Of a DNA stretch of 48,841 bases, positions 1-48,841 are shown in pieces (the first letter of the stretch is position 1; each line of letters begins with the position of its first letter). Position numbers and translations under genes: made by a program. Source of the stretch: Acrocarpospora corrugata (GTDB lineage: Bacteria > Actinomycetota > Actinomycetes > Streptosporangiales > Streptosporangiaceae); contig NZ_BLAD01000096.1 in assembly GCF_009687845.1 (NCBI RefSeq), forward strand, positions 1 through 48,841, written 5' to 3'. Under the pieces are notes generated by a model. That model was given only the letters and a program-made list of their open reading frames with translations, ran no database searches and was not told the DNA's origin.

Positions 1-2
1 CT

Positions 3-128
3 GAGCCGACGTACATCGAGATCATCCGTGCTCAAGGTGCCTACGCGGACCCGACAATCGCGGTAGAGGTCAGGATTGCGAATGCCACTGCGGCTGCTGC
101 ACTTCAAGTCGGCGACCGGAACATTTAA
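3..128 (+). CDS. C-terminal fragment of an unrecognised protein (truncated by window edge)
   Basis: An open frame enters from the left edge in frame 3 and reads 41 residues, beginning EPTYIEIIRAQGAYADP, before a TAA at 126-128. The residue mix (balanced, Ala- and Ile-rich, no Arg/Pro runs) looks like real protein rather than a shadow of a GC-rich strand. No family is recognised. The next plus-strand frame (82-354) overlaps it, so the two could be parts of one frameshifted gene or two coupled genes. The sequence left of the window would decide. Confidence 0.35.
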   Translation, partial: EPTYIEIIRAQGAYADPTIAVEVRIANATAAAALQVGDRNI

Positions 129-354
129 TGGGGTTTGTGGTTTCGTGGCCGATCGGCTGCCCTTCGCCAGGGTTGTTGCGAACGTCAAAACTGTGCTGCC
201 GGAGCAGATCCCGGTCGGTAGCGTCGGTGAGGCGAAGAGGCGAGCCGAGCAGATGAACGCGGCACACGAGGAGCATGTGCCCTGGTCGCGGCGAGATCCC
301 TACACCGATGTTCATGCCTTCGTTGAGCATGGCCTCGGGATTCGGTCCTACTGA
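82..354 (+). CDS. Small hypothetical protein, doubtful
   Basis: A 90-residue frame from ATG 82 (an in-frame TTG lies at 76) to TGA 354. Its C-terminal two thirds have a plausible amphipathic composition (for example GEAKRRAEQMNAAHEEHVPW) and G/C-biased third positions. The first 15 codons overlap the preceding fragment and look like out-of-frame sequence, so the true start may be different or the gene may be the frameshifted end of the upstream one. I recognise no domain. It is convergent with the SDR gene, 26 bases away. Confidence 0.3.
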   Translation: MPLRLLHFKSATGTFNGVCGFVADRLPFARVVANVKTVLPEQIPVGSVGEAKRRAEQMNAAHEEHVPWSRRDPYTDVHAFVEHGLGIRSY

Positions 355-380
355 ACGGACCTGCGGGCTCGTAGGGTTCT

Positions 381-1238
381 CTAAGCGCGGGCGGCGATGA
401 CGTCGTCGGCGTCGCTGGAGAAGGCCAGTTCCTGCTGGGATTCGACGGCGGCGAGGCGTTCGGTCAGGGCCGCGTGCACGTTGGCGTAGGCGTCGCTGCC
501 CAGCAGCAGCCGCTTGGGCGCCGGGGTTTGGTCGGTGGAGTCGATGATCGCCTGGGCGATCTTGATCGGGTCGCCTGGCCAGGCGGTGACGCCGGCGAGG
601 GTCATGAACTGGCGCATCTGCCCGACCACGCCCTCGGTGTAAGCGTCGCTGGGCGGGGCGACGGCGAGGCTGGTGCCGGCGAACTGGGTACGGGCGCCGC
701 CCGGCTCGACGAGGGTCACCTCGATCCCGAATGCGGCGATCTCGGGAATGACCGACTCGAAGAAGCCTTCGATGCCCCACTTGGTGGCGTGGTAGAGGCT
801 CGCGCCGGGGAAGGCGATCTGGCCGCCCATGCTGGACAGCTGGACGATCCGGCCGCCGCCGTGGGCGCGCAGGTGCGGGATGACCGCGCGCGCGAGCTGG
901 ATCGAGCCGACGAGGTTGGTGTCGATCTGGCGGCTGATCTGCTCGTCGGAGAGCTCTTCGGCGGCGCCGAACAGGCCGTATCCGGCGTTGGAGACGATCG
1001 CGTCGATGCGGCCGAGGTCGGTGAACGCGGCGGCGACCACCTCCCGGACCTGCGCGGTGTCGGTGACGTCGAGGGCGCGCACCCACAGCTGCGCGCCGTA
1101 CTGGTCCGCCAGGTCCTTGATCGCTTCGGGTTTGCGCAGCGTCGCGGCGACCCGATCGCCACGCTCCAGAAGCAGCTGCGTCAGTTGGCGGCCGAAGCCG
1201 CTGGAGGTGCCGGTGATGAACCAGGTCTTGGTGGCCAT
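381..1238 (-). CDS. Short-chain dehydrogenase/reductase (classical SDR)
   Basis: A 285-residue cytoplasmic oxidoreductase. The dinucleotide-binding Rossmann motif TGTSSGFG is at residues 9-16, the structural NAG at 84-86, the catalytic Ser at about 135, and YHATK gives Tyr149 and Lys153. The length is normal for classical SDRs. The proline/glycine motif after strand 6 (EPGGARTQF) is also present. The substrate cannot be read from sequence; close relatives are usually annotated only as SDR family oxidoreductases. The gene is divergent from a TetR regulator and its upstream region carries one arm of a perfect inverted repeat, so it is probably the regulator's target. The ATG at 1238 begins the protein just before the Rossmann strand, as expected. 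Confidence 0.95.
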   Translation of the reverse strand: MATKTWFITGTSSGFGRQLTQLLLERGDRVAATLRKPEAIKDLADQYGAQLWVRALDVTDTAQVREVVAAAFTDLGRIDAIVSNAGYGLFGAAEELSDEQISRQIDTNLVGSIQLARAVIPHLRAHGGGRIVQLSSMGGQIAFPGASLYHATKWGIEGFFESVIPEIAAFGIEVTLVEPGGARTQFAGTSLAVAPPSDAYTEGVVGQMRQFMTLAGVTAWPGDPIKIAQAIIDSTDQTPAPKRLLLGSDAYANVHAALTERLAAVESQQELAFSSDADDVIAARA

Positions 1239-1251
1239 GGCCTGCCGCCTT

Positions 1252-1331
1252 CGTAGGTAACTATCTGGATAGATTCAGTCCCACAGTAGAGACGGGACCT
1301 CCGCTAGTCAATATCCAGATAGTTACCTACG
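1252..1331. promoter_or_regulatory. Divergent promoter region with perfect 20-bp inverted repeat (TetR operator candidate)
   Basis: The 20 bases at 1252-1271 are the exact reverse complement of 1312-1331. Each arm contains a small near-palindrome, TATC-TG-GATA or TATC-CA-GATA, as expected for a TetR dimer site. The arms are 60 bp apart, about six helical turns, and flank the whole space between the SDR and TetR genes, so both promoters could be repressed together. The regulator's identity is inferred from adjacency. Confidence 0.65.
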
Positions 1332-1339
1332 ATGTGGCA

Positions 1340-1906
1340 ATGCCGCCCGACGCCACCGCGACCAAGACCCGCATCCTCGACGCGGCCTTCGCCGAGTTCG
1401 CCGAGTACGGCCTGGCCGGCGCCCGAATGGACCGGATCGCGGAAAAGGCCGACGCCAACAAGCGCTCCATCTACGTCCATTTCGGCCACAAGGAAGAGCT
1501 CTTCGACCTCGTGGTGGCCCGCACCCTCGCCGCCGTGTCCGAGGCGGTGCCATTCAACCCCGCCGACCTTCCCGGCTACGCCGGCGCCCTGTTCGACTAC
1601 ATCCTCACCAGCCCCGACCTGGTACGGCTGGCCACCTGGGCCCAGTTCGAACGCCCGGAAGCAACCACCGCCGAAATCAACGCGTACCGGAAAAAGGTCG
1701 AGGCCCTGGCGCAGCACGACGGCCGGGCGACCACCCACACGAACCCGGTCGACGTCCTCGCCCTGGTGCACGCCCTGATCTTCGCCTGGTTCACCACTTC
1801 CCCCGCTCTGCGCGGGCTCGCCCCCGAAGAACAGTGGTCCCCCGAACGACTCGCCGCTCATCGCGCGGCAGTGATCGCGGCAGTCCAAGCCTTGGTCGAT
1901 CGCTGA
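1340..1906 (+). CDS. TetR/AcrR family transcriptional regulator
   Basis: A 188-residue repressor. The N-terminal helix-turn-helix spans about residues 8-55 (TRILDAAFAEFAEYG, then MDRIAEKADANKRSIYVHF, the typical TetR recognition-helix region). The remainder is an all-alpha ligand domain resembling the TetR_C_33-type C-terminus common in actinomycetes. A GTG two codons upstream (1334) is an alternative start, and no Shine-Dalgarno sequence is visible before either. The gene lies immediately after the right arm of the inverted repeat, which suggests autoregulation plus control of the divergent SDR. The ligand is unknown. Confidence 0.95.
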   Translation: MPPDATATKTRILDAAFAEFAEYGLAGARMDRIAEKADANKRSIYVHFGHKEELFDLVVARTLAAVSEAVPFNPADLPGYAGALFDYILTSPDLVRLATWAQFERPEATTAEINAYRKKVEALAQHDGRATTHTNPVDVLALVHALIFAWFTTSPALRGLAPEEQWSPERLAAHRAAVIAAVQALVDR

Positions 1907-2017
1907 GACATCAGCGCTGGCAGGGCACAGCTCACCACGGTCGGCCAGCCGCGGCTGATGTTCGCACGAAGCTCCTGGCTCCGACGGGCCTGGAGGTGAC
2001 GATCAAACGGTCGGCGG

Positions 2018-3475
2018 TCAGAAAGGAAATGTTCGGGGGGTGGAGCGGAGGGTGGCCCATTGGAGTTCGGTGAAGTCCTCGGTGGCGAAATTCAGGCCGA
2101 ATCGGCCCCAGCCGCTGTCCTTGAGGCCGCCGAAGGGCATGTGGGGTTCGTCGTTGACGGGCTGGTCGTTGACGTGGACGATGCCGACTTCCAGTCGGCG
2201 GGCCAGGTCGAGGCCGCGGTAGACGTCGTCGGTGATGATGCCGGCCGTGAGGCCGTAGCGGGATGCGTTGGAGCGTTGGACGGCGTGGTCGCGGTTCTCG
2301 ACGATTTCCAGCAGCGCGACCGGTCCGAAAGTCTCCTCGAAGGCGAGTTCGGCCTCTTCGGGGACGTCGGTGAGGACCGTCGCGGGGTAACACGGCGGCT
2401 GGGGGGTTCCGCCGATCAGGACGCGGGCACCCAACGCGACGGCCTCTTCGACCCGGCGGGTGATCAGCGAAAGCGCCCACTGATTGATGAGCGGGCCGAG
2501 AACCGTGGCCGGGTCACGCGGATCGCCGACCGGCAACTGGGAAACCTTCGCGATGAATCGCTCGGTGAACTCTTCGGCGATCGGGCGTTCGACGAGGATG
2601 CGGCGGGCGCACATGCACACTTCGCCCTGATGCAGGAACGCGCCATACGCGGCGGCGTTGACGGCGTATTCCAGGTCCGCGTCCGCGAGCACGATCAGTG
2701 AGTTGTGGCCGCTCAACTGCAGGACAGGCCGCTTCAGATGTCTGGCGGCGAGTTCCGCGAGCCGCCTGCCGGTGACGGTGGAACCGGTGAAGTTGATTCG
2801 CCGCACCCGCGGATGGGTGACGCATTCCTCGACGATTGCTCCGGCGTCGCCGGGCGCGTGGGTGACCACGTTGAGAACACCCGGCGGGAGACCCGCCTCA
2901 GCGAATAGCTCCGCCCACACCGTGCCCCCGGTGATCGGCGCCTCCTCGGACGGTTTGAGCACGACGGTGTTCCCCAACGCCATCGGCCCCACAATCGCCC
3001 GTCCGGCCAGAACCAGCGCGGCATTCCACGCCGAAATCGCGGCCACCACTCCGACCGGCCGCCGTAGCGCCAATGCCCGGGTTCCCTGCACATCCGACGG
3101 CAGCACCTGCCCGGTCGCCGCGAACGCCAGCCCGGCGGCCTGCCGCAGCAGCGACAGGCAGAACTGGAGCTGAATTTCGGCGAAGTGGGCCCCGCACCCG
3201 GTCTCCCCGGCCAGCAGTCCAATGATCTCGGTCTTCCGGCGCGAAAGAACATCGGCGGCGCGGAGAAAGATGAGCTGCCGTTCCGTCGGAGCCAGTTCCG
3301 CCCAGGCGGGAAACGCGGCATGCGCCGCTTCCACCGCGTCCCGCGCGTCGTCCGCGTCCCCCGAAGCGACCTCCGCGATGACCTCACCCGTCCACGGATC
3401 GTGATCGGGGTGCCTGCGCCCGTTGACCGAATCGCGCCACCGCCCCCCGATGAAGTGCCGCACGACTTCGCTCAC
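2018..3475 (-). CDS. Aldehyde dehydrogenase family protein with altered catalytic Glu
   Basis: A 485-residue NAD(P)-dependent aldehyde dehydrogenase fold. The start is GTG 3475 with GGAGA 10 bases upstream; the longer open frame upstream is out-of-frame livM. Visible motifs are the cofactor region (LKPSEEAP), FTGS at 229-232, and the catalytic Cys287 in HQGEVCMC. The normal Glu motif LELGG reads LQLSG here, so the general-base Glu is Gln253 and the first Gly is Ser. The second aldehyde dehydrogenase in the window (8445-9908) keeps Glu at the same residue number. The gene follows livM by 5 bases and is the last gene of the liv-type operon. Relatives act on aromatic or aliphatic aldehydes. Activity of this copy is doubtful because of the substitution and the decay of the operon. 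Confidence 0.9.
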   Translation of the reverse strand: MSEVVRHFIGGRWRDSVNGRRHPDHDPWTGEVIAEVASGDADDARDAVEAAHAAFPAWAELAPTERQLIFLRAADVLSRRKTEIIGLLAGETGCGAHFAEIQLQFCLSLLRQAAGLAFAATGQVLPSDVQGTRALALRRPVGVVAAISAWNAALVLAGRAIVGPMALGNTVVLKPSEEAPITGGTVWAELFAEAGLPPGVLNVVTHAPGDAGAIVEECVTHPRVRRINFTGSTVTGRRLAELAARHLKRPVLQLSGHNSLIVLADADLEYAVNAAAYGAFLHQGEVCMCARRILVERPIAEEFTERFIAKVSQLPVGDPRDPATVLGPLINQWALSLITRRVEEAVALGARVLIGGTPQPPCYPATVLTDVPEEAELAFEETFGPVALLEIVENRDHAVQRSNASRYGLTAGIITDDVYRGLDLARRLEVGIVHVNDQPVNDEPHMPFGGLKDSGWGRFGLNFATEDFTELQWATLRSTPRTFPF

Positions 3476-3480
3476 TGCGT

Positions 3481-4311
3481 TCAGGTCTCCTTGCTGGACT
3501 GGCCGTGCAGATGGTAGCCGATGGGCAACAACCGCAGGTGGAACCTGTCGGCGACCACACTCCACAGCCCGCGCGGCAGGAACAGCGCGAAGCCGACCGC
3601 GACGACCCCCAGCCCGATGAGGTACCACGCGCCCTGTTCGGCGAACTGGTTCTGCAGCGTGAAATAGAGAATGGCCCCGATGATCGGCCCTTCGAAGGTC
3701 CCCAGCCCGCCCACCAGCACCATGAACAGCATGAACGCCGTCCACTGCACCCCGAAAATCGACTGCGGCTGAATGAACAGCGTATTGGTCAACGTGAGGG
3801 CGCCGGCGGCCCCGCACCCGAATCCGGCCAGCACGAACAACCCGAACTTCAACGGCCCAGTCCGTACGCCAAGGGACGCCGCCGCCTCCTCGTCATCCCG
3901 AATGGCCTGCAACGCCATCCCCGTCCGATGCCGAAGGATGACGAACACCACGACGAGCAGCACCAGCGTGAACGCCAGCGTCAACCAGAAGGTATAGGCC
4001 CGCCGCAGATCAGGCTCATACACGTTGAGCCCGCGCAGCGAAATCCCGGTCCCCCCGCCCAGCCCTTCATCCAACGCGATGAGCAGCGCCAGCGCCTCGG
4101 CGACCACCCAGGTCCCGACAGCGAACTGCCCGCCACGCAACCGCAGCAGCAACGGCGCCAGAACCACGGCCAGCAGAGCACTCGCGACCGCGGCCAGCAC
4201 GACCGCCAGATACGGCGTCACCCCCCGCTGCGTGAAGAAAATCGTCGCGTACGCCCCGAACCCGATATACGCCTGCTGCCCCACCGACACCTGGGATACG
4301 GCGACGCTCAT
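3481..4311 (-). CDS. livM: Branched-chain amino acid-type ABC permease (LivM-like), N-terminally short
   Basis: A 276-residue polytopic inner-membrane permease. The protein begins MSVAVSQVSVGQQAYIGFGAY, so it starts at the conserved S-x-G-Q/H-A-x-x-G-I/F-GAYA segment. Family members normally have some 40-60 residues and one or two membrane helices before this point. The remaining helices and the EAA-type loop (LQAIRDDEEAAASLGV) are present. Its ATG overlaps the livH stop in an ATGA, so translation initiation looks intact even though the N-terminus appears lost. Whether it can still assemble is uncertain, given that other transporter components are broken. Confidence 0.8.
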   Translation of the reverse strand: MSVAVSQVSVGQQAYIGFGAYATIFFTQRGVTPYLAVVLAAVASALLAVVLAPLLLRLRGGQFAVGTWVVAEALALLIALDEGLGGGTGISLRGLNVYEPDLRRAYTFWLTLAFTLVLLVVVFVILRHRTGMALQAIRDDEEAAASLGVRTGPLKFGLFVLAGFGCGAAGALTLTNTLFIQPQSIFGVQWTAFMLFMVLVGGLGTFEGPIIGAILYFTLQNQFAEQGAWYLIGLGVVAVGFALFLPRGLWSVVADRFHLRLLPIGYHLHGQSSKET

Positions 4312-5185
4312 CGGTCAGTGCTCCGGGTGATGATGGACCGGCCACGAGGGCTGGCGAGAATGACGAGAAAGATCAGGTGCCCGGCGAGGATGGAGTACTG
4401 CGGGTCGATGGCCGCGCCGACGGTCTGCGCGATTCCGAGCACGATCCCGCCCACCAACGCCCCCCACAGCGAGCCGAGCCCGCCGATGACGACGGCTTCG
4501 AAGGCGAATATCAGCTGCGTGGGCCCGCTGGACGCTTCGAAAGTCGAGTGCACGGCCAGAAACGTCCCGGCGAGCGTGGCCGTCACCACGGCGATGGCGG
4601 TCGCCCGTCCGTAGACGGCGGCTGCGGGGATTCCGACGAGCGCCGCCGTGTCGGGATCCTGGGCGGTGGCGCGCATTTCCCGGCCGAATGGCGTGCGGCG
4701 CAGCAGCAGTTGCAGTCCGCCGAGCACGAGCACCGCCACCGCCAGGGTGAGAACCCCGATATAGGGAATGGACAGCTGCGACGTGATCTCCCAGCTGCCG
4801 GTGGACAGTGATCCGGCGGCGGCTCCCAGCGACCGTACGTCCGGTGAATAGCCTTCCAGGAGCGCGTTCTGAATCACGATGCTCAGCCCGAAAGTGGTGA
4901 GCAGAGGAATAGCGCCCCACCCCGCAGGCTGCGCGCGAGCACTGTGCGTTGGAGGAGATATCCGACGATCAGCATGATGGGCAACGCCGGCAGCAGCGCC
5001 AGGAATGGCGAGAGGTTCAGTTGGGTACTGATCGTCCACACCAGGAATGCGCCCAGGACAGCCAGGCCGCCGTGGGCCAGGTTGATGATTCGCATGACGC
5101 CGAACATGAGTGAGAGCCCGCAGGCGAACAGGGCGTACAGGCCGCCGAGGAGTAGGCCCTGGACGACCGCGTTGATCCAGGTCAT
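4308..5185 (-). pseudogene. livH: Branched-chain amino acid-type ABC permease (LivH-like), frameshifted
   Basis: The start at ATG 5185 (overlapping the livF stop as ATGA) gives MTWINAVVQGLLLGGLYALF, a typical LivH N-terminus. After about 80 residues the frame runs into FLCSPLSG and a stop. The LivH sequence continues in the next frame from AIPLLTTFGLSIVIQ to the end at 4308. The switch lies at 4915-4923, where the coding strand reads GGGGTGGGG; adding back one G restores a continuous protein of about 291 residues. It may be a true mutation or a homopolymer sequencing error. Other lesions in the same operon favour genuine decay. Confidence 0.85.
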
Positions 5186-5898
5186 GAGGGCTCCGAAAGG
5201 TCGAGTCCGAAGTAGGCCGCGGTGACCTGTTCGCGGGTGACGTCGTGGGTGCTCTCGTTCAGCACGATGCGTCCTTCCAGCACGCACAGGACGCGGTCGG
5301 CCACGGACAGCGCCCGGGCGAGGTCCTGCTCGACCAGCAACAATGTGCTCGACGCCGCGCGGAGCACCTGCACCGACTCGTAGACGGCGTCGACGGCTAC
5401 GGGCGACAACCCCAGCGACACCTCATCGATCAGCAGGAGGCGCGGATTGCTCATCGGCGCCCGCGCGATGGCGGCCGCCTGCTGCTGCCCGCCCGACAGG
5501 CTGGACGCCCGCCGCCCGCGCAGCGGAGCCAGCATCGGGAAAGCGTCCAGGACGGTGGCCAGGTTCCACACCCCAGGCCGGGATCGCCGCCCGGCGACCA
5601 GCAGGTTCTCCTCGACGGTCAGTTCGCCGAACAGCTTTCGTCCTTCGGGGACCAGCGCGATGCCACGCCGTACCCGCAGATGGGCGGGAACCCCGGCGAG
5701 GTCGGCGCCGTCGAACCGGACCGCGCCCTGCGCGGTCGGGTGGGCCCCGGCGATGGTGCGGAGCATCGTCGACTTGCCCGCGCCGTTCGCGCCGACGACC
5801 GCGAGGACCTCACCTTCGTCCACCCCGAACGACACCCCGCGTACGGCCTGCAGCAACCCATACCGGGACACCAGGTCCTCGATTTCGAGCAGCCTCAC
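5182..5898 (-). CDS. livF: Branched-chain amino acid-type ABC ATPase (LivF-like)
   Basis: A 238-residue cytoplasmic ATPase of the HAAT/LivF subfamily. The GTG at 5898 overlaps the livG stop (GTGA). Walker A is GANGAGKST at about residues 37-45, the signature is LSGGQQQ, Walker B is LLLIDEVSLGLSP, and the H-loop position is in LLVEQDLARALSVADR, where the switch residue is Gln as usual for LivF. The segment after the signature reads IARAPMSNP, with Pro where Leu is usual, a possible mild lesion. This is the only apparently full-length component of the transporter in the window. Confidence 0.93.
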   Translation of the reverse strand: MRLLEIEDLVSRYGLLQAVRGVSFGVDEGEVLAVVGANGAGKSTMLRTIAGAHPTAQGAVRFDGADLAGVPAHLRVRRGIALVPEGRKLFGELTVEENLLVAGRRSRPGVWNLATVLDAFPMLAPLRGRRASSLSGGQQQAAAIARAPMSNPRLLLIDEVSLGLSPVAVDAVYESVQVLRAASSTLLLVEQDLARALSVADRVLCVLEGRIVLNESTHDVTREQVTAAYFGLDLSEPS

Positions 5899-6632
5899 GA
5901 CCCCGCCTTCCCCGGGTAGACGTCGACCACGACGGCGTCCCGCAGCACGGCCTCCGGCGGGCCGTCCGCGATGACCTTCCCGGCGTCCATGCAGACCAGC
6001 CGATCGATCACCTGAATCAGGACATGCACGATGTGCTCGATCCACACGATGGCGACGCCCCGCTCGCGCACCAGCTTGATCGTGGTGACGAGTTCGGCGG
6101 CTTCGGCGTCCGTGAGGCCGCCGCCGATCTCGTCCAGCAGCAGCACCTGCGGATCGGTGGCCAGCGACCGGGCCAGTTCGAGGCGCTTGCGGTGCAGCAG
6201 CCCGAGAGTGTCGGCCCGCCGGTTCGCCAACCCGGTCAAACCACACAGTTCGAGCACCTCGATGCTGCGCGCGTACGCCGCTTCACGCCGCAACCCCGCG
6301 CCGTACGACGAACCGACCAGGACGTTCTCCAGCACGGTCATGCCCGCGAACGGCCGCGGAATCTAGTACGCCCGCCCGAGCCCGCGACGGCACCGAAGCT
6401 CGGGCCGCAACCGCGTGATGTCCCTGCCGTGGAACTCGATCGTCCCCGCCGTCGGCCGGATCGACCCGGCCAGCGCGTTCAGCAGCGTCGTCTTGCCGGC
6501 ACCGTTGGGGCCCACGATCCCGACGGCCTCCCTGTCGCCGACGCGGAAGTCCACCTCCGCCAGCACCTGAAGATCGCCGAACCGCATCGACAGCCCCCGC
6601 CCCGTCAGGACGGGGGCCTCGGTGGAACTCAT
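5895..6632 (-). pseudogene. livG: Branched-chain amino acid-type ABC ATPase (LivG-like), amber stop at Q-loop
   Basis: The ATG at 6632 overlaps the binding-protein stop. Walker A GPNGAGKTT is at residues 41-49. Codon 90, at 6363-6365, is TAG in the context GRAY-stop-IPRPFAGMTVLENV. Homologues read R-T/A-F/Y-Q at this place, so a CAG-to-TAG change has replaced the Q-loop glutamine. The same frame then continues undamaged for about 155 residues (LGLLHRKRLELARSL signature region, LLLDEIGGGLTDAE Walker B) to TGA at 5895. An internal ATG (GMTVLEN) could only give an ATPase without Walker A. Readthrough is possible but there is no evidence for it. Confidence 0.9.
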
Positions 6633-7453
6633 GCCCCGTAAGCCTTCAGCTGCGCCGCGACCGGCACATTCGGGTCAGAGGAGTTGTCACACAGCACGAA
6701 GTCGAGCTTGTACTTGCCGCCAGGCTCGGCGGCGAGCCACTGCCCGCCCAGAATGGGGGTGACCACGACGTTCCCGTTGGGGCCTTTGCCCCACTCCAGC
6801 TTGCCCACCGGAGTGTCCACGCTGAGGGTGCCGATCGTCTTGGCCAGCCCGGCTCGGTCCTTGGGGTCGGCCGCGGCCTGGAACGCCGCCGCCGCGATGT
6901 CGAACAGCGCCAGGCTGGGGCCCAACTGCTGGGTCCACTGCTTGCCGACCGTGTTCTGGTAGCCGTCCGCCAGGTCCTTGGACGCGATCTTGGTGAGCGA
7001 GGACGCGTAGGGATAGGTCGGCGTCCAGTACGCGCCCCCCGCGATCCCCACCCCGATCTCCCCGAGCGCCTCCACCTGCGAAGGGAACAGCCCGGTCTTG
7101 GCCACCTGCACGATCTTCGGCTGGTAGCCCTGCTGCGTGGCCTGCCGCCAGAACGTCGCGAAATCCGGCGGAAGCGGGAACGAGTTGAAGATCTCGCAGT
7201 TCTCCGCCTTGAACATGGCGATCTGCGCGGAGTAGTCGTTGGTCCCATTCGTGTACGGACCAGGGTCGACGATCGTGTACCCCGCCTTCTCCAGCAGCGG
7301 CCCCAGCGCCGCCCGGACGGCGTTCCCGTCCGAGTCGTTGGGCCACATCACCCCGACCTTCTTGTTGGTCGGCACCTGCGGCCACTGATTCGTGTACGCG
7401 TTCTTGAACTGCTCAACCCCGAAACAGAAGTGGAAACTGTAGGAAGGCCGCAT
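6629..7453 (-). pseudogene. ABC transporter substrate-binding protein (branched-chain amino acid type), 5'-truncated
   Basis: About 274 residues from ATG 7453 (a TTG lies at 7465) resemble the C-terminal two thirds of periplasmic-binding-protein family 6 proteins: a KKVGVMWPNDSDGNA strand-loop, TNDYSAQIAMFK, and GGQWLAAEPGGKYKLD near the end. There is no signal peptide or lipobox, and the usual first 130-150 residues of lobe 1 are absent. A stop codon immediately precedes 7465 and the IclR promoter region follows, so a deletion probably removed the 5' part together with the original leader. Without export or a complete cleft the product should not work. Confidence 0.85.
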
Positions 7454-7471
7454 ACCGCCCGTCAATCAGTC

Positions 7472-7488
7472 GTTCTAATAATTGGAAC
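7472..7488. promoter_or_regulatory. GTTC-N9-GAAC site upstream of IclR gene
   Basis: An inverted repeat with arms GTTC (7472-7475) and GAAC (7485-7488) separated by 9 bases, 20 bases before the IclR ATG and facing the truncated binding-protein gene. The same arms and spacing recur at 8364-8380 after the IclR gene. An IclR-family operator is inferred from position and repetition. Confidence 0.45.
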
Positions 7489-7507
7489 ACTTCTGTTACG
7501 GTGCAGC

Positions 7508-8347
7508 ATGAGCACTCAGCAGACGCCGCCCGACGACGAGGACGCCGGCGCGGGCGGCTCGGCGGCCTTCTCGCAGTCGCTGGAGCGCGGCCTGGGCATC
7601 CTCTCGGCGTTCAGCGAGACCGGCCCGGTGCTGGGCATCGCCGACATCGCCCGCGCGGTCGGCCTCAACCGCTCCACCACCCACCGGTACGTGGCCACCC
7701 TGGCCAAACTCGCCTACGTGCAGCAGGATCCGGACACCCGGAAATACTCCCTGGGCCCCCGCGTCATCGACCTGGGTTTCGCCGCGCTGAGCTCCATGGA
7801 GATGACCAGGGTCGCCTCCGAGCACCTGCAGGCCCTCTCCGACGAGACCGGGTTCGCGGCCAGCATGGCCGTGCTCGACGGCCCCGACATCGTCTACGTG
7901 GAACGCCGCCGCAGCCGCAGATCCACCGGCCTGGTCGTCGATCTGAACCTGCACGTCGGCTCCCGGCTGCCGGCCTACTGCACCTCGATGGGCAAGGTGC
8001 TGCTGGCCCACCGCGAACCGGCCGCGCTGCGCACCCTGCTGGACCGGACGAACCTGGCCCGCCGCGGCCCGAAGACCATCACCGCCCGCGAGCAGCTGAT
8101 GAACGCCCTGGCCAAGGTCCGCCAGCAGGGGATCGCGGTCAACGACGAGGAGCTCGCGCCGGGCCTGCGCTCCATCGCGGCGCCGATCAGGGACCGGTCG
8201 GGGACGGTGGTCGCGGCCATCAACGTGGCCATCCACCTCACCACCTGGTCGACCTCGATCGACTCGCTGACCAGCCGCATCGACGCGCCGCTCCGCCGGG
8301 CCGCCGCGGTGATCTCGGAACGGCTGGGGTATCGGGCCGAGGCTTGA
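7508..8347 (+). CDS. IclR family transcriptional regulator
   Basis: A 279-residue regulator. A winged helix-turn-helix is at about residues 25-90 (SLERGLGILSAFSETGPV, then GIADIARAVGLNRSTTHRYV). The C-terminal IclR effector domain includes LHVGSRLPAYCTSMGKVLLA and GIAVNDEELAPGLRSIAAPI, both diagnostic. ATG 7508 is chosen because the earlier in-frame codons lie over the intergenic promoter. The gene sits between the divergent liv/aldehyde dehydrogenase operon and a co-directional aldehyde dehydrogenase, with a GTTC-N9-GAAC repeat on each side. This suggests control of both arms of an aromatic- or carboxylate-type catabolic module. The effector is unknown. Confidence 0.95.
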   Translation: MSTQQTPPDDEDAGAGGSAAFSQSLERGLGILSAFSETGPVLGIADIARAVGLNRSTTHRYVATLAKLAYVQQDPDTRKYSLGPRVIDLGFAALSSMEMTRVASEHLQALSDETGFAASMAVLDGPDIVYVERRRSRRSTGLVVDLNLHVGSRLPAYCTSMGKVLLAHREPAALRTLLDRTNLARRGPKTITAREQLMNALAKVRQQGIAVNDEELAPGLRSIAAPIRDRSGTVVAAINVAIHLTTWSTSIDSLTSRIDAPLRRAAAVISERLGYRAEA

Positions 8348-8363
8348 TCATTTCCAGAAAGTG

Positions 8364-8380
8364 TTCGACTGGCTAGAACA
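8364..8380. promoter_or_regulatory. GTTC-N9-GAAC site upstream of aldehyde dehydrogenase
   Basis: GTTC 8364-8367 and GAAC 8377-8380 with a 9-base spacer; the palindrome extends by two more bases on each side (GTGTTC...GAACAC). It lies in the 97-base gap between the IclR gene and the aldehyde dehydrogenase start, and matches the spacing of the site at 7472-7488. Confidence 0.45.
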
Positions 8381-8444
8381 CGGAGTTGATTCATCGGAAA
8401 GGACCTGTCTACATTCGGCGCACTCGACCGGGTGAAGGGACTCC

Positions 8445-9908
8445 GTGGTGCTCCTCAACACGACGCTGTGGCAGGACAAGATTTTTGTTGGCGGCTCGTG
8501 GGAGCCGGGCTCCGGCGGCGGCATGGATGTGATCGAACCTGCCACCGGGGCGTCGCTCGGGCGGATCGGGGTGGCGGACGCGGGCGATCTGGCGCGGGCG
8601 GCGGAGAGTGCGGCGGTGGCCCAGCGGGAATGGGCCGCGACCCCGCATCCGGTGCGGGCGGCGGTGTTGCGGCGGGCGGCGCGGTTGTGGGCCGAGCATG
8701 CCGAGGAGATCTCCTGGTGGAACGTCCGGGAGGTCGGGGCGGTGCCGGGGATGGCGGGCTTTGCCGTACATGTCGCTGAGCAGGAGTGTTACGAGGCGTC
8801 GGCCCTGCCGAGCCGGCCGTACGGTGAGTTGGTCCCCAGTGAGGAGCCTCGGCTGTCGATGGCGACCCGGGTTCCCGCCGGTGTGGTCGGTGTGATCTCG
8901 CCGTTCAACGTGCCGATCATCCTGGGCATCCGGTCGGTCGCGCCCGCTCTGGCCCTGGGCAATGCGGTGATCCTCAAACCGGACCCGCGTACGGCCGTCA
9001 CCGGCGGTGTCACCATCGCCCGGATCTTCGAGGAGGCCGGACTTCCGCCCGGCGTCCTGCAGATGCTCCCCGGGGGCGTCGACGTCGGCGAAGCGCTGAT
9101 CACGCACCCGCTGGTCCGGGTCATCTCCTTCACCGGCTCCACCCAGGCGGGTCGCAAAGTCGGTGAACTCGCCGGCCGTCACCTCAAACGCGCCCACCTG
9201 GAACTCGGCGGCAACTCCGCCCTGATCGTCCTCCCCGACGCCGACCTGGACGCGGCCGTCAACCTGGCCGCCTGGGGCAGTTTCTTCCACCAGGGCCAGA
9301 TCTGCATGACCACCGGCCGCCACCTCGTCCACGAAGCCCTGTACGACGACTTCGTCGAACGCCTCGCCGCCAAAGCCGACAAACTCCCCGTCGGCGACCC
9401 CGCCTCCGGCCAGGTCGCCCTCGGCCCCGTCATCGACGCCGCCCAACGCGACAAAATCCACGGCCTCGTCCGCGACAGCGTCGACCAGGGCGCCACCCTC
9501 GCCGCCGGCGGCCTCTACGACGACCTGTTCTACGCCCCCACCGTCTTGTCCGGCACCACCCCCGCTACCCCCGCCTTCGCCCAGGAAGTCTTCGGCCCCG
9601 TCGCCCCCGTCGCCCGCTTCACCACCCTCGAAGAAGCCGTCCACCTCGCGACCGTCTCCGAATTCGCCCTCTCCCTCGGCATCGTCACCCGCGACGCCAT
9701 GAAGGGCCTCGCCCTCGCCCAGAAAATCCCCACCGGCATCGTCCACATCAACGACCAAACCGTGAACGACGAAGCCAACGCCCCCTTCGGCGGCCTCGCC
9801 GCCTCCGGCACCGGCTCCCGCTTCGGCGGCGCCACAGCCAACATCGAAGCCTTCACCGAAACCCGCTGGATCACCATGCGCGCCGACACCCCCACGTACC
9901 CGTTCTGA
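8445..9908 (+). CDS. Aldehyde dehydrogenase (benzaldehyde/vanillin dehydrogenase-like)
   Basis: A 487-residue NAD(P)-dependent aldehyde dehydrogenase that oxidises an aldehyde to the acid. GTG 8445 is preceded by GAAGGGA, and a second GTG follows directly. Motifs are FTGS (residues 229-232), catalytic Glu253 in HLELGG, catalytic Cys287 in HQGQICMTTGR, and the C-terminal INDQTVNDEANAPFGG. The N-D-Q-T/P-V-x-D-E signature near the end is typical of the benzaldehyde/vanillin subgroup and is shared with the gene at 2018-3475, so the two are likely paralogous. From about 9180 onward nearly every third position is C, a more extreme codon bias than in the first half. Control by the adjacent IclR protein is inferred. 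Confidence 0.95.
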   Translation: MVLLNTTLWQDKIFVGGSWEPGSGGGMDVIEPATGASLGRIGVADAGDLARAAESAAVAQREWAATPHPVRAAVLRRAARLWAEHAEEISWWNVREVGAVPGMAGFAVHVAEQECYEASALPSRPYGELVPSEEPRLSMATRVPAGVVGVISPFNVPIILGIRSVAPALALGNAVILKPDPRTAVTGGVTIARIFEEAGLPPGVLQMLPGGVDVGEALITHPLVRVISFTGSTQAGRKVGELAGRHLKRAHLELGGNSALIVLPDADLDAAVNLAAWGSFFHQGQICMTTGRHLVHEALYDDFVERLAAKADKLPVGDPASGQVALGPVIDAAQRDKIHGLVRDSVDQGATLAAGGLYDDLFYAPTVLSGTTPATPAFAQEVFGPVAPVARFTTLEEAVHLATVSEFALSLGIVTRDAMKGLALAQKIPTGIVHINDQTVNDEANAPFGGLAASGTGSRFGGATANIEAFTETRWITMRADTPTYPF

Positions 9909-10041
9909 CGGCGAGAAACGTGGCGTCCCCTCACCCTGACGCAACGCCTGGATGCCTCGCGTTCCCGGCGTTTCTGGGTGCGCGGGGAGCTGACGAGGTC
10001 GGCTTCTATCCCGAAACCCCTGCCTGACCATGGAACTTGCG

Positions 10042-10067
10042 TAAACTGAAAGCTATGTTTCAGTTTA
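10042..10067. promoter_or_regulatory. Perfect 10-bp inverted repeat over the translation start (autoregulatory operator candidate)
   Basis: TAAACTGAAA (10042-10051), a 6-base loop, then TTTCAGTTTA (10058-10067). The right arm ends on the A of the chosen ATG and the loop contains an alternative ATG at 10055. No Shine-Dalgarno sequence is visible. The encoded protein has its own winged helix, so binding here would repress its own operon, as toxin-antitoxin operons commonly do. An RNA hairpin masking the start is an alternative. Confidence 0.5.
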
Positions 10068-10663
10068 TGAAACAACCGCCTTCAGTGCTGCTCCCCCTGG
10101 TCAGAACGGCCTTCCAAGGGGAGCTGTTGGCTTGGCTCTATCTGCACCCGGAGGACGAGTATCCGTTGGTCGTCCTGGCGCAGCAGTTCCGGGTATCGCC
10201 CGCGTCCGTGACCAGGGAAGTCGATCGCCTGTCCGCGGCGGGCCTCATCAAGGTGCGCCGGGTCGGAAATCTCCGTCTGGTCAGCGCGGACGAAGAAACC
10301 ATCATCGCCAGGCCGCTGACCGAGCTGTTGGCTCTCACCTATGGCCCGATTGTCGTATTGCCCGAGCTCCTGAGTGGTGTGCCAGGGGTGGAGGAGGCGT
10401 ACATCTATGGCTCGTGGGCGGCACGGTACGAAGGCGAGCCTGGCCGGGTGCCGAGAGACGTCGATGTGCTGGTCGTGGGCGAGCCGGGCGAGGATGACCT
10501 CTATCTTGTCGCGAGGCGGGCGGAGCAGCAGCTCGGGCGCGAAGTGAACCTTCGCAGGATGAGTCGCGGAACCTGGGAGTCCACGGACGAGGACCCCTTC
10601 CTTGAGTCGCTGCGGTCGCGTCCATTGGTAGGTCTGGAAATCGAGGGAACGGGAGTCGCATGA
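10067..10663 (+). CDS. Winged-helix + minimal nucleotidyltransferase fusion (MNT antitoxin-like)
   Basis: A 198-residue protein. Residues about 15-75 form a winged helix of ArsR/MarR type (LAQQFRVSPASVTREVDRL). Residues about 105-150 form a pol-beta-like nucleotidyltransferase core: YIYGSWAAR with the GS motif at 115-116, and DVDVLVV supplying Asp131 and Asp133. MNT proteins paired with HEPN toxins inactivate the toxin by AMPylation in characterised systems. The ATGA overlap with the following HEPN gene fits such a pair. The start could also be ATG 10055 or TTG 10037; the palindrome over this region leaves the choice open. Confidence 0.9.
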   Translation: MKQPPSVLLPLVRTAFQGELLAWLYLHPEDEYPLVVLAQQFRVSPASVTREVDRLSAAGLIKVRRVGNLRLVSADEETIIARPLTELLALTYGPIVVLPELLSGVPGVEEAYIYGSWAARYEGEPGRVPRDVDVLVVGEPGEDDLYLVARRAEQQLGREVNLRRMSRGTWESTDEDPFLESLRSRPLVGLEIEGTGVA

Positions 10664-11125
10664 GGTGGGAGCAGGGGCGGCAGGCGATCGACGGCATGAT
10701 CGGCCGTGGCGAGGTGGAGCGGGTCCCGGCGAGTCGTTCCCAAGCGGACAGCCTGCTCGATCAGGTCAACCGGCACCTGGCCACGGTCCGATTGGCCAAA
10801 GAGTCCGATCCTGTCGGCGCATATCAGCTGCTGTACGACGCCGCGCGTAAGGCCCTCTGCGCCGTCCTGGAGAACCAAGGCCTGCGGGCGACCTCACGCG
10901 GCGGCCACATCGCCGTCTATGAAGCGGTTAGCGCGCAGTTGGATCCGCCGCTCGGGCAGAGGCCTGCGGCCGTTCGACCGGATGCGGCGACGCCGGAATG
11001 ACGCGGAATATCCGCGACGCGACTCGGACGGCTTCAACGCAGGGGACGTGGATCGGGACATTCCCAAGGTCGAAGAGATCATCCAGATAGCGGTAAAGGT
11101 CGTAGACCAGATGCAGCCCTACTGA
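10660..11125 (+). pseudogene. HEPN-domain protein (toxin-like), frameshifted
   Basis: ATG 10660 overlaps the MNT stop. The first frame gives about 100 residues of helical HEPN-type sequence (AYQLLYDAARKALCAVLENQ), then runs off its family sequence to a stop at 11001. The family sequence continues in the +1 frame as RGLRPFDRMRRRRNDAEYP and on to VVDQMQPY, with TGA at 11123-11125. The conserved R-x-x-x-N-x-A-E-Y element, the functional end of the domain, lies only in the second frame. Removing one G from GGG at 10954-10956 restores a single protein of about 154 residues. The toxin is therefore broken in this sequence unless the extra G is an assembly error. Confidence 0.8.
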
Positions 11126-11195
11126 ATTCTGGCCCGCCTGAAGCCTCCGGCAGCTGTGAAGAGCCGCGTGCGGGCTCGCAGGCGCTCCCGGCGCG

Positions 11196-11876
11196 TTAGG
11201 GGCGATCAGGGACGGATATGTGTGAAGGCACGGCGAGGTTGGGGGGTAGCAGCAGAGGGTCGGGGATGGGGGTGCCGTAGGTGGTGGTTATGGGGATTAC
11301 GCCGGCCCATAGGCCGAGCTGGGAGTCGGGGCTGTCTCCGTCGTCGGGTGGGCCGGTGCGGATTTTGACGGAGGCTTCGTTGAGGGGGAGGGCCAGGAGG
11401 GTGGTGGCGGCCAGTTCTTTGCGGGTGGGGCGGCGGGCGTAGTTCCATTGGCCGGGGGCGCATTGGTCGGTGACTATTTGGAGGCCGTGTAGTTTTTCGG
11501 GTTCTTCGGTGACCTGGCGGGGGGTGCCGTAGATCATCGCGCAGCGGTAGTTGATGCCGTGTTCGAAGACGGAGCGGGCCAGGACCAGGCCGTCGAGGTG
11601 GGTGACGGTGACGCATACCGTCTGCTGGGGGGCGCCGACGAGGCTCCGGCTGGCGACTGAGCCGTGGAAGTAGAGGGTGTCGGCGGTGGCGCCGTACACG
11701 GTCGGGAGGACCATGACCGTGCCGTCGACCACTACGCCCAGGTGGCAGACGAAACCGGCGGCCAGGATGGCGTCGAGGTCGGCGCGGTCGTAGCTGCCTT
11801 TTTCCTTCATGCGGCGGAGGCTCGTACGGTCGGTGCGGCCCAGGCTGCTGACGGGCGGTGGGATGACATTGTCCAC
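11196..11876 (-). CDS. Pyridoxamine 5'-phosphate oxidase-fold flavin protein (NimA-like)
   Basis: A 226-residue FMN-binding split-barrel protein. The start is taken as GTG 11876; the much longer open frame upstream is antisense to the DUF427 gene. It opens RMKEKGSYDRADLDAILAAG followed by VCHLGVVVDGTVMVLPTVYG and TLYFHGSVASRSL, the pattern of the NimA/Pyridox_ox_2 family of putative flavin reductases, including nitroimidazole-resistance proteins. The C-terminal TYGTPIPDPLL is also typical. It is a stand-alone gene divergent from the DUF427 gene, 72 bases away. The substrate is unknown. Confidence 0.9.
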   Translation of the reverse strand: MDNVIPPPVSSLGRTDRTSLRRMKEKGSYDRADLDAILAAGFVCHLGVVVDGTVMVLPTVYGATADTLYFHGSVASRSLVGAPQQTVCVTVTHLDGLVLARSVFEHGINYRCAMIYGTPRQVTEEPEKLHGLQIVTDQCAPGQWNYARRPTRKELAATTLLALPLNEASVKIRTGPPDDGDSPDSQLGLWAGVIPITTTYGTPIPDPLLLPPNLAVPSHISVPDRP

Positions 11877-11948
11877 GGAGGCAGGATATGGCCGCTCAAA
11901 ACGGGGGCGGCTCTTGGCCGGGGTTACGGTGGTGGGAGGGGGTGAGAC

Positions 11949-12668
11949 ATGACGCTCAGGTGGGAGCCGAGTCGGCGCTGGGTTCGCTGTTACCGAGGGG
12001 ACCTCCTCGTCGTGGACAGCCGGGCGCCGGTGCTGGTGTGGGAGTCGGGTCGTAACGTCCCCCGTTACGCGTTTCCGGCCGGCGATGTCCGTGGTGATCT
12101 GCTCAAGGCCGCCGCCGACCCGCCCAGTGGACGTCACGAGTGCTACGACCTGGTCGTGGACGGCGAGATCGTGTCCAACGTGGCCTACTCCTACCCGGAG
12201 CTGCCCGGTTATCTCGCTTTTGAGTGGGCGCCCGTGTTCGACAGGTGGCTGGAAGAGGAGGAGGAGATCTTCGTGCATCCGCGTGATCCGCACAGTCGAG
12301 TTGATGCGATACCCAGTTCCCGGCATGTCCGGGTTGAGATCAATGGCCGGGTCGTCGCTGATACCAGGGAGCCGGTGCTGCTGTTTGAGACCGGGCTGCC
12401 GACGCGCTACTACATTCCGGCCAAGGATGTGGATTTCGACCAGCTTGTCGCGACCGACAGTCATACCCGGTGTCCGTACAAGGGGGAGGCGTCGTACTGG
12501 TCGTTGCGTGAGCCTGTTGAGGGGGTTCCGGCTGATGTGGCCTGGGCTTACCCGGAGCCGATTCAGGCTGTCGCGAACATCAAGGACTATGTCTCGTTCT
12601 ACAACGAGGTCGTGGACATCGTCGTCGACGGGGAGCGCGAGGAGCGCCCGGTGACCAAGTTTCATTAG
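11949..12668 (+). CDS. Tandem DUF427 protein
   Basis: A 239-residue protein made of two copies of the DUF427 fold. The first, residues about 5-100, contains VDSRAPVLVWESGRNVPRYAF and ends in VAYSYPELPGYLAFEW. The second, residues about 122-232, contains VADTREPVLLFETGLPTRYYI and VAWAYPEPIQAVANIKDYVSF. The aligned pieces show an internal duplication. A short Glu-rich segment (WLEEEEEIF) joins the repeats. No catalytic residues are known for the family, so no reaction is assigned. It is convergent with the ferredoxin gene across 21 bases. Confidence 0.95.
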   Translation: MTLRWEPSRRWVRCYRGDLLVVDSRAPVLVWESGRNVPRYAFPAGDVRGDLLKAAADPPSGRHECYDLVVDGEIVSNVAYSYPELPGYLAFEWAPVFDRWLEEEEEIFVHPRDPHSRVDAIPSSRHVRVEINGRVVADTREPVLLFETGLPTRYYIPAKDVDFDQLVATDSHTRCPYKGEASYWSLREPVEGVPADVAWAYPEPIQAVANIKDYVSFYNEVVDIVVDGEREERPVTKFH

Positions 12669-12689
12669 TCGGCGGGCGCTCGTGCGTGG

Positions 12690-12887
12690 CTAGTCGGTGA
12701 CCTTGATTGCGCCGGTCGGGCAGTTGTTTTCGGCCTGCCGGGCGGCGCGGTCGCGTTCGGGCGGTGGTTCGGGTTGAAGTACGACCACCAGTCCTTCGTC
12801 GTCGTCCTGGTCGAAGAGGTCGGGTGCGATGCGGACGCAGTTTCCGGAGCCGGCGCACACGCTCCGGTCGCCCTCGACGCGGCTCAC
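12690..12887 (-). CDS. [3Fe-4S] ferredoxin partner of the P450
   Basis: A 65-residue soluble ferredoxin. GTG 12887 overlaps the P450 stop (GTGA). The cluster ligands are visible as CAGSGNC (C-x5-C) near the N-terminus and CPTGAI near the C-terminus. The position of a fourth ligand is occupied by a non-Cys residue (Gly or Ser in CAGSGNC), giving the 3Fe-4S pattern typical of actinobacterial P450 ferredoxins. Length and acidic middle (DLFDQDDDEG) fit the family. Translational coupling says it donates electrons to the adjacent P450. No ferredoxin reductase gene is nearby. Confidence 0.93.
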   Translation of the reverse strand: MSRVEGDRSVCAGSGNCVRIAPDLFDQDDDEGLVVVLQPEPPPERDRAARQAENNCPTGAIKVTD

Positions 12888-14071
12888 CACGTCACCGGCA
12901 GGCGCTGCGCGCCGAAGATGACCGCGTCCCGGAACTCGACCTCGGCGGGATCTATTGCCAGGGCGAGGTTCGGCAGCCGGGTCAGGAGTTCCTCCAGCGC
13001 GATCCGTAGTTCGGCGCGGGCCAGCGGCTGTCCGATGCACTGGTGCACGCCGAACCCGAAGGCCACGTGCGAGTGGCTGCCCCGGCTCAGGTCCAGGGCG
13101 TCGGGGTCGGTGAAGACCGTTTCGTCATGGTTGGCGCCGGCCAGCCACGCGATCACGCCCTCGCCCGCCTTGATGACCTGGCCGCCGACCTCGGTGTCGG
13201 CCGTCGCGACCCGGGGCAGACCGGTTCTGACGATGGTCAGGAAGCGCAGCAGTTCCTCCACCGCGTCCTCGATCGCCTCAGGCTTGTCCGCCAGCCGCCG
13301 TACCTCCTCGGGGTGTTGCAGGAGCATCAGGGTGCTCAGCCCGATCATGTTGGATGTCGTCTCATGTCCGGCGACGAGCAGCAGCATGGACATGCCGATC
13401 AGCTCGTCGGCGGTCATCTCGCCGGTGGCCACCCGCTCGGCGGCGAGCCGGCTGACCAGGTCCTCGCCGCCCTCCCGCTGCTTGGCCGCGACCAGTTTGG
13501 CCAGGTAGCCGAGAAGATCGTCGCGGGCCGCCCGCGCCGCCTCGATGGGGGTCGCCCAGGCCAGCATGGTCCGGCTGCGCTCCTGGAAAAACCCATGATC
13601 GGTGTACGGCACCCCGAGCAGATGGCAGATCACCATCGACGGCACCGGCAGCGCGAACCACTTGATCAGATCCGCGGGCGCCCCGGACGCCCGCATGGCG
13701 TCGAGCGCGCCGACCACCGTGTCCCTGATCAGCGGCTCCAGCAACCGGACATGCCTGATCATGAACTCGGGCGTGAGCATGCGCCGGAAATGGGCGTGGT
13801 CGGCCCCGTCCATCCGGATGAACATGCCCGGCAGCGGGCTGACCTCCGACGGCGGGATAGGCCGGATCGCCGGAAAGCCCGGCTTGGTGAGGTTGCTGGA
13901 GAAGTCGGCGCTGCGCAGCACCTGCCGGACGTCCTCGTGCCGGGTGACCAGCCAGGCGACCTGCCCGGTGGGGAGCTCGACCTGGCCGATCCCGTCCGGG
14001 AACGGGAACCTGGGCGGGATCAGCGGGTCCCGGTCCTGCGGGCGGAACGGAAACCGCGGCATGTCGTTCAT
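12884..14071 (-). CDS. Cytochrome P450 (CYP)
   Basis: A 395-residue soluble class I cytochrome P450. ATG 14071 has GGAGG 5 bases upstream; the longer open frame beyond it is antisense to the DUF1275 gene. The I-helix oxygen-binding motif AGHETT is at 234-239, ExxR at Glu273-Arg276 (ELLR), and the heme loop FGFGVHQCIG has the thiolate ligand at Cys345. The N-terminal half contains FIRMDGADHAHFRRML, the usual C-helix W/H-x-x-x-R heme-propionate region with His. The substrate is unknown, and no biosynthetic cluster surrounds it. It forms a two-gene operon with the ferredoxin. Confidence 0.97.
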   Translation of the reverse strand: MNDMPRFPFRPQDRDPLIPPRFPFPDGIGQVELPTGQVAWLVTRHEDVRQVLRSADFSSNLTKPGFPAIRPIPPSEVSPLPGMFIRMDGADHAHFRRMLTPEFMIRHVRLLEPLIRDTVVGALDAMRASGAPADLIKWFALPVPSMVICHLLGVPYTDHGFFQERSRTMLAWATPIEAARAARDDLLGYLAKLVAAKQREGGEDLVSRLAAERVATGEMTADELIGMSMLLLVAGHETTSNMIGLSTLMLLQHPEEVRRLADKPEAIEDAVEELLRFLTIVRTGLPRVATADTEVGGQVIKAGEGVIAWLAGANHDETVFTDPDALDLSRGSHSHVAFGFGVHQCIGQPLARAELRIALEELLTRLPNLALAIDPAEVEFRDAVIFGAQRLPVTW

Positions 14072-14137
14072 AGATCCTCCGATGTGGATGTACTCGGGGG
14101 GTCTTGAGTTCCACGGTCTCATGGGCCGCCCGGGGGT

Positions 14138-14791
14138 ATGCAAGCGAGGTCGCCCGGGAATCTGATCATCGTGCCCGACCGGATGCTGAAGTCTGCGATC
14201 TTGACGCTCACGGTGGTGAGCGGGCTGGTCGACGCGGTCAGTTTTCTGGGGCTGGGCAGCGTGTTCTGTTCGGCGATCACCGGCAACATCGTGCTGCTGG
14301 GCCTGGCGCTGGGGGGCGCGTCCGGGTTCGCGGTCTGGCCGCATTTCGTGGCGCTGGCGGCGTATGTGGCCGGGGCGGTGGCGGGCGCGTTCCTCGGGCG
14401 GGCCGGGCCGGGGTGGCTGCGGGCCGCGCTGGCTGTGGAGGCGGTGCTGCTGGCTTCGGCCACGGTGATGGCGTTCGCGGGCGTCTCCGCGTACGCGTTG
14501 ATCGTGGTGCTGGCGTTCGCGATGGGCATCCGGAATCTGACGACCCGCCGCCTCGGCGTACCCAACCTGACCAGCACCACGGTGATGACCACGACGGTGA
14601 CCTCCATGATCGCGGGGCTGCCGCTGATGGGCGGGCATGATCCGCATGTCGGGCGGCTGGCGGCGTCCGTGGTCGCGCTGATCTGCGGCGTGGTCGCGGG
14701 CGGCTGGCTGGTCGTCCATCACGGGATCGCCTGGCCGCTGGCGATCGGCACGGTTCCGGTGGTCCTGCTGGCGGTCATTGCGATCAAGTAG
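14138..14791 (+). CDS. DUF1275 (YoaK-like) integral membrane protein
   Basis: A 217-residue protein with about six hydrophobic helices. The family hallmark is the first helix, LTVVSGLVDAVSFLGLGSVF, followed by CSAITGNIVLLGLAL (the F-x-x-x-x-T-G-N element) and, later, NLTTRRLGVPNLTSTTVMTT (the N-x-x-T-G/S-x-x-T element). Transport or another function has not been established for the family. GTG 14171 is an alternative start. The gene is divergent from the P450 (66 bases) and ends one base before the convergent sigma-hydrolase gene. Confidence 0.9.
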   Translation: MQARSPGNLIIVPDRMLKSAILTLTVVSGLVDAVSFLGLGSVFCSAITGNIVLLGLALGGASGFAVWPHFVALAAYVAGAVAGAFLGRAGPGWLRAALAVEAVLLASATVMAFAGVSAYALIVVLAFAMGIRNLTTRRLGVPNLTSTTVMTTTVTSMIAGLPLMGGHDPHVGRLAASVVALICGVVAGGWLVVHHGIAWPLAIGTVPVVLLAVIAIK

Positions 14792-14792
14792 T

Positions 14793-16586
14793 TCAGCTGG
14801 CTTCCTGGAAGGCCTTTCCGGACTCCGTGGCCGAGCCGTCCTCGTGGAACAGGCCGCTGCCGGGTTTCGACTTCGAGGCCGGCAGGCCGAACCAGGCGTA
14901 GCGGTGCACGTAGGGGAGGGTGGCCAGCATTTTCGTGGAGGCGGTCAGGAAGGCGGCCTGCTCGGCGTCGGACGCGTACGTGGCGCCGTTGCTGAAGTCG
15001 ATCAGTGCGTATTCGGTCAGCCAGATGGGCTTGCCGTAGCGTTTGTGGACCGCCGCCAGGTAGGACTTCAGGTGCGAGACCGCCGGCTGGGTCCGGAAGT
15101 CCGACCCGTACCAGTGCAGCGTGATGAAATCGACCCGGTAGTCCCTGGCCTGCGCGCCCTTCATGAAACGGTCGAGCCAGCTCCCCGGCTGGTCCCCGCC
15201 GAACGCGACACCGGGACTGCCGAGAACGCGACCGGCCTCCATCAGCTTCGGCCAGTGCGACAGCGCCTCCTCGACCGTCATGTTCGCCTGCGCGGCCAGG
15301 TCGGGTTCGTTGAAACTCAGCAGATAGGGCCCGGCGCTCTTGGCCTCGGCCAGCGCCTGCGGGGTGACGTTCTCGGCGGCCCTGATCATCGGAATGAACC
15401 GGGTGTTCTTCGGGGTGTCGATCCCGTGGTGATGGCTGGCCCACGTGTAGTACCAGCTGGCCTTGGCCTGGGCCAGGCCCTGGCTGACGTTGGGCGCGTT
15501 CCAGACCGCCACCCCCTTCTTGTCCGACGCCGCGACCACCACCGGATCGGGTTCGGGCACCGGCGCCACCCGGTCGAGGGTGGGGGACGGCCGGGTCGGG
15601 ACGAACGTGGGCGCGGCCGAGGTGGTGATGGCCTGCGCCGGCGGTGACTCCTTCGGCGGCGGGGGCATGAGCTGGGTGATCACCAGCGTGCTGATCGCGA
15701 TGGTGGCGACCCCGGCGGCGCCGGCGATGGCGGCCTTGCCCCCCGCGCTCAGGGTGTGCGCGGCGACGGTGGCGATCTCGATCGACGGCGGCGAGGTGAG
15801 CAGGGCGTAACCGATTGGAATCGGGATGAGCGGCAGCCCGATGAGCAGCCGATCCAGCGGGATGAGTCCCTTCGTGTGCGGGGTGCAGTTCCGGCAGTCG
15901 CGGATATGCCGGGCGAAGCGCTTTCGCCACAGCGGCGTCGGAAGCGCGTCCCACTCCCAGGTGATCTCCCGCAGTTCCGCGCAGGTCGCCGCGTTCTGCA
16001 ACGCCCGGACGACCATGTGCGCGGTCTGCACCTGCTCCTTCATCCGCTGCACCCGCACGGCCGCGTGCCGTGGCGACAACCCCAGCGCCCCCGCCAGGTC
16101 GGCCCGCCCGAGTTCGCCGGTCTCCTCCAGCCACCACAGCGCCAGCAGCGCCCGGTCGTCGTTGTCCAGCCACCGGGTGGCCTCGGCGACCTCACGCCGC
16201 TGGTCGGTGAGGCCGAGCTGGAGGATCGTCACCATGGCGAAATCGGAGGCCGGGTCCGGCATCTCCGTCGCGGTGTCCAGGTCGGCCGTGCGGTGGTTCT
16301 CCGACCGCCGGTCCTGCTCGTGGTCCCGCACCTGCCGTACCGCGATGGCCACCAGCCACGACCGGTACGCCGAAAGGTCGCGAAGCCCCGGCAACCCGCG
16401 GACCACCCGGATCAGGGTCTCCTGCACCACATCGTCCACGTCCGTGTGCCCGTTCAGGGCCCGCCCGACGATGTTGTAGAGCAGGGGCAGCGAGTCGGCG
16501 ACCAGGGCGTCCAGGGCGCGCTGGTCCCCGTTCCGGGCGGCGGCCACCAGCGCCGTGTCCGGCCCGCTCCTGAGTTGACTCGCCAT
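14793..16586 (-). CDS. ECF-type sigma factor fused to zinc finger, membrane segment and extracellular glycosyl hydrolase
   Basis: One 597-residue polypeptide. Residues about 27-95 are sigma region 2 (DVDDVVQETLIRVVRGLPGL; SAYRSWLVAIAVRQ) and about 130-195 are region 4 (GELGRADLAGALGLSPRHAA). Next comes an anti-sigma-like H-x3-C-x2-C finger (His227, Cys231, Cys234). A hydrophobic stretch at about 282-306 is a probable membrane helix, and a Pro/Thr-rich linker spans about 307-350. The C-terminal domain resembles Asl1/GH128 beta-glucanases, with FNEPD (Glu427, probable acid/base) and WLTEY (Glu525, probable nucleophile). ATG 16586 follows a GGGCGGGGG stretch; in-frame codons extend further upstream. 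Topology puts the sigma factor inside and the hydrolase outside. Membrane-tethered sigma fusions are known in actinobacteria; that this one senses glucan, and how sigma is released, are inferences. Confidence 0.93.
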   Translation of the reverse strand: MASQLRSGPDTALVAAARNGDQRALDALVADSLPLLYNIVGRALNGHTDVDDVVQETLIRVVRGLPGLRDLSAYRSWLVAIAVRQVRDHEQDRRSENHRTADLDTATEMPDPASDFAMVTILQLGLTDQRREVAEATRWLDNDDRALLALWWLEETGELGRADLAGALGLSPRHAAVRVQRMKEQVQTAHMVVRALQNAATCAELREITWEWDALPTPLWRKRFARHIRDCRNCTPHTKGLIPLDRLLIGLPLIPIPIGYALLTSPPSIEIATVAAHTLSAGGKAAIAGAAGVATIAISTLVITQLMPPPPKESPPAQAITTSAAPTFVPTRPSPTLDRVAPVPEPDPVVVAASDKKGVAVWNAPNVSQGLAQAKASWYYTWASHHHGIDTPKNTRFIPMIRAAENVTPQALAEAKSAGPYLLSFNEPDLAAQANMTVEEALSHWPKLMEAGRVLGSPGVAFGGDQPGSWLDRFMKGAQARDYRVDFITLHWYGSDFRTQPAVSHLKSYLAAVHKRYGKPIWLTEYALIDFSNGATYASDAEQAAFLTASTKMLATLPYVHRYAWFGLPASKSKPGSGLFHEDGSATESGKAFQEAS

Positions 16587-16644
16587 CAGCCCCCGCCCTC
16601 GTCGGCTTCCGTCATCCAGGAGACCGTCCCGGAACAGCCCAGAT

Positions 16645-16667
16645 AACAAATTTTCGGAATTTTTGTT
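16645..16667. promoter_or_regulatory. AT-rich imperfect 23-bp palindrome in divergent promoter region
   Basis: The pattern is AACAAA-NN-TTC-G-GAA-NN-TTTGTT, an inverted repeat centred on 16656 with two mismatched positions per arm. It is a conspicuous AT island in GC-rich DNA, placed between the sigma-hydrolase gene and the secreted CBM32-DUF1996 gene. A GGAAC sequence, the ECF -35 element type, occurs at 16631-16635 on the plus strand. Operator or promoter function is inferred. Confidence 0.4.
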
Positions 16668-16761
16668 GTCCGGCGCTCCCGCCGGGGTCTCCCAGTACAA
16701 GGGGCGAAGGCCTCATACCCCAACATCCCTCAACTCCCTCGTACAAAGGACCTCATCAGTA

Positions 16762-18168
16762 ATGAGAGAGACCAGTACCAGAGTTTCCCGCCTCGCGCTG
16801 GGGGCTGTCCTCGGCGCCTGCCTGATGAACGGGGTCAGCCCGGCCAACGCGGCCGAAGTGCCACTGTCCCAGCAGCGCCTCGTCGCTGCCTCGTCGGCCG
16901 AGCGTGGCGACCTCTCGCCCTCGGCGGCGGTGGACGGCAAGACCAGCACGCGCTGGTCCAGCAAGTTCAGCGACCCCCAGTGGCTCCAGGTGGATCTCGG
17001 CTCGGTACGGGCGATCAAGAAGATCGTGATCAACTGGGAGCACGCGTACGCCAGCGCGTACACGATCCAGGTCTCTGACGGCAGCGGCGAGTGGGAGACC
17101 GTGCGGAGCGCCGCCGGCATCGACGGCGTGCAGACCCTGAACCTCTCCACCAGCGGCCGCTACGTCCGGCTGCACGCCACCAAGCGCGCCACCCAGTGGG
17201 GCGTCTCGCTCTGGGAGTTCCAGGTCTTCGGCACCGCGGGGACGACCACCCCCAGCCCGACCCCGAGCCCCAAGCCCAGCGCCACCCCCACCCCGACGAA
17301 GCCGGCGACCACCCCGACCCCCACCCCCACCGCGCCCAAGCCGACCCCGACGCCGACCACGTCCAACCCGACGGGTGGCGACCTGCCGCGCGGTCCGGTT
17401 CCGCCGGGCGCGGTGCGCGTCGCGGAGTTCGTCGCGGAGTGCCCGTTCACGCACCGCCTGCCCGACGACCCGATCGTGATGCCGGGCCTGCCGGGCGGCT
17501 CGCACATGCACAGCTTCATGGGCAACAAGACCACCAACGCCGGCACCAACCTGGGCAGCCTGCTCAAGGGCGGCACCACCTGCGAGCCTGACGTCGACCT
17601 GTCCTCCTACTGGGTGCCGACCCTGTACAACGGCGACACTCCGGTCGAGCCCAGCAGCGGCACCTTCTACTACCTGGGCGAAGGCGTACGCGAAGAGCTG
17701 GCCGCGCAGACCCGCTCGTTCCCGCTCGGCCTGCGGGTCGTGGCGGGCAACGCCAAGGCCACCGGCGCCGACAGCACGAGCAGCGCGCGCTGGTCCTGCC
17801 TGCACGCCGGGCACGTGGGCGCGTCCAAGAACTTCGTGAACTGCCCGGCCGGCACCAAGCTGGAGACCTACCTGGACTTCCCGCACTGCTGGAACGGCAA
17901 GGACCTGGACTCGCCCGACCACAAGAGCCACATGTCCTACCCGTCCGGCAACGGCTGCCCGGCGACCCACCCCGTCGTCGTGCCGAAGCTGCGCATGGTG
18001 CTCCGCTACACGATCAACGGGGACCCGGCCGCGTTCCGGCTCTCCTCCGGACCCGGATACACGATGCACGGCGACTTCTTCAATGCCTGGCCCGAGGCTG
18101 AGCTGGAGCGACGCGTTCGCGACTGCATCCGGCCGAAGGTCAAATGCGGCCCGGACGGAACAGCCTGA
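16762..18168 (+). CDS. Secreted F5/8C (CBM32-like)-DUF1996 protein
   Basis: A 468-residue exported protein. ATG 16762 has AAAGGA 11 bases upstream. The signal peptide ends near residue 31 (LMNGVSPANAA). Residues about 40-165 form a discoidin/F5-8C carbohydrate-binding domain (SAAVDGKTSTRWSSKFSDPQ; WLQVDLGSVRAIKKIVINW; RYVRLHATKR). A Pro/Thr repeat linker spans about 168-220. The rest is DUF1996, with HMHSFMGN, TCEPDVDLSSYWVPTLYNG and the C-terminal HGDFFNAW; its conserved His residues suggest a metal or catalytic site, but the function is unknown. It is divergent from the sigma-hydrolase gene and is its most obvious candidate target. Confidence 0.95.
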   Translation: MRETSTRVSRLALGAVLGACLMNGVSPANAAEVPLSQQRLVAASSAERGDLSPSAAVDGKTSTRWSSKFSDPQWLQVDLGSVRAIKKIVINWEHAYASAYTIQVSDGSGEWETVRSAAGIDGVQTLNLSTSGRYVRLHATKRATQWGVSLWEFQVFGTAGTTTPSPTPSPKPSATPTPTKPATTPTPTPTAPKPTPTPTTSNPTGGDLPRGPVPPGAVRVAEFVAECPFTHRLPDDPIVMPGLPGGSHMHSFMGNKTTNAGTNLGSLLKGGTTCEPDVDLSSYWVPTLYNGDTPVEPSSGTFYYLGEGVREELAAQTRSFPLGLRVVAGNAKATGADSTSSARWSCLHAGHVGASKNFVNCPAGTKLETYLDFPHCWNGKDLDSPDHKSHMSYPSGNGCPATHPVVVPKLRMVLRYTINGDPAAFRLSSGPGYTMHGDFFNAWPEAELERRVRDCIRPKVKCGPDGTA

Positions 18169-18186
18169 CCCGTCCGCGTGCGGCGG

Positions 18187-18206
18187 GACCCGGGCGCCGC
18201 CGGGTC
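18187..18206 (+). terminator. GC hairpin after the DUF1996 gene
   Basis: GACCCGG (18187-18193), a 6-base loop, then CCGGGTC (18200-18206), 18 bases after the stop codon, without a T-run. The downstream gene starts only 31 bases later, so it may attenuate rather than fully terminate. Confidence 0.35.
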
Positions 18207-18236
18207 TCGCCGCCGGCCTTATCAACAGGGGTGTAG

Positions 18237-18776
18237 ATGAGAGTCGCAGCCATCGGATTGATCACCGCCATGCTGGTGGCGGGCTGCGCGCGGCCGGAAA
18301 CGCCGCCCGCGGTGGCGGAACCGGTCGCCGCGAGCACGTTCAACGCGACCGACGTCGCCTGGTTGCAGCTGCTCATCCCGATGACCGAGCAGGCCCTGGT
18401 GCTGATCGAGTCAGTGCCGGAGCACACCGCGAACCCGCAGGTCATCCAGCTCGCGACGGCGATGAACGGCGAACACCGGGAGCAGCTGACCCGGCTGCGC
18501 GCCCTGCTCGGCCGGGCCGGAGTGCCCGAGACCGATATCCACGACGGTCACGACATTCCCGGCATCGTCACTCCGGACGACCTGCTCATCCTCACCAAGA
18601 CCAGAGACGCCACCTTCGACCGCCTCTTCGCCGAACACGTCGGGGACTACCTCCGGCAGTCCGTCCTGGTGGCCAAGGGCGAGCAGGACTCCGGCGCCGA
18701 CCGGGAGACCAAGGCCTTCGCGCAGACCATGTCGCAGGCCCGCACCGGCGAACTGACCCGGCTCGGCGCACGATGA
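18237..18776 (+). CDS. DUF305 lipoprotein
   Basis: A 179-residue exported lipoprotein with lipobox LVAGC at the end of a short signal peptide (lipidated Cys at about residue 17). The mature part is a helical, ferritin-like DUF305 domain (ATDVAWLQLLIPMTEQALVLIE; TAMNGEHREQLTRLRALL). The family's usual paired His in the first helix (M-I-P-H-H-x-Q-A) is here MT, so one presumed metal site is missing. It overlaps the flavocytochrome gene by ATGA, implying a joint role at the outer face of the membrane, perhaps in metal handling. The reaction is not assigned. Confidence 0.9.
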   Translation: MRVAAIGLITAMLVAGCARPETPPAVAEPVAASTFNATDVAWLQLLIPMTEQALVLIESVPEHTANPQVIQLATAMNGEHREQLTRLRALLGRAGVPETDIHDGHDIPGIVTPDDLLILTKTRDATFDRLFAEHVGDYLRQSVLVAKGEQDSGADRETKAFAQTMSQARTGELTRLGAR

Positions 18777-20137
18777 CCCTCACCGAGCCCAAGATCTCCG
18801 CGCCGACGAAGCGAAAGCGCCGCCCGACACCCCCTCGCCCGGTCTTCCCCTGGCAGGCGAACCCCGGTGTCGTGCTGACGCTGATCTCCGTCGGCGCGGT
18901 TGCCGCGACCGCCCGGTGCTGGGCAGACCTTTCGTCCGTCGTGGGGGCGGTCGACTGGTTCGCCTGGGCCGGGCGGCTCTCGGGCCTGCTGGCCGGGTAC
19001 GCGTGCGCCATCCTGCTCGGCCTGATGGCCAGGATGCCCTTCCTCGACCGGGGCGTCGGCACCGACCGGCTGGCCCGCTGGCACGCGCTCGGCGGACGCT
19101 GGACGATCATCCTCTCGGTCGCCCACATGGTGTTCGTCGTCGCCGCGCACAGCGCGGAAGCCGGTCTGCTCACCGGCACGGCGCGCCTGCTGACCGACGG
19201 CGAGGGCATCTGGGAGGCGACACTCGGGCTGGCCCTGCTGATCGGCGTGGGCGTCGTGTCGGCGCGCGGCATCAGACGGCTGATGCGCTACGAGATCTGG
19301 CACTACCTGCATTTCTTCACCTATGTCGCGGTGTTCGCGGCCTTCTCCCACCAGCTCACCGGCCCCGACTTCGCCGGCGGCGGCCTGGCCCGCCTGCTCT
19401 GGCTGGCCCTCTACCTGAGCGTCAGCGCGGCCCTGCTCTGGTGCCGCTTCCTCAGCCCGGTACGGCAGGCCCTCCGCCACCGCCTCCGCATCGTCGAGAC
19501 CCGATGGGAGTCCGCCAGTGTGATCTCGGTCTACCTGTCCGGGACACACCTCGACGACCTGCGCGCGGAACCCGGGCAGTTCTTCCGCTGGCGCTTCCTC
19601 GCGCCCGGAATGTGGTGGACGGCGAACCCGTACTCGCTGTCGGCGCCCGTCAACCCGCGCTACCTCCGGATCACCGTCAAGGTCATCGGCGACCACAGCC
19701 GCGCGCTCTCCCGGCTACGCCCGGGCACCCGGGTCGTGGCCGAAGGCCCGTACGGCGCGCTCACGGCCGCCCGCAGACGCAACGCCCGAGTCCTGCTGAT
19801 CGGCGGCGGAGTCGGCATAAGCCCGCTGCGCACACTCTTCGAGACCCTGCCGGGACACCTCACCCTCGTCTACATGGCCCGCCGCGACGAGGACCTCGTG
19901 CTGCGCGACGAACTCGACGCCATCGCCGCCCGCCGCGGCGCCACCGTCCTCTACACGGTCGACGAGGCCCGCGTGGTCCCGCTCACCGGCCGGGCACTCC
20001 GGGTGCTCGTCCCCGGCCTGGCCGACCACGACGTCTACATCTGCGGCCCGACCGGCATGACCACGGCCGCCAGGAACGCCCTGCGCCGCGCCGGAGTACC
20101 GGCCCGCCGGATCCACGTCGAGTGCTTCGACTTCTGA
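18773..20137 (+). CDS. Ferric-reductase-like flavocytochrome (heme membrane domain + FAD/NAD domain)
   Basis: A 454-residue membrane oxidoreductase from ATG 18773. After a basic N-terminal tail come about six hydrophobic helices of the ferric-reductase type, with candidate heme ligands in the WHALGGR/SVAHMVF and IWHYLHFF/FSHQLT segments. The C-terminal half is a ferredoxin-NADP reductase module: FAD motif NPYSLSAP (R-x-Y-S variant), nucleotide motif LLIGGGVGISPLRTLFE, and CGPTGMT before an aromatic terminus (ECFDF). Electrons would run from cytoplasmic NAD(P)H through FAD and hemes to an external acceptor. Coupling to the DUF305 lipoprotein suggests that protein or its bound metal as partner (inferred). 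Confidence 0.94.
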   Translation: MTLTEPKISAPTKRKRRPTPPRPVFPWQANPGVVLTLISVGAVAATARCWADLSSVVGAVDWFAWAGRLSGLLAGYACAILLGLMARMPFLDRGVGTDRLARWHALGGRWTIILSVAHMVFVVAAHSAEAGLLTGTARLLTDGEGIWEATLGLALLIGVGVVSARGIRRLMRYEIWHYLHFFTYVAVFAAFSHQLTGPDFAGGGLARLLWLALYLSVSAALLWCRFLSPVRQALRHRLRIVETRWESASVISVYLSGTHLDDLRAEPGQFFRWRFLAPGMWWTANPYSLSAPVNPRYLRITVKVIGDHSRALSRLRPGTRVVAEGPYGALTAARRRNARVLLIGGGVGISPLRTLFETLPGHLTLVYMARRDEDLVLRDELDAIAARRGATVLYTVDEARVVPLTGRALRVLVPGLADHDVYICGPTGMTTAARNALRRAGVPARRIHVECFDF

Positions 20138-20149
20138 ACGACCTATTGA

Positions 20150-20177
20150 CTCAAGGTTCTCTTATGCCTCCCTTGAG
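20150..20177 (+). terminator. Weak hairpin after the flavocytochrome gene
   Basis: CTCAAGG (20150-20156) and CCTTGAG (20171-20177) with a 14-base loop, 12 bases after the stop. The remaining 194 bases up to the chitinase start are non-coding and hold no other clear signal: TTGACT (20302) and TTGACC (20314) resemble -35 boxes but have no good -10 partner. Confidence 0.3.
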
Positions 20178-20371
20178 CCGCATTTAATGTCACAAACACG
20201 TCAAGCCAGCTAACGTACGGAAATCGCAGGCCATCGCCCCTGGCAGCCACGATCTGCCGGTCCCGTCACCTGGGCGATGCGAAAGCACGAAATTTCCGGA
20301 CTTGACTGGTGCCTTGACCTGCGCAGGGCCGACACCCCGCGCGGCCGACGCCGCCGGAAAGGCGTGATTAC

Positions 20372-21457
20372 GTGACGAGACAACGGATCATGGCGTGGTT
20401 CGCCGCCCTGCTGATGGCGGGCGCACTGGCGACGATCCTGCCATCCTCCCCAGCCGCCGCCGCGGCCTGCGCGACGGCCTGGAACTCCTCCTCGATCTAC
20501 ACCGGCGGCATGACGGTCTCCCACAACGGCCGCAACTGGCTGGCCAAGTGGTGGACTCAGAACGAGGCGCCCCCCGGCACCACCGGCGTCTGGGCCGACC
20601 AGGGCACCTGCGGCGGCACGAACCCGCCCCCCACCAACCCGCCCCCGAGCGGCTGCAACCACCCGAACTGGCAGGCCGGCACCTGGTACCCGGCGGGCAG
20701 CATCGTCCGCTACACCAACGGCCAGTACTACCGCGCCGAGCACGACAACCCGGGCTACGACCCGATCATCAGCACCTGGTACTGGGACCCGTACACCTGC
20801 GGCACCACCCCGCCGCCCACCAACCCGCCCCCGACCGGTGGATTCGTGGTCAGCGAAGCCCAGTTCAACCAGATGTTCCCGGGCCGGAACTCCTTCTACA
20901 CCTACAGCGGCCTGGTGGCGGCGCTCAGCGCGTACCCCGGCTTCGCCAAGACCGGCAGTGACACGGTCCGCCGGCAGGAGGCGGCCGCGTTCCTGGCCAA
21001 CGTGAGCCACGAGACCGGCGGCCTGGTGCACATCGTCGAGCAGAACACCGCGAACTACCCGCACTACTGCGACGCCGGCCAGCCGTACGGGTGCCCGGCC
21101 GGGCAGGCCGCCTACTACGGGCGTGGCCCGATCCAGCTGAGCTGGAACTTCAACTACAAGGCGGCCGGGGACGCGCTCGGCATCAACCTGCTCGCCAACC
21201 CCTACCTGGTGCAGAACGACGCCGCCGTGGCGTGGAAGACCGCGCTCTGGTACTGGAACACCCAGAACGGCCCCGGCACGATGACCGCGCACAACGCGAT
21301 GGTCAACGGCGCGGGCTTCGGGCAGACCATCCGGAGCATCAACGGCAGCCTGGAGTGCGACGGCCGCAACCCCGCCCAGGTCCAGAGCAGGGTGGCCAAG
21401 TACCAGAGCTTCGTCCAGATCCTGGGGACGACGCCGGGCGCCAACCTGACCTGCTGA
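20372..21457 (+). CDS. Secreted GH19 chitinase with two CBM5/12 modules
   Basis: A 361-residue exported enzyme that hydrolyses chitin beta-1,4 bonds with inversion. GTG 20372 is preceded by GGAAAGG. The signal peptide runs to about residue 31. Two Trp-rich CBM5/12 chitin-binding modules follow (about 33-80 and 95-143), each bracketed by Cys residues and separated by TNPPP linkers. The GH19 domain starts near 157; catalytic acid Glu214 lies in SHETGG and the probable base Glu223 in IVEQN. YYGRGPIQLSWNFNY is the diagnostic second signature. Length and order fit the ChiC/bacterial class IV-like type. It lies directly upstream of the AA10 monooxygenase, its expected partner on crystalline chitin. 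Confidence 0.96.
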   Translation: MTRQRIMAWFAALLMAGALATILPSSPAAAAACATAWNSSSIYTGGMTVSHNGRNWLAKWWTQNEAPPGTTGVWADQGTCGGTNPPPTNPPPSGCNHPNWQAGTWYPAGSIVRYTNGQYYRAEHDNPGYDPIISTWYWDPYTCGTTPPPTNPPPTGGFVVSEAQFNQMFPGRNSFYTYSGLVAALSAYPGFAKTGSDTVRRQEAAAFLANVSHETGGLVHIVEQNTANYPHYCDAGQPYGCPAGQAAYYGRGPIQLSWNFNYKAAGDALGINLLANPYLVQNDAAVAWKTALWYWNTQNGPGTMTAHNAMVNGAGFGQTIRSINGSLECDGRNPAQVQSRVAKYQSFVQILGTTPGANLTC

Positions 21458-21503
21458 AGTCTCCTCTTGCGCCTTCCTGGGGGCTCATGGATAGTTAATT
21501 CTT

Positions 21504-21516
21504 AGGAAGGTTTCCT
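21504..21516 (+). promoter_or_regulatory. Short palindrome in AT-rich leader of the LPMO gene
   Basis: AGGAA-GGT-TTCCT followed by TTTTAAT, in the 173-base gap between the chitinase and LPMO genes. It could be a small terminator for the chitinase (T-rich tail, 5-bp stem) or an operator. Similar AGGAA...TTCCT palindromes upstream of actinobacterial secreted carbohydrate enzymes are my recollection, not checked. Confidence 0.3.
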
Positions 21517-21630
21517 TTTAATAGAGCTGAAGCTGGCGGCGTCACCCCGCTCGGCAAAGGCGAACCTTCGTCATCGGGCATTCCCCCCCAATGCCCGCGT
21601 ACCCGGAAGACCTCCCAAGGAGGAAGTCAG

Positions 21631-22488
21631 GTGTACTTACGAACTCGGGTGGCGTCCGCCGCCGCCGGTCTGCTGATCGGCTCGATCCTGGTGGTGCTGC
21701 CGTCCACGCCGGCCAGCGCCCACGGAACCATGTCCAATCCCCCCAGCCGCGTCTACACGTGCAAGAACGAAGGCCCGGAGAACCCGCAGTCCGCCGCCTG
21801 CAAGGCGGCCGTCGCCGCGGGCGGAACCCAGGCGTTCTACGACTGGAACGAGGTCTCCCTGCTGGAGGTCGGCGGCCAGCACCAGGCGTTCGTGCCGAAC
21901 GGCAAGCTGTGCAGCGCCGGCCGCGACAAGTACCGCGGCCTGGACCTGGCCCGCTCGGACTGGCCGGCGACCTCGTTCTCGGCCGGGCCGCGGACGATCA
22001 CCTACCACGCGACCGCGCCCCACTCCAACAGCAACTTCTCCTTCTACATCACCCGTAACGGGTGGAACCCCACGATGCCGTTGAACTGGTCGGACCTGGT
22101 CCACATCCAGACCTTCAACAACTTCAACCCGACCACGTTCACCAACTGGACGATCAACATCCCGGCGCGGACCGGTCGGCACATCCTGTACTCGATCTGG
22201 CAGCGCGTGGTCGGCAGCAACGAGGCCTTCTACACCTGCTCCGACGTGAACTTCGGCGGCAGCAACCCGCCCCCGACGAGCCCGCCTCCGACGACCCCGA
22301 CCCCCACGCCTCCGCCGCCGAGCCCGACCCCGACCCAGAACCCGGGCGGAACCTGGGCCGCCGGCGTCTTCTACGCCGTCGGCGCGCAGGTCACCTACGG
22401 CGGCCTCCGCTACCAGTGCCTCCAGCAGCACACCTCGCTGACCGGCTGGGAGCCGCCGAACGTGCCCGCCCTCTGGCGCAGGCTCTAG
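21631..22488 (+). CDS. AA10 lytic polysaccharide monooxygenase with CBM5/12
   Basis: A 285-residue secreted copper enzyme that cleaves chitin (or cellulose) oxidatively. GTG 21631 follows AGGAGG. The signal peptide ends in ASA at residue 30, so maturation exposes His31, the first half of the copper histidine brace; His131 (ATAPHSNSNF) is the second. A Phe near the C-terminus of the catalytic domain (SDVNF) fits the axial position. A Pro/Thr linker (about 210-240) leads to a C-terminal CBM5/12 (WAAGVFYAVGAQVTYGGLRY). Codon 3 is TTA, rare in this DNA. The preceding GH19 chitinase makes chitin the likely substrate. Confidence 0.96.
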   Translation: MYLRTRVASAAAGLLIGSILVVLPSTPASAHGTMSNPPSRVYTCKNEGPENPQSAACKAAVAAGGTQAFYDWNEVSLLEVGGQHQAFVPNGKLCSAGRDKYRGLDLARSDWPATSFSAGPRTITYHATAPHSNSNFSFYITRNGWNPTMPLNWSDLVHIQTFNNFNPTTFTNWTINIPARTGRHILYSIWQRVVGSNEAFYTCSDVNFGGSNPPPTSPPPTTPTPTPPPPSPTPTQNPGGTWAAGVFYAVGAQVTYGGLRYQCLQQHTSLTGWEPPNVPALWRRL

Positions 22489-22512
22489 AAAAGCAGCTCT
22501 GAGATGAGTGGT

Positions 22513-22541
22513 CCGCGCCCGGGTTCACAACCCGGGCGCGG
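22513..22541 (+). terminator. Strong 13-bp hairpin after the LPMO gene
   Basis: Arms 22513-22525 and 22529-22541 are perfectly complementary (CCGCGCCCGGGTT and its complement) with a 3-base loop. It lies 24 bases after the LPMO stop and 19 bases before the next start, without a T-run, as is usual for actinomycete terminators. Confidence 0.75.
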
Positions 22542-22560
22542 TCCCGCTTGGGAGGAAAGC

Positions 22561-23094
22561 ATGAGGCGGTACGTCCTGCTCGCGGCCCTACTCCTCACGG
22601 GCTGCGGCGCGATCGACACCCCGCCGGCCGTGAACGCGTCCGACGTGATGTTCCTGCAGATGATGGTGGCCCACAACCAGCAAGGCGTCAGCCTCGCCAA
22701 ACTCGCCGAAGGCCGCGAGGTCCGCCCCGAAGTGCGCACCCTCGCCGCCGCGATCGGCTCCACCCAGAGCACCGAGGTCCAGCGGATGTCCGGCTGGCTG
22801 ATCGAATGGGACCAGCCGCTCACCGCCGCGCCGGACGAGCACGCGCACCACGGCGGCATGCCCCAGACCAGCAAGGCCGAACTCGCCCGCCTCCGCAAAA
22901 CCCCCGACGCCGAGTTCGAGCGCCGCCTGCTCAACACGATGATCGCCCACCAGGACGACGCCATCCAGTTGGCCCGCTATGAGACCGGCGGCGGCGCCAA
23001 CCCCGGCGCGCTGGAGCTGGCCCGCCAGATCGACATCTCCCGGACGGCCCAGATCACCTACATGCTCGACCTGCTGAAGGCCCCGCCGCCGTAG
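22561..23094 (+). CDS. DUF305 lipoprotein (second copy)
   Basis: A 177-residue lipoprotein with GGGAGGAAAG just before ATG 22561. The lipobox LLTGC ends a 15-residue signal. The mature part is a DUF305 helical domain: ASDVMFLQMMVAHNQQGVSLAKL keeps one His of the usual pair (H-N in place of H-H), and NTMIAHQDDAIQLARYE forms the second half-motif. A His-rich loop (DEHAHHGGMPQ) lies between. These are likely metal-binding positions; the function is unknown. It resembles the copy at 18237 but keeps more of the motif. It sits alone behind a strong terminator and ends one base from the convergent VOC gene. Confidence 0.92.
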   Translation: MRRYVLLAALLLTGCGAIDTPPAVNASDVMFLQMMVAHNQQGVSLAKLAEGREVRPEVRTLAAAIGSTQSTEVQRMSGWLIEWDQPLTAAPDEHAHHGGMPQTSKAELARLRKTPDAEFERRLLNTMIAHQDDAIQLARYETGGGANPGALELARQIDISRTAQITYMLDLLKAPPP

Positions 23095-23095
23095 G

Positions 23096-23599
23096 TCAGA
23101 CCGACACCCCGACGCCGCCTCGGGTCTCCGCGCCGAAGCGGGCCTTCTCGCGGGCGATGTCGAGGGGCCTGATGCTGGTCTTGGCCTTGATGACGTCCTC
23201 GCTGAGCAGGCTGAGCGGGACCAGCCAGGACACCTCGAACTCCAGGCCGTCGGGGTCCTTGGCGTACAGGGCCTTGGTGGTGGAGTGGTCGGAGGCGCCG
23301 ACCAGGGCGCCCAGTTCGGTGAGCTTGGCGGCGACGCGTTCGAGTTCGGACAGGGTGTCGACCTCCCAGGCCAGGTGGTAGAGGCCGACCGAGGTGCGGC
23401 CCGCGCCGGAGGCGGCGGCGTCGGGGCCGATCTGGAACAGGCCCAGGTCGTGGTCGTTGCTGGAGCCCTCGGCCTGGAGGAAGGCCGCGCCGGGCATCCC
23501 CATGACCACCCGGAACCCGAGGGCCTCCTGGTAGAAGGCGACGCTGCGGTCGACGTCACGCACGTAGAGCACGGCGTGGTTCAGGCGCTGGACTGGCAT
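23096..23599 (-). CDS. VOC (glyoxalase/extradiol dioxygenase fold) protein
   Basis: A 167-residue metal-dependent fold protein. GGGAGGGA precedes ATG 23599. Two beta-alpha-beta-beta-beta modules are visible: LNHAVLYVRDVDRSVAFYQE with the first metal His at residue 8, and GLYHLAWEVDTLSELERVAA with a second His, then KDPDGLEFEVSWLVP with the closing Glu. The pattern resembles ring-cleavage dioxygenase-like or glyoxalase proteins, with a C-terminal extension of about 35 residues. The substrate cannot be stated. It is monocistronic and convergent with the DUF305 gene. Confidence 0.92.
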   Translation of the reverse strand: MPVQRLNHAVLYVRDVDRSVAFYQEALGFRVVMGMPGAAFLQAEGSSNDHDLGLFQIGPDAAASGAGRTSVGLYHLAWEVDTLSELERVAAKLTELGALVGASDHSTTKALYAKDPDGLEFEVSWLVPLSLLSEDVIKAKTSIRPLDIAREKARFGAETRGGVGVSV

Positions 23600-23735
23600 G
23601 TTCCCTCCCAGGAATCTTCTCGGTTCTCTTCAGCGAAATCCCCCGGCGAAGTTGTTCCCGCCCCGGCGGGGGCGGCGATCCCGGAAACTGTCGGTGGCAC
23701 GGCGTACGGTGGCGGGCGGACCAGAGGGGGACAAG

Positions 23736-23948
23736 ATGATCTTTGACCGGGTGTCGCACGAGCGCGAGGCCAACCGGCTGCTTTTCCGGATCGTCCATCA
23801 CGTGGCCAGGCAGCATGCCGGGCGTCCGCTGGACGAGATCGTCACCGTCCTCCAGCGCGACCTCCCGCCCGCGCCCACGCTGGCCGAGGAGGAGATCCGC
23901 CGGATCGCCGAGCAGATCAGCGTCGGCCGGGATCCGTCGGGGTTCTGA
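23736..23948 (+). CDS. Small conserved-looking hypothetical protein
   Basis: A 70-residue, mostly helical protein from ATG 23736 with GAGGGGG 6-8 bases upstream. The composition is charged and soluble (RLLFRIVHHVARQHAGRPLD; LAEEEIRRIAEQISVGRDP), with no signal peptide or membrane segment. I recognise no family. It is divergent from the VOC gene (136-base gap) and ends two bases before the convergent ROK gene. The good ribosome-binding site and protein-like composition support it as real. Confidence 0.75.
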   Translation: MIFDRVSHEREANRLLFRIVHHVARQHAGRPLDEIVTVLQRDLPPAPTLAEEEIRRIAEQISVGRDPSGF

Positions 23949-23950
23949 CC

Positions 23951-25153
23951 TCACGGCTGAAGCGGCTGAAGCGGCTGTGACGGCTGAAGCGGCTGGAACA
24001 GCGCGGCCGGGTCGGCGATCACGCGTTCGATCACCTGGCCCGCCGCGCCGAGCGCCGCCGCCTCGAAGCCGAGGCGGGACACCACGATCGGCGGCACCGA
24101 CAGCCGCATCTGGCCGAGCCTGGACTGCAGGGTCTCGGTGACGATGCCGTCGATCCACGGGAACAGCGGGGCGAACACGCCGCCCAGCACGATCGTGTCC
24201 GGGTCGACCAGGTTGACCGTGGAGGAGAGCGCGACGCCGAGCGCCCAGCCGGCCTGCCGGCAGGCGGCCACCGCTTCGGGGTCCTGGTCCTTCACCCGGG
24301 ACACCAGCGTCATCAGGCCGACGGAGCCGGCCTGACCGGTGGAGCGGAGCAGGGCGTCCTGGCCCGCGTACTGTTCGAGGCAGCCCTGGCCGCCGCACCG
24401 GCAGGGCGGGCCGTCGGGCGCGACCACGACGTGCCCGAGTTCCCCGGCGAAGCCGCGCGCCCCCCGGAACAGCGAGCCCGCGACGACCAGGCCGGCGCCG
24501 ATGCCGATCTCGCCGGAGACGTAGAGGAAGTCGGTCGGCCCCGAGCCGAACCAGAGCTCGCCCAAAGCGGCCAGATTGGCCTCGTTCTCGACGTGCAGGG
24601 GGAGCCCGAGGTCGAGCAGGGAGAGCACCGGAACGTCCCGCCAGCCGAGGTTGGGGGCGTTGTGGACGACGCCGCTCCCGAGGTCCACGGGACCGGGCAC
24701 GGCCAGTGCTCCGCCGACGATCCGCAGACCGTTACCCACAGCTTCATCCACAGCCGAAAGGGCCAGATCCCTCAGCCTGGCGATGACATCCACAGGCTGT
24801 GCGGAACGGTTATCCACAGCCTGTGTACGACGGAGTCGTACCGACCGGGAGAGATCGACCACCCGGACCGCCAGATAGTCGACATTGATCTCCAGGCCGA
24901 GCGCGGCCACCCGATCCCCCCGGATCCGCACCTCGACCCCCGGCCGGCCCCGCTCGCCGCCGCGCACCGCCCCGGTCTCCACCACCAGGCCGGTCTCGAT
25001 CAGGTCCGCCACCAGCTTGGACACCGTGGTCTTGGTCAGTCCGGTCACCTCGGCCAGGGCCGCCCTGGTCAGCGAGCCGCGCGCGCTGACCTCTCCGAGC
25101 ACCAATGCCAGGTTGCCGGCCCGCATCGCATCGTGCCGTACGGCCTGGGCCAT
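23951..25153 (-). CDS. ROK family transcriptional regulator (XylR-like)
   Basis: A 400-residue repressor/sugar-sensor. GGAGGGG precedes ATG 25153. An N-terminal winged helix spans residues about 10-75 (TRAALAEVTGLTKTTVSKLV). The ROK kinase-like fold follows: VENEANLAALGELWFG, GIGAGLVVAG, and the zinc signature CRCGGQGCLEQYAG with its Cys residues and preceding GELGHVVV. It is divergent from xylAB with a palindromic operator between, so it likely represses xylose genes and is relieved by a sugar. The C-terminus ends in a degenerate QPLQP repeat coded by a 9-bp tandem repeat. Four DnaA-box-like 9-mers fall in codons about 110-140. Confidence 0.95.
   Translation of the reverse strand: MAQAVRHDAMRAGNLALVLGEVSARGSLTRAALAEVTGLTKTTVSKLVADLIETGLVVETGAVRGGERGRPGVEVRIRGDRVAALGLEINVDYLAVRVVDLSRSVRLRRTQAVDNRSAQPVDVIARLRDLALSAVDEAVGNGLRIVGGALAVPGPVDLGSGVVHNAPNLGWRDVPVLSLLDLGLPLHVENEANLAALGELWFGSGPTDFLYVSGEIGIGAGLVVAGSLFRGARGFAGELGHVVVAPDGPPCRCGGQGCLEQYAGQDALLRSTGQAGSVGLMTLVSRVKDQDPEAVAACRQAGWALGVALSSTVNLVDPDTIVLGGVFAPLFPWIDGIVTETLQSRLGQMRLSVPPIVVSRLGFEAAALGAAGQVIERVIADPAALFQPLQPSQPLQPLQP
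23954..23998. repeat. 9-bp tandem repeat encoding the ROK protein's QPLQP tail
   Basis: Five consecutive 9-base units (CGGCTGAAG, two of them imperfect) at the 3' end of the ROK gene. Each unit is in frame, so slippage would change tail length by three residues without a frameshift. Confidence 0.7.
24732..24818 (+). other. Cluster of four DnaA-box-like 9-mers inside the ROK gene
   Basis: On the plus strand: TTACCCACA (24732-24740), TCATCCACA (24744-24752), ACATCCACA (24786-24794) and TTATCCACA (24810-24818). The last is a perfect E. coli-type DnaA box and the others differ from it at one or two positions. All four have the same orientation within 87 bp. The antisense codons are GCT-GTG-GAT three times in near-identical form, using GCT where the gene otherwise prefers GCC/GCG. 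DnaA titration or regulation is an inference. Confidence 0.4.
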
Positions 25154-25237
25154 CCACCCCTCCGCGCACCTGTGAGAAAACTGATTGGTGAAATCCTAGA
25201 CATGAACCCTTGACCCACGCCCAGCGACCGCCGATAT

Positions 25238-25258
25238 TTAGTCCACAACGTAGACTAA
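25238..25258. promoter_or_regulatory. xyl operator: TTAGTC-N9-GACTAA palindrome with overlapping promoter
   Basis: TTAGTC (25238-25243) and GACTAA (25253-25258) with inner AC...GT symmetry, immediately before the xylA ribosome-binding site (GGAGG 25261). A TTGACC -35-like box (25210-25215) and an AT-rich ATATTT (25234-25239) upstream make a plausible promoter whose start would lie under the operator. The site suits the divergent ROK regulator. Confidence 0.55.
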
Positions 25259-25270
25259 TTGGAGGCGCCA

Positions 25271-26413
25271 ATGTACACCCCCACTCCCGAGGACCGCTTC
25301 ACGTTCGGGCTGTGGACGGTCGGATGGCAGGCTCGGGACCCGTTCGGCGACGCGACCCGCGCCGCGCTCGACCCGGTGGAGAGCGTGCACCGGCTCGCTG
25401 AGCTGGGCGCTTACGGCGTCACGTTCCACGACGACGATCTCCTCGCGGTCGAGTCCGACCGCACCAAGGCGATCGAGAGCTTCAAGAAGGCCCTCGCCGA
25501 GACCGGCTTGAAAGTCCCGATGGCCACCACCAACCTGTTCACCCACCCGGTGTTCAAGGACGGCGGCTTCACCAGCAACGACCGCGAGGTCCGGCGGTAC
25601 GCGATCCGCAAGGTCATCCGCAACATCGACCTGGCGGCCGAGCTCGGCGCCAAGACCTACGTCTGCTGGGGCGGCAGGGAAGGCTCCGAGTCCGGCGCGG
25701 CCAAGGACGTGCAGGCGGCCATGGCCCGCTACAAGGAAGGCCTGGACCTGCTCTGCGAGTACGTGATCGACAAGGGCTACGACATCAGGTTCGCCCTGGA
25801 GCCCAAGCCGAACGAGCCGCGCGGCGACATCCTGCTGCCGACCATCGGTCACGCGCTCGCGCTCATCAACGAGCTGGAGCACCCGGAGATGGTGGGCCTC
25901 AACCCGGAGGTCGGCCACGAGCAGATGGCCGGGCTCAACTTCGCGCACGGCATCGCCCAGGCGCTCTGGCACGGCAAGCTCTTCCACCTTGACCTCAACG
26001 GCCAGCACGGCACCCGCTACGACCAGGACCTGGTGTTCGGGCACGGTGACGTGAAGGACGCGTTCTTCCTGGTGGACCTGCTGGAGAACGGCGGCTACGA
26101 CGGCCCCCGGCACTTCGACTACAAGCCGCTGCGCACCGACGACGCCTCGGACGTCTGGGTGTCGGCCGCCGCCAACATGCGGACGTACCTGATCCTCAGG
26201 GACAAGGTCGCGGCCTTCAACGCCGACCCCGAGGTGCAGGCGGCGAAGGCGGCCAGCCTGGTCCCCGACCTGGCGCTGCCCACGCTCGGCGCGGGCGAGA
26301 GCATCGACCAGCTGCTGGCCGACGAGCGGGACCCGGAGGAGCTGGCCAAGCGCGGCTTCCACTTCACCCACCTCAACCAGCTCGCGCTTGAGCACCTGCT
26401 GGGGGTGCGATGA
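25271..26413 (+). CDS. xylA: Xylose isomerase
   Basis: A 380-residue cytoplasmic enzyme converting D-xylose to D-xylulose (and glucose to fructose). TTGGAGGC precedes ATG 25271. Active-site motifs are the catalytic His53 region [15 protein letters not shown] near 131-138, and the metal/substrate pair Glu177 and Lys179 in [10 protein letters not shown]. The second metal site is in [11 protein letters not shown], with further ligands in [15 protein letters not shown]. The length fits the short class I enzymes of actinomycetes. It is first in the xylAB operon (4-bp overlap) and divergent from the ROK regulator. No xylose transporter is in the window. Confidence 0.98.
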
Positions 26414-27786
26414 CCGCAGACCCCGTGTTGGTGGCGGGGATCGACTCCTCGACCCAGAGCTGCAAGGTGATGATCAGGGAGGCGGCCACCGGCGTGCTGG
26501 TCCGCGAGGGCCGGGCGTCCCATCCGGACGGCACCGAGGTGCACCCCGATCACTGGTGGACCGCGCTCCAGCGGGCGCTGACGCAGGCCGGCGGTCTCGA
26601 CGACGTCGCCGCGGTGTCGGTGGCCGGGCAGCAGCACGGCATGGTCTGCCTGGACGCCGACGGCGAGGTCGTCAGGCCCGCCCTGCTCTGGAACGACACC
26701 CGTTCCGCCCAGGCGGCGCGGGATCTGATCGAGGAGCTGGGCGGCCCGGAGAAGTGGTCGGAGGCGGTCGGCAGCGTCCCGGTCGCCTCGTTCACGGTCA
26801 CCAAGCTCCGCTGGCTGGCCGAGCACGAGCCGGAGAACGCCAAGCGGGTCGCCAGGGTCTGCCTTCCGCACGACTGGCTGACCTGGCGGCTGGCCGGCCG
26901 TCCTGAGGTGATCACCACCGATCGTGGGGACGCCTCGGGGACCGGCTACTGGTCGCCGACCACCGGGACGTACCGGACCGATCTGCTCGCGCTGGCGCTG
27001 GGTTCCAGCCCGGGGCTGCCGCGGGTGCTCGGGCCGGCGGAGCGGGCCGGGCAGACGCCCGGCGGCGCGCTGCTCGCGCCCGGCACCGGCGACAACATGG
27101 CGGCCGCGCTCGGTGTGGGCGCGCAGCCCGGCGACGTGGTGGTCTCCATTGGCACCTCCGGTACGGCTTTCGCGGTCGCCGACCGCGCGGCGAACGACCC
27201 GTCCGGGGGGGTCGCCGGTTTCGCGGACGCCACCGGCCGGTTCCTGCCGCTGGTGGCCACGCTGAACGCGGCCAGGGTGCTGGACGCCGCGGGCAGGATG
27301 CTCGGCGTCGGTCCGGACGAGTTGAGCGCGCTGGCCCTGTCGGCTCCGCCGGGGGCCGACGGGCTGGTGCTGGTGCCGTACCTGGAAGGGGAGCGCACGC
27401 CGAACCGGCCGGACGCGACCGGTTCCGTGCACGGGCTGCGGCTGGCCAACGCGACGCCCGCGCATCTGGCGCGGGCGGCCGTGGAGGGCATGCTGTGCGG
27501 GCTGGCCGACGCGCTGGACGCGCTCGGGATCGCGCCGAACCGGGTGCTGCTGATCGGCGGCGGCGCGCGCTCCGAGGCGGTCCGGCGGATCGCGCCGAGC
27601 GTGTTCGGCTGCCCGGTCCAGGTGCCGCCGCCGGGCGAGTACGTGGCCGACGGCGCGGCCCGGCAGGCGGCCTGGCTGGTCGCGGGAACGCCGGAGGCGC
27701 CGGAGTGGACCGCGGGGGAGGCGGTCGGTTACGAGGCCGACCCGACCCCCGGTCTGCGTGATCGGTATCACGCGGCAACTGGCTGA
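26410..27786 (+). CDS. xylB: Xylulokinase
   Basis: A 458-residue FGGY-family kinase phosphorylating D-xylulose with ATP for the pentose phosphate pathway. ATG 26410 overlaps the xylA stop. The N-terminal phosphate loop is [13 protein letters not shown], followed by [13 protein letters not shown], with LLWNDTRS as the substrate region. In the C-terminal half, [12 protein letters not shown] is the second phosphate-binding loop and [17 protein letters not shown] the FGGY_C signature. Length and order are normal. A strong hairpin 12 bases after the stop ends the operon. Confidence 0.97.
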
Positions 27787-27797
27787 CCTGGGATGTT

Positions 27798-27826
27798 CGC
27801 GGTGGGGTGTGGTTTGCCCCACCGCG
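27798..27826 (+). terminator. Terminator of xylAB
   Basis: CGCGGTGGGG (27798-27807) and CCCCACCGCG (27817-27826) form a perfect 10-bp GC-rich stem with a 9-base loop, 12 bases after the xylB stop. There is no clear T-run. Confidence 0.75.
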
Positions 27827-27871
27827 GACCCTGATGCGACCCTGATGCCGCCTCGGGGGTGGGCATCAGGG
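27827..27871. repeat. CCCTGATGC repeated twice directly and once inverted
   Basis: GACCCTGATGC occurs at 27827-27837 and 27838-27848. Its complement GCATCAGGG occurs at 27863-27871, so the second copy can also pair with it into a 10-bp hairpin (27840-27849 with 27862-27871). The repeats follow the xylB terminator and precede a membrane-protein gene by 56 bases. They could be a second terminator or tandem operator half-sites for that gene. Confidence 0.45.
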
Positions 27872-27927
27872 GCATATCGGTATTTAGCCCGATGGTAAGT
27901 AAAGGTGTCATCCATCAGGCTTGAAGC

Positions 27928-28530
27928 ATGGTCAAGAGGTTCGCTCCCCTGGTCGCCTGCGCGGGCGTGGTCACCGCGCTGGCCGCGCTCGTGCCGGATC
28001 GCATCGATCCGCTGAACACGAGCATCGGCGCCGCGCTGGAGCACGGCGGCGCCACCCAGCTGGCGCTGGCCGCGCTGGGGCTGGCGGCCTTCGCGCTGTG
28101 GGCCGGGCTGCGGGCGCAGCGGGCGCCGGTGGGCGGCTGGCCGGAGCGGCTGATCCTGGTGTGGGGCGTGGCGATGGTCGCGGCCCCGGTGCTGCCGGAG
28201 ATGGTGTGGCGGCTGGTGGTCTTCACCACACTGCCCGCCGCGGCGGCGCAGCTGGTCGGCCGGTTCGCCGACGACGAGCGGTGGCGGGTGGTGGCCCGGC
28301 CGGTGGAGTGGCTGGCGCTGACCGCCGGGCTCGGGCTGGCCGCGCTCACCTATGTCGCGCTGCCGGGCGAAGGCGTCATGATCGGCTTGGTGGAGCGGTC
28401 GCTGCTGGGCGTCGAGGTTGCCATGTTGGCGGTGCTGGCCGCCCGCCTCACCCACCTCAGCTGGGCACATCTGTTTACGAATTTGCCGAGTCCGACATTT
28501 CGTAACATGTCCTTAACTAGATCCAAATAG
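27928..28530 (+). CDS. Membrane protein, DUF998-like
   Basis: A 200-residue integral membrane protein with about six hydrophobic stretches (FAPLVACAGVVTALAALVP; LALAALGLAAFALWAGL; LILVWGVAMVAAPVLPEMVW and others). The organisation resembles DUF998 proteins, whose function is unknown. No charged catalytic motif is evident. Near the C-terminus the composition turns unusually polar and AT-rich (NLPSPTFRNMSLTRSK, including a TTA codon). It stands 51 bases before the NIT-type kinase on the same strand, so co-transcription is possible. Confidence 0.75.
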   Translation: MVKRFAPLVACAGVVTALAALVPDRIDPLNTSIGAALEHGGATQLALAALGLAAFALWAGLRAQRAPVGGWPERLILVWGVAMVAAPVLPEMVWRLVVFTTLPAAAAQLVGRFADDERWRVVARPVEWLALTAGLGLAALTYVALPGEGVMIGLVERSLLGVEVAMLAVLAARLTHLSWAHLFTNLPSPTFRNMSLTRSK

Positions 28531-28581
28531 CAAGCAGCAAACTGCTACTCTCATCGGCTACGTACGGCCATTGAGGGTGTC

Positions 28582-30495
28582 ATGAAGGCAAGCAGATCAG
28601 TCCGGTTCAAGATTTCTACGTTGCTGGTCATTCCGCTGATCTCACTCGTGGCACTCTGGGGATTCGCCGCCACGATCACGACGAGCGAGTCCCTCAACCT
28701 GCTGAGCGTCTCGGTGCTCTACGAGACGATCGGCGTCCCCGGTGACAAGCTGGCCCGCTCGGTCCAGCGCGAGCACCTGCTCTCCGCCGAATACCTGTCC
28801 ACCGGCTCGGCCGAGACCAAGAGCCTCCTGGCCGACCAGCGCAGACTCACCGACGACGACCGTCAGGCGATGCGCACCGAGACCAGGACCGACCAGGCCC
28901 AGAACGCGATGAGCCCGCCGATGAAGGCCCGCTACAACGACGTGATGGCCGCGGTGGAGGAGATCGACGACCTGCGGCAGGACGTGGACGGCCGCAGGAT
29001 CGACCTGGTCACCCTGGGGCAGCGGTACGGCTGGCTGCCCAGCGCCATGATCGCGCTGATCAACAGCATGACCCTCACCAACAACGTCGAGCTCTACCAG
29101 CAGTCCCGCAGCCTCACCTCGATCGGCCTGGCCGAGGACCACATGACCAGGGAGTTCGCGCTCGCCGCCGGGCTGCTGGTGGTCAACAGCCGGTGGGAGG
29201 AGCCGGAGCGGCGGGCGTTCACCCAGCTCGCAGCCAAGCGGGAGTTCCTGTTCGAGCAGGGCATGCTGGAACTGGAGCCGGAGCTGCGCGCGCCGTTCGA
29301 GAAACTGATCGTCTCGGACGCGTACCGGCAGTTCCAGCGGATGGAGAGCCGGATCATCAGCGGCAACCTCGGCCAGGACATCACCCACGCCGTGTGGCGG
29401 CAGGTGTCCGAGGACGTGGACAGGGCGTACCGGGCCGCGATCGACAACGGCGGCGTGGCGCTGGCCTCCCGCGGCGAACCGGTGGCGATCGCCACCTTCG
29501 TCCGGGCCGGGGTGGCCGGCGTGCTGGGCCTGGTCGCGGTCATCCTGTCCCTGGTGCTCTCGCTGCGGGCCGCCCGCGCCCTCTCCCGCGAGCTGGGCGG
29601 CCTGCGCTCGGCCGCCCAGGAGCTGGCCGAGGTACGGCTGCCGCGCGTGGTCGAACGCCTCCGCCGGGGCGACAAGGTCGACGTCGCCACCGAGGCCCCC
29701 GAGCTGGAGCCCCCCGGCAACACCGCCGAGGTGCGGGACGTGGCGTACGCGTTCAGCGCCGTGCAGCACACGGCCGTGGACGCCGCGGTCGACCAGGCCA
29801 GGCTGCGCGAGAGCGTCGGCCAGGCCCTGCGCAACCTGGCCCGCCGCAGCCAGGGCCTGCTGCAGCGGCAGCTCAAGCTGCTGGACGCGATGCAGCGGCA
29901 GACCGAGGATTCCACCGCGCTGGAGGATCTGTTCCGTTTGGACCATCTCACCACCCGGATGCGCCGCCACGCCGAAGGCCTGATCGTGCTGTCCGGCGGC
30001 TCACCAGGCCGTACCCACCGCAACCCGGTTCCGGTGGCGGACACGCTGCAGGGCGCGGTCGCCGAGGTCGAGGACTACCCCCGGGTCCGGGTGTACCCGA
30101 TGCCGGAGGCCGCCCTGAACGGCTCGGCCGTCACCGACCTGATCCACCTGTTCGCCGAGCTGATCGAGAACGCCACCGCGTACTCGCCGCCGCACACCGA
30201 GGTCTCGGTCCGCGGCGAGGCCGTCGCCAAGGGCTTCGCTGTCGAGGTCGAGGACCGCGGGCTGGGCATGTCAGCCGCCGACATCGACGCGATCAACCGC
30301 AGGCTCGCCAGCCCGCCGGAGTTCAACCTGGCCGACACCGACCGGCTCGGCCTGGTCGTCGTCGGCCGGCTCGCCACCCGCCACGGCGTCAAGGTCGAAC
30401 TCCGGCCCTCGCCCTTCGGAGGAACCACCGCTATCGTGCTCATTCCCTCAGCCGTACTGGCACCGGAGGCCGTCCTGGAAGGGGCAGGCGCATGA
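28582..30495 (+). CDS. NIT-domain sensor histidine kinase, conservon CvnA-like
   Basis: A 637-residue membrane kinase. The first membrane helix is at about residues 11-32. A nitrate/nitrite-sensing-type extracellular helical domain spans about 40-295 and the second helix is at about 303-328, followed by a HAMP-like region. The histidine phosphoacceptor is probably His455 in FRLDHLTTRMRRHAEGLIVL. The ATPase domain shows LFAELIENATAYSPP (N-box Asn530), VEDRGLGMS, and RLGLVVVGRLATRHG. It is 187 residues shorter than the second kinase (33574-36048) because it lacks the Pro-rich tail. ATGA couples it to a DUF742 gene, but no roadblock or GTPase gene follows. Confidence 0.94.
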   Translation: MKASRSVRFKISTLLVIPLISLVALWGFAATITTSESLNLLSVSVLYETIGVPGDKLARSVQREHLLSAEYLSTGSAETKSLLADQRRLTDDDRQAMRTETRTDQAQNAMSPPMKARYNDVMAAVEEIDDLRQDVDGRRIDLVTLGQRYGWLPSAMIALINSMTLTNNVELYQQSRSLTSIGLAEDHMTREFALAAGLLVVNSRWEEPERRAFTQLAAKREFLFEQGMLELEPELRAPFEKLIVSDAYRQFQRMESRIISGNLGQDITHAVWRQVSEDVDRAYRAAIDNGGVALASRGEPVAIATFVRAGVAGVLGLVAVILSLVLSLRAARALSRELGGLRSAAQELAEVRLPRVVERLRRGDKVDVATEAPELEPPGNTAEVRDVAYAFSAVQHTAVDAAVDQARLRESVGQALRNLARRSQGLLQRQLKLLDAMQRQTEDSTALEDLFRLDHLTTRMRRHAEGLIVLSGGSPGRTHRNPVPVADTLQGAVAEVEDYPRVRVYPMPEAALNGSAVTDLIHLFAELIENATAYSPPHTEVSVRGEAVAKGFAVEVEDRGLGMSAADIDAINRRLASPPEFNLADTDRLGLVVVGRLATRHGVKVELRPSPFGGTTAIVLIPSAVLAPEAVLEGAGA

Positions 30496-30884
30496 GCCAC
30501 TACGAGGAGTGGGTGGACGACGGCCCCGTGGTCCGCTCGTACGCCCTGACCCGGGGCCGCGCCAGCACGACGGCTCCGCTCGACCTGATGTCGGTGGTGG
30601 CCGCCACCGGCGCGCTCATCCCGCCCAACGCGGATCTGGGCCGCGAGCACCGCCGCCTGCTGGAGCTGATCCCGCGCTCCCGCCAGGTGGCCGACGTCGC
30701 CTCCGAGGCCGACCTGCCGCTCGGCGTGGTCCGGGTCCTGCTCGGCGACCTTCTCGACCACGGCCTGATCCTGGTCCGGCCGCCGGCCGGGGGCGCGTAC
30801 GTGCCCGGCGCCACCCAGTCGGCCACCCCGCCGGCGTCGGAGAGCATCCTGCGCGAGGTGATCAGCGGCCTGCGCGCGCTCTAG
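30492..30884 (+). CDS. DUF742 protein (CvnC-like)
   Basis: A 130-residue protein. VRSYALTRGRA near the N-terminus, a winged-helix-like core (VADVASEADLPLGVVRVLLGDLLDHGLILV) and the terminal ILREVISGLRAL identify DUF742. In conservons this protein works with the kinase, a roadblock protein and a small GTPase. Here only the kinase gene accompanies it. It closely parallels the copy at 32808-33173. Its TAG stop shares a CTAG with the stop of the convergent sulfotransferase gene. Confidence 0.95.
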   Translation: MSHYEEWVDDGPVVRSYALTRGRASTTAPLDLMSVVAATGALIPPNADLGREHRRLLELIPRSRQVADVASEADLPLGVVRVLLGDLLDHGLILVRPPAGGAYVPGATQSATPPASESILREVISGLRAL

Positions 30885-32146
30885 GGGCCTTCGCGGGGGA
30901 TGCCGTAGCGGTCGGAGTAGAAGGCGAAGCGTTCGCGCAGCGCGTGCACGTTCAGGCCGAAGTCGGCGGCTTCGTAGGTGTGCACGCCGTGGCGGCCGCG
31001 CCGGTGGCGCGGGTACCAGACGGTCATCAGGCGTTCGGTCTCCGGGGTGAGCTCGGCATCGGCGGCGGCGTAGATGCGGCGGATCGTGGCCATCGGGTCG
31101 GCGTTGAGCTGGGCGAAGTGCACATCCACGAAACGGCGGTCGGCGGCCCCCCGGTCCCGTACGGACGCCTGGAGCAGGCGTTCGGTCAGGTCGGCGACGT
31201 GGCGGCCGATCAGGTGCGGGTTCGGGTGCGGGTAGCTCTGGCGCAGCCCGTAGGACAGCATCGCGGCCAGCGAGAGCACGCTGCGGACGGGGTCGCGGTG
31301 GGTCTGCACGATGGTGGCGTCGGGGAACGTGCCGGTGAGCGGGCCGAAGCGTTCCAGATGCTGCGGGGATCGCAGCAGCCAGCGCGGGCCGCCGGGGCGG
31401 ATCCACTGCATGGCCTGGAGGGCGCGGTGGAGGTAGGCGTAGTCGGCGGTGGCGTACCGGGCGAGCCGGCCGGGCACGAGGTGCTCGAAGAACAGCGACG
31501 AGAAGCCCATCGCGAGCGGCATCAGCTCCTCGTCGGGGGAGTCGTTCTCCAGGTCGGCCATCTTGATCATCTCGGGGGAGCCCCAGTTGAGGAACGAGAG
31601 CACCCGCGCCCCTGCTTTGATCCGCGGATCCGGTGAGGCCGCCCGCGCGGTCGCCTCCTCGAACGGCAGCGGATTGACCGCCTCCCAGAAAGGCAGGGAA
31701 CGGAAGCGTGGATCCCGGGCGAGCAGCCGGTGCAGGAACATCATTCCGCTCCGGTGCAACCCCGTGATGACGACCGGATCGGTCACCGGACGCGAGAAGA
31801 TCTCCGGTCTGCGCCGGGCCAGCTCCTCCAGCCTCAGCCGGTTGCGCAGGGCCGCCAGCAGCGTCGTGTGCGCGCCCAGCCGCCCGAGCGCGTGCAGTTC
31901 GGCTGTGTCGAGAGCCCCGCAGATCCGCTCCAGCGGCTCGTCCAGCGGTGCCAGCGTGCCGAAGTCCTCCAGCCGCGTCCGCCGTCGCGCTTTGGCTTTC
32001 AGCGCCGCCGCGTCCAGCGGCCACCACATCCGGGCGAACGGCAGCAGCGCGGCGAGCCGCATGGGAATCGGCAGCCGCGGATTCTGGTACGCCAGCGCAC
32101 GCGCGGTCAGGTCGGCGCGCCGGGGCTGAGGGATGCCCTTCAGCAT
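30881..32146 (-). CDS. Sulfotransferase family protein
   Basis: A 421-residue PAPS-dependent sulfotransferase. ATG 32146 has GGAG 6 bases upstream; a GTG at 32179 would add 11 residues. The 5'-phosphosulfate loop is VVITGLHRSGMMFLHRLL (G-x-x-R-S-G-x-x) and the 3'-phosphate element is IVQTHRDPVRSVLSLAAM. WLLRSPQHLE is the third family motif. It belongs to the Sulfotransfer_3 group common in actinobacteria and mycobacteria, whose acceptors are often lipids or glycans. It lies 105 bases downstream of cvnD on the same strand, where other conservons carry a P450 gene, so it may be part of that operon. The acceptor is unknown. Confidence 0.92.
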   Translation of the reverse strand: MLKGIPQPRRADLTARALAYQNPRLPIPMRLAALLPFARMWWPLDAAALKAKARRRTRLEDFGTLAPLDEPLERICGALDTAELHALGRLGAHTTLLAALRNRLRLEELARRRPEIFSRPVTDPVVITGLHRSGMMFLHRLLARDPRFRSLPFWEAVNPLPFEEATARAASPDPRIKAGARVLSFLNWGSPEMIKMADLENDSPDEELMPLAMGFSSLFFEHLVPGRLARYATADYAYLHRALQAMQWIRPGGPRWLLRSPQHLERFGPLTGTFPDATIVQTHRDPVRSVLSLAAMLSYGLRQSYPHPNPHLIGRHVADLTERLLQASVRDRGAADRRFVDVHFAQLNADPMATIRRIYAAADAELTPETERLMTVWYPRHRRGRHGVHTYEAADFGLNVHALRERFAFYSDRYGIPREGP

Positions 32147-32251
32147 GGGGAGCTCCGCATCCGGGAACCACTGCCCCACGAGGTTTCCGGCGAACCTCGG
32201 GAACCGTGGATCCCACCTATGCCGAGTGTCGCAGCGCGGCTCCCGGTCCCG

Positions 32252-32827
32252 CTAGCGCTGGCTGGCGGTGAGTGTCTTGAGCGCGTGCTCCACCAGAGTG
32301 ACCAGGACGACCTTCGCGGACGCGCGCCGCCGTACGTCACACAGGAGCACCGGAACCTCGGGGTCCAGGTCCAGCGCGATCCTGACGTCGTCCGGCTCGT
32401 ACCGTTCCGCGCCGTCGAAGCAGTTGACGGCGACGATGAACGGGGTGCCGCGCTGCTCGAAGTAGTCGATGGACGGGAAGCAGTCGGTCAGCCGGCGGGT
32501 GTCGGCGATGACGACCGCGCCCAGCGCGCCGTACGAGAGTTCGTCCCACATGAACCAGAAACGTTCCTGTCCGGGGGTGCCGAACAGGTAGACGACCAGG
32601 CCTTCGCGGATGGTGATGCGGCCGAAGTCCATCGCGACGGTGGTCGTCGTCTTGGTTTCGACTCCGCCCACGTCGTCGACGCCGACCCCCCGGTCGGAGA
32701 GGACTTCCTCGGTGCGCAACGGGCGGATCTCGCTGATCGCTCCGACCAGCGTGGTCTTGCCGACGCCGAAGCCGCCGGCGACGAGGATCTTGAGAGCGAC
32801 CGGCTCGTCAGAGGGCGCGAAGGCCAT
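32252..32827 (-). CDS. cvnD: Conservon small GTPase (CvnD)
   Basis: A 191-residue Ras/MglA-like GTP-binding protein. P-loop GGFGVGKTT is at residues 18-26, Thr-rich switch I is TKTTTTVAMDFG, and switch II is GTPGQERF at 83-90. The usual N-K-x-D guanine motif reads AVNCFDGA, as in other CvnD proteins. It overlaps the DUF742 gene by 20 bases. In characterised conservons the GTPase associates with the kinase-roadblock-DUF742 complex at the membrane as a G-protein-coupled-like signalling unit. Confidence 0.96.
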   Translation of the reverse strand: MAFAPSDEPVALKILVAGGFGVGKTTLVGAISEIRPLRTEEVLSDRGVGVDDVGGVETKTTTTVAMDFGRITIREGLVVYLFGTPGQERFWFMWDELSYGALGAVVIADTRRLTDCFPSIDYFEQRGTPFIVAVNCFDGAERYEPDDVRIALDLDPEVPVLLCDVRRRASAKVVLVTLVEHALKTLTASQR

Positions 32828-33173
32828 TGATCACTTCCTTGAGAATGCGCTCGCTGGGGAGCGGCGCGACCTGGGCCGGTGGCCGTACCCGGATCAGCCC
32901 TTGGTCCTGTAAGTCACCGAGGAGGACCCGGACCACGCCGAGGGCGAGGTCCAGCTCCGAGGCGAGGTCCACCACGGAGGTGGCTCTGGCGGTGATGTCC
33001 AGGATGCGCCACTGTTCCGGCCCGATGTCCGCGGGGTCACGCGGGGTCTTTCCGACGGCCGTCACCATGGCGATCAGGTCCATGTCGTCGGCCGAGGAAT
33101 GGGCACGCCCCCGGGTCAGGGCGTACGGCCGGACGACCGGCCCGGCCTCCTCGTCCATCCACTCGGGCGTCAC
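32808..33173 (-). CDS. cvnC: Conservon DUF742 protein (CvnC)
   Basis: A 121-residue protein from GTG 33173, which overlaps the cvnB stop (GTGA). Motifs are VRPYALTRGRA, the helix-turn-helix-like VVDLASELDLALGVVRVLLG, and the terminal ILKEVINGLRAL. It matches the copy at 30492-30884 closely, especially at both ends, which indicates duplication of a conservon unit. It is a cytoplasmic partner of the kinase and GTPase. Confidence 0.95.
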   Translation of the reverse strand: MTPEWMDEEAGPVVRPYALTRGRAHSSADDMDLIAMVTAVGKTPRDPADIGPEQWRILDITARATSVVDLASELDLALGVVRVLLGDLQDQGLIRVRPPAQVAPLPSERILKEVINGLRAL

Positions 33174-33577
33174 GGGGAGTTCCGCCGCGGGTTCGTCGAT
33201 ATGTGCTGGCCGACCCGCTTGACCAGCATCGCCATCTCGTACGCGATATGACCGACATCAGCATCCGAGGCGGCCAACACGGCGAGACAGGTGCCCTGAC
33301 CGGCGGCGGTGACAAAAAGGAACGCGGCTTCCATCTCGACGATGGTCTGGCGCACCTCCCCGCCGGCGAAATGGCGTCCCGCGCCGCGCGCCAGGCTCTG
33401 GAATCCGGCGGCCACGGCGGACAGGTGCTCGGCGTCCTCGCGGGAGAGCCCTTGGGAGGCCCCGACGACCAGGCCGTCGGTGGACAGGATCACCGCTTGG
33501 CGGACGGCTCCGACCCGGCTGATCAGGTCGTCCAGCAACCAGTTCAGCTCGCCGGATGCAGTCACTTTCCCGGTCAT
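33170..33577 (-). CDS. cvnB: Conservon roadblock/LC7 protein (CvnB)
   Basis: A 135-residue roadblock/LC7 fold protein. LNWLLDDLISRVGAVRQAVI, STDGLVVGASQGLSREDAEH and FLFVTAAGQGTCLAVLAA are the family strands and helices. Roadblock proteins regulate Ras-like GTPases, here CvnD. ATG 33577 overlaps the cvnA stop (ATGA), so all four genes are translationally coupled. No second roadblock gene exists for the other kinase in the window. Confidence 0.96.
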   Translation of the reverse strand: MTGKVTASGELNWLLDDLISRVGAVRQAVILSTDGLVVGASQGLSREDAEHLSAVAAGFQSLARGAGRHFAGGEVRQTIVEMEAAFLFVTAAGQGTCLAVLAASDADVGHIAYEMAMLVKRVGQHISTNPRRNSP

Positions 33578-36048
33578 TCCTCACCCTTCTCGCCATTATT
33601 GGTATCTGCGTAGTCTGCATCCTCACGTCCCCGCCGCGCTCCCTGTTGGAAGGCGGAGAACATGGCGCGCGCCTCCTCGGGCGTACGCTCCTGGGCGGGG
33701 GTCGTGGGCGCGGACAGCGGCTGCGCCCGCTCCGGCTCGGTGATGAGCTGGGGGGCGATATGCGACTGGCGAACGCGGCGGGGCAGGCCCGCGTGGGTCC
33801 CGCTGGCGACCGACGAGCCAGGTTTCTGGCTGGGCGGCCCCGAGGACGAGGACGGCGGTGCGGACGGGGTCGACGCCGGCTCCGCCGAACGGGTGGAACG
33901 CCGCCTGGCCGGCAGCGCGGGCGGGCCGCCGTTCGACTGGGCGGACTGCGGGACCACCGAGAGCCCGGCGTCGTTGCGCGGCGCGGCCGGGACCGGCTCG
34001 GTCCGCAGCGACGCGGGCGTGAAGAACGGCGAGGTCTCCGGGCCGGACCGCTCGGGGTCGGTCAGGTCCGCCGGCGGCTCCGGCGGCTGCGCGGACGTGA
34101 TCGCGGGCTGCGGCACCACTTCGGCCTGCACGGGCGGCGGGATCGAGCCGGGCGAACCGTCCTCGGCGACCAGCGCCCTGGGCACCAGCACGATGGCCGT
34201 GGTGCCGCCGTACGGGGAGGAGCGCAGCACCACGCCGATGCTGTAGCGGGCGGCCAGCTGGCCGACCACGAACAGGCCGAGCCGGTCGCTGTCGGCCAGG
34301 TCGAACTCGGGCGGCGCGGCCAGCTTGTCGTTGATCGCCTGGTACTCCTCGGGGGCCAGCCCGAGACCGCGGTCCTCGACCTCCAGCACCAGGCCGTTGG
34401 CGACCATCTCGGCCCGCACCTGCACCTTGGTCTGCGGCGGCGAGAAGACGGTGGCGTTCTCGATCAGCTCGGCGACCAGGTGGATGAGGTCGGCCACCGA
34501 CGCCCCGGCCACCGAGGACGGCGGCATCGGCAGCACGGTCACCCGGGTGAAGTCCTCCACCTCGGCGACGGCCGCGCGGACCACGTCGATGATCGGCACC
34601 GGCTTGCGCCAGGACCGGCCGGGCGTCGCGCCGGACAGAATGATCAGACCTTCGGCGTGCCGGCGCATCCGGGTGGTCAGGTGGTCGAGCCGGAACAGGT
34701 CCTCCAGCGTCTCCGGGTTGTTCGCCCGGCGCTGCATCGAGTCCAGCAGGGTGAGCTGGCGGTGCAGCAGGCTCTGCTTGCGGCGGGCCAGGTTGAGGAA
34801 GACGTGGTTGACGCCGCGGCGCAGGTTGGCCTGGCCGACGGCGGCCTCGACCGCGGTGCGCTGCACCGAGCTGAACGCCGCCGCCACGTCCTCGACCTCG
34901 GTGGAACCGCCGGCCACGATCGGGGGCGCCTCGGTCTCGACGTCCACCTCCTCGCCCTTCTTGAGGCGGTCGACCACGCGGGGGAGCCGGACGTCGGCGA
35001 GTTCGAGCGCGGCCACGCGCAGCCCGGCCAGGTCGCGGACCAGGCGGCGGCCGAACCGGACCGAGAAGATGATCGTGGCCACCACGGCGATCAGGCCGAG
35101 CCCGCCCGCGATGGCGATCCTGGCCATGATCCCGGTGGCCACCGCGGTGGCGGCGTCGGTGAGCGCGCTGGAGGAGCGGATCCGGGCGTCGTCCAAGCGG
35201 GCGACCAGGCTGTCCACGGTGGACTTCCACCGGGCGGCCTCGGAAGGGAGCGGCCCGCCGGAGCGCACCTGGTCGACGATCTGGCTTTCCAGCACCTGGA
35301 ACTGGGTGAACAGATCCGAGGTCAGCACGGTCTCGTACGGCCCGCGCATGCTGCCTTCGAGCACCGGGAGATTCTTCGCGTACAGGAACTGCCGGGTGGC
35401 CACCCACTCGCTGAAGGCGTTGTGCTCCTCGGCGCTCAGCCGGCCCTTGGACAGCGCGCCCCGGATCAGGGCGTCCTCCCGCGCGATCATCTCGTGCGCG
35501 TTGCCCATCGCCTGCATGGCGCTGGCCTGCTGGAAGATGCCCAGGTCCGGCACCGAGACGAGCCGGTCGTAGACCCGGAACAGCTCGTCCATGATCTGGT
35601 TGTACGACTTGATCGCGTCCAGCCGGGTGGCGTTGCCGAGCGCCACCGAGTCCCGGATCCGCGGCAGGTTCTCCAGGCCGGCGACGAGGCTGTTGAGCGG
35701 CGCCTGCAGCTCCTCGCTCATCGCACCGGTGGTGGCCGGGTCGCGGGCGGCCTTGGTGAAGGCGTCGACGGCCGTGCTGGTCTTGGCCTGGGTGCTGGTG
35801 AGCGTGGCCGAACTGGTCTGGCCACTGCTGAGCACGTCGGCGGTGAGCGCGCGCTCTTCCTGGATCCGCAGCCCGAGGTCGGTGGAGGTTACGCCGATCG
35901 TTTCGTACAGCGCGTTGGCCCGCAGAAGCGCGAGGCCGTCGCCGACGGTCAGATTGAGGACGAATCCCCACAAAGCACTCAGGGTCAGCAGAGGTAAGAG
36001 CAGCAACAAAAAGATCTTGAACCGAATCGACCGGTTTTTTGAACCCAT
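33574..36048 (-). CDS. cvnA: NIT-domain sensor histidine kinase (CvnA)
   Basis: An 824-residue membrane kinase. ATG 36048 has AGGAG 6 bases upstream. The first membrane helix is at about residues 10-32 and is followed by LYETIGV, shared with the other kinase. A long extracellular nitrate/nitrite-sensing-type helical domain ends at a second membrane helix near residue 320. The His box is FRLDHLTTRMRRHAEGLIIL and the ATPase contains VAELIENATVFSPP and VEDRGLGLA. The last 170 residues are Pro/Ser-rich and disordered, ending in RTPEEARAMFSAFQQGARRG, a conserved tail in this family. It heads the cvnABCD operon. The extracellular ligand is unknown. Confidence 0.96.
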   Translation of the reverse strand: MGSKNRSIRFKIFLLLLLPLLTLSALWGFVLNLTVGDGLALLRANALYETIGVTSTDLGLRIQEERALTADVLSSGQTSSATLTSTQAKTSTAVDAFTKAARDPATTGAMSEELQAPLNSLVAGLENLPRIRDSVALGNATRLDAIKSYNQIMDELFRVYDRLVSVPDLGIFQQASAMQAMGNAHEMIAREDALIRGALSKGRLSAEEHNAFSEWVATRQFLYAKNLPVLEGSMRGPYETVLTSDLFTQFQVLESQIVDQVRSGGPLPSEAARWKSTVDSLVARLDDARIRSSSALTDAATAVATGIMARIAIAGGLGLIAVVATIIFSVRFGRRLVRDLAGLRVAALELADVRLPRVVDRLKKGEEVDVETEAPPIVAGGSTEVEDVAAAFSSVQRTAVEAAVGQANLRRGVNHVFLNLARRKQSLLHRQLTLLDSMQRRANNPETLEDLFRLDHLTTRMRRHAEGLIILSGATPGRSWRKPVPIIDVVRAAVAEVEDFTRVTVLPMPPSSVAGASVADLIHLVAELIENATVFSPPQTKVQVRAEMVANGLVLEVEDRGLGLAPEEYQAINDKLAAPPEFDLADSDRLGLFVVGQLAARYSIGVVLRSSPYGGTTAIVLVPRALVAEDGSPGSIPPPVQAEVVPQPAITSAQPPEPPADLTDPERSGPETSPFFTPASLRTEPVPAAPRNDAGLSVVPQSAQSNGGPPALPARRRSTRSAEPASTPSAPPSSSSGPPSQKPGSSVASGTHAGLPRRVRQSHIAPQLITEPERAQPLSAPTTPAQERTPEEARAMFSAFQQGARRGREDADYADTNNGEKGEE

Positions 36049-36159
36049 GGCCACTCCTGCAGTGCGTGGAGGCTCGCGCCGCATTTGGGGGGAAATGCAC
36101 CTCCGGAAGATCGCACAGGAGACTAGCACCGATACTGTTCTGGCGCAGTGGAGGAACTG

Positions 36160-36957
36160 ATGATTACTGTGATCACTGGGGCGAGCGCGGGAATCGGCGC
36201 AGCTGCCGCCCTTGATCTCGCCCAAAAGGGACACCAACTTGTCCTGCTGGGCCGGAGCCGGACCAAGCTCGATGCGGTCGCCGAGCGTGTGACCGCGATT
36301 TCGGACAGTCATCCGAAGATCATTACGGTGGACTACGCGTCCTTCGCGTCGGTACGGCAGGCCGCCGACGAGATCCGCGCCCACTGCGACCGGATCGACG
36401 TGCTGGCCAACAACGCGGGGGTCATGGTCCCGCACCGGGAGCTGACCCCGGACGGCCACGAGCTCATGATCCAGGTGAACCACCTGGCGCCCTTCCTGCT
36501 GACCAACCTGCTGCTGGACCGGGTGGCCCGGGTGGTGACCACCTCCTCCCGGGCCGCCGGCACCGGCAAACTCGACATTTCGGATTTATCCCGAAATGGG
36601 CGGAGATGGAATGGTTGGTTGCAATATGGCGATTCCAAACAGGCGAATATTCTGTTCACCGTGGCGCTCGCCTCCCGGGGAGCTCTGGCCACCTGCTTCC
36701 ACCCCGGCGTGCTCCGCACCGGATTCGCCGCTGGAACTTTCATGATGCGCCTGCTCACCCTTCCCGGCATGGCCGAGTCCGCGGAGACCGGCGCCGGCCG
36801 CCTGGTTCACCTCGTCACCCACCCCGACGGCACCGACCACCCGGGCCGCTACTTCGTCAAGAACCGCCCCCAGGCCGTCTCCGCCGCCAGCGGCGACCTG
36901 GCCCGAGCCGAGGCGCTGTGGGCGGCCAGCGCCGAGACGGTCGGACTGACCGGGTAG
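36160..36957 (+). CDS. Short-chain dehydrogenase/reductase (retinol dehydrogenase-like)
   Basis: A 265-residue SDR. GTGGAGGAAC precedes ATG 36160; a GTG at 36148 is less likely. The cofactor motif TGASAGIG is close to the N-terminus, NNAGVM about residue 90, and the catalytic segment is YGDSKQAN (Tyr and Lys). LARAEALWAASAETVGL at the end is typical of the retinol/WW-domain oxidoreductase-like group. The substrate is unknown. The stretch 36571-36660 is clearly AT-richer than the rest and contains a TTA codon. It is divergent from cvnA across 111 bases. Confidence 0.95.
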   Translation: MITVITGASAGIGAAAALDLAQKGHQLVLLGRSRTKLDAVAERVTAISDSHPKIITVDYASFASVRQAADEIRAHCDRIDVLANNAGVMVPHRELTPDGHELMIQVNHLAPFLLTNLLLDRVARVVTTSSRAAGTGKLDISDLSRNGRRWNGWLQYGDSKQANILFTVALASRGALATCFHPGVLRTGFAAGTFMMRLLTLPGMAESAETGAGRLVHLVTHPDGTDHPGRYFVKNRPQAVSAASGDLARAEALWAASAETVGLTG

Positions 36958-36987
36958 CGACGCGTCAGGCAGTGTTCCGGCGGGGTT

Positions 36988-37005
36988 CCACCGGCGTTCC
37001 GGTGG
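36988..37005 (+). terminator. Hairpin after the SDR gene
   Basis: CCACCGG, loop CGTT, CCGGTGG: a perfect 7-bp stem with a 4-base loop, 30 bases after the SDR stop and 42 before the acyltransferase start. No T-run. Confidence 0.5.
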
Positions 37006-37046
37006 TGTTGGCCGGCGGCTAGAAAGAGGTCGTTAGGGTCCGGCGC

Positions 37047-38084
37047 GTGACAGCGCCGTCCCCTGCTCCCCCCGCCGCCACGGCCGATCCGGTCGCGCCC
37101 GCCGTGCGCCGTGATCCCTTCCTGGACAACGCCAAGTTCCTGGCGATCGTGCTGGTCGTGGCCGGCCACCTCGTCGAGGACCTGCGCGATGTGGACTCGG
37201 CCCACGCGCTCTATTTCTTCGTCTACCTTTTCCACATGCCACTGTTCATCGTCATCAGCGGCTACTTATCACGAAATTTCACCGCTCTTAGGACGCGGAA
37301 GCTGATCACCAGCTTGGCCGTACCTTATGTCATCTTTGAACTGGCCTATTCACTGCCACGCTATTTCCTGTACGGCAAGCTGGACATCACGCTGCTCGAC
37401 CCCTATTACCTGACCTGGTTTCTCATGTCGCTGTTCCTCTGGCGGCTGTCCACCCCGCTCTGGTTCCAGTTGCGCTGGCCGCTGGCGGTCGCCGTCGGGA
37501 TCTCGGTGCTGTCGGGGATGAGCCCGCTCCCGGACGAGCTGTCGATGAACCGCACGATGGGCCTGCTGCCGTTCTACGTGCTCGGCCTGATGCTCAAGCC
37601 GGAACACTTCCAGCTGCTCAAGCGGAAGTGGGTTCGGATTACGGGCGCGGTGGTGCTGGTGGCCGGGGTGGGGATCGCGTTCGTGGTGCACCGGGGGGTG
37701 CCGACCGAGTGGATCCGCTGGCGGCACGCCTATGGGCAGATCGGCGTGGACAACCTGACCGGCAGCGCGATCCGGCTGGCCATGCTGGTGGTCGGGGCCC
37801 TGCTGGTGGCCGCGTTCCTGGCGGTGACGACGTCCCGCCGGACCTGGTTCACCGCGCTGGGGGCGGTCACCATCTACGCGTATCTGTTGCACGGATTCGT
37901 GGCGAAGGTCCTCGAACGTTTCCACGATTATCTGGTCAATCCGCTGGGCGTGGCCGCCATGGTCGTGGTCGCGGTACTGCTCACCGCCGTGCTGTGTACC
38001 GCGCCGGTACGACGCCTGACCAAATGGGCTGTAGAACCAGATATGTCGTGGGCTTTTCGCCGGGGCAGGCGGGCCAGGACCTGA
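37047..38084 (+). CDS. Membrane acyltransferase (acyltransferase 3 / fucose 4-O-acetylase-like)
   Basis: A 345-residue protein with about ten membrane helices. After a Pro/Ala-rich N-terminus it opens DPFLDNAKFLAIVLVVAGHL, the R/D-x-x-D-N-x-K-x-x-x-I-x-x-V-x-x-H element of NodX/OafA-like O-acyltransferases, whose His (about residue 34) is catalytic. FHMPLFIVISGYLS is the second diagnostic segment. These enzymes O-acetylate sugars or other surface molecules. The start is GTG 37047 without a strong ribosome-binding site. Its location near the glycan locus fits a surface-polymer role, but the acceptor is not known. It contains a TTA codon at 37266-37268. Confidence 0.92.
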   Translation: MTAPSPAPPAATADPVAPAVRRDPFLDNAKFLAIVLVVAGHLVEDLRDVDSAHALYFFVYLFHMPLFIVISGYLSRNFTALRTRKLITSLAVPYVIFELAYSLPRYFLYGKLDITLLDPYYLTWFLMSLFLWRLSTPLWFQLRWPLAVAVGISVLSGMSPLPDELSMNRTMGLLPFYVLGLMLKPEHFQLLKRKWVRITGAVVLVAGVGIAFVVHRGVPTEWIRWRHAYGQIGVDNLTGSAIRLAMLVVGALLVAAFLAVTTSRRTWFTALGAVTIYAYLLHGFVAKVLERFHDYLVNPLGVAAMVVVAVLLTAVLCTAPVRRLTKWAVEPDMSWAFRRGRRART

Positions 38085-38154
38085 ATTCTTGGTGCCGCCT
38101 TTGCCGGAACAGGTAGCCTGCTCGAATTCTGATCGAGATATTCGGGGGCCCTGA

Positions 38155-38811
38155 ATGCGAAAAGCGAATTACCTCGCTTTAGTCGTACTGCTGGCGGGAT
38201 GTAGCGCACAGGTGACGTCGCCGCCGGCCCCGACGACCGGCGGCGCGGCCAGTCTGGCCGAGGTGCTGCTCACGCACGTGGACGGCATGCGCCGCGTCTA
38301 CGGCCCGGAATCGGGGGCCTTCGGCGGCCTGCACGCCACCCAGGCCGGTATGCACGCGCTCGGCCAGGCGAAGCTGGACAAACCCCAGTGCCGCTTCGCC
38401 GGCCAGCTGGACGCCCGCGCGGTCGCCGACGCCCCGGGCGCCGTCGTCGCCTTCGCCACCCCCGCGGCCGGAACCACCGGCCCGGCCCGTACGGTCACCG
38501 AGGCGGTCGTGATGGCCGGCTGGTTCCCCGAGACACCCCCGATGGAGTGCGCGCGCTTCACGGCCACGGTGGCCGGCCAGGAGATCGTCTACGTCACGGC
38601 CCCGGTGCGGGGCCCCGGCTGGGGAGATGACACCCAGGGCTTCCTCACGACCGCCGAAACCGACGGACAGCACACCAACATCGGCACGGTTGTCATGAAA
38701 TATCGTGGCGTGCTGATGAGCCTGCTCGTCGTCGGCGCGAAAGTGAACCACGCCGACGTGATCCGCCAGAGCGAACTCGCCCTGGCGAACCTCCGCCGGG
38801 TTCTCGTCTAG
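38155..38811 (+). CDS. Putative lipoprotein of unknown function
   Basis: A 218-residue exported lipoprotein. The signal MRKANYLALVVLLAGC has a clear lipobox (LAGC, lipidated Cys16). The mature chain starts with a Pro/Thr-rich spacer and then a compact domain with QCRFAGQL and MECARFTATVAGQEIVYVTA; the two Cys could form a disulfide. No family is recognised. GGGGG precedes ATG 38155 and codon 9 is TTA. Its TAG stop shares a CTAG with the convergent glycosyltransferase stop. Confidence 0.85.
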   Translation: MRKANYLALVVLLAGCSAQVTSPPAPTTGGAASLAEVLLTHVDGMRRVYGPESGAFGGLHATQAGMHALGQAKLDKPQCRFAGQLDARAVADAPGAVVAFATPAAGTTGPARTVTEAVVMAGWFPETPPMECARFTATVAGQEIVYVTAPVRGPGWGDDTQGFLTTAETDGQHTNIGTVVMKYRGVLMSLLVVGAKVNHADVIRQSELALANLRRVLV

Positions 38812-40874
38812 ATCATGACGTGCTGTTCGGGATGCCCGACGAAGCTGAACTGGGCGTTGCGGGTGAGCTTGTAGTCCGCCGCCTGCCAGGTGTGCGCGGA
38901 CGCGTCCGATCCGCGCATGTAGACGAAGTTGAAGCGGTCCGCGGAGTAGATGCGGATCCCGTCCTCCTTCAGCCGCCGTACCAGCCGGGTGTCCTCGCCC
39001 GCGTTGACCGGTTCGAAGGGGATCGAGCGGAGCAGGTCGGCCTTGGCCAGGATGGTGGCGCCCTGGACCAGGTGCGCGTACCGGTGCTCCAGGCCGGGCA
39101 GCCGGTACACCGTCACGTTCTTGTCGGGGAAGTAGGTGTAGTGCGCGCCCTTTCCGACCATCTCCGCTTCCGAGTAGTCGAAGGTGCGGACCAGGTCGGA
39201 CAGGTAGTGCTCGCCGTAGAGGTTGTCGTCGTCCATCTTGGCGATGAGTTCGCCCTCGGCCTGCGCGATGCCGTGGTTGAGCACCTCACCGAGGGTGAAC
39301 GAGGGCGGCGCGGTGAGGACCTTGACGGCGGGGATCCCGGCGGCCAGCGCCTTGTCCCGGATCACGCCGGGGTCCTCGGAGAGGCCGTGCAGCACCAGGA
39401 CCAGTTCGAGGTTGCGGTGCTTCTGGCGGGCGACCTGGCTGATCGCGTGCTCCAGCTGCCCGGCGCGGTTGGTGGGCAGCACGACCGAGACCGCGTACGA
39501 GCGCGGCACGACCGGCCGCCCGAGCGCCCCGAGGATCTGGTCGACCCGATGCGAGAACAGATGTTTGTCGAACACCTCACGCATGGCCAGATGCCCCTGC
39601 CGGGCCCGCAGCTCCGGGCTGTTGATCAGGTAGAGGGCGCGGTTGTACGCCTCCTCCTGGGAGTGCGCGACCGGGATGAGATCCCCGAAGGTCTCCTCGA
39701 TCGCCCGGGACCACCCGGACAGCACGGTCGTCGACGAGGCCGACAGTTCGAACACCCGGCGCGCGCACATGGTCGGCGAGTCGATCACCGAGTTCACGTT
39801 CAGGAAGACCTTGTACATCTTGTACGCGGCCAGCATCTGCTCATATGGCAGCTCGCCCACGATGTGCGGCCGGTACTCCTCCGGCCACGCGTACTTGTCG
39901 GCCACCGTCCCGTTACGGGCGAAGATGTGCAGCCCGAGCTCCCGGGCCGGCGCCAGGATCGTCTCCATCTGCTCGCGACGCTCCGGGTGCTTGTCCCGGA
40001 AGTACATGCCGCCGAACACGATGTCGTACAGCCGGCCCTGCTTGGTCTGGATCGGATTGTGGATCCGAGGCTGCGCCGCGAACTGCAGCACATCCACCCG
40101 ATCATGTCCCAATATTTCGCGATACTTGGGGATCATGTCGCCGTCGCACGTGTAGACGTGGTCGAACAGCTTCGCCGTGTCGATGAAGAAGTCGAAGTTC
40201 GGCGGGTCCTCCTTGTTCCAGAAGACCGACGGGATCCCCTCCGCCCGGCACCACGCCAGCAGGTCGCGAAGCTCCTGCTTCGGGGCGTTGGTGCCGGTCA
40301 TCTGGTAGCGCCAGCGGCCCTGGTTCCCGTGCCAGGCCGACTCGCAGAACAGCACGTCGGGCCGCTTCTCGGCGAAGATCTCCGGCCAGTCGGCCAGCCC
40401 GAACTCGATCTGGTCCCACTCGTACTGGAAGGCCATCCGGGAGAAGTCGTCCAGGATGACGGCCACCTTGAGATCCGGGCGGCTCTGCATCCCTTCCGGC
40501 CACTGCAACGTCGGGATCTTGACCTCGGGGCCCTTCAGCTCGGCCTGCGCCGCCGCGTCGACCACCGAGATCGGCGCCTTGGGGCTCTTGCGGCCCTTCA
40601 TCGCCTTGGACAGATCCCGCGGCAGCCGGACGAACTTGGCCGGCTTGGCCGCCCCGGTGAGCGCCTGGGCGACCCGGAACGGCCGCTGCGTCTGGGTGGC
40701 CTTGAGCTTCCAGATGGCGTACTCGGCGCGCGCCTCCTGGGTGGCGAGCTTCTTCTCCAGCTCCCTGATCCGCTGCTCGTAGCGCTCGACGACCTTGCGC
40801 TCCTCGGGCAGCCAGTTCACCGGCCCGAGCCGCTGGAACCGAGGCTCGTCGAAGGTCTCGTCGCTTTCAGCCAT
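38808..40874 (-). CDS. Two-domain glycosyltransferase (CgeB-like GT-B + GT2)
   Basis: A 688-residue cytoplasmic protein. A coiled coil lies at about residues 24-60 (ERYEQRIRELEKKLATQEA), then a basic linker. Residues about 135-445 resemble CgeB/spore-maturation glycosyltransferases (VFWNKEDPPNFDFF; YDIVFGGMYFRDKHPERRE; VNSVIDSPTMCARRVFELSA). Residues about 460-688 are a GT2 GT-A domain (VSVVLPTNRAGQLEHAI; metal-binding Asp548-550 in KMDDDNLYG). Two transferase folds in one chain suggest addition of two sugars or alternation, as in a polymerising enzyme. It is adjacent to the wecB-like gene on the same strand, consistent with wall-polymer synthesis. Confidence 0.93.
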   Translation of the reverse strand: MAESDETFDEPRFQRLGPVNWLPEERKVVERYEQRIRELEKKLATQEARAEYAIWKLKATQTQRPFRVAQALTGAAKPAKFVRLPRDLSKAMKGRKSPKAPISVVDAAAQAELKGPEVKIPTLQWPEGMQSRPDLKVAVILDDFSRMAFQYEWDQIEFGLADWPEIFAEKRPDVLFCESAWHGNQGRWRYQMTGTNAPKQELRDLLAWCRAEGIPSVFWNKEDPPNFDFFIDTAKLFDHVYTCDGDMIPKYREILGHDRVDVLQFAAQPRIHNPIQTKQGRLYDIVFGGMYFRDKHPERREQMETILAPARELGLHIFARNGTVADKYAWPEEYRPHIVGELPYEQMLAAYKMYKVFLNVNSVIDSPTMCARRVFELSASSTTVLSGWSRAIEETFGDLIPVAHSQEEAYNRALYLINSPELRARQGHLAMREVFDKHLFSHRVDQILGALGRPVVPRSYAVSVVLPTNRAGQLEHAISQVARQKHRNLELVLVLHGLSEDPGVIRDKALAAGIPAVKVLTAPPSFTLGEVLNHGIAQAEGELIAKMDDDNLYGEHYLSDLVRTFDYSEAEMVGKGAHYTYFPDKNVTVYRLPGLEHRYAHLVQGATILAKADLLRSIPFEPVNAGEDTRLVRRLKEDGIRIYSADRFNFVYMRGSDASAHTWQAADYKLTRNAQFSFVGHPEQHVMI

Positions 40875-40949
40875 GTTCAGCCCTTGCTAGGTCGTCCGGA
40901 TCAGCCATGCTACGGCGGAAGCCGTGGTCATTTGTGCGTTTTGTACGGC

Positions 40950-42089
40950 TTAGCCGACTGTTCCCCGCGCGGCCGGAGACAGATTGTCCCCACGCAGCCA
41001 GGCTGCGATCACGCGCGCGATCCGCGGCCCGGACTTGCCGTCCCACAGCGGCGGCAGCTCCGCGCTCGGCGTCGTCGCCCCCTCGGCGAGCGCCACGCCC
41101 GCGGCGGCCGGCAGCTGCGCCGGGGTCACCAGCCGGTTGGTCCCGTGCGTCACCGTGATCGGCCGCTCGGTGTTCGGCCGGATGGTCAGGCAGGGCACGC
41201 CCAGCATGGTCGTCTCCTCCTGCACGCCGCCGGAGTCGGTCAGCACCAGCGCCGCACCCCGGACCAGCGACAGGAACTCCACATACCCGAGCGGCTCGAT
41301 GATCTGCAGGCTCGGCCCGTCCACCAGCCCGGCCTCGGCCAGCCGCTGCCGCCCGCGCGGATGCAGCGGCACGATCACCGGCACCTGCTCGGCCACCCCG
41401 AGCACCGCGTCCACCAGCTCCTTGGCGGAGGCCGGATCGTCCACGTTCGCCGGCCGGTGCAACGTTCCCACCGCGTACTTCCCGGACAGCCCGAGGCGCT
41501 CCTGCACCGGCACGGGGTCCAGCTTCGGCAGCGCGGAGAAGAGGCTGTCGATCATCGGGTTGCCCACCAGGTGCACCTTCGCGGCGGGCACGCCCTCGCG
41601 GGCCAGGTGGGACAGCGCGTCCGGCGAGGTGCAGAACAGGATGTCGGAGAGCGCGTCGGTGACGATCCGGTTGACCTCCTCCGGCATGCTCCGGTCGAAG
41701 GAGCGCAGGCCCGCCTCCACGTGCGCGGTCGGCACGCCCAGCTTGGCGCAGACCAGGATCGCGGCCAGGGTGGAGTTCACGTCGCCGTAGACGACCACCA
41801 GGCTGGGCTGCTCACGCTGGACGACCTCCTCCAGGCCGGTCAGCAGCAGCGCGGTCTGCTGCGCGTGCGAACCTGACCCGACGGCCAGATTCGCGAGCGG
41901 TTCCGGCAGGTTCAGGTCGACGAAGAAGACGTCCGACATGAGGGCGTCATAGTGCTGTCCGGTGTGGATGATGCCCTGCCGTACCCCCAGCTCGGCCAGA
42001 CCGGCGACCACCGGCGCTGCCTTGACGAAGTTGGGGCGAGCGCCCAGAACATGCAGCACGAGGGTGTCTTGAAGCCGTGAATCCCTCAA
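40950..42089 (-). CDS. wecB: UDP-N-acetylglucosamine 2-epimerase (non-hydrolysing)
   Basis: A 379-residue GT-B-fold enzyme interconverting UDP-GlcNAc and UDP-ManNAc. Motifs are VLGARPNFVKAAPV, IHTGQHYDALMSDVFF, VVYGDVNSTLAA, AHVEAGLRSFDRSMPEEVNR (catalytic acidic residues), HRPANVDD (His) and LTDSGGVQEE. The start is set at TTG 42089, which has AAGG 8 bases upstream; GTG 42059 is the alternative and has no ribosome-binding site. With the dehydrogenase at 43913 it would give UDP-ManNAcA, although the two genes are on opposite strands. It is divergent from a GT4 gene. Confidence 0.95.
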   Translation of the reverse strand: MRDSRLQDTLVLHVLGARPNFVKAAPVVAGLAELGVRQGIIHTGQHYDALMSDVFFVDLNLPEPLANLAVGSGSHAQQTALLLTGLEEVVQREQPSLVVVYGDVNSTLAAILVCAKLGVPTAHVEAGLRSFDRSMPEEVNRIVTDALSDILFCTSPDALSHLAREGVPAAKVHLVGNPMIDSLFSALPKLDPVPVQERLGLSGKYAVGTLHRPANVDDPASAKELVDAVLGVAEQVPVIVPLHPRGRQRLAEAGLVDGPSLQIIEPLGYVEFLSLVRGAALVLTDSGGVQEETTMLGVPCLTIRPNTERPITVTHGTNRLVTPAQLPAAAGVALAEGATTPSAELPPLWDGKSGPRIARVIAAWLRGDNLSPAARGTVG

Positions 42090-42145
42090 TGACCTTGCCT
42101 TTCTTCTGGGACTGGGGCAAACGTTGCCTATGGTACGGTCACGCC

Positions 42146-43810
42146 GTGGTAAGCGAGGCCAACAAGCCAACGAAGGTGTCCGCCAAGACCGCGAGGGCCG
42201 GGGTGGGTGGACTTCTGCGGGGATTCGTGAAGAATCCCGTGATCGTGTCGCGCATCGTGGTGGGCAAGGTCAAGTCGGATCCCATGCGGGTGGCCCAGGC
42301 CGCCGCTGACGCCATGCCGGCCCGGATGCGGCCCCTGGTGGGCCGGGTGGCCTGGCCGGTGGCGCGGTACGCGCGGGTCACGATCCGGAAGATCGTTCGC
42401 CGGATGGCCGACGGACCGCTCGAAGCGGCCAAGGCGCACTGGGAGGCCGGGCGGATCAGCAAGGCCGTGGAGGTGCTCCAGCCGCACACCCGGTGGCCGT
42501 TCATCCGCCGGCGGATCGCCTACTACGAGGGCGAACTGGCCGCGATCGGCAAGGATCCGATTCCGCCCAAGGCCAAAGTGATCATGGGCGATCGGGTGCC
42601 GGGGCGGGTGCTGCACATGGTGACCAACGCCCTGCCGTACACGCAGGCGGGGTATACGGTGCGGACCCACCGGATCGTCACCGCGCAGCTGGCGGCCGGG
42701 CTCGATCCGCACGTGGTGACCAGCTGGGGCTGGCCGATGCTGCAGGGCCACACCGACGCGACGCCGTTCGACGAGATCGACGGGATCCCCTACCGGCGGC
42801 TGCTGCCCAGCGGCGACGTGCCGTACGAGAGCCGCGGCCGCATGATCCGCGGCGCGGCGGACGTGACCGAACTGGTCAGGCAGCTGCGCCCGCAGGTCCT
42901 GCACGCCGCCACCGACCACCGCAACGGCTCGGTCGCGCTGGCCGTCCGGGAGCGGACCAGCACCCCGTTCGTCTACGAGGTGCGCGGCTTCCTGGAAGAG
43001 ACCTGGACCTCGCGGGATCCCAGGCGGATCGGCAGCGAGCGGCACCTGCTCCAGAAGGAGCGCGAGGCGCACATCATGCGCTCCGCGGACGCCGTGGTCA
43101 CGCTGGCCGAGACCATGGTCACCGAGATCCTGGAGCGCGGCGTGCCCCGGGAGCGGATCTTTCTGGCCCCGAACGCGGTGGACGACAGCCTGCTGACTGC
43201 GGCCTATGACGGTTACACGCTGCGCCGGGAGTACGGCATCCGGGACGACGAGATCGTGGTCGGGTCGGTGTCCAGCATCGTCGGCTACGAGGGCTTCGCC
43301 ACGCTGCTGAGCGCCGCCGCGATCCTGAAGGCTCAGGGCACGCCGGTCCGGGTGCTGATCGTCGGCGACGGCGCCGAACGCCCCGCGTTGCTCCAGCAGG
43401 TGGACAAACTCGGTATAGGTGACATCTGTTTGCTGCCGGGACGCGTCGGGCCTGAGGAGGCCCTACAGGCCCAAGCGGCCATCGACATCTTCATCTGCCC
43501 TCGCGACGATCTGCGCGTCACCCGTCTGGTGACGCCGCTGAAGCCGGTCGAGGCGATGGCGCTGGGCAAACCGGTCGTGCTGAGTGACCTGCCCGCACTG
43601 TCGGAACTGGTCGGCTCCGACGGCGCCGGTCTGCTGGTGAAGCCGGAGAGCCCGGAGGAGCTCGCCAAGGCCATCGCCGAGCTCCGGGAGGACCCGGAGC
43701 GGCGGCGGATCATGGGCGAAGCCGGACGCGCAGAAGTTGCCGCAAAAAGGACCTGGAGCAGTCTCGCCAAGACCTATCGTGAAATTTACGAATCGATCGC
43801 CAGCAAGTGA
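42146..43810 (+). CDS. Glycosyltransferase family 4
   Basis: A 554-residue GT-B glycosyltransferase. GTG 42146 is preceded by a -10-like TATGGT at 42129-42134 and no Shine-Dalgarno sequence, so the mRNA may be leaderless. Residues about 1-150 are a basic, helical extension of unknown role. The GT4 core follows: VLHMVTNALPYTQAGYTVRT in the donor/acceptor fold, TPFVYEVRGFLEE, FLAPNAVDDSLL, and the nucleotide-sugar motif with LKPVEAMALGKPVVLSDLPALSEL (E-x7-E type). The product is probably a wall glycan step; the sugar is unknown. A 102-base gap separates it from the dehydrogenase gene. Confidence 0.93.
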   Translation: MVSEANKPTKVSAKTARAGVGGLLRGFVKNPVIVSRIVVGKVKSDPMRVAQAAADAMPARMRPLVGRVAWPVARYARVTIRKIVRRMADGPLEAAKAHWEAGRISKAVEVLQPHTRWPFIRRRIAYYEGELAAIGKDPIPPKAKVIMGDRVPGRVLHMVTNALPYTQAGYTVRTHRIVTAQLAAGLDPHVVTSWGWPMLQGHTDATPFDEIDGIPYRRLLPSGDVPYESRGRMIRGAADVTELVRQLRPQVLHAATDHRNGSVALAVRERTSTPFVYEVRGFLEETWTSRDPRRIGSERHLLQKEREAHIMRSADAVVTLAETMVTEILERGVPRERIFLAPNAVDDSLLTAAYDGYTLRREYGIRDDEIVVGSVSSIVGYEGFATLLSAAAILKAQGTPVRVLIVGDGAERPALLQQVDKLGIGDICLLPGRVGPEEALQAQAAIDIFICPRDDLRVTRLVTPLKPVEAMALGKPVVLSDLPALSELVGSDGAGLLVKPESPEELAKAIAELREDPERRRIMGEAGRAEVAAKRTWSSLAKTYREIYESIASK

Positions 43811-43880
43811 GTTCCACCGAAGAGGCCGGATGTGGTGCATCAGGCATCCTTGGTGCCGAGTTGAGATAGCCTTTGCGACC

Positions 43881-43916
43881 ATGAAGTGTTGTTCCCGCTC
43901 CCAGGTCTCATCGTGA
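43881..43916 (+). CDS. Possible 11-codon leader peptide overlapping the dehydrogenase start
   Basis: ATG AAG TGT TGT ... TGA reads MKCCSRSQVSS, with its TGA overlapping GTG 43913 as GTGA. A -10-like GATAGC lies about 11 bases before the ATG, fitting a leaderless transcript. Tandem Cys codons early in a short leader recall cysteine-responsive leader peptides of actinobacteria. Translation is inferred only. Confidence 0.3.
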   Translation: MKCCSRSQVSS

Positions 43917-45175
43917 CCCGCTTCGATCTCACGATCATCGGATTGGGCTACGTGGGCATGCCGCTGGCCAAGGAGGCCATCGCGGCCGGCTTGACCGTGG
44001 CCGGGCTCGACGTCGACCCCCGCAAGGTGGACGCGCTCAACGCGGGCAGGTCGTACATCGACGACCTGACGGACGCCGACCTCGACGGCATGCTCGGCAA
44101 CGGCTTCACGGCCACGCTGGACCCGACGGTGCTGGCCGAGTCCTCGACGATCGTGATCTGCGTGCCGACGCCGCTGGACGAGGACCATCGTCCGGACCTG
44201 TCCGCCGTCGAAGGAGCCACCGCCACCGTCGCCGCGCACCTGCGCGCCGGCACCCTGGTCGTGCTCGAATCGACGACCTGGCCGGGCACCACCGACGAGG
44301 TGGCCCGCCCGATCCTGGAACAGTCGGGGCTGGTCGCCGGCACCGACTTCCACCTGGCGTTCTCGCCGGAGCGGATCGACCCGGGCAACACCAAATTCGG
44401 CCTGCGGAACACTCCCAAGGTGGTGGGCGGATTCACGCGCCCCTGCCGGGACCGCGCCGAATCCTTCTACTCGCGGTTCATCGAGCGGGTCGTCACGGTC
44501 AGCGGCACCCGCGAGGCCGAGATGGCCAAGCTGCTGGAGAACACCTACCGGCACGTCAACATCGCGCTCGTGAACGAGATGGCGATCTTCTGTGACGAGC
44601 TCGGGGTGGATCTCTGGGAGTCCATCGAGGCGGCGGCCACCAAGCCGTTCGGATTCCAGAAGTTCCTGCCGGGGCCGGGTGTCGGCGGGCACTGTATTCC
44701 GGTAGATCCGTCCTATCTGTCGTATACGGTGCGCAAGCTCGGGTATCCGTTCCGGTTCGTGGAGCTGGCGCAGGAGATCAACGAGCGGATGCCGTCGTAT
44801 GTGGTCGCGCGGGTGCAGCGGCTGCTGAACCGGCATCGCAAGCCTGTCAACGGGTCGAAGGTGCTGCTGCTCGGGGTGACGTACAAGCCGGACATCGCCG
44901 ACGAGCGGGAGACGCCCGCCATCCCGGTCGCCGAGGCGCTGCTGGAACTCGGCGCCGAGCTCTCGTTCTGCGACCCGCACGTGCCCGCGTGGTCGGTGGA
45001 GGGCACGCAGATCCCCCGCGAAGAGGATCTGGGCGCGGCCATCGCGGCCGCGGACGTGACCGTGCTGCTGCAGCAGCACGCCGCGTTCGACCTGGACCTG
45101 GTCGAACGCCAGGGGCGTCTGGTGCTCGACACTCGTGGCGTGCTCGCCACGAGCGAACGCGTCGAGCGGCTGTAG
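43913..45175 (+). CDS. wecC: UDP-glucose/UDP-ManNAc dehydrogenase family (WecC-like)
   Basis: A 420-residue NAD-dependent four-electron dehydrogenase making a UDP-uronic acid. GTG 43913 is chosen because the Rossmann motif IIGLGYVGMPLAKE begins at residue 8; a TTG at 43886 is possible. Further motifs are VPTPLDEDHRPDLS, the catalytic Lys206 region (EAEMAKLLENTYRHVNIALV), and GPGVGGHCIPVDP with catalytic Cys261. VLLLGVTYKPDIADERETPA opens the C-terminal domain. The H-V-N-I-A-L-x-N-E context resembles the UDP-ManNAc dehydrogenases, and a UDP-GlcNAc 2-epimerase gene is close by, so UDP-ManNAcA is the favoured product. The next GT4 gene starts 13 bases after its stop. Confidence 0.94.
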   Translation: MTRFDLTIIGLGYVGMPLAKEAIAAGLTVAGLDVDPRKVDALNAGRSYIDDLTDADLDGMLGNGFTATLDPTVLAESSTIVICVPTPLDEDHRPDLSAVEGATATVAAHLRAGTLVVLESTTWPGTTDEVARPILEQSGLVAGTDFHLAFSPERIDPGNTKFGLRNTPKVVGGFTRPCRDRAESFYSRFIERVVTVSGTREAEMAKLLENTYRHVNIALVNEMAIFCDELGVDLWESIEAAATKPFGFQKFLPGPGVGGHCIPVDPSYLSYTVRKLGYPFRFVELAQEINERMPSYVVARVQRLLNRHRKPVNGSKVLLLGVTYKPDIADERETPAIPVAEALLELGAELSFCDPHVPAWSVEGTQIPREEDLGAAIAAADVTVLLQQHAAFDLDLVERQGRLVLDTRGVLATSERVERL

Positions 45176-45188
45176 GGAGGCCTGACGC

Positions 45189-46277
45189 GTGCACGTGCTC
45201 GTCATGACGGTGGTCCATCACCCCGAGGACGCCCGGATCCTGCACCGGCAGATTCGGGCCCTCGTCGACGCCGGTCATGAGGTCACGTACGCGGCGCCGT
45301 ACACGGCGCGCGGGGTCGTGCCCCGGCCGTGGGTGACCGGCGTGGACCTGCCGCGCGCGGCCGAGCGGCGGCGGGTGACGGCCGTGCGGGCCGCCCGGCA
45401 GCTGTTCAAGAGCATGCGCGGCAAGGTCGACCTGTGCCTGGTGCACGACCCGGAGCTGCTGTTCGCGGTGGCGGGCGTGCGCAACCGGCCGCCGGTCGTC
45501 TGGGACGTGCACGAGGACACCCCCGCGACGCTGTCGCTGAAGCCCTGGCTGCCCGCGTTCCTGCGCCCGCCGACCCGGTTCCTGGCCCGGCTGCTTGAGG
45601 GTACGGCGGAGCGCCACCTGCACCTGTTGCTGGCCGAGACCGCCTACGCGGGCCGGTTCCGGCAGGCGCACCTGGTCGTGCCGAACGAGACCTGGGTGCC
45701 GGACAGCGTCAGCACCCCCGGCGACGACCGGGTGGTCTACCTGGGCTGGCTGTCGGAGGCGCGCGGCGTCCGCGAGGCCGTCGAGGTGGCGCGGCTGCTG
45801 CGCCCGCACCGGGTGGCGGTCGAGCTGATCGGATACGCCGATCCGCAGAGTCGCCCGCTGCTGGCCGGCGCGGTCGAGGACGGCCTGCTCGAATGGCGGG
45901 ACTTCATGCCGAACGACGAGGCGCTCAAGCGGCTCGACGGCGCGCTCGCCGGACTCTCCCTGCTGCACGACGAACCCAACTACCGGCACTCCATGCCCAC
46001 GAAGATCGTGGAGTACATGGCGCACGGAATACCAGTGATCACGACGCCTTCCCCCCGGGCGGTGGAACTGGTGGAGCGTTACCAGAGCGGCATGGTCGTG
46101 CCCTGGCAGGACCCGCAGGCGGTCGCGAAGGCGGTGCTGTCCCTCCGCGACAACACCGACGAGCGGCGCGGCGCGGGTGCCCGTGGGTACGCCGCGGCCC
46201 GAGCCAACCATCACTGGCCCAACTCGGCCCGCCGGTTCGTGGCCCAGCTCGAAGCATGGGCAGGCGTCAGGCCTTAG
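45189..46277 (+). CDS. Glycosyltransferase family 4
   Basis: A 362-residue GT-B transferase from GTG 45189, 13 bases after the dehydrogenase stop (GGGAGG at 45175-45180 is the ribosome-binding site). It begins HVLVMTVVHHPEDARILHRQ, a form common in exopolysaccharide GT4 enzymes, followed by VVWDVHEDTPATLSLKPWLP. In the C-terminal domain YLGWLSEARGVREAVEVARLL and SMPTKIVEYMAHGIPVITTP give the nucleotide-sugar site (K-I-V-E-Y-M-A). Coupling to the dehydrogenase suggests transfer of the uronic acid it makes (inferred). Confidence 0.93.
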   Translation: MHVLVMTVVHHPEDARILHRQIRALVDAGHEVTYAAPYTARGVVPRPWVTGVDLPRAAERRRVTAVRAARQLFKSMRGKVDLCLVHDPELLFAVAGVRNRPPVVWDVHEDTPATLSLKPWLPAFLRPPTRFLARLLEGTAERHLHLLLAETAYAGRFRQAHLVVPNETWVPDSVSTPGDDRVVYLGWLSEARGVREAVEVARLLRPHRVAVELIGYADPQSRPLLAGAVEDGLLEWRDFMPNDEALKRLDGALAGLSLLHDEPNYRHSMPTKIVEYMAHGIPVITTPSPRAVELVERYQSGMVVPWQDPQAVAKAVLSLRDNTDERRGAGARGYAAARANHHWPNSARRFVAQLEAWAGVRP

Positions 46278-46311
46278 TGTCTTAAATGCCGAATATGTCA
46301 GGGGTGACGGT

Positions 46312-48129
46312 TTGCGTTGGCTGGCTCTGATCCTGGGCGTCGCGATTCTCGGCGGTGTCGCGTCCGTCGTGTTCGCGCTCAACGAGCCGGAGACCCGGGC
46401 CGCGAACGTGGGCAACACCGCGCCGTCCTCGCCGAAGCCGAGCGCGTCGGTTGAGACGAACGAATTCACCGATCCGTGTGGAACGTTCGACACCAATGTG
46501 ACGACGCCGTACTCGATCACCGGGTACTGGATCCTGCCCACCGCGGACCGGTGCAACTGGCGGCGGCAGCTGGAGGCCATCCACCACGTGGGCGGCGACA
46601 CCGTGGTCCGGATCGGCTTCGGGCTATCGCCGCGCCAGGTCAACGCCGACGGCAACATCCTCGACCAGGTCACCGCCGAGGGTAAGGACCCGCTGCCCGA
46701 CAAGCGGTACGCGTTCTGCGTGGAGAACGGGATCCCCTGTGCGAAAGCCGCCGAGAACGATCTGAAGGCCGCGAACCCCGGTAACCGGATCACTTGGAAC
46801 TTCGTCTACCGGACCGATGAGCAGTACGGGCCCGGGGTGTTCCGGTGCCCGTCGATGGAACGCAAGATCGTGATCGGCGACAAGGTGTTCTACCGCCTGA
46901 TCGCCTCCGAGGACGGCTCCGACGACTCGACCTGCGACTTCTCCTCGAAGGGTTCGGGCTATCACCTGATCCTGGTGTCGGCCGGGGCCACCGACAGCCT
47001 GACCGAGCTGCTCGACCTGGGCGACCGCTTCGGGATCCGGGTCTTCCCCGCGTTACCGCTGGCGCCGCGGGATCCGGCCGGGGCGACCCGGGCGAATCCG
47101 CGGCATGTCGGGACGCTGACCACGCTGACGCGGCGGATTCTGCAGGACTACGGTGACCGGCACGCGCGGCGGGAGTCGCTCGGGGGTGTGTACCAGCCAT
47201 TCGAGTTACAGATCCGGGACTGGGCCGAACCGGAGAACGTGCCGACCCTTCAGGTGTACGCGGAGCAGCATCGGATCGTGGAGCAGGAGCTGCCGGGCAA
47301 ACCCATCCTGGTGAGTCCCTACCTGGACGCGCGGCGGCGGGTGGAGTACACCTCCACGCCGAAGCAGGTGGCCAGTGGGTTCAAGGCGCTGGCCAGGACC
47401 GGGGTCGGGATCATCGCGCCGCAGGACAGCCGGGGGACCGGCAAGGTCGGGCTGTTCTGGCCGAACTGGAAGAACAAGCCGGTGGATGAGCGGTTGAAGC
47501 CAGTGGTGGGGGAGAGCACGTACAACACCGCCTACTACGGCGGAACCCGCGACTACTACCGCGAGATGTCCGAAGCCCGGAAGGAACTCCTGGACGAGGG
47601 CATCAAGGTCCAGCTGTGGGCGAACGTGGAATCCTTCGAGCCGTCGGCGACCGAACGGTGTGGCACGCAGGGGTCGCGGGGGCGCACGGACAAGCCCCGG
47701 ATGGACACGGCGGTCACGCTCGCCGGGCCCTACGTGTCGAAGATCATTTCCTATATGTGGACCGACTTCTACACCTGTGGGTCGCCGTCGCTGTCGGAGG
47801 AGATCGCGAAGGACTGGGATCGGCCGGTCGCCATCCAGGCGGTGCGGGTGCAGCGGCAGATCCAGGATGGGCTGGAGATCCGGGGCTACCACGTGCAGGA
47901 CGCCAAGGTCACGCTGAGCTGGGAAGGGCTGGAGACGCCCCGGGTGGTGGACGCGGCGACGGTCGGCTGGTTCGACGGCAGTCCGATGCCGGATCTGCCC
48001 AAGGCCGTCGGGCGGATCTGGATTCCCGTCGACTGGGAATCCGTGCCCGACGACACGTGGGTCCGGGTCGAGGTCACCTCGGCGGACGGGCGTAAGGCGG
48101 CCGAGCCTGTCTACTATAGGCACGAGTGA
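46312..48129 (+). CDS. Membrane-anchored DUF4434-type (glycoside hydrolase-like) protein
   Basis: A 605-residue protein. The start is set at TTG 46312 with AGGGG 7 bases upstream; it then reads RWLALILGVAILGGVASVVF, an N-terminal membrane anchor or uncleaved signal. The extracellular part resembles DUF4434 TIM-barrel proteins, a group related to glycoside hydrolases (TGYWILPTADRCNWRRQLEA; VYQPFELQIRDW; VSPYLDARRR; VQLWANVESFE; YMWTDFYTC), followed by a C-terminal beta-rich domain from about residue 520. Four or more Cys suggest disulfides. It closes the glycan gene string and may trim or remodel the polymer outside the cell. Two TTA codons are present. Confidence 0.87.
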   Translation: MRWLALILGVAILGGVASVVFALNEPETRAANVGNTAPSSPKPSASVETNEFTDPCGTFDTNVTTPYSITGYWILPTADRCNWRRQLEAIHHVGGDTVVRIGFGLSPRQVNADGNILDQVTAEGKDPLPDKRYAFCVENGIPCAKAAENDLKAANPGNRITWNFVYRTDEQYGPGVFRCPSMERKIVIGDKVFYRLIASEDGSDDSTCDFSSKGSGYHLILVSAGATDSLTELLDLGDRFGIRVFPALPLAPRDPAGATRANPRHVGTLTTLTRRILQDYGDRHARRESLGGVYQPFELQIRDWAEPENVPTLQVYAEQHRIVEQELPGKPILVSPYLDARRRVEYTSTPKQVASGFKALARTGVGIIAPQDSRGTGKVGLFWPNWKNKPVDERLKPVVGESTYNTAYYGGTRDYYREMSEARKELLDEGIKVQLWANVESFEPSATERCGTQGSRGRTDKPRMDTAVTLAGPYVSKIISYMWTDFYTCGSPSLSEEIAKDWDRPVAIQAVRVQRQIQDGLEIRGYHVQDAKVTLSWEGLETPRVVDAATVGWFDGSPMPDLPKAVGRIWIPVDWESVPDDTWVRVEVTSADGRKAAEPVYYRHE

Positions 48130-48155
48130 TCCACTCAGCGTGTAACGTGCCTGCC

Positions 48156-48812
48156 ATGGTCCCGCGTATTCCCGTCAGCGTGGATCTCGTGGTGCTCACC
48201 GTGCGGTTCCAGCAGCTGAGCGCACTGGTGTGGCGCCGGGATCGTGCGCCTTATGACGATTTGTGGGCTTTGTCGGGTGGGTTTATTCAGCTGGAGGAGG
48301 ACCTTCCCGCGGCCGCCGCCCGAGTGCTGGCCGAACGGGCCGGGCTGCCCGGGGCGCCGGTGCATCTGGAGCAGCTCCAGACTTATGGGTATCCGGATCG
48401 GGATCCTCGGCAGCGAGTGGTGAGCGTCGCCTACCTCGGCCTGGCCCCCGACCTGCCGGCCTCGACCGAGGCCCACATGAGCTGGCAGGCGGTCGCGTCC
48501 CTGACGGCGATGGCCTTCGACCACCGGCGGATCGTCCTCGACGGGATCGAGCGCGCCCGAGCCAAACTGGAGTACACCTCACTGGGAGCCGCATTCTGCC
48601 CCGAGGAGTTCACCGTGGCCGAACTCCGCCGCGTCTACGAAATCGTCTGGGGCCGCCCACTCGACCCCCGTAACTTCCACCGCAAGGTCACCAAAACCGA
48701 GGGCTTCCTAATCCCCACCGGCCGAACCACAACCCGAGACGGCGGCCGCCCCGCAATGCTCTACCGCCGCGGCCCAGCAGTCCTACTCCACCCCCCGATG
48801 CTCCGCGTCTAG
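48156..48812 (+). CDS. NrtR-like regulator with degenerate Nudix domain
   Basis: A 218-residue protein with a Nudix fold (residues about 5-140) and a C-terminal winged helix (about 150-218: FTVAELRRVYEIVWGRPLDP, NFHRKVTKTEGFL), the NrtR/ADP-ribose-sensing regulator layout. The Nudix box spans residues 42-64, but two of its catalytic acidic positions are replaced (Val57 and Arg61 where Glu is expected), so it probably binds rather than cleaves its ligand. No NAD genes are in the window; its target must lie elsewhere or further right. ATG 48156 has no Shine-Dalgarno sequence and may be leaderless. The last 29 bases of the window hold nothing recognisable. Confidence 0.93.
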   Translation: MVPRIPVSVDLVVLTVRFQQLSALVWRRDRAPYDDLWALSGGFIQLEEDLPAAAARVLAERAGLPGAPVHLEQLQTYGYPDRDPRQRVVSVAYLGLAPDLPASTEAHMSWQAVASLTAMAFDHRRIVLDGIERARAKLEYTSLGAAFCPEEFTVAELRRVYEIVWGRPLDPRNFHRKVTKTEGFLIPTGRTTTRDGGRPAMLYRRGPAVLLHPPMLRV

Positions 48813-48841
48813 GTGGCTCTCCCACCCACCCACCCTTGTTG

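Follow-up and report, generated by a model that had tools for sequence, protein, structure and literature searches.

A predicted single-chain beta-1,3-glucan switch in Acrocarpospora corrugata: an ECF sigma factor, a zinc anti-sigma domain, a membrane helix and a GH128 domain in one reading frame

Sigma factors of the groups ECF48, ECF52 and ECF53 carry their own anchor, in that a sigma factor, a zinc finger, one or two transmembrane helices, a Pro-rich region and a carbohydrate module are joined in a single chain from which the sigma factor is expected to be released by proteolysis (PMC8999054). The ECF52 protein SCO4117 has this plan with a carbohydrate-binding module (PMC5826349), and some ECF52 and ECF53 proteins have predicted, unvalidated glycosyl hydrolase domains (PMC10766802, which credits Huang 2015 and Pinto 2019 for them). 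A sigma factor fused to its own membrane anti-sigma factor and freed by proteolysis is also found in IutY (ECF243) of Pseudomonas putida, where the signal is the siderophore aerobactin and no enzyme domain is mentioned in the available portion of the description (PMC8999054). In the SigI6/RsgI6 pair of Clostridium thermocellum, an autoregulated system, the extracellular sensor is of glycosyl hydrolase type and resembles a target enzyme: the GH10 domain of RsgI6 shares 57% identity with Xyn10D, and SigI6 activates the Xyn10D promoter (PMC4711584); release is carried out by RseP and ClpXP (PMC12203970).

The window examined here (the whole stretch of DNA analysed, 48,841 nt of contig NZ_BLAD01000096.1 from Acrocarpospora corrugata, Streptosporangiaceae) contains a fusion of this general kind at 14793–16586 on the reverse strand. 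Translation gives a single ATG frame of 597 aa plus stop, running from 16586 to 14793 with neither stop nor frameshift, as an earlier sequence-only reading had claimed; the start at 16586 is backed by a promoter-like pair at 16619–16652. The sigma regions 2 and 4 that had been proposed are borne out over about residues 1–190 (16017–16586, reverse strand) by Sigma70_r2 at residues 28–94 (Pfam, E 2e-10), by TIGR02937 (sigma70-ECF, NCBIfam) spanning residues 24–188 with a score above its cut-off, and by Foldseek matches of a model of residues 1–264 to ECF sigma factors; region 3 is absent, as in ECF sigma factors. About residues 191–247 (15846–16016, reverse strand) form a CHCC-type zinc anti-sigma (ZAS) domain with the ligands C202-x24-H227-x3-C231-x2-C234, and these three cysteines are the only ones in the protein. 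The H227-x3-C231-x2-C234 finger had been seen from the letters, whereas the likely fourth ligand, C202, had been overlooked. The spacing resembles that of RsrA (C11-x25-H37-x3-C41-x2-C44), which differs in being a stand-alone redox sensor of 105 aa (PMC4960319).

The remainder of the chain comprises a likely transmembrane helix at about residues 282–306 (15669–15743), a Pro/Ser/Thr-rich linker at about 307–352 (15531–15668) and a GH128 domain at about 353–597 (14796–15530), all on the reverse strand and all anticipated by the earlier reading. The P/S/T content of the linker is 48% here and averages 49% across 40 fusions of the same family, and the GH128 domain matches Glyco_hydro_cc (PF11790) at residues 362–593 (Pfam, E 9e-50) with Glu427 and Glu525 as its catalytic pair. 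Neither the four zinc ligands nor the two glutamates vary in any of the 40 same-family fusions or in any of the 58 rows of a named-genome set that includes the window (12 of its 57 named-genome fusion frames duplicate members of the 40), so these features are no chance match. Domain and residue evidence thus supports the claim that sigma factor, anti-sigma domain, membrane anchor and GH128 domain lie in one chain. By domain plan only, the protein is of ECF52/53 type, with a ZAS domain, the helix at 282–306 and 407 residues beyond residue 190 that include GH128, against extensions reaching about 400 residues in that type. Its placement beyond known ECF systems does not hold, since ECF48, ECF52 and ECF53 share the plan (PMC8999054, PMC10766802), and the fusion architecture is therefore already known. 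No RsgI N-terminal domain appears among the six Pfam matches at E ≤1, a set from which the HMMER filters drop most weak matches.

AlphaFold predicted the full chain with a mean pLDDT of 80.7 and a pTM of 0.47; ten-residue blocks from residue 361 onward average at least 90, and residues 263–352 fall below 50. The nearest solved match to the GH128 domain is provided by the structures of AmGH128_I, an endo-beta-1,3-glucanase of Amycolatopsis mediterranei (PDB 6UAQ), with a target-normalised TM-score of 0.96 and 52% identity against 6UAT. Glu427 aligns with the E102A site of 6UAT and Glu525 with the E199A/E199Q site of 6UAS and 6UFL; this fold and the aligned pair E102/E199 place the domain in GH128 subgroup I. 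AmGH128_I differs in being a free enzyme and in retaining a Trp where the sensor has Arg402.

A separate model of residues 1–264 (mean pLDDT 75.1, pTM 0.60) comes nearest to the sigma factors CnrH, SigW and RpoE in complex with CnrY, RsiW and NepR, respectively (TMt 0.69–0.77; 0.75–0.77 for SigW of the SigW-RsiW complex). Its scores against ECF sigma factors in transcription complexes are 0.28–0.43 among the matches listed, and those against the AlgU-MucA, sigmaE-RseA, SigK and BldN complexes are 0.43–0.50. As the likeness is mixed across complexes, it provides weak evidence for a sigma factor closed by its own chain, an arrangement with which the model is compatible.

Two hydrophobic stretches lie between the ZAS domain and the linker. 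The later one (about 282–306), which had been claimed as a membrane segment, passes the hydropathy cut-off (Kyte-Doolittle ≥1.6) in 40 of 40 fusions; the earlier, Pro-rich one (about 246–264) passes in 16 of 40, the window protein included. Were residues 242–263 to cross the membrane as well, GH128 would be cytoplasmic and would read an internal signal. Such a topology is permitted by the one to two helices described for proteins of this kind (PMC8999054), and for the window's fusion the early stretch has a hydropathy of 1.80, with no net charge on the loop joining the two segments. The family as a whole makes it very improbable: every one of the 40 fusions has the GH domain, yet the early stretch exceeds the cut-off in just 16 of them. 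The net charge of the connecting loop is positive in 30 fusions and negative in 5, the P/S/T linker comes after the later segment, and the free relatives begin with signal-peptide-like starts, as judged by eye. A single crossing, with GH128 outside, is the better reading of these sequences.

The full fusion occurs in at least 40 of 297 Streptosporangiaceae genomes, the window's own counted; this is a lower bound that omits the weakest matches and leaves partial or contig-end pieces uncounted (e.g. locus L072 of genome G212, which was also excluded from the GH comparison). A scan of named genomes returned at least 78 loci, with at least 57 fusion frames in at least 56 of them. Beyond the window's own family, at least 44 fusion frames were found in other named families: at least 18 each in Streptomycetaceae and Micromonosporaceae, at least four in Pseudonocardiaceae, at least two in Frankiaceae and at least one each in Actinospicaceae and Sanguibacteraceae. 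A Frankia metagenome-assembled genome holds a tandem pair of GH128-sigma fusion frames (L216:3596–8147). That assembly or annotation had run separate genes together is refuted by this recurrence: two of the at least 78 named loci (L242 and L245) do hold the halves as separate frames, yet at least 40 of the 297 genomes of the family have the chain unbroken, as do at least 57 frames of the named loci (12 of them shared), including the at least 44 frames elsewhere, and an artefact is hardly conceivable.

Twenty relatives (L093–L112) share the sigma-ZAS-TM part with other C-terminal domains, namely CAP in six and AbfB in one; the rest have no recognised C-terminal domain at E 0.001, two of them being cut by contig ends. 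A looser form of the motif described below matches in the region scanned for six of the 20, in two cases inside the stop-to-stop frame. These relatives may sense different signals.

A promoter-like motif, GTTRTC-N16/17-GTCTCC, recurs ahead of the fusion genes and stands back to back between the window fusion and its divergent neighbour. On the reverse strand, a predicted autoregulatory promoter at 16619–16652 consists of a −35 element GTTATC (16642–16647), a 17-nt spacer and a −10 element GTCTCC (16619–16624); on the forward strand, the predicted promoter of the divergent gene at 16660–16692 consists of GTTGTC (16665–16670), a 16-nt spacer and GTCTCC (16687–16692), the −10 and −35 labels being assigned by position alone. 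A promoter had been suspected in the interval 16587–16761; the motif pair is indeed there and is coupled to the fusion across genomes, and as a predicted promoter-like pair it is probably read by this sigma factor. A consensus scan of 14000–19000 found no housekeeping promoter, and terminator-like sites in the same region number one against a shuffle mean of 1.7. With a looser pattern (GTTRTY allowed, spacer 15–18) searched within 420 nt upstream, 28 of the 40 same-family fusions have a match in the direction of the fusion, 30 in the opposite direction and 18 in both.

The strict motif (GTTRTC-N16/17-GTCTCC preceded by three A/T) is present in 39 of 40 fusion genomes, G146 being the sole exception, vs one of 40 fusion-less genomes of the same family, the latter being hand-picked controls with a weak best match (E >1e-13). 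The reversed pattern yielded no site in the fusion genomes and one in the fusion-less genomes. Within the six genera that contain both kinds, the motif is found in 13 of 13 fusion genomes and in one of 20 fusion-less genomes (Fisher p 2e-8). The one control with the motif (G115) has two sites, and an alginate-lyase-like gene (L178:2666–3934) begins 21 nt after one of them. In three fusion-less genomes (G016, G075 and G218; L090–L092), the stretch scanned at the free GH128 genes contains no copy of the motif (0/3). In other families the looser motif precedes 24 of 44 fusion frames in the fusion direction among the matches listed (Streptomycetaceae 12/18, Micromonosporaceae 11/18, Sanguibacteraceae 1/1), and none of the seven in Pseudonocardiaceae, Frankiaceae and Actinospicaceae; over the named fusions it is missing upstream in 25 of the 57 listed, including all four of Pseudonocardiaceae.

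The 9.27-Mb genome of A. corrugata contains the strict motif three times, upstream of the fusion, of its divergent neighbour and of an unlinked gene for a secreted F5/8C-GH128 protein. A loose search (GTTRTC-N15-18-GTCTCC) gives nine sites vs two for the reversed control; six of the nine were dismissed because their positions are unconvincing as promoters. The divergent predicted target (16762–18168, forward strand, 468 aa) combines F5/8C (discoidin) and DUF1996 domains by Pfam and has a signal-peptide-like start as judged by eye, and the promoter-like pair ends 69 nt upstream of its start.

Across the 39 fusion genomes there are 93 strict sites, of which 82 precede the fusion or one of the recognised glucan-theme classes: the fusion in 27 cases (one of these sites is also near a thaumatin-like frame), F5/8C-DUF1996 in 26, F5/8C-GH128 in 21, thaumatin in seven and GH64 in one. 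Target classes were assigned by BLAST to six reference stretches, a measure by which the other 11 sites have none; Pfam was run on the window DUF1996 gene, on 26 aligned frames of free GH128 genes and on ten further proteins. The strict motif was picked from regions upstream of the fusion, which makes the evidence from the 53 linked sites partly circular. This does not apply to the 40 unlinked sites, which are on another contig or over 5 kb away from the fusion. Thirty-five of these 40, spanning 21 genomes, precede F5/8C-GH128 (17), F5/8C-DUF1996 (17) or GH64 (1) genes, and at least one unlinked site of any kind is found in 24 of the 40 fusion genomes. Between the three main target classes, sites with a 16-nt spacer agree at 40–45% in the spacer and at 29–36% in the flanks; shared descent of the entire region upstream does not seem to explain the motif.

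GH64 is labelled a beta-1,3-glucanase by Pfam, and beta-1,3-glucan is the polymer on which GH64 and thaumatin-like proteins act. We know of no substrate for DUF1996; among the literature matches listed, one names DUF1996 in its title, and it concerns fungal vacuolar proteins. The predicted target classes would thus share a beta-1,3-glucan theme. GH64 and thaumatin-family genes behind the motif are seen at L171:2914–3891 and L168:3987–4973 (fusion genomes G185 and G089).

The GH128 domain of the sensor is 62% identical to that of the organism's own secreted GH128 protein (58% over a longer match). The glutamate pair is kept in 85 of 85 sensors and in 38 of 38 free GH128 domains, which rules out a degenerate pseudo-enzyme as far as the catalytic pair is concerned; the cleft is still questionable, given the Trp-to-Arg change at position 402 (W402R). 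At this position the free domains have Trp (35), His (2) or Ser (1) and never Arg, which is found in 13 of the 85 sensors, including all five of Acrocarpospora. Judged from its distance to the catalytic Glu alone, W402 may be the counterpart of W141 of CBM6E, which forms the −4 to −2 platform (PMC10956234). The change may weaken glucan binding, and it makes endo-beta-1,3-glucanase activity of the sensor domain uncertain.

In a tree of the 123 GH128 domains (85 sensors and 38 labelled free), most free domains of Streptosporangiaceae adjoin a group of sensors from the same family, and in a Micromonospora group six free domains stand beside six sensors, as if sensor and free enzyme had been derived one from the other within lineages. 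The tree requires eight changes of label between sensor and free, which is too many: the count is inflated because three of the 'free' domains (L235, L241 and L249) begin at contig ends and two (L242 and L245) belong to two-frame fusions, and the non-identical ones among these five doubtful rows remain within the 38.

The reading we favour, with a probability of roughly 0.7, is that of a single-chain, autoregulated transmembrane switch responding to beta-1,3-glucan, whose sensor mirrors a target enzyme. The cytoplasmic ECF sigma factor would be restrained by the adjoining zinc anti-sigma domain of its own chain, and the membrane helix and P/S/T linker would place GH128 outside the cell, where it would recognise beta-1,3-glucan, e.g. 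a polymer of fungal walls. Engagement of the glucan would expose the juxtamembrane part to cutting near or in the membrane, a step that we infer from SCO4117 and IutY (PMC8999054) and from RsgI (PMC12203970). For RsgI, RseP and ClpXP act, the latter reading XAA sites within the helix (PMC12203970); the window helix contains KAA and GAA, which mean little in an Ala-rich stretch. The freed, sigma-bearing N-terminus would read GTTRTC-N16/17-GTCTCC promoters, activating its own gene in positive feedback as well as the genes for the divergent F5/8C-DUF1996 and the unlinked secreted F5/8C-GH128 proteins. On the best reading, by analogy, the fusion would work like RsgI6/SigI6 of Clostridium within one chain. 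The Clostridium system differs in consisting of two proteins with an RsgI-type anti-sigma factor and in reading xylan, in contrast to one chain, a zinc ZAS domain and, by prediction, beta-1,3-glucan.

How the GH128 domain would pass on its signal divides the alternatives. The domain may have to cleave glucan, by turnover or through a covalent glycosyl-enzyme, before the sigma factor is freed; the glutamate pair, conserved in all 85 sensors and all 38 free domains with a strictness unexpected for a binder alone, speaks for such gating. Catalytic glutamates may nevertheless persist for the sake of binding, the GH10 domain of RsgI6 is reported to bind with very low activity (PMC4711584), structure entries of GH128 subgroup VII are titled oligosaccharide-binding proteins, and Trp402 is replaced by Arg in some sensors and in no free domain; we consider an obligatory cleavage unlikely. 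The RsgI6 and subgroup VII precedents, together with W402R in the window's own lineage, favour instead a GH128 domain turned glucan receptor whose occupancy drives release, although a mere receptor might be expected to lose its catalytic glutamates somewhere and none of the 85 has. We regard such a receptor as a serious possibility, a little short of even odds, and binding alone fits the evidence at least as well as gating by hydrolysis. Decidedly unlikely, in our estimate, is a working or trapped glycosidase that needs at least its first chemical step, with lineages matching sensor and enzyme by deriving one from the other; if true, the sensor would probe the polymer by means of a catalytic domain like the one that the cell goes on to secrete.

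The signal could also be a glycan of the cell's own wall or development, with the fusion acting in the manner of SCO4117, which has the identical plan and controls differentiation in Streptomyces (PMC5826349). This is improbable in view of the predicted targets, which comprise GH128, GH64, thaumatin and DUF1996 proteins and no recognised developmental genes, and of the putative SCO4117 motif taken from its description, CSGYN-17-SRHA, which is unlike GTTRTC-N16/17-GTCTCC. The fusion further differs from SCO4117 in having, in place of a carbohydrate-binding module, a GH128 domain with an intact glutamate pair. Its likeness to ECF52 and ECF53 proteins, SCO4117 among them, is one of domain plan, and the predicted targets here are beta-glucan proteins.

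Several neighbours of the fusion gene deserve mention. A cytochrome P450 gene lies at 12884–14053 on the reverse strand, and a different P450 adjoins the unlinked F5/8C-GH128 gene (L073) of the same genome. A functional link was weighed on account of this second P450 and dropped, the two being just 32% identical. A DUF1275 protein is encoded at 14138–14791 on the forward strand, convergent to the fusion gene, and 18237–20137 on the forward strand holds a DUF305/DUF4142 gene with a gene for a ferric-reductase-like flavoprotein behind it. In genus g33 (L037, L039–L042), a gene recognised by eye as DUF305-like is divergent to the fusion and lies behind the looser motif.

What is new here is the predicted regulon, the architecture being known from proteins of ECF52/53 type. 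We found no report of the GTTRTC-N16/17-GTCTCC promoter or its regulon in the open-licence literature, where GH128 and sigma factor come together in one metatranscriptome study alone and where, among the matches listed for ECF sigma with glucanase, none contains 'ECF sigma'. For this fusion, both a promoter and a three-gene regulon can be predicted in the organism's own genome, together with a target enzyme mirrored by the sensor, and the fusion suggests a way in which soil actinobacteria may notice the glucan of fungal walls.
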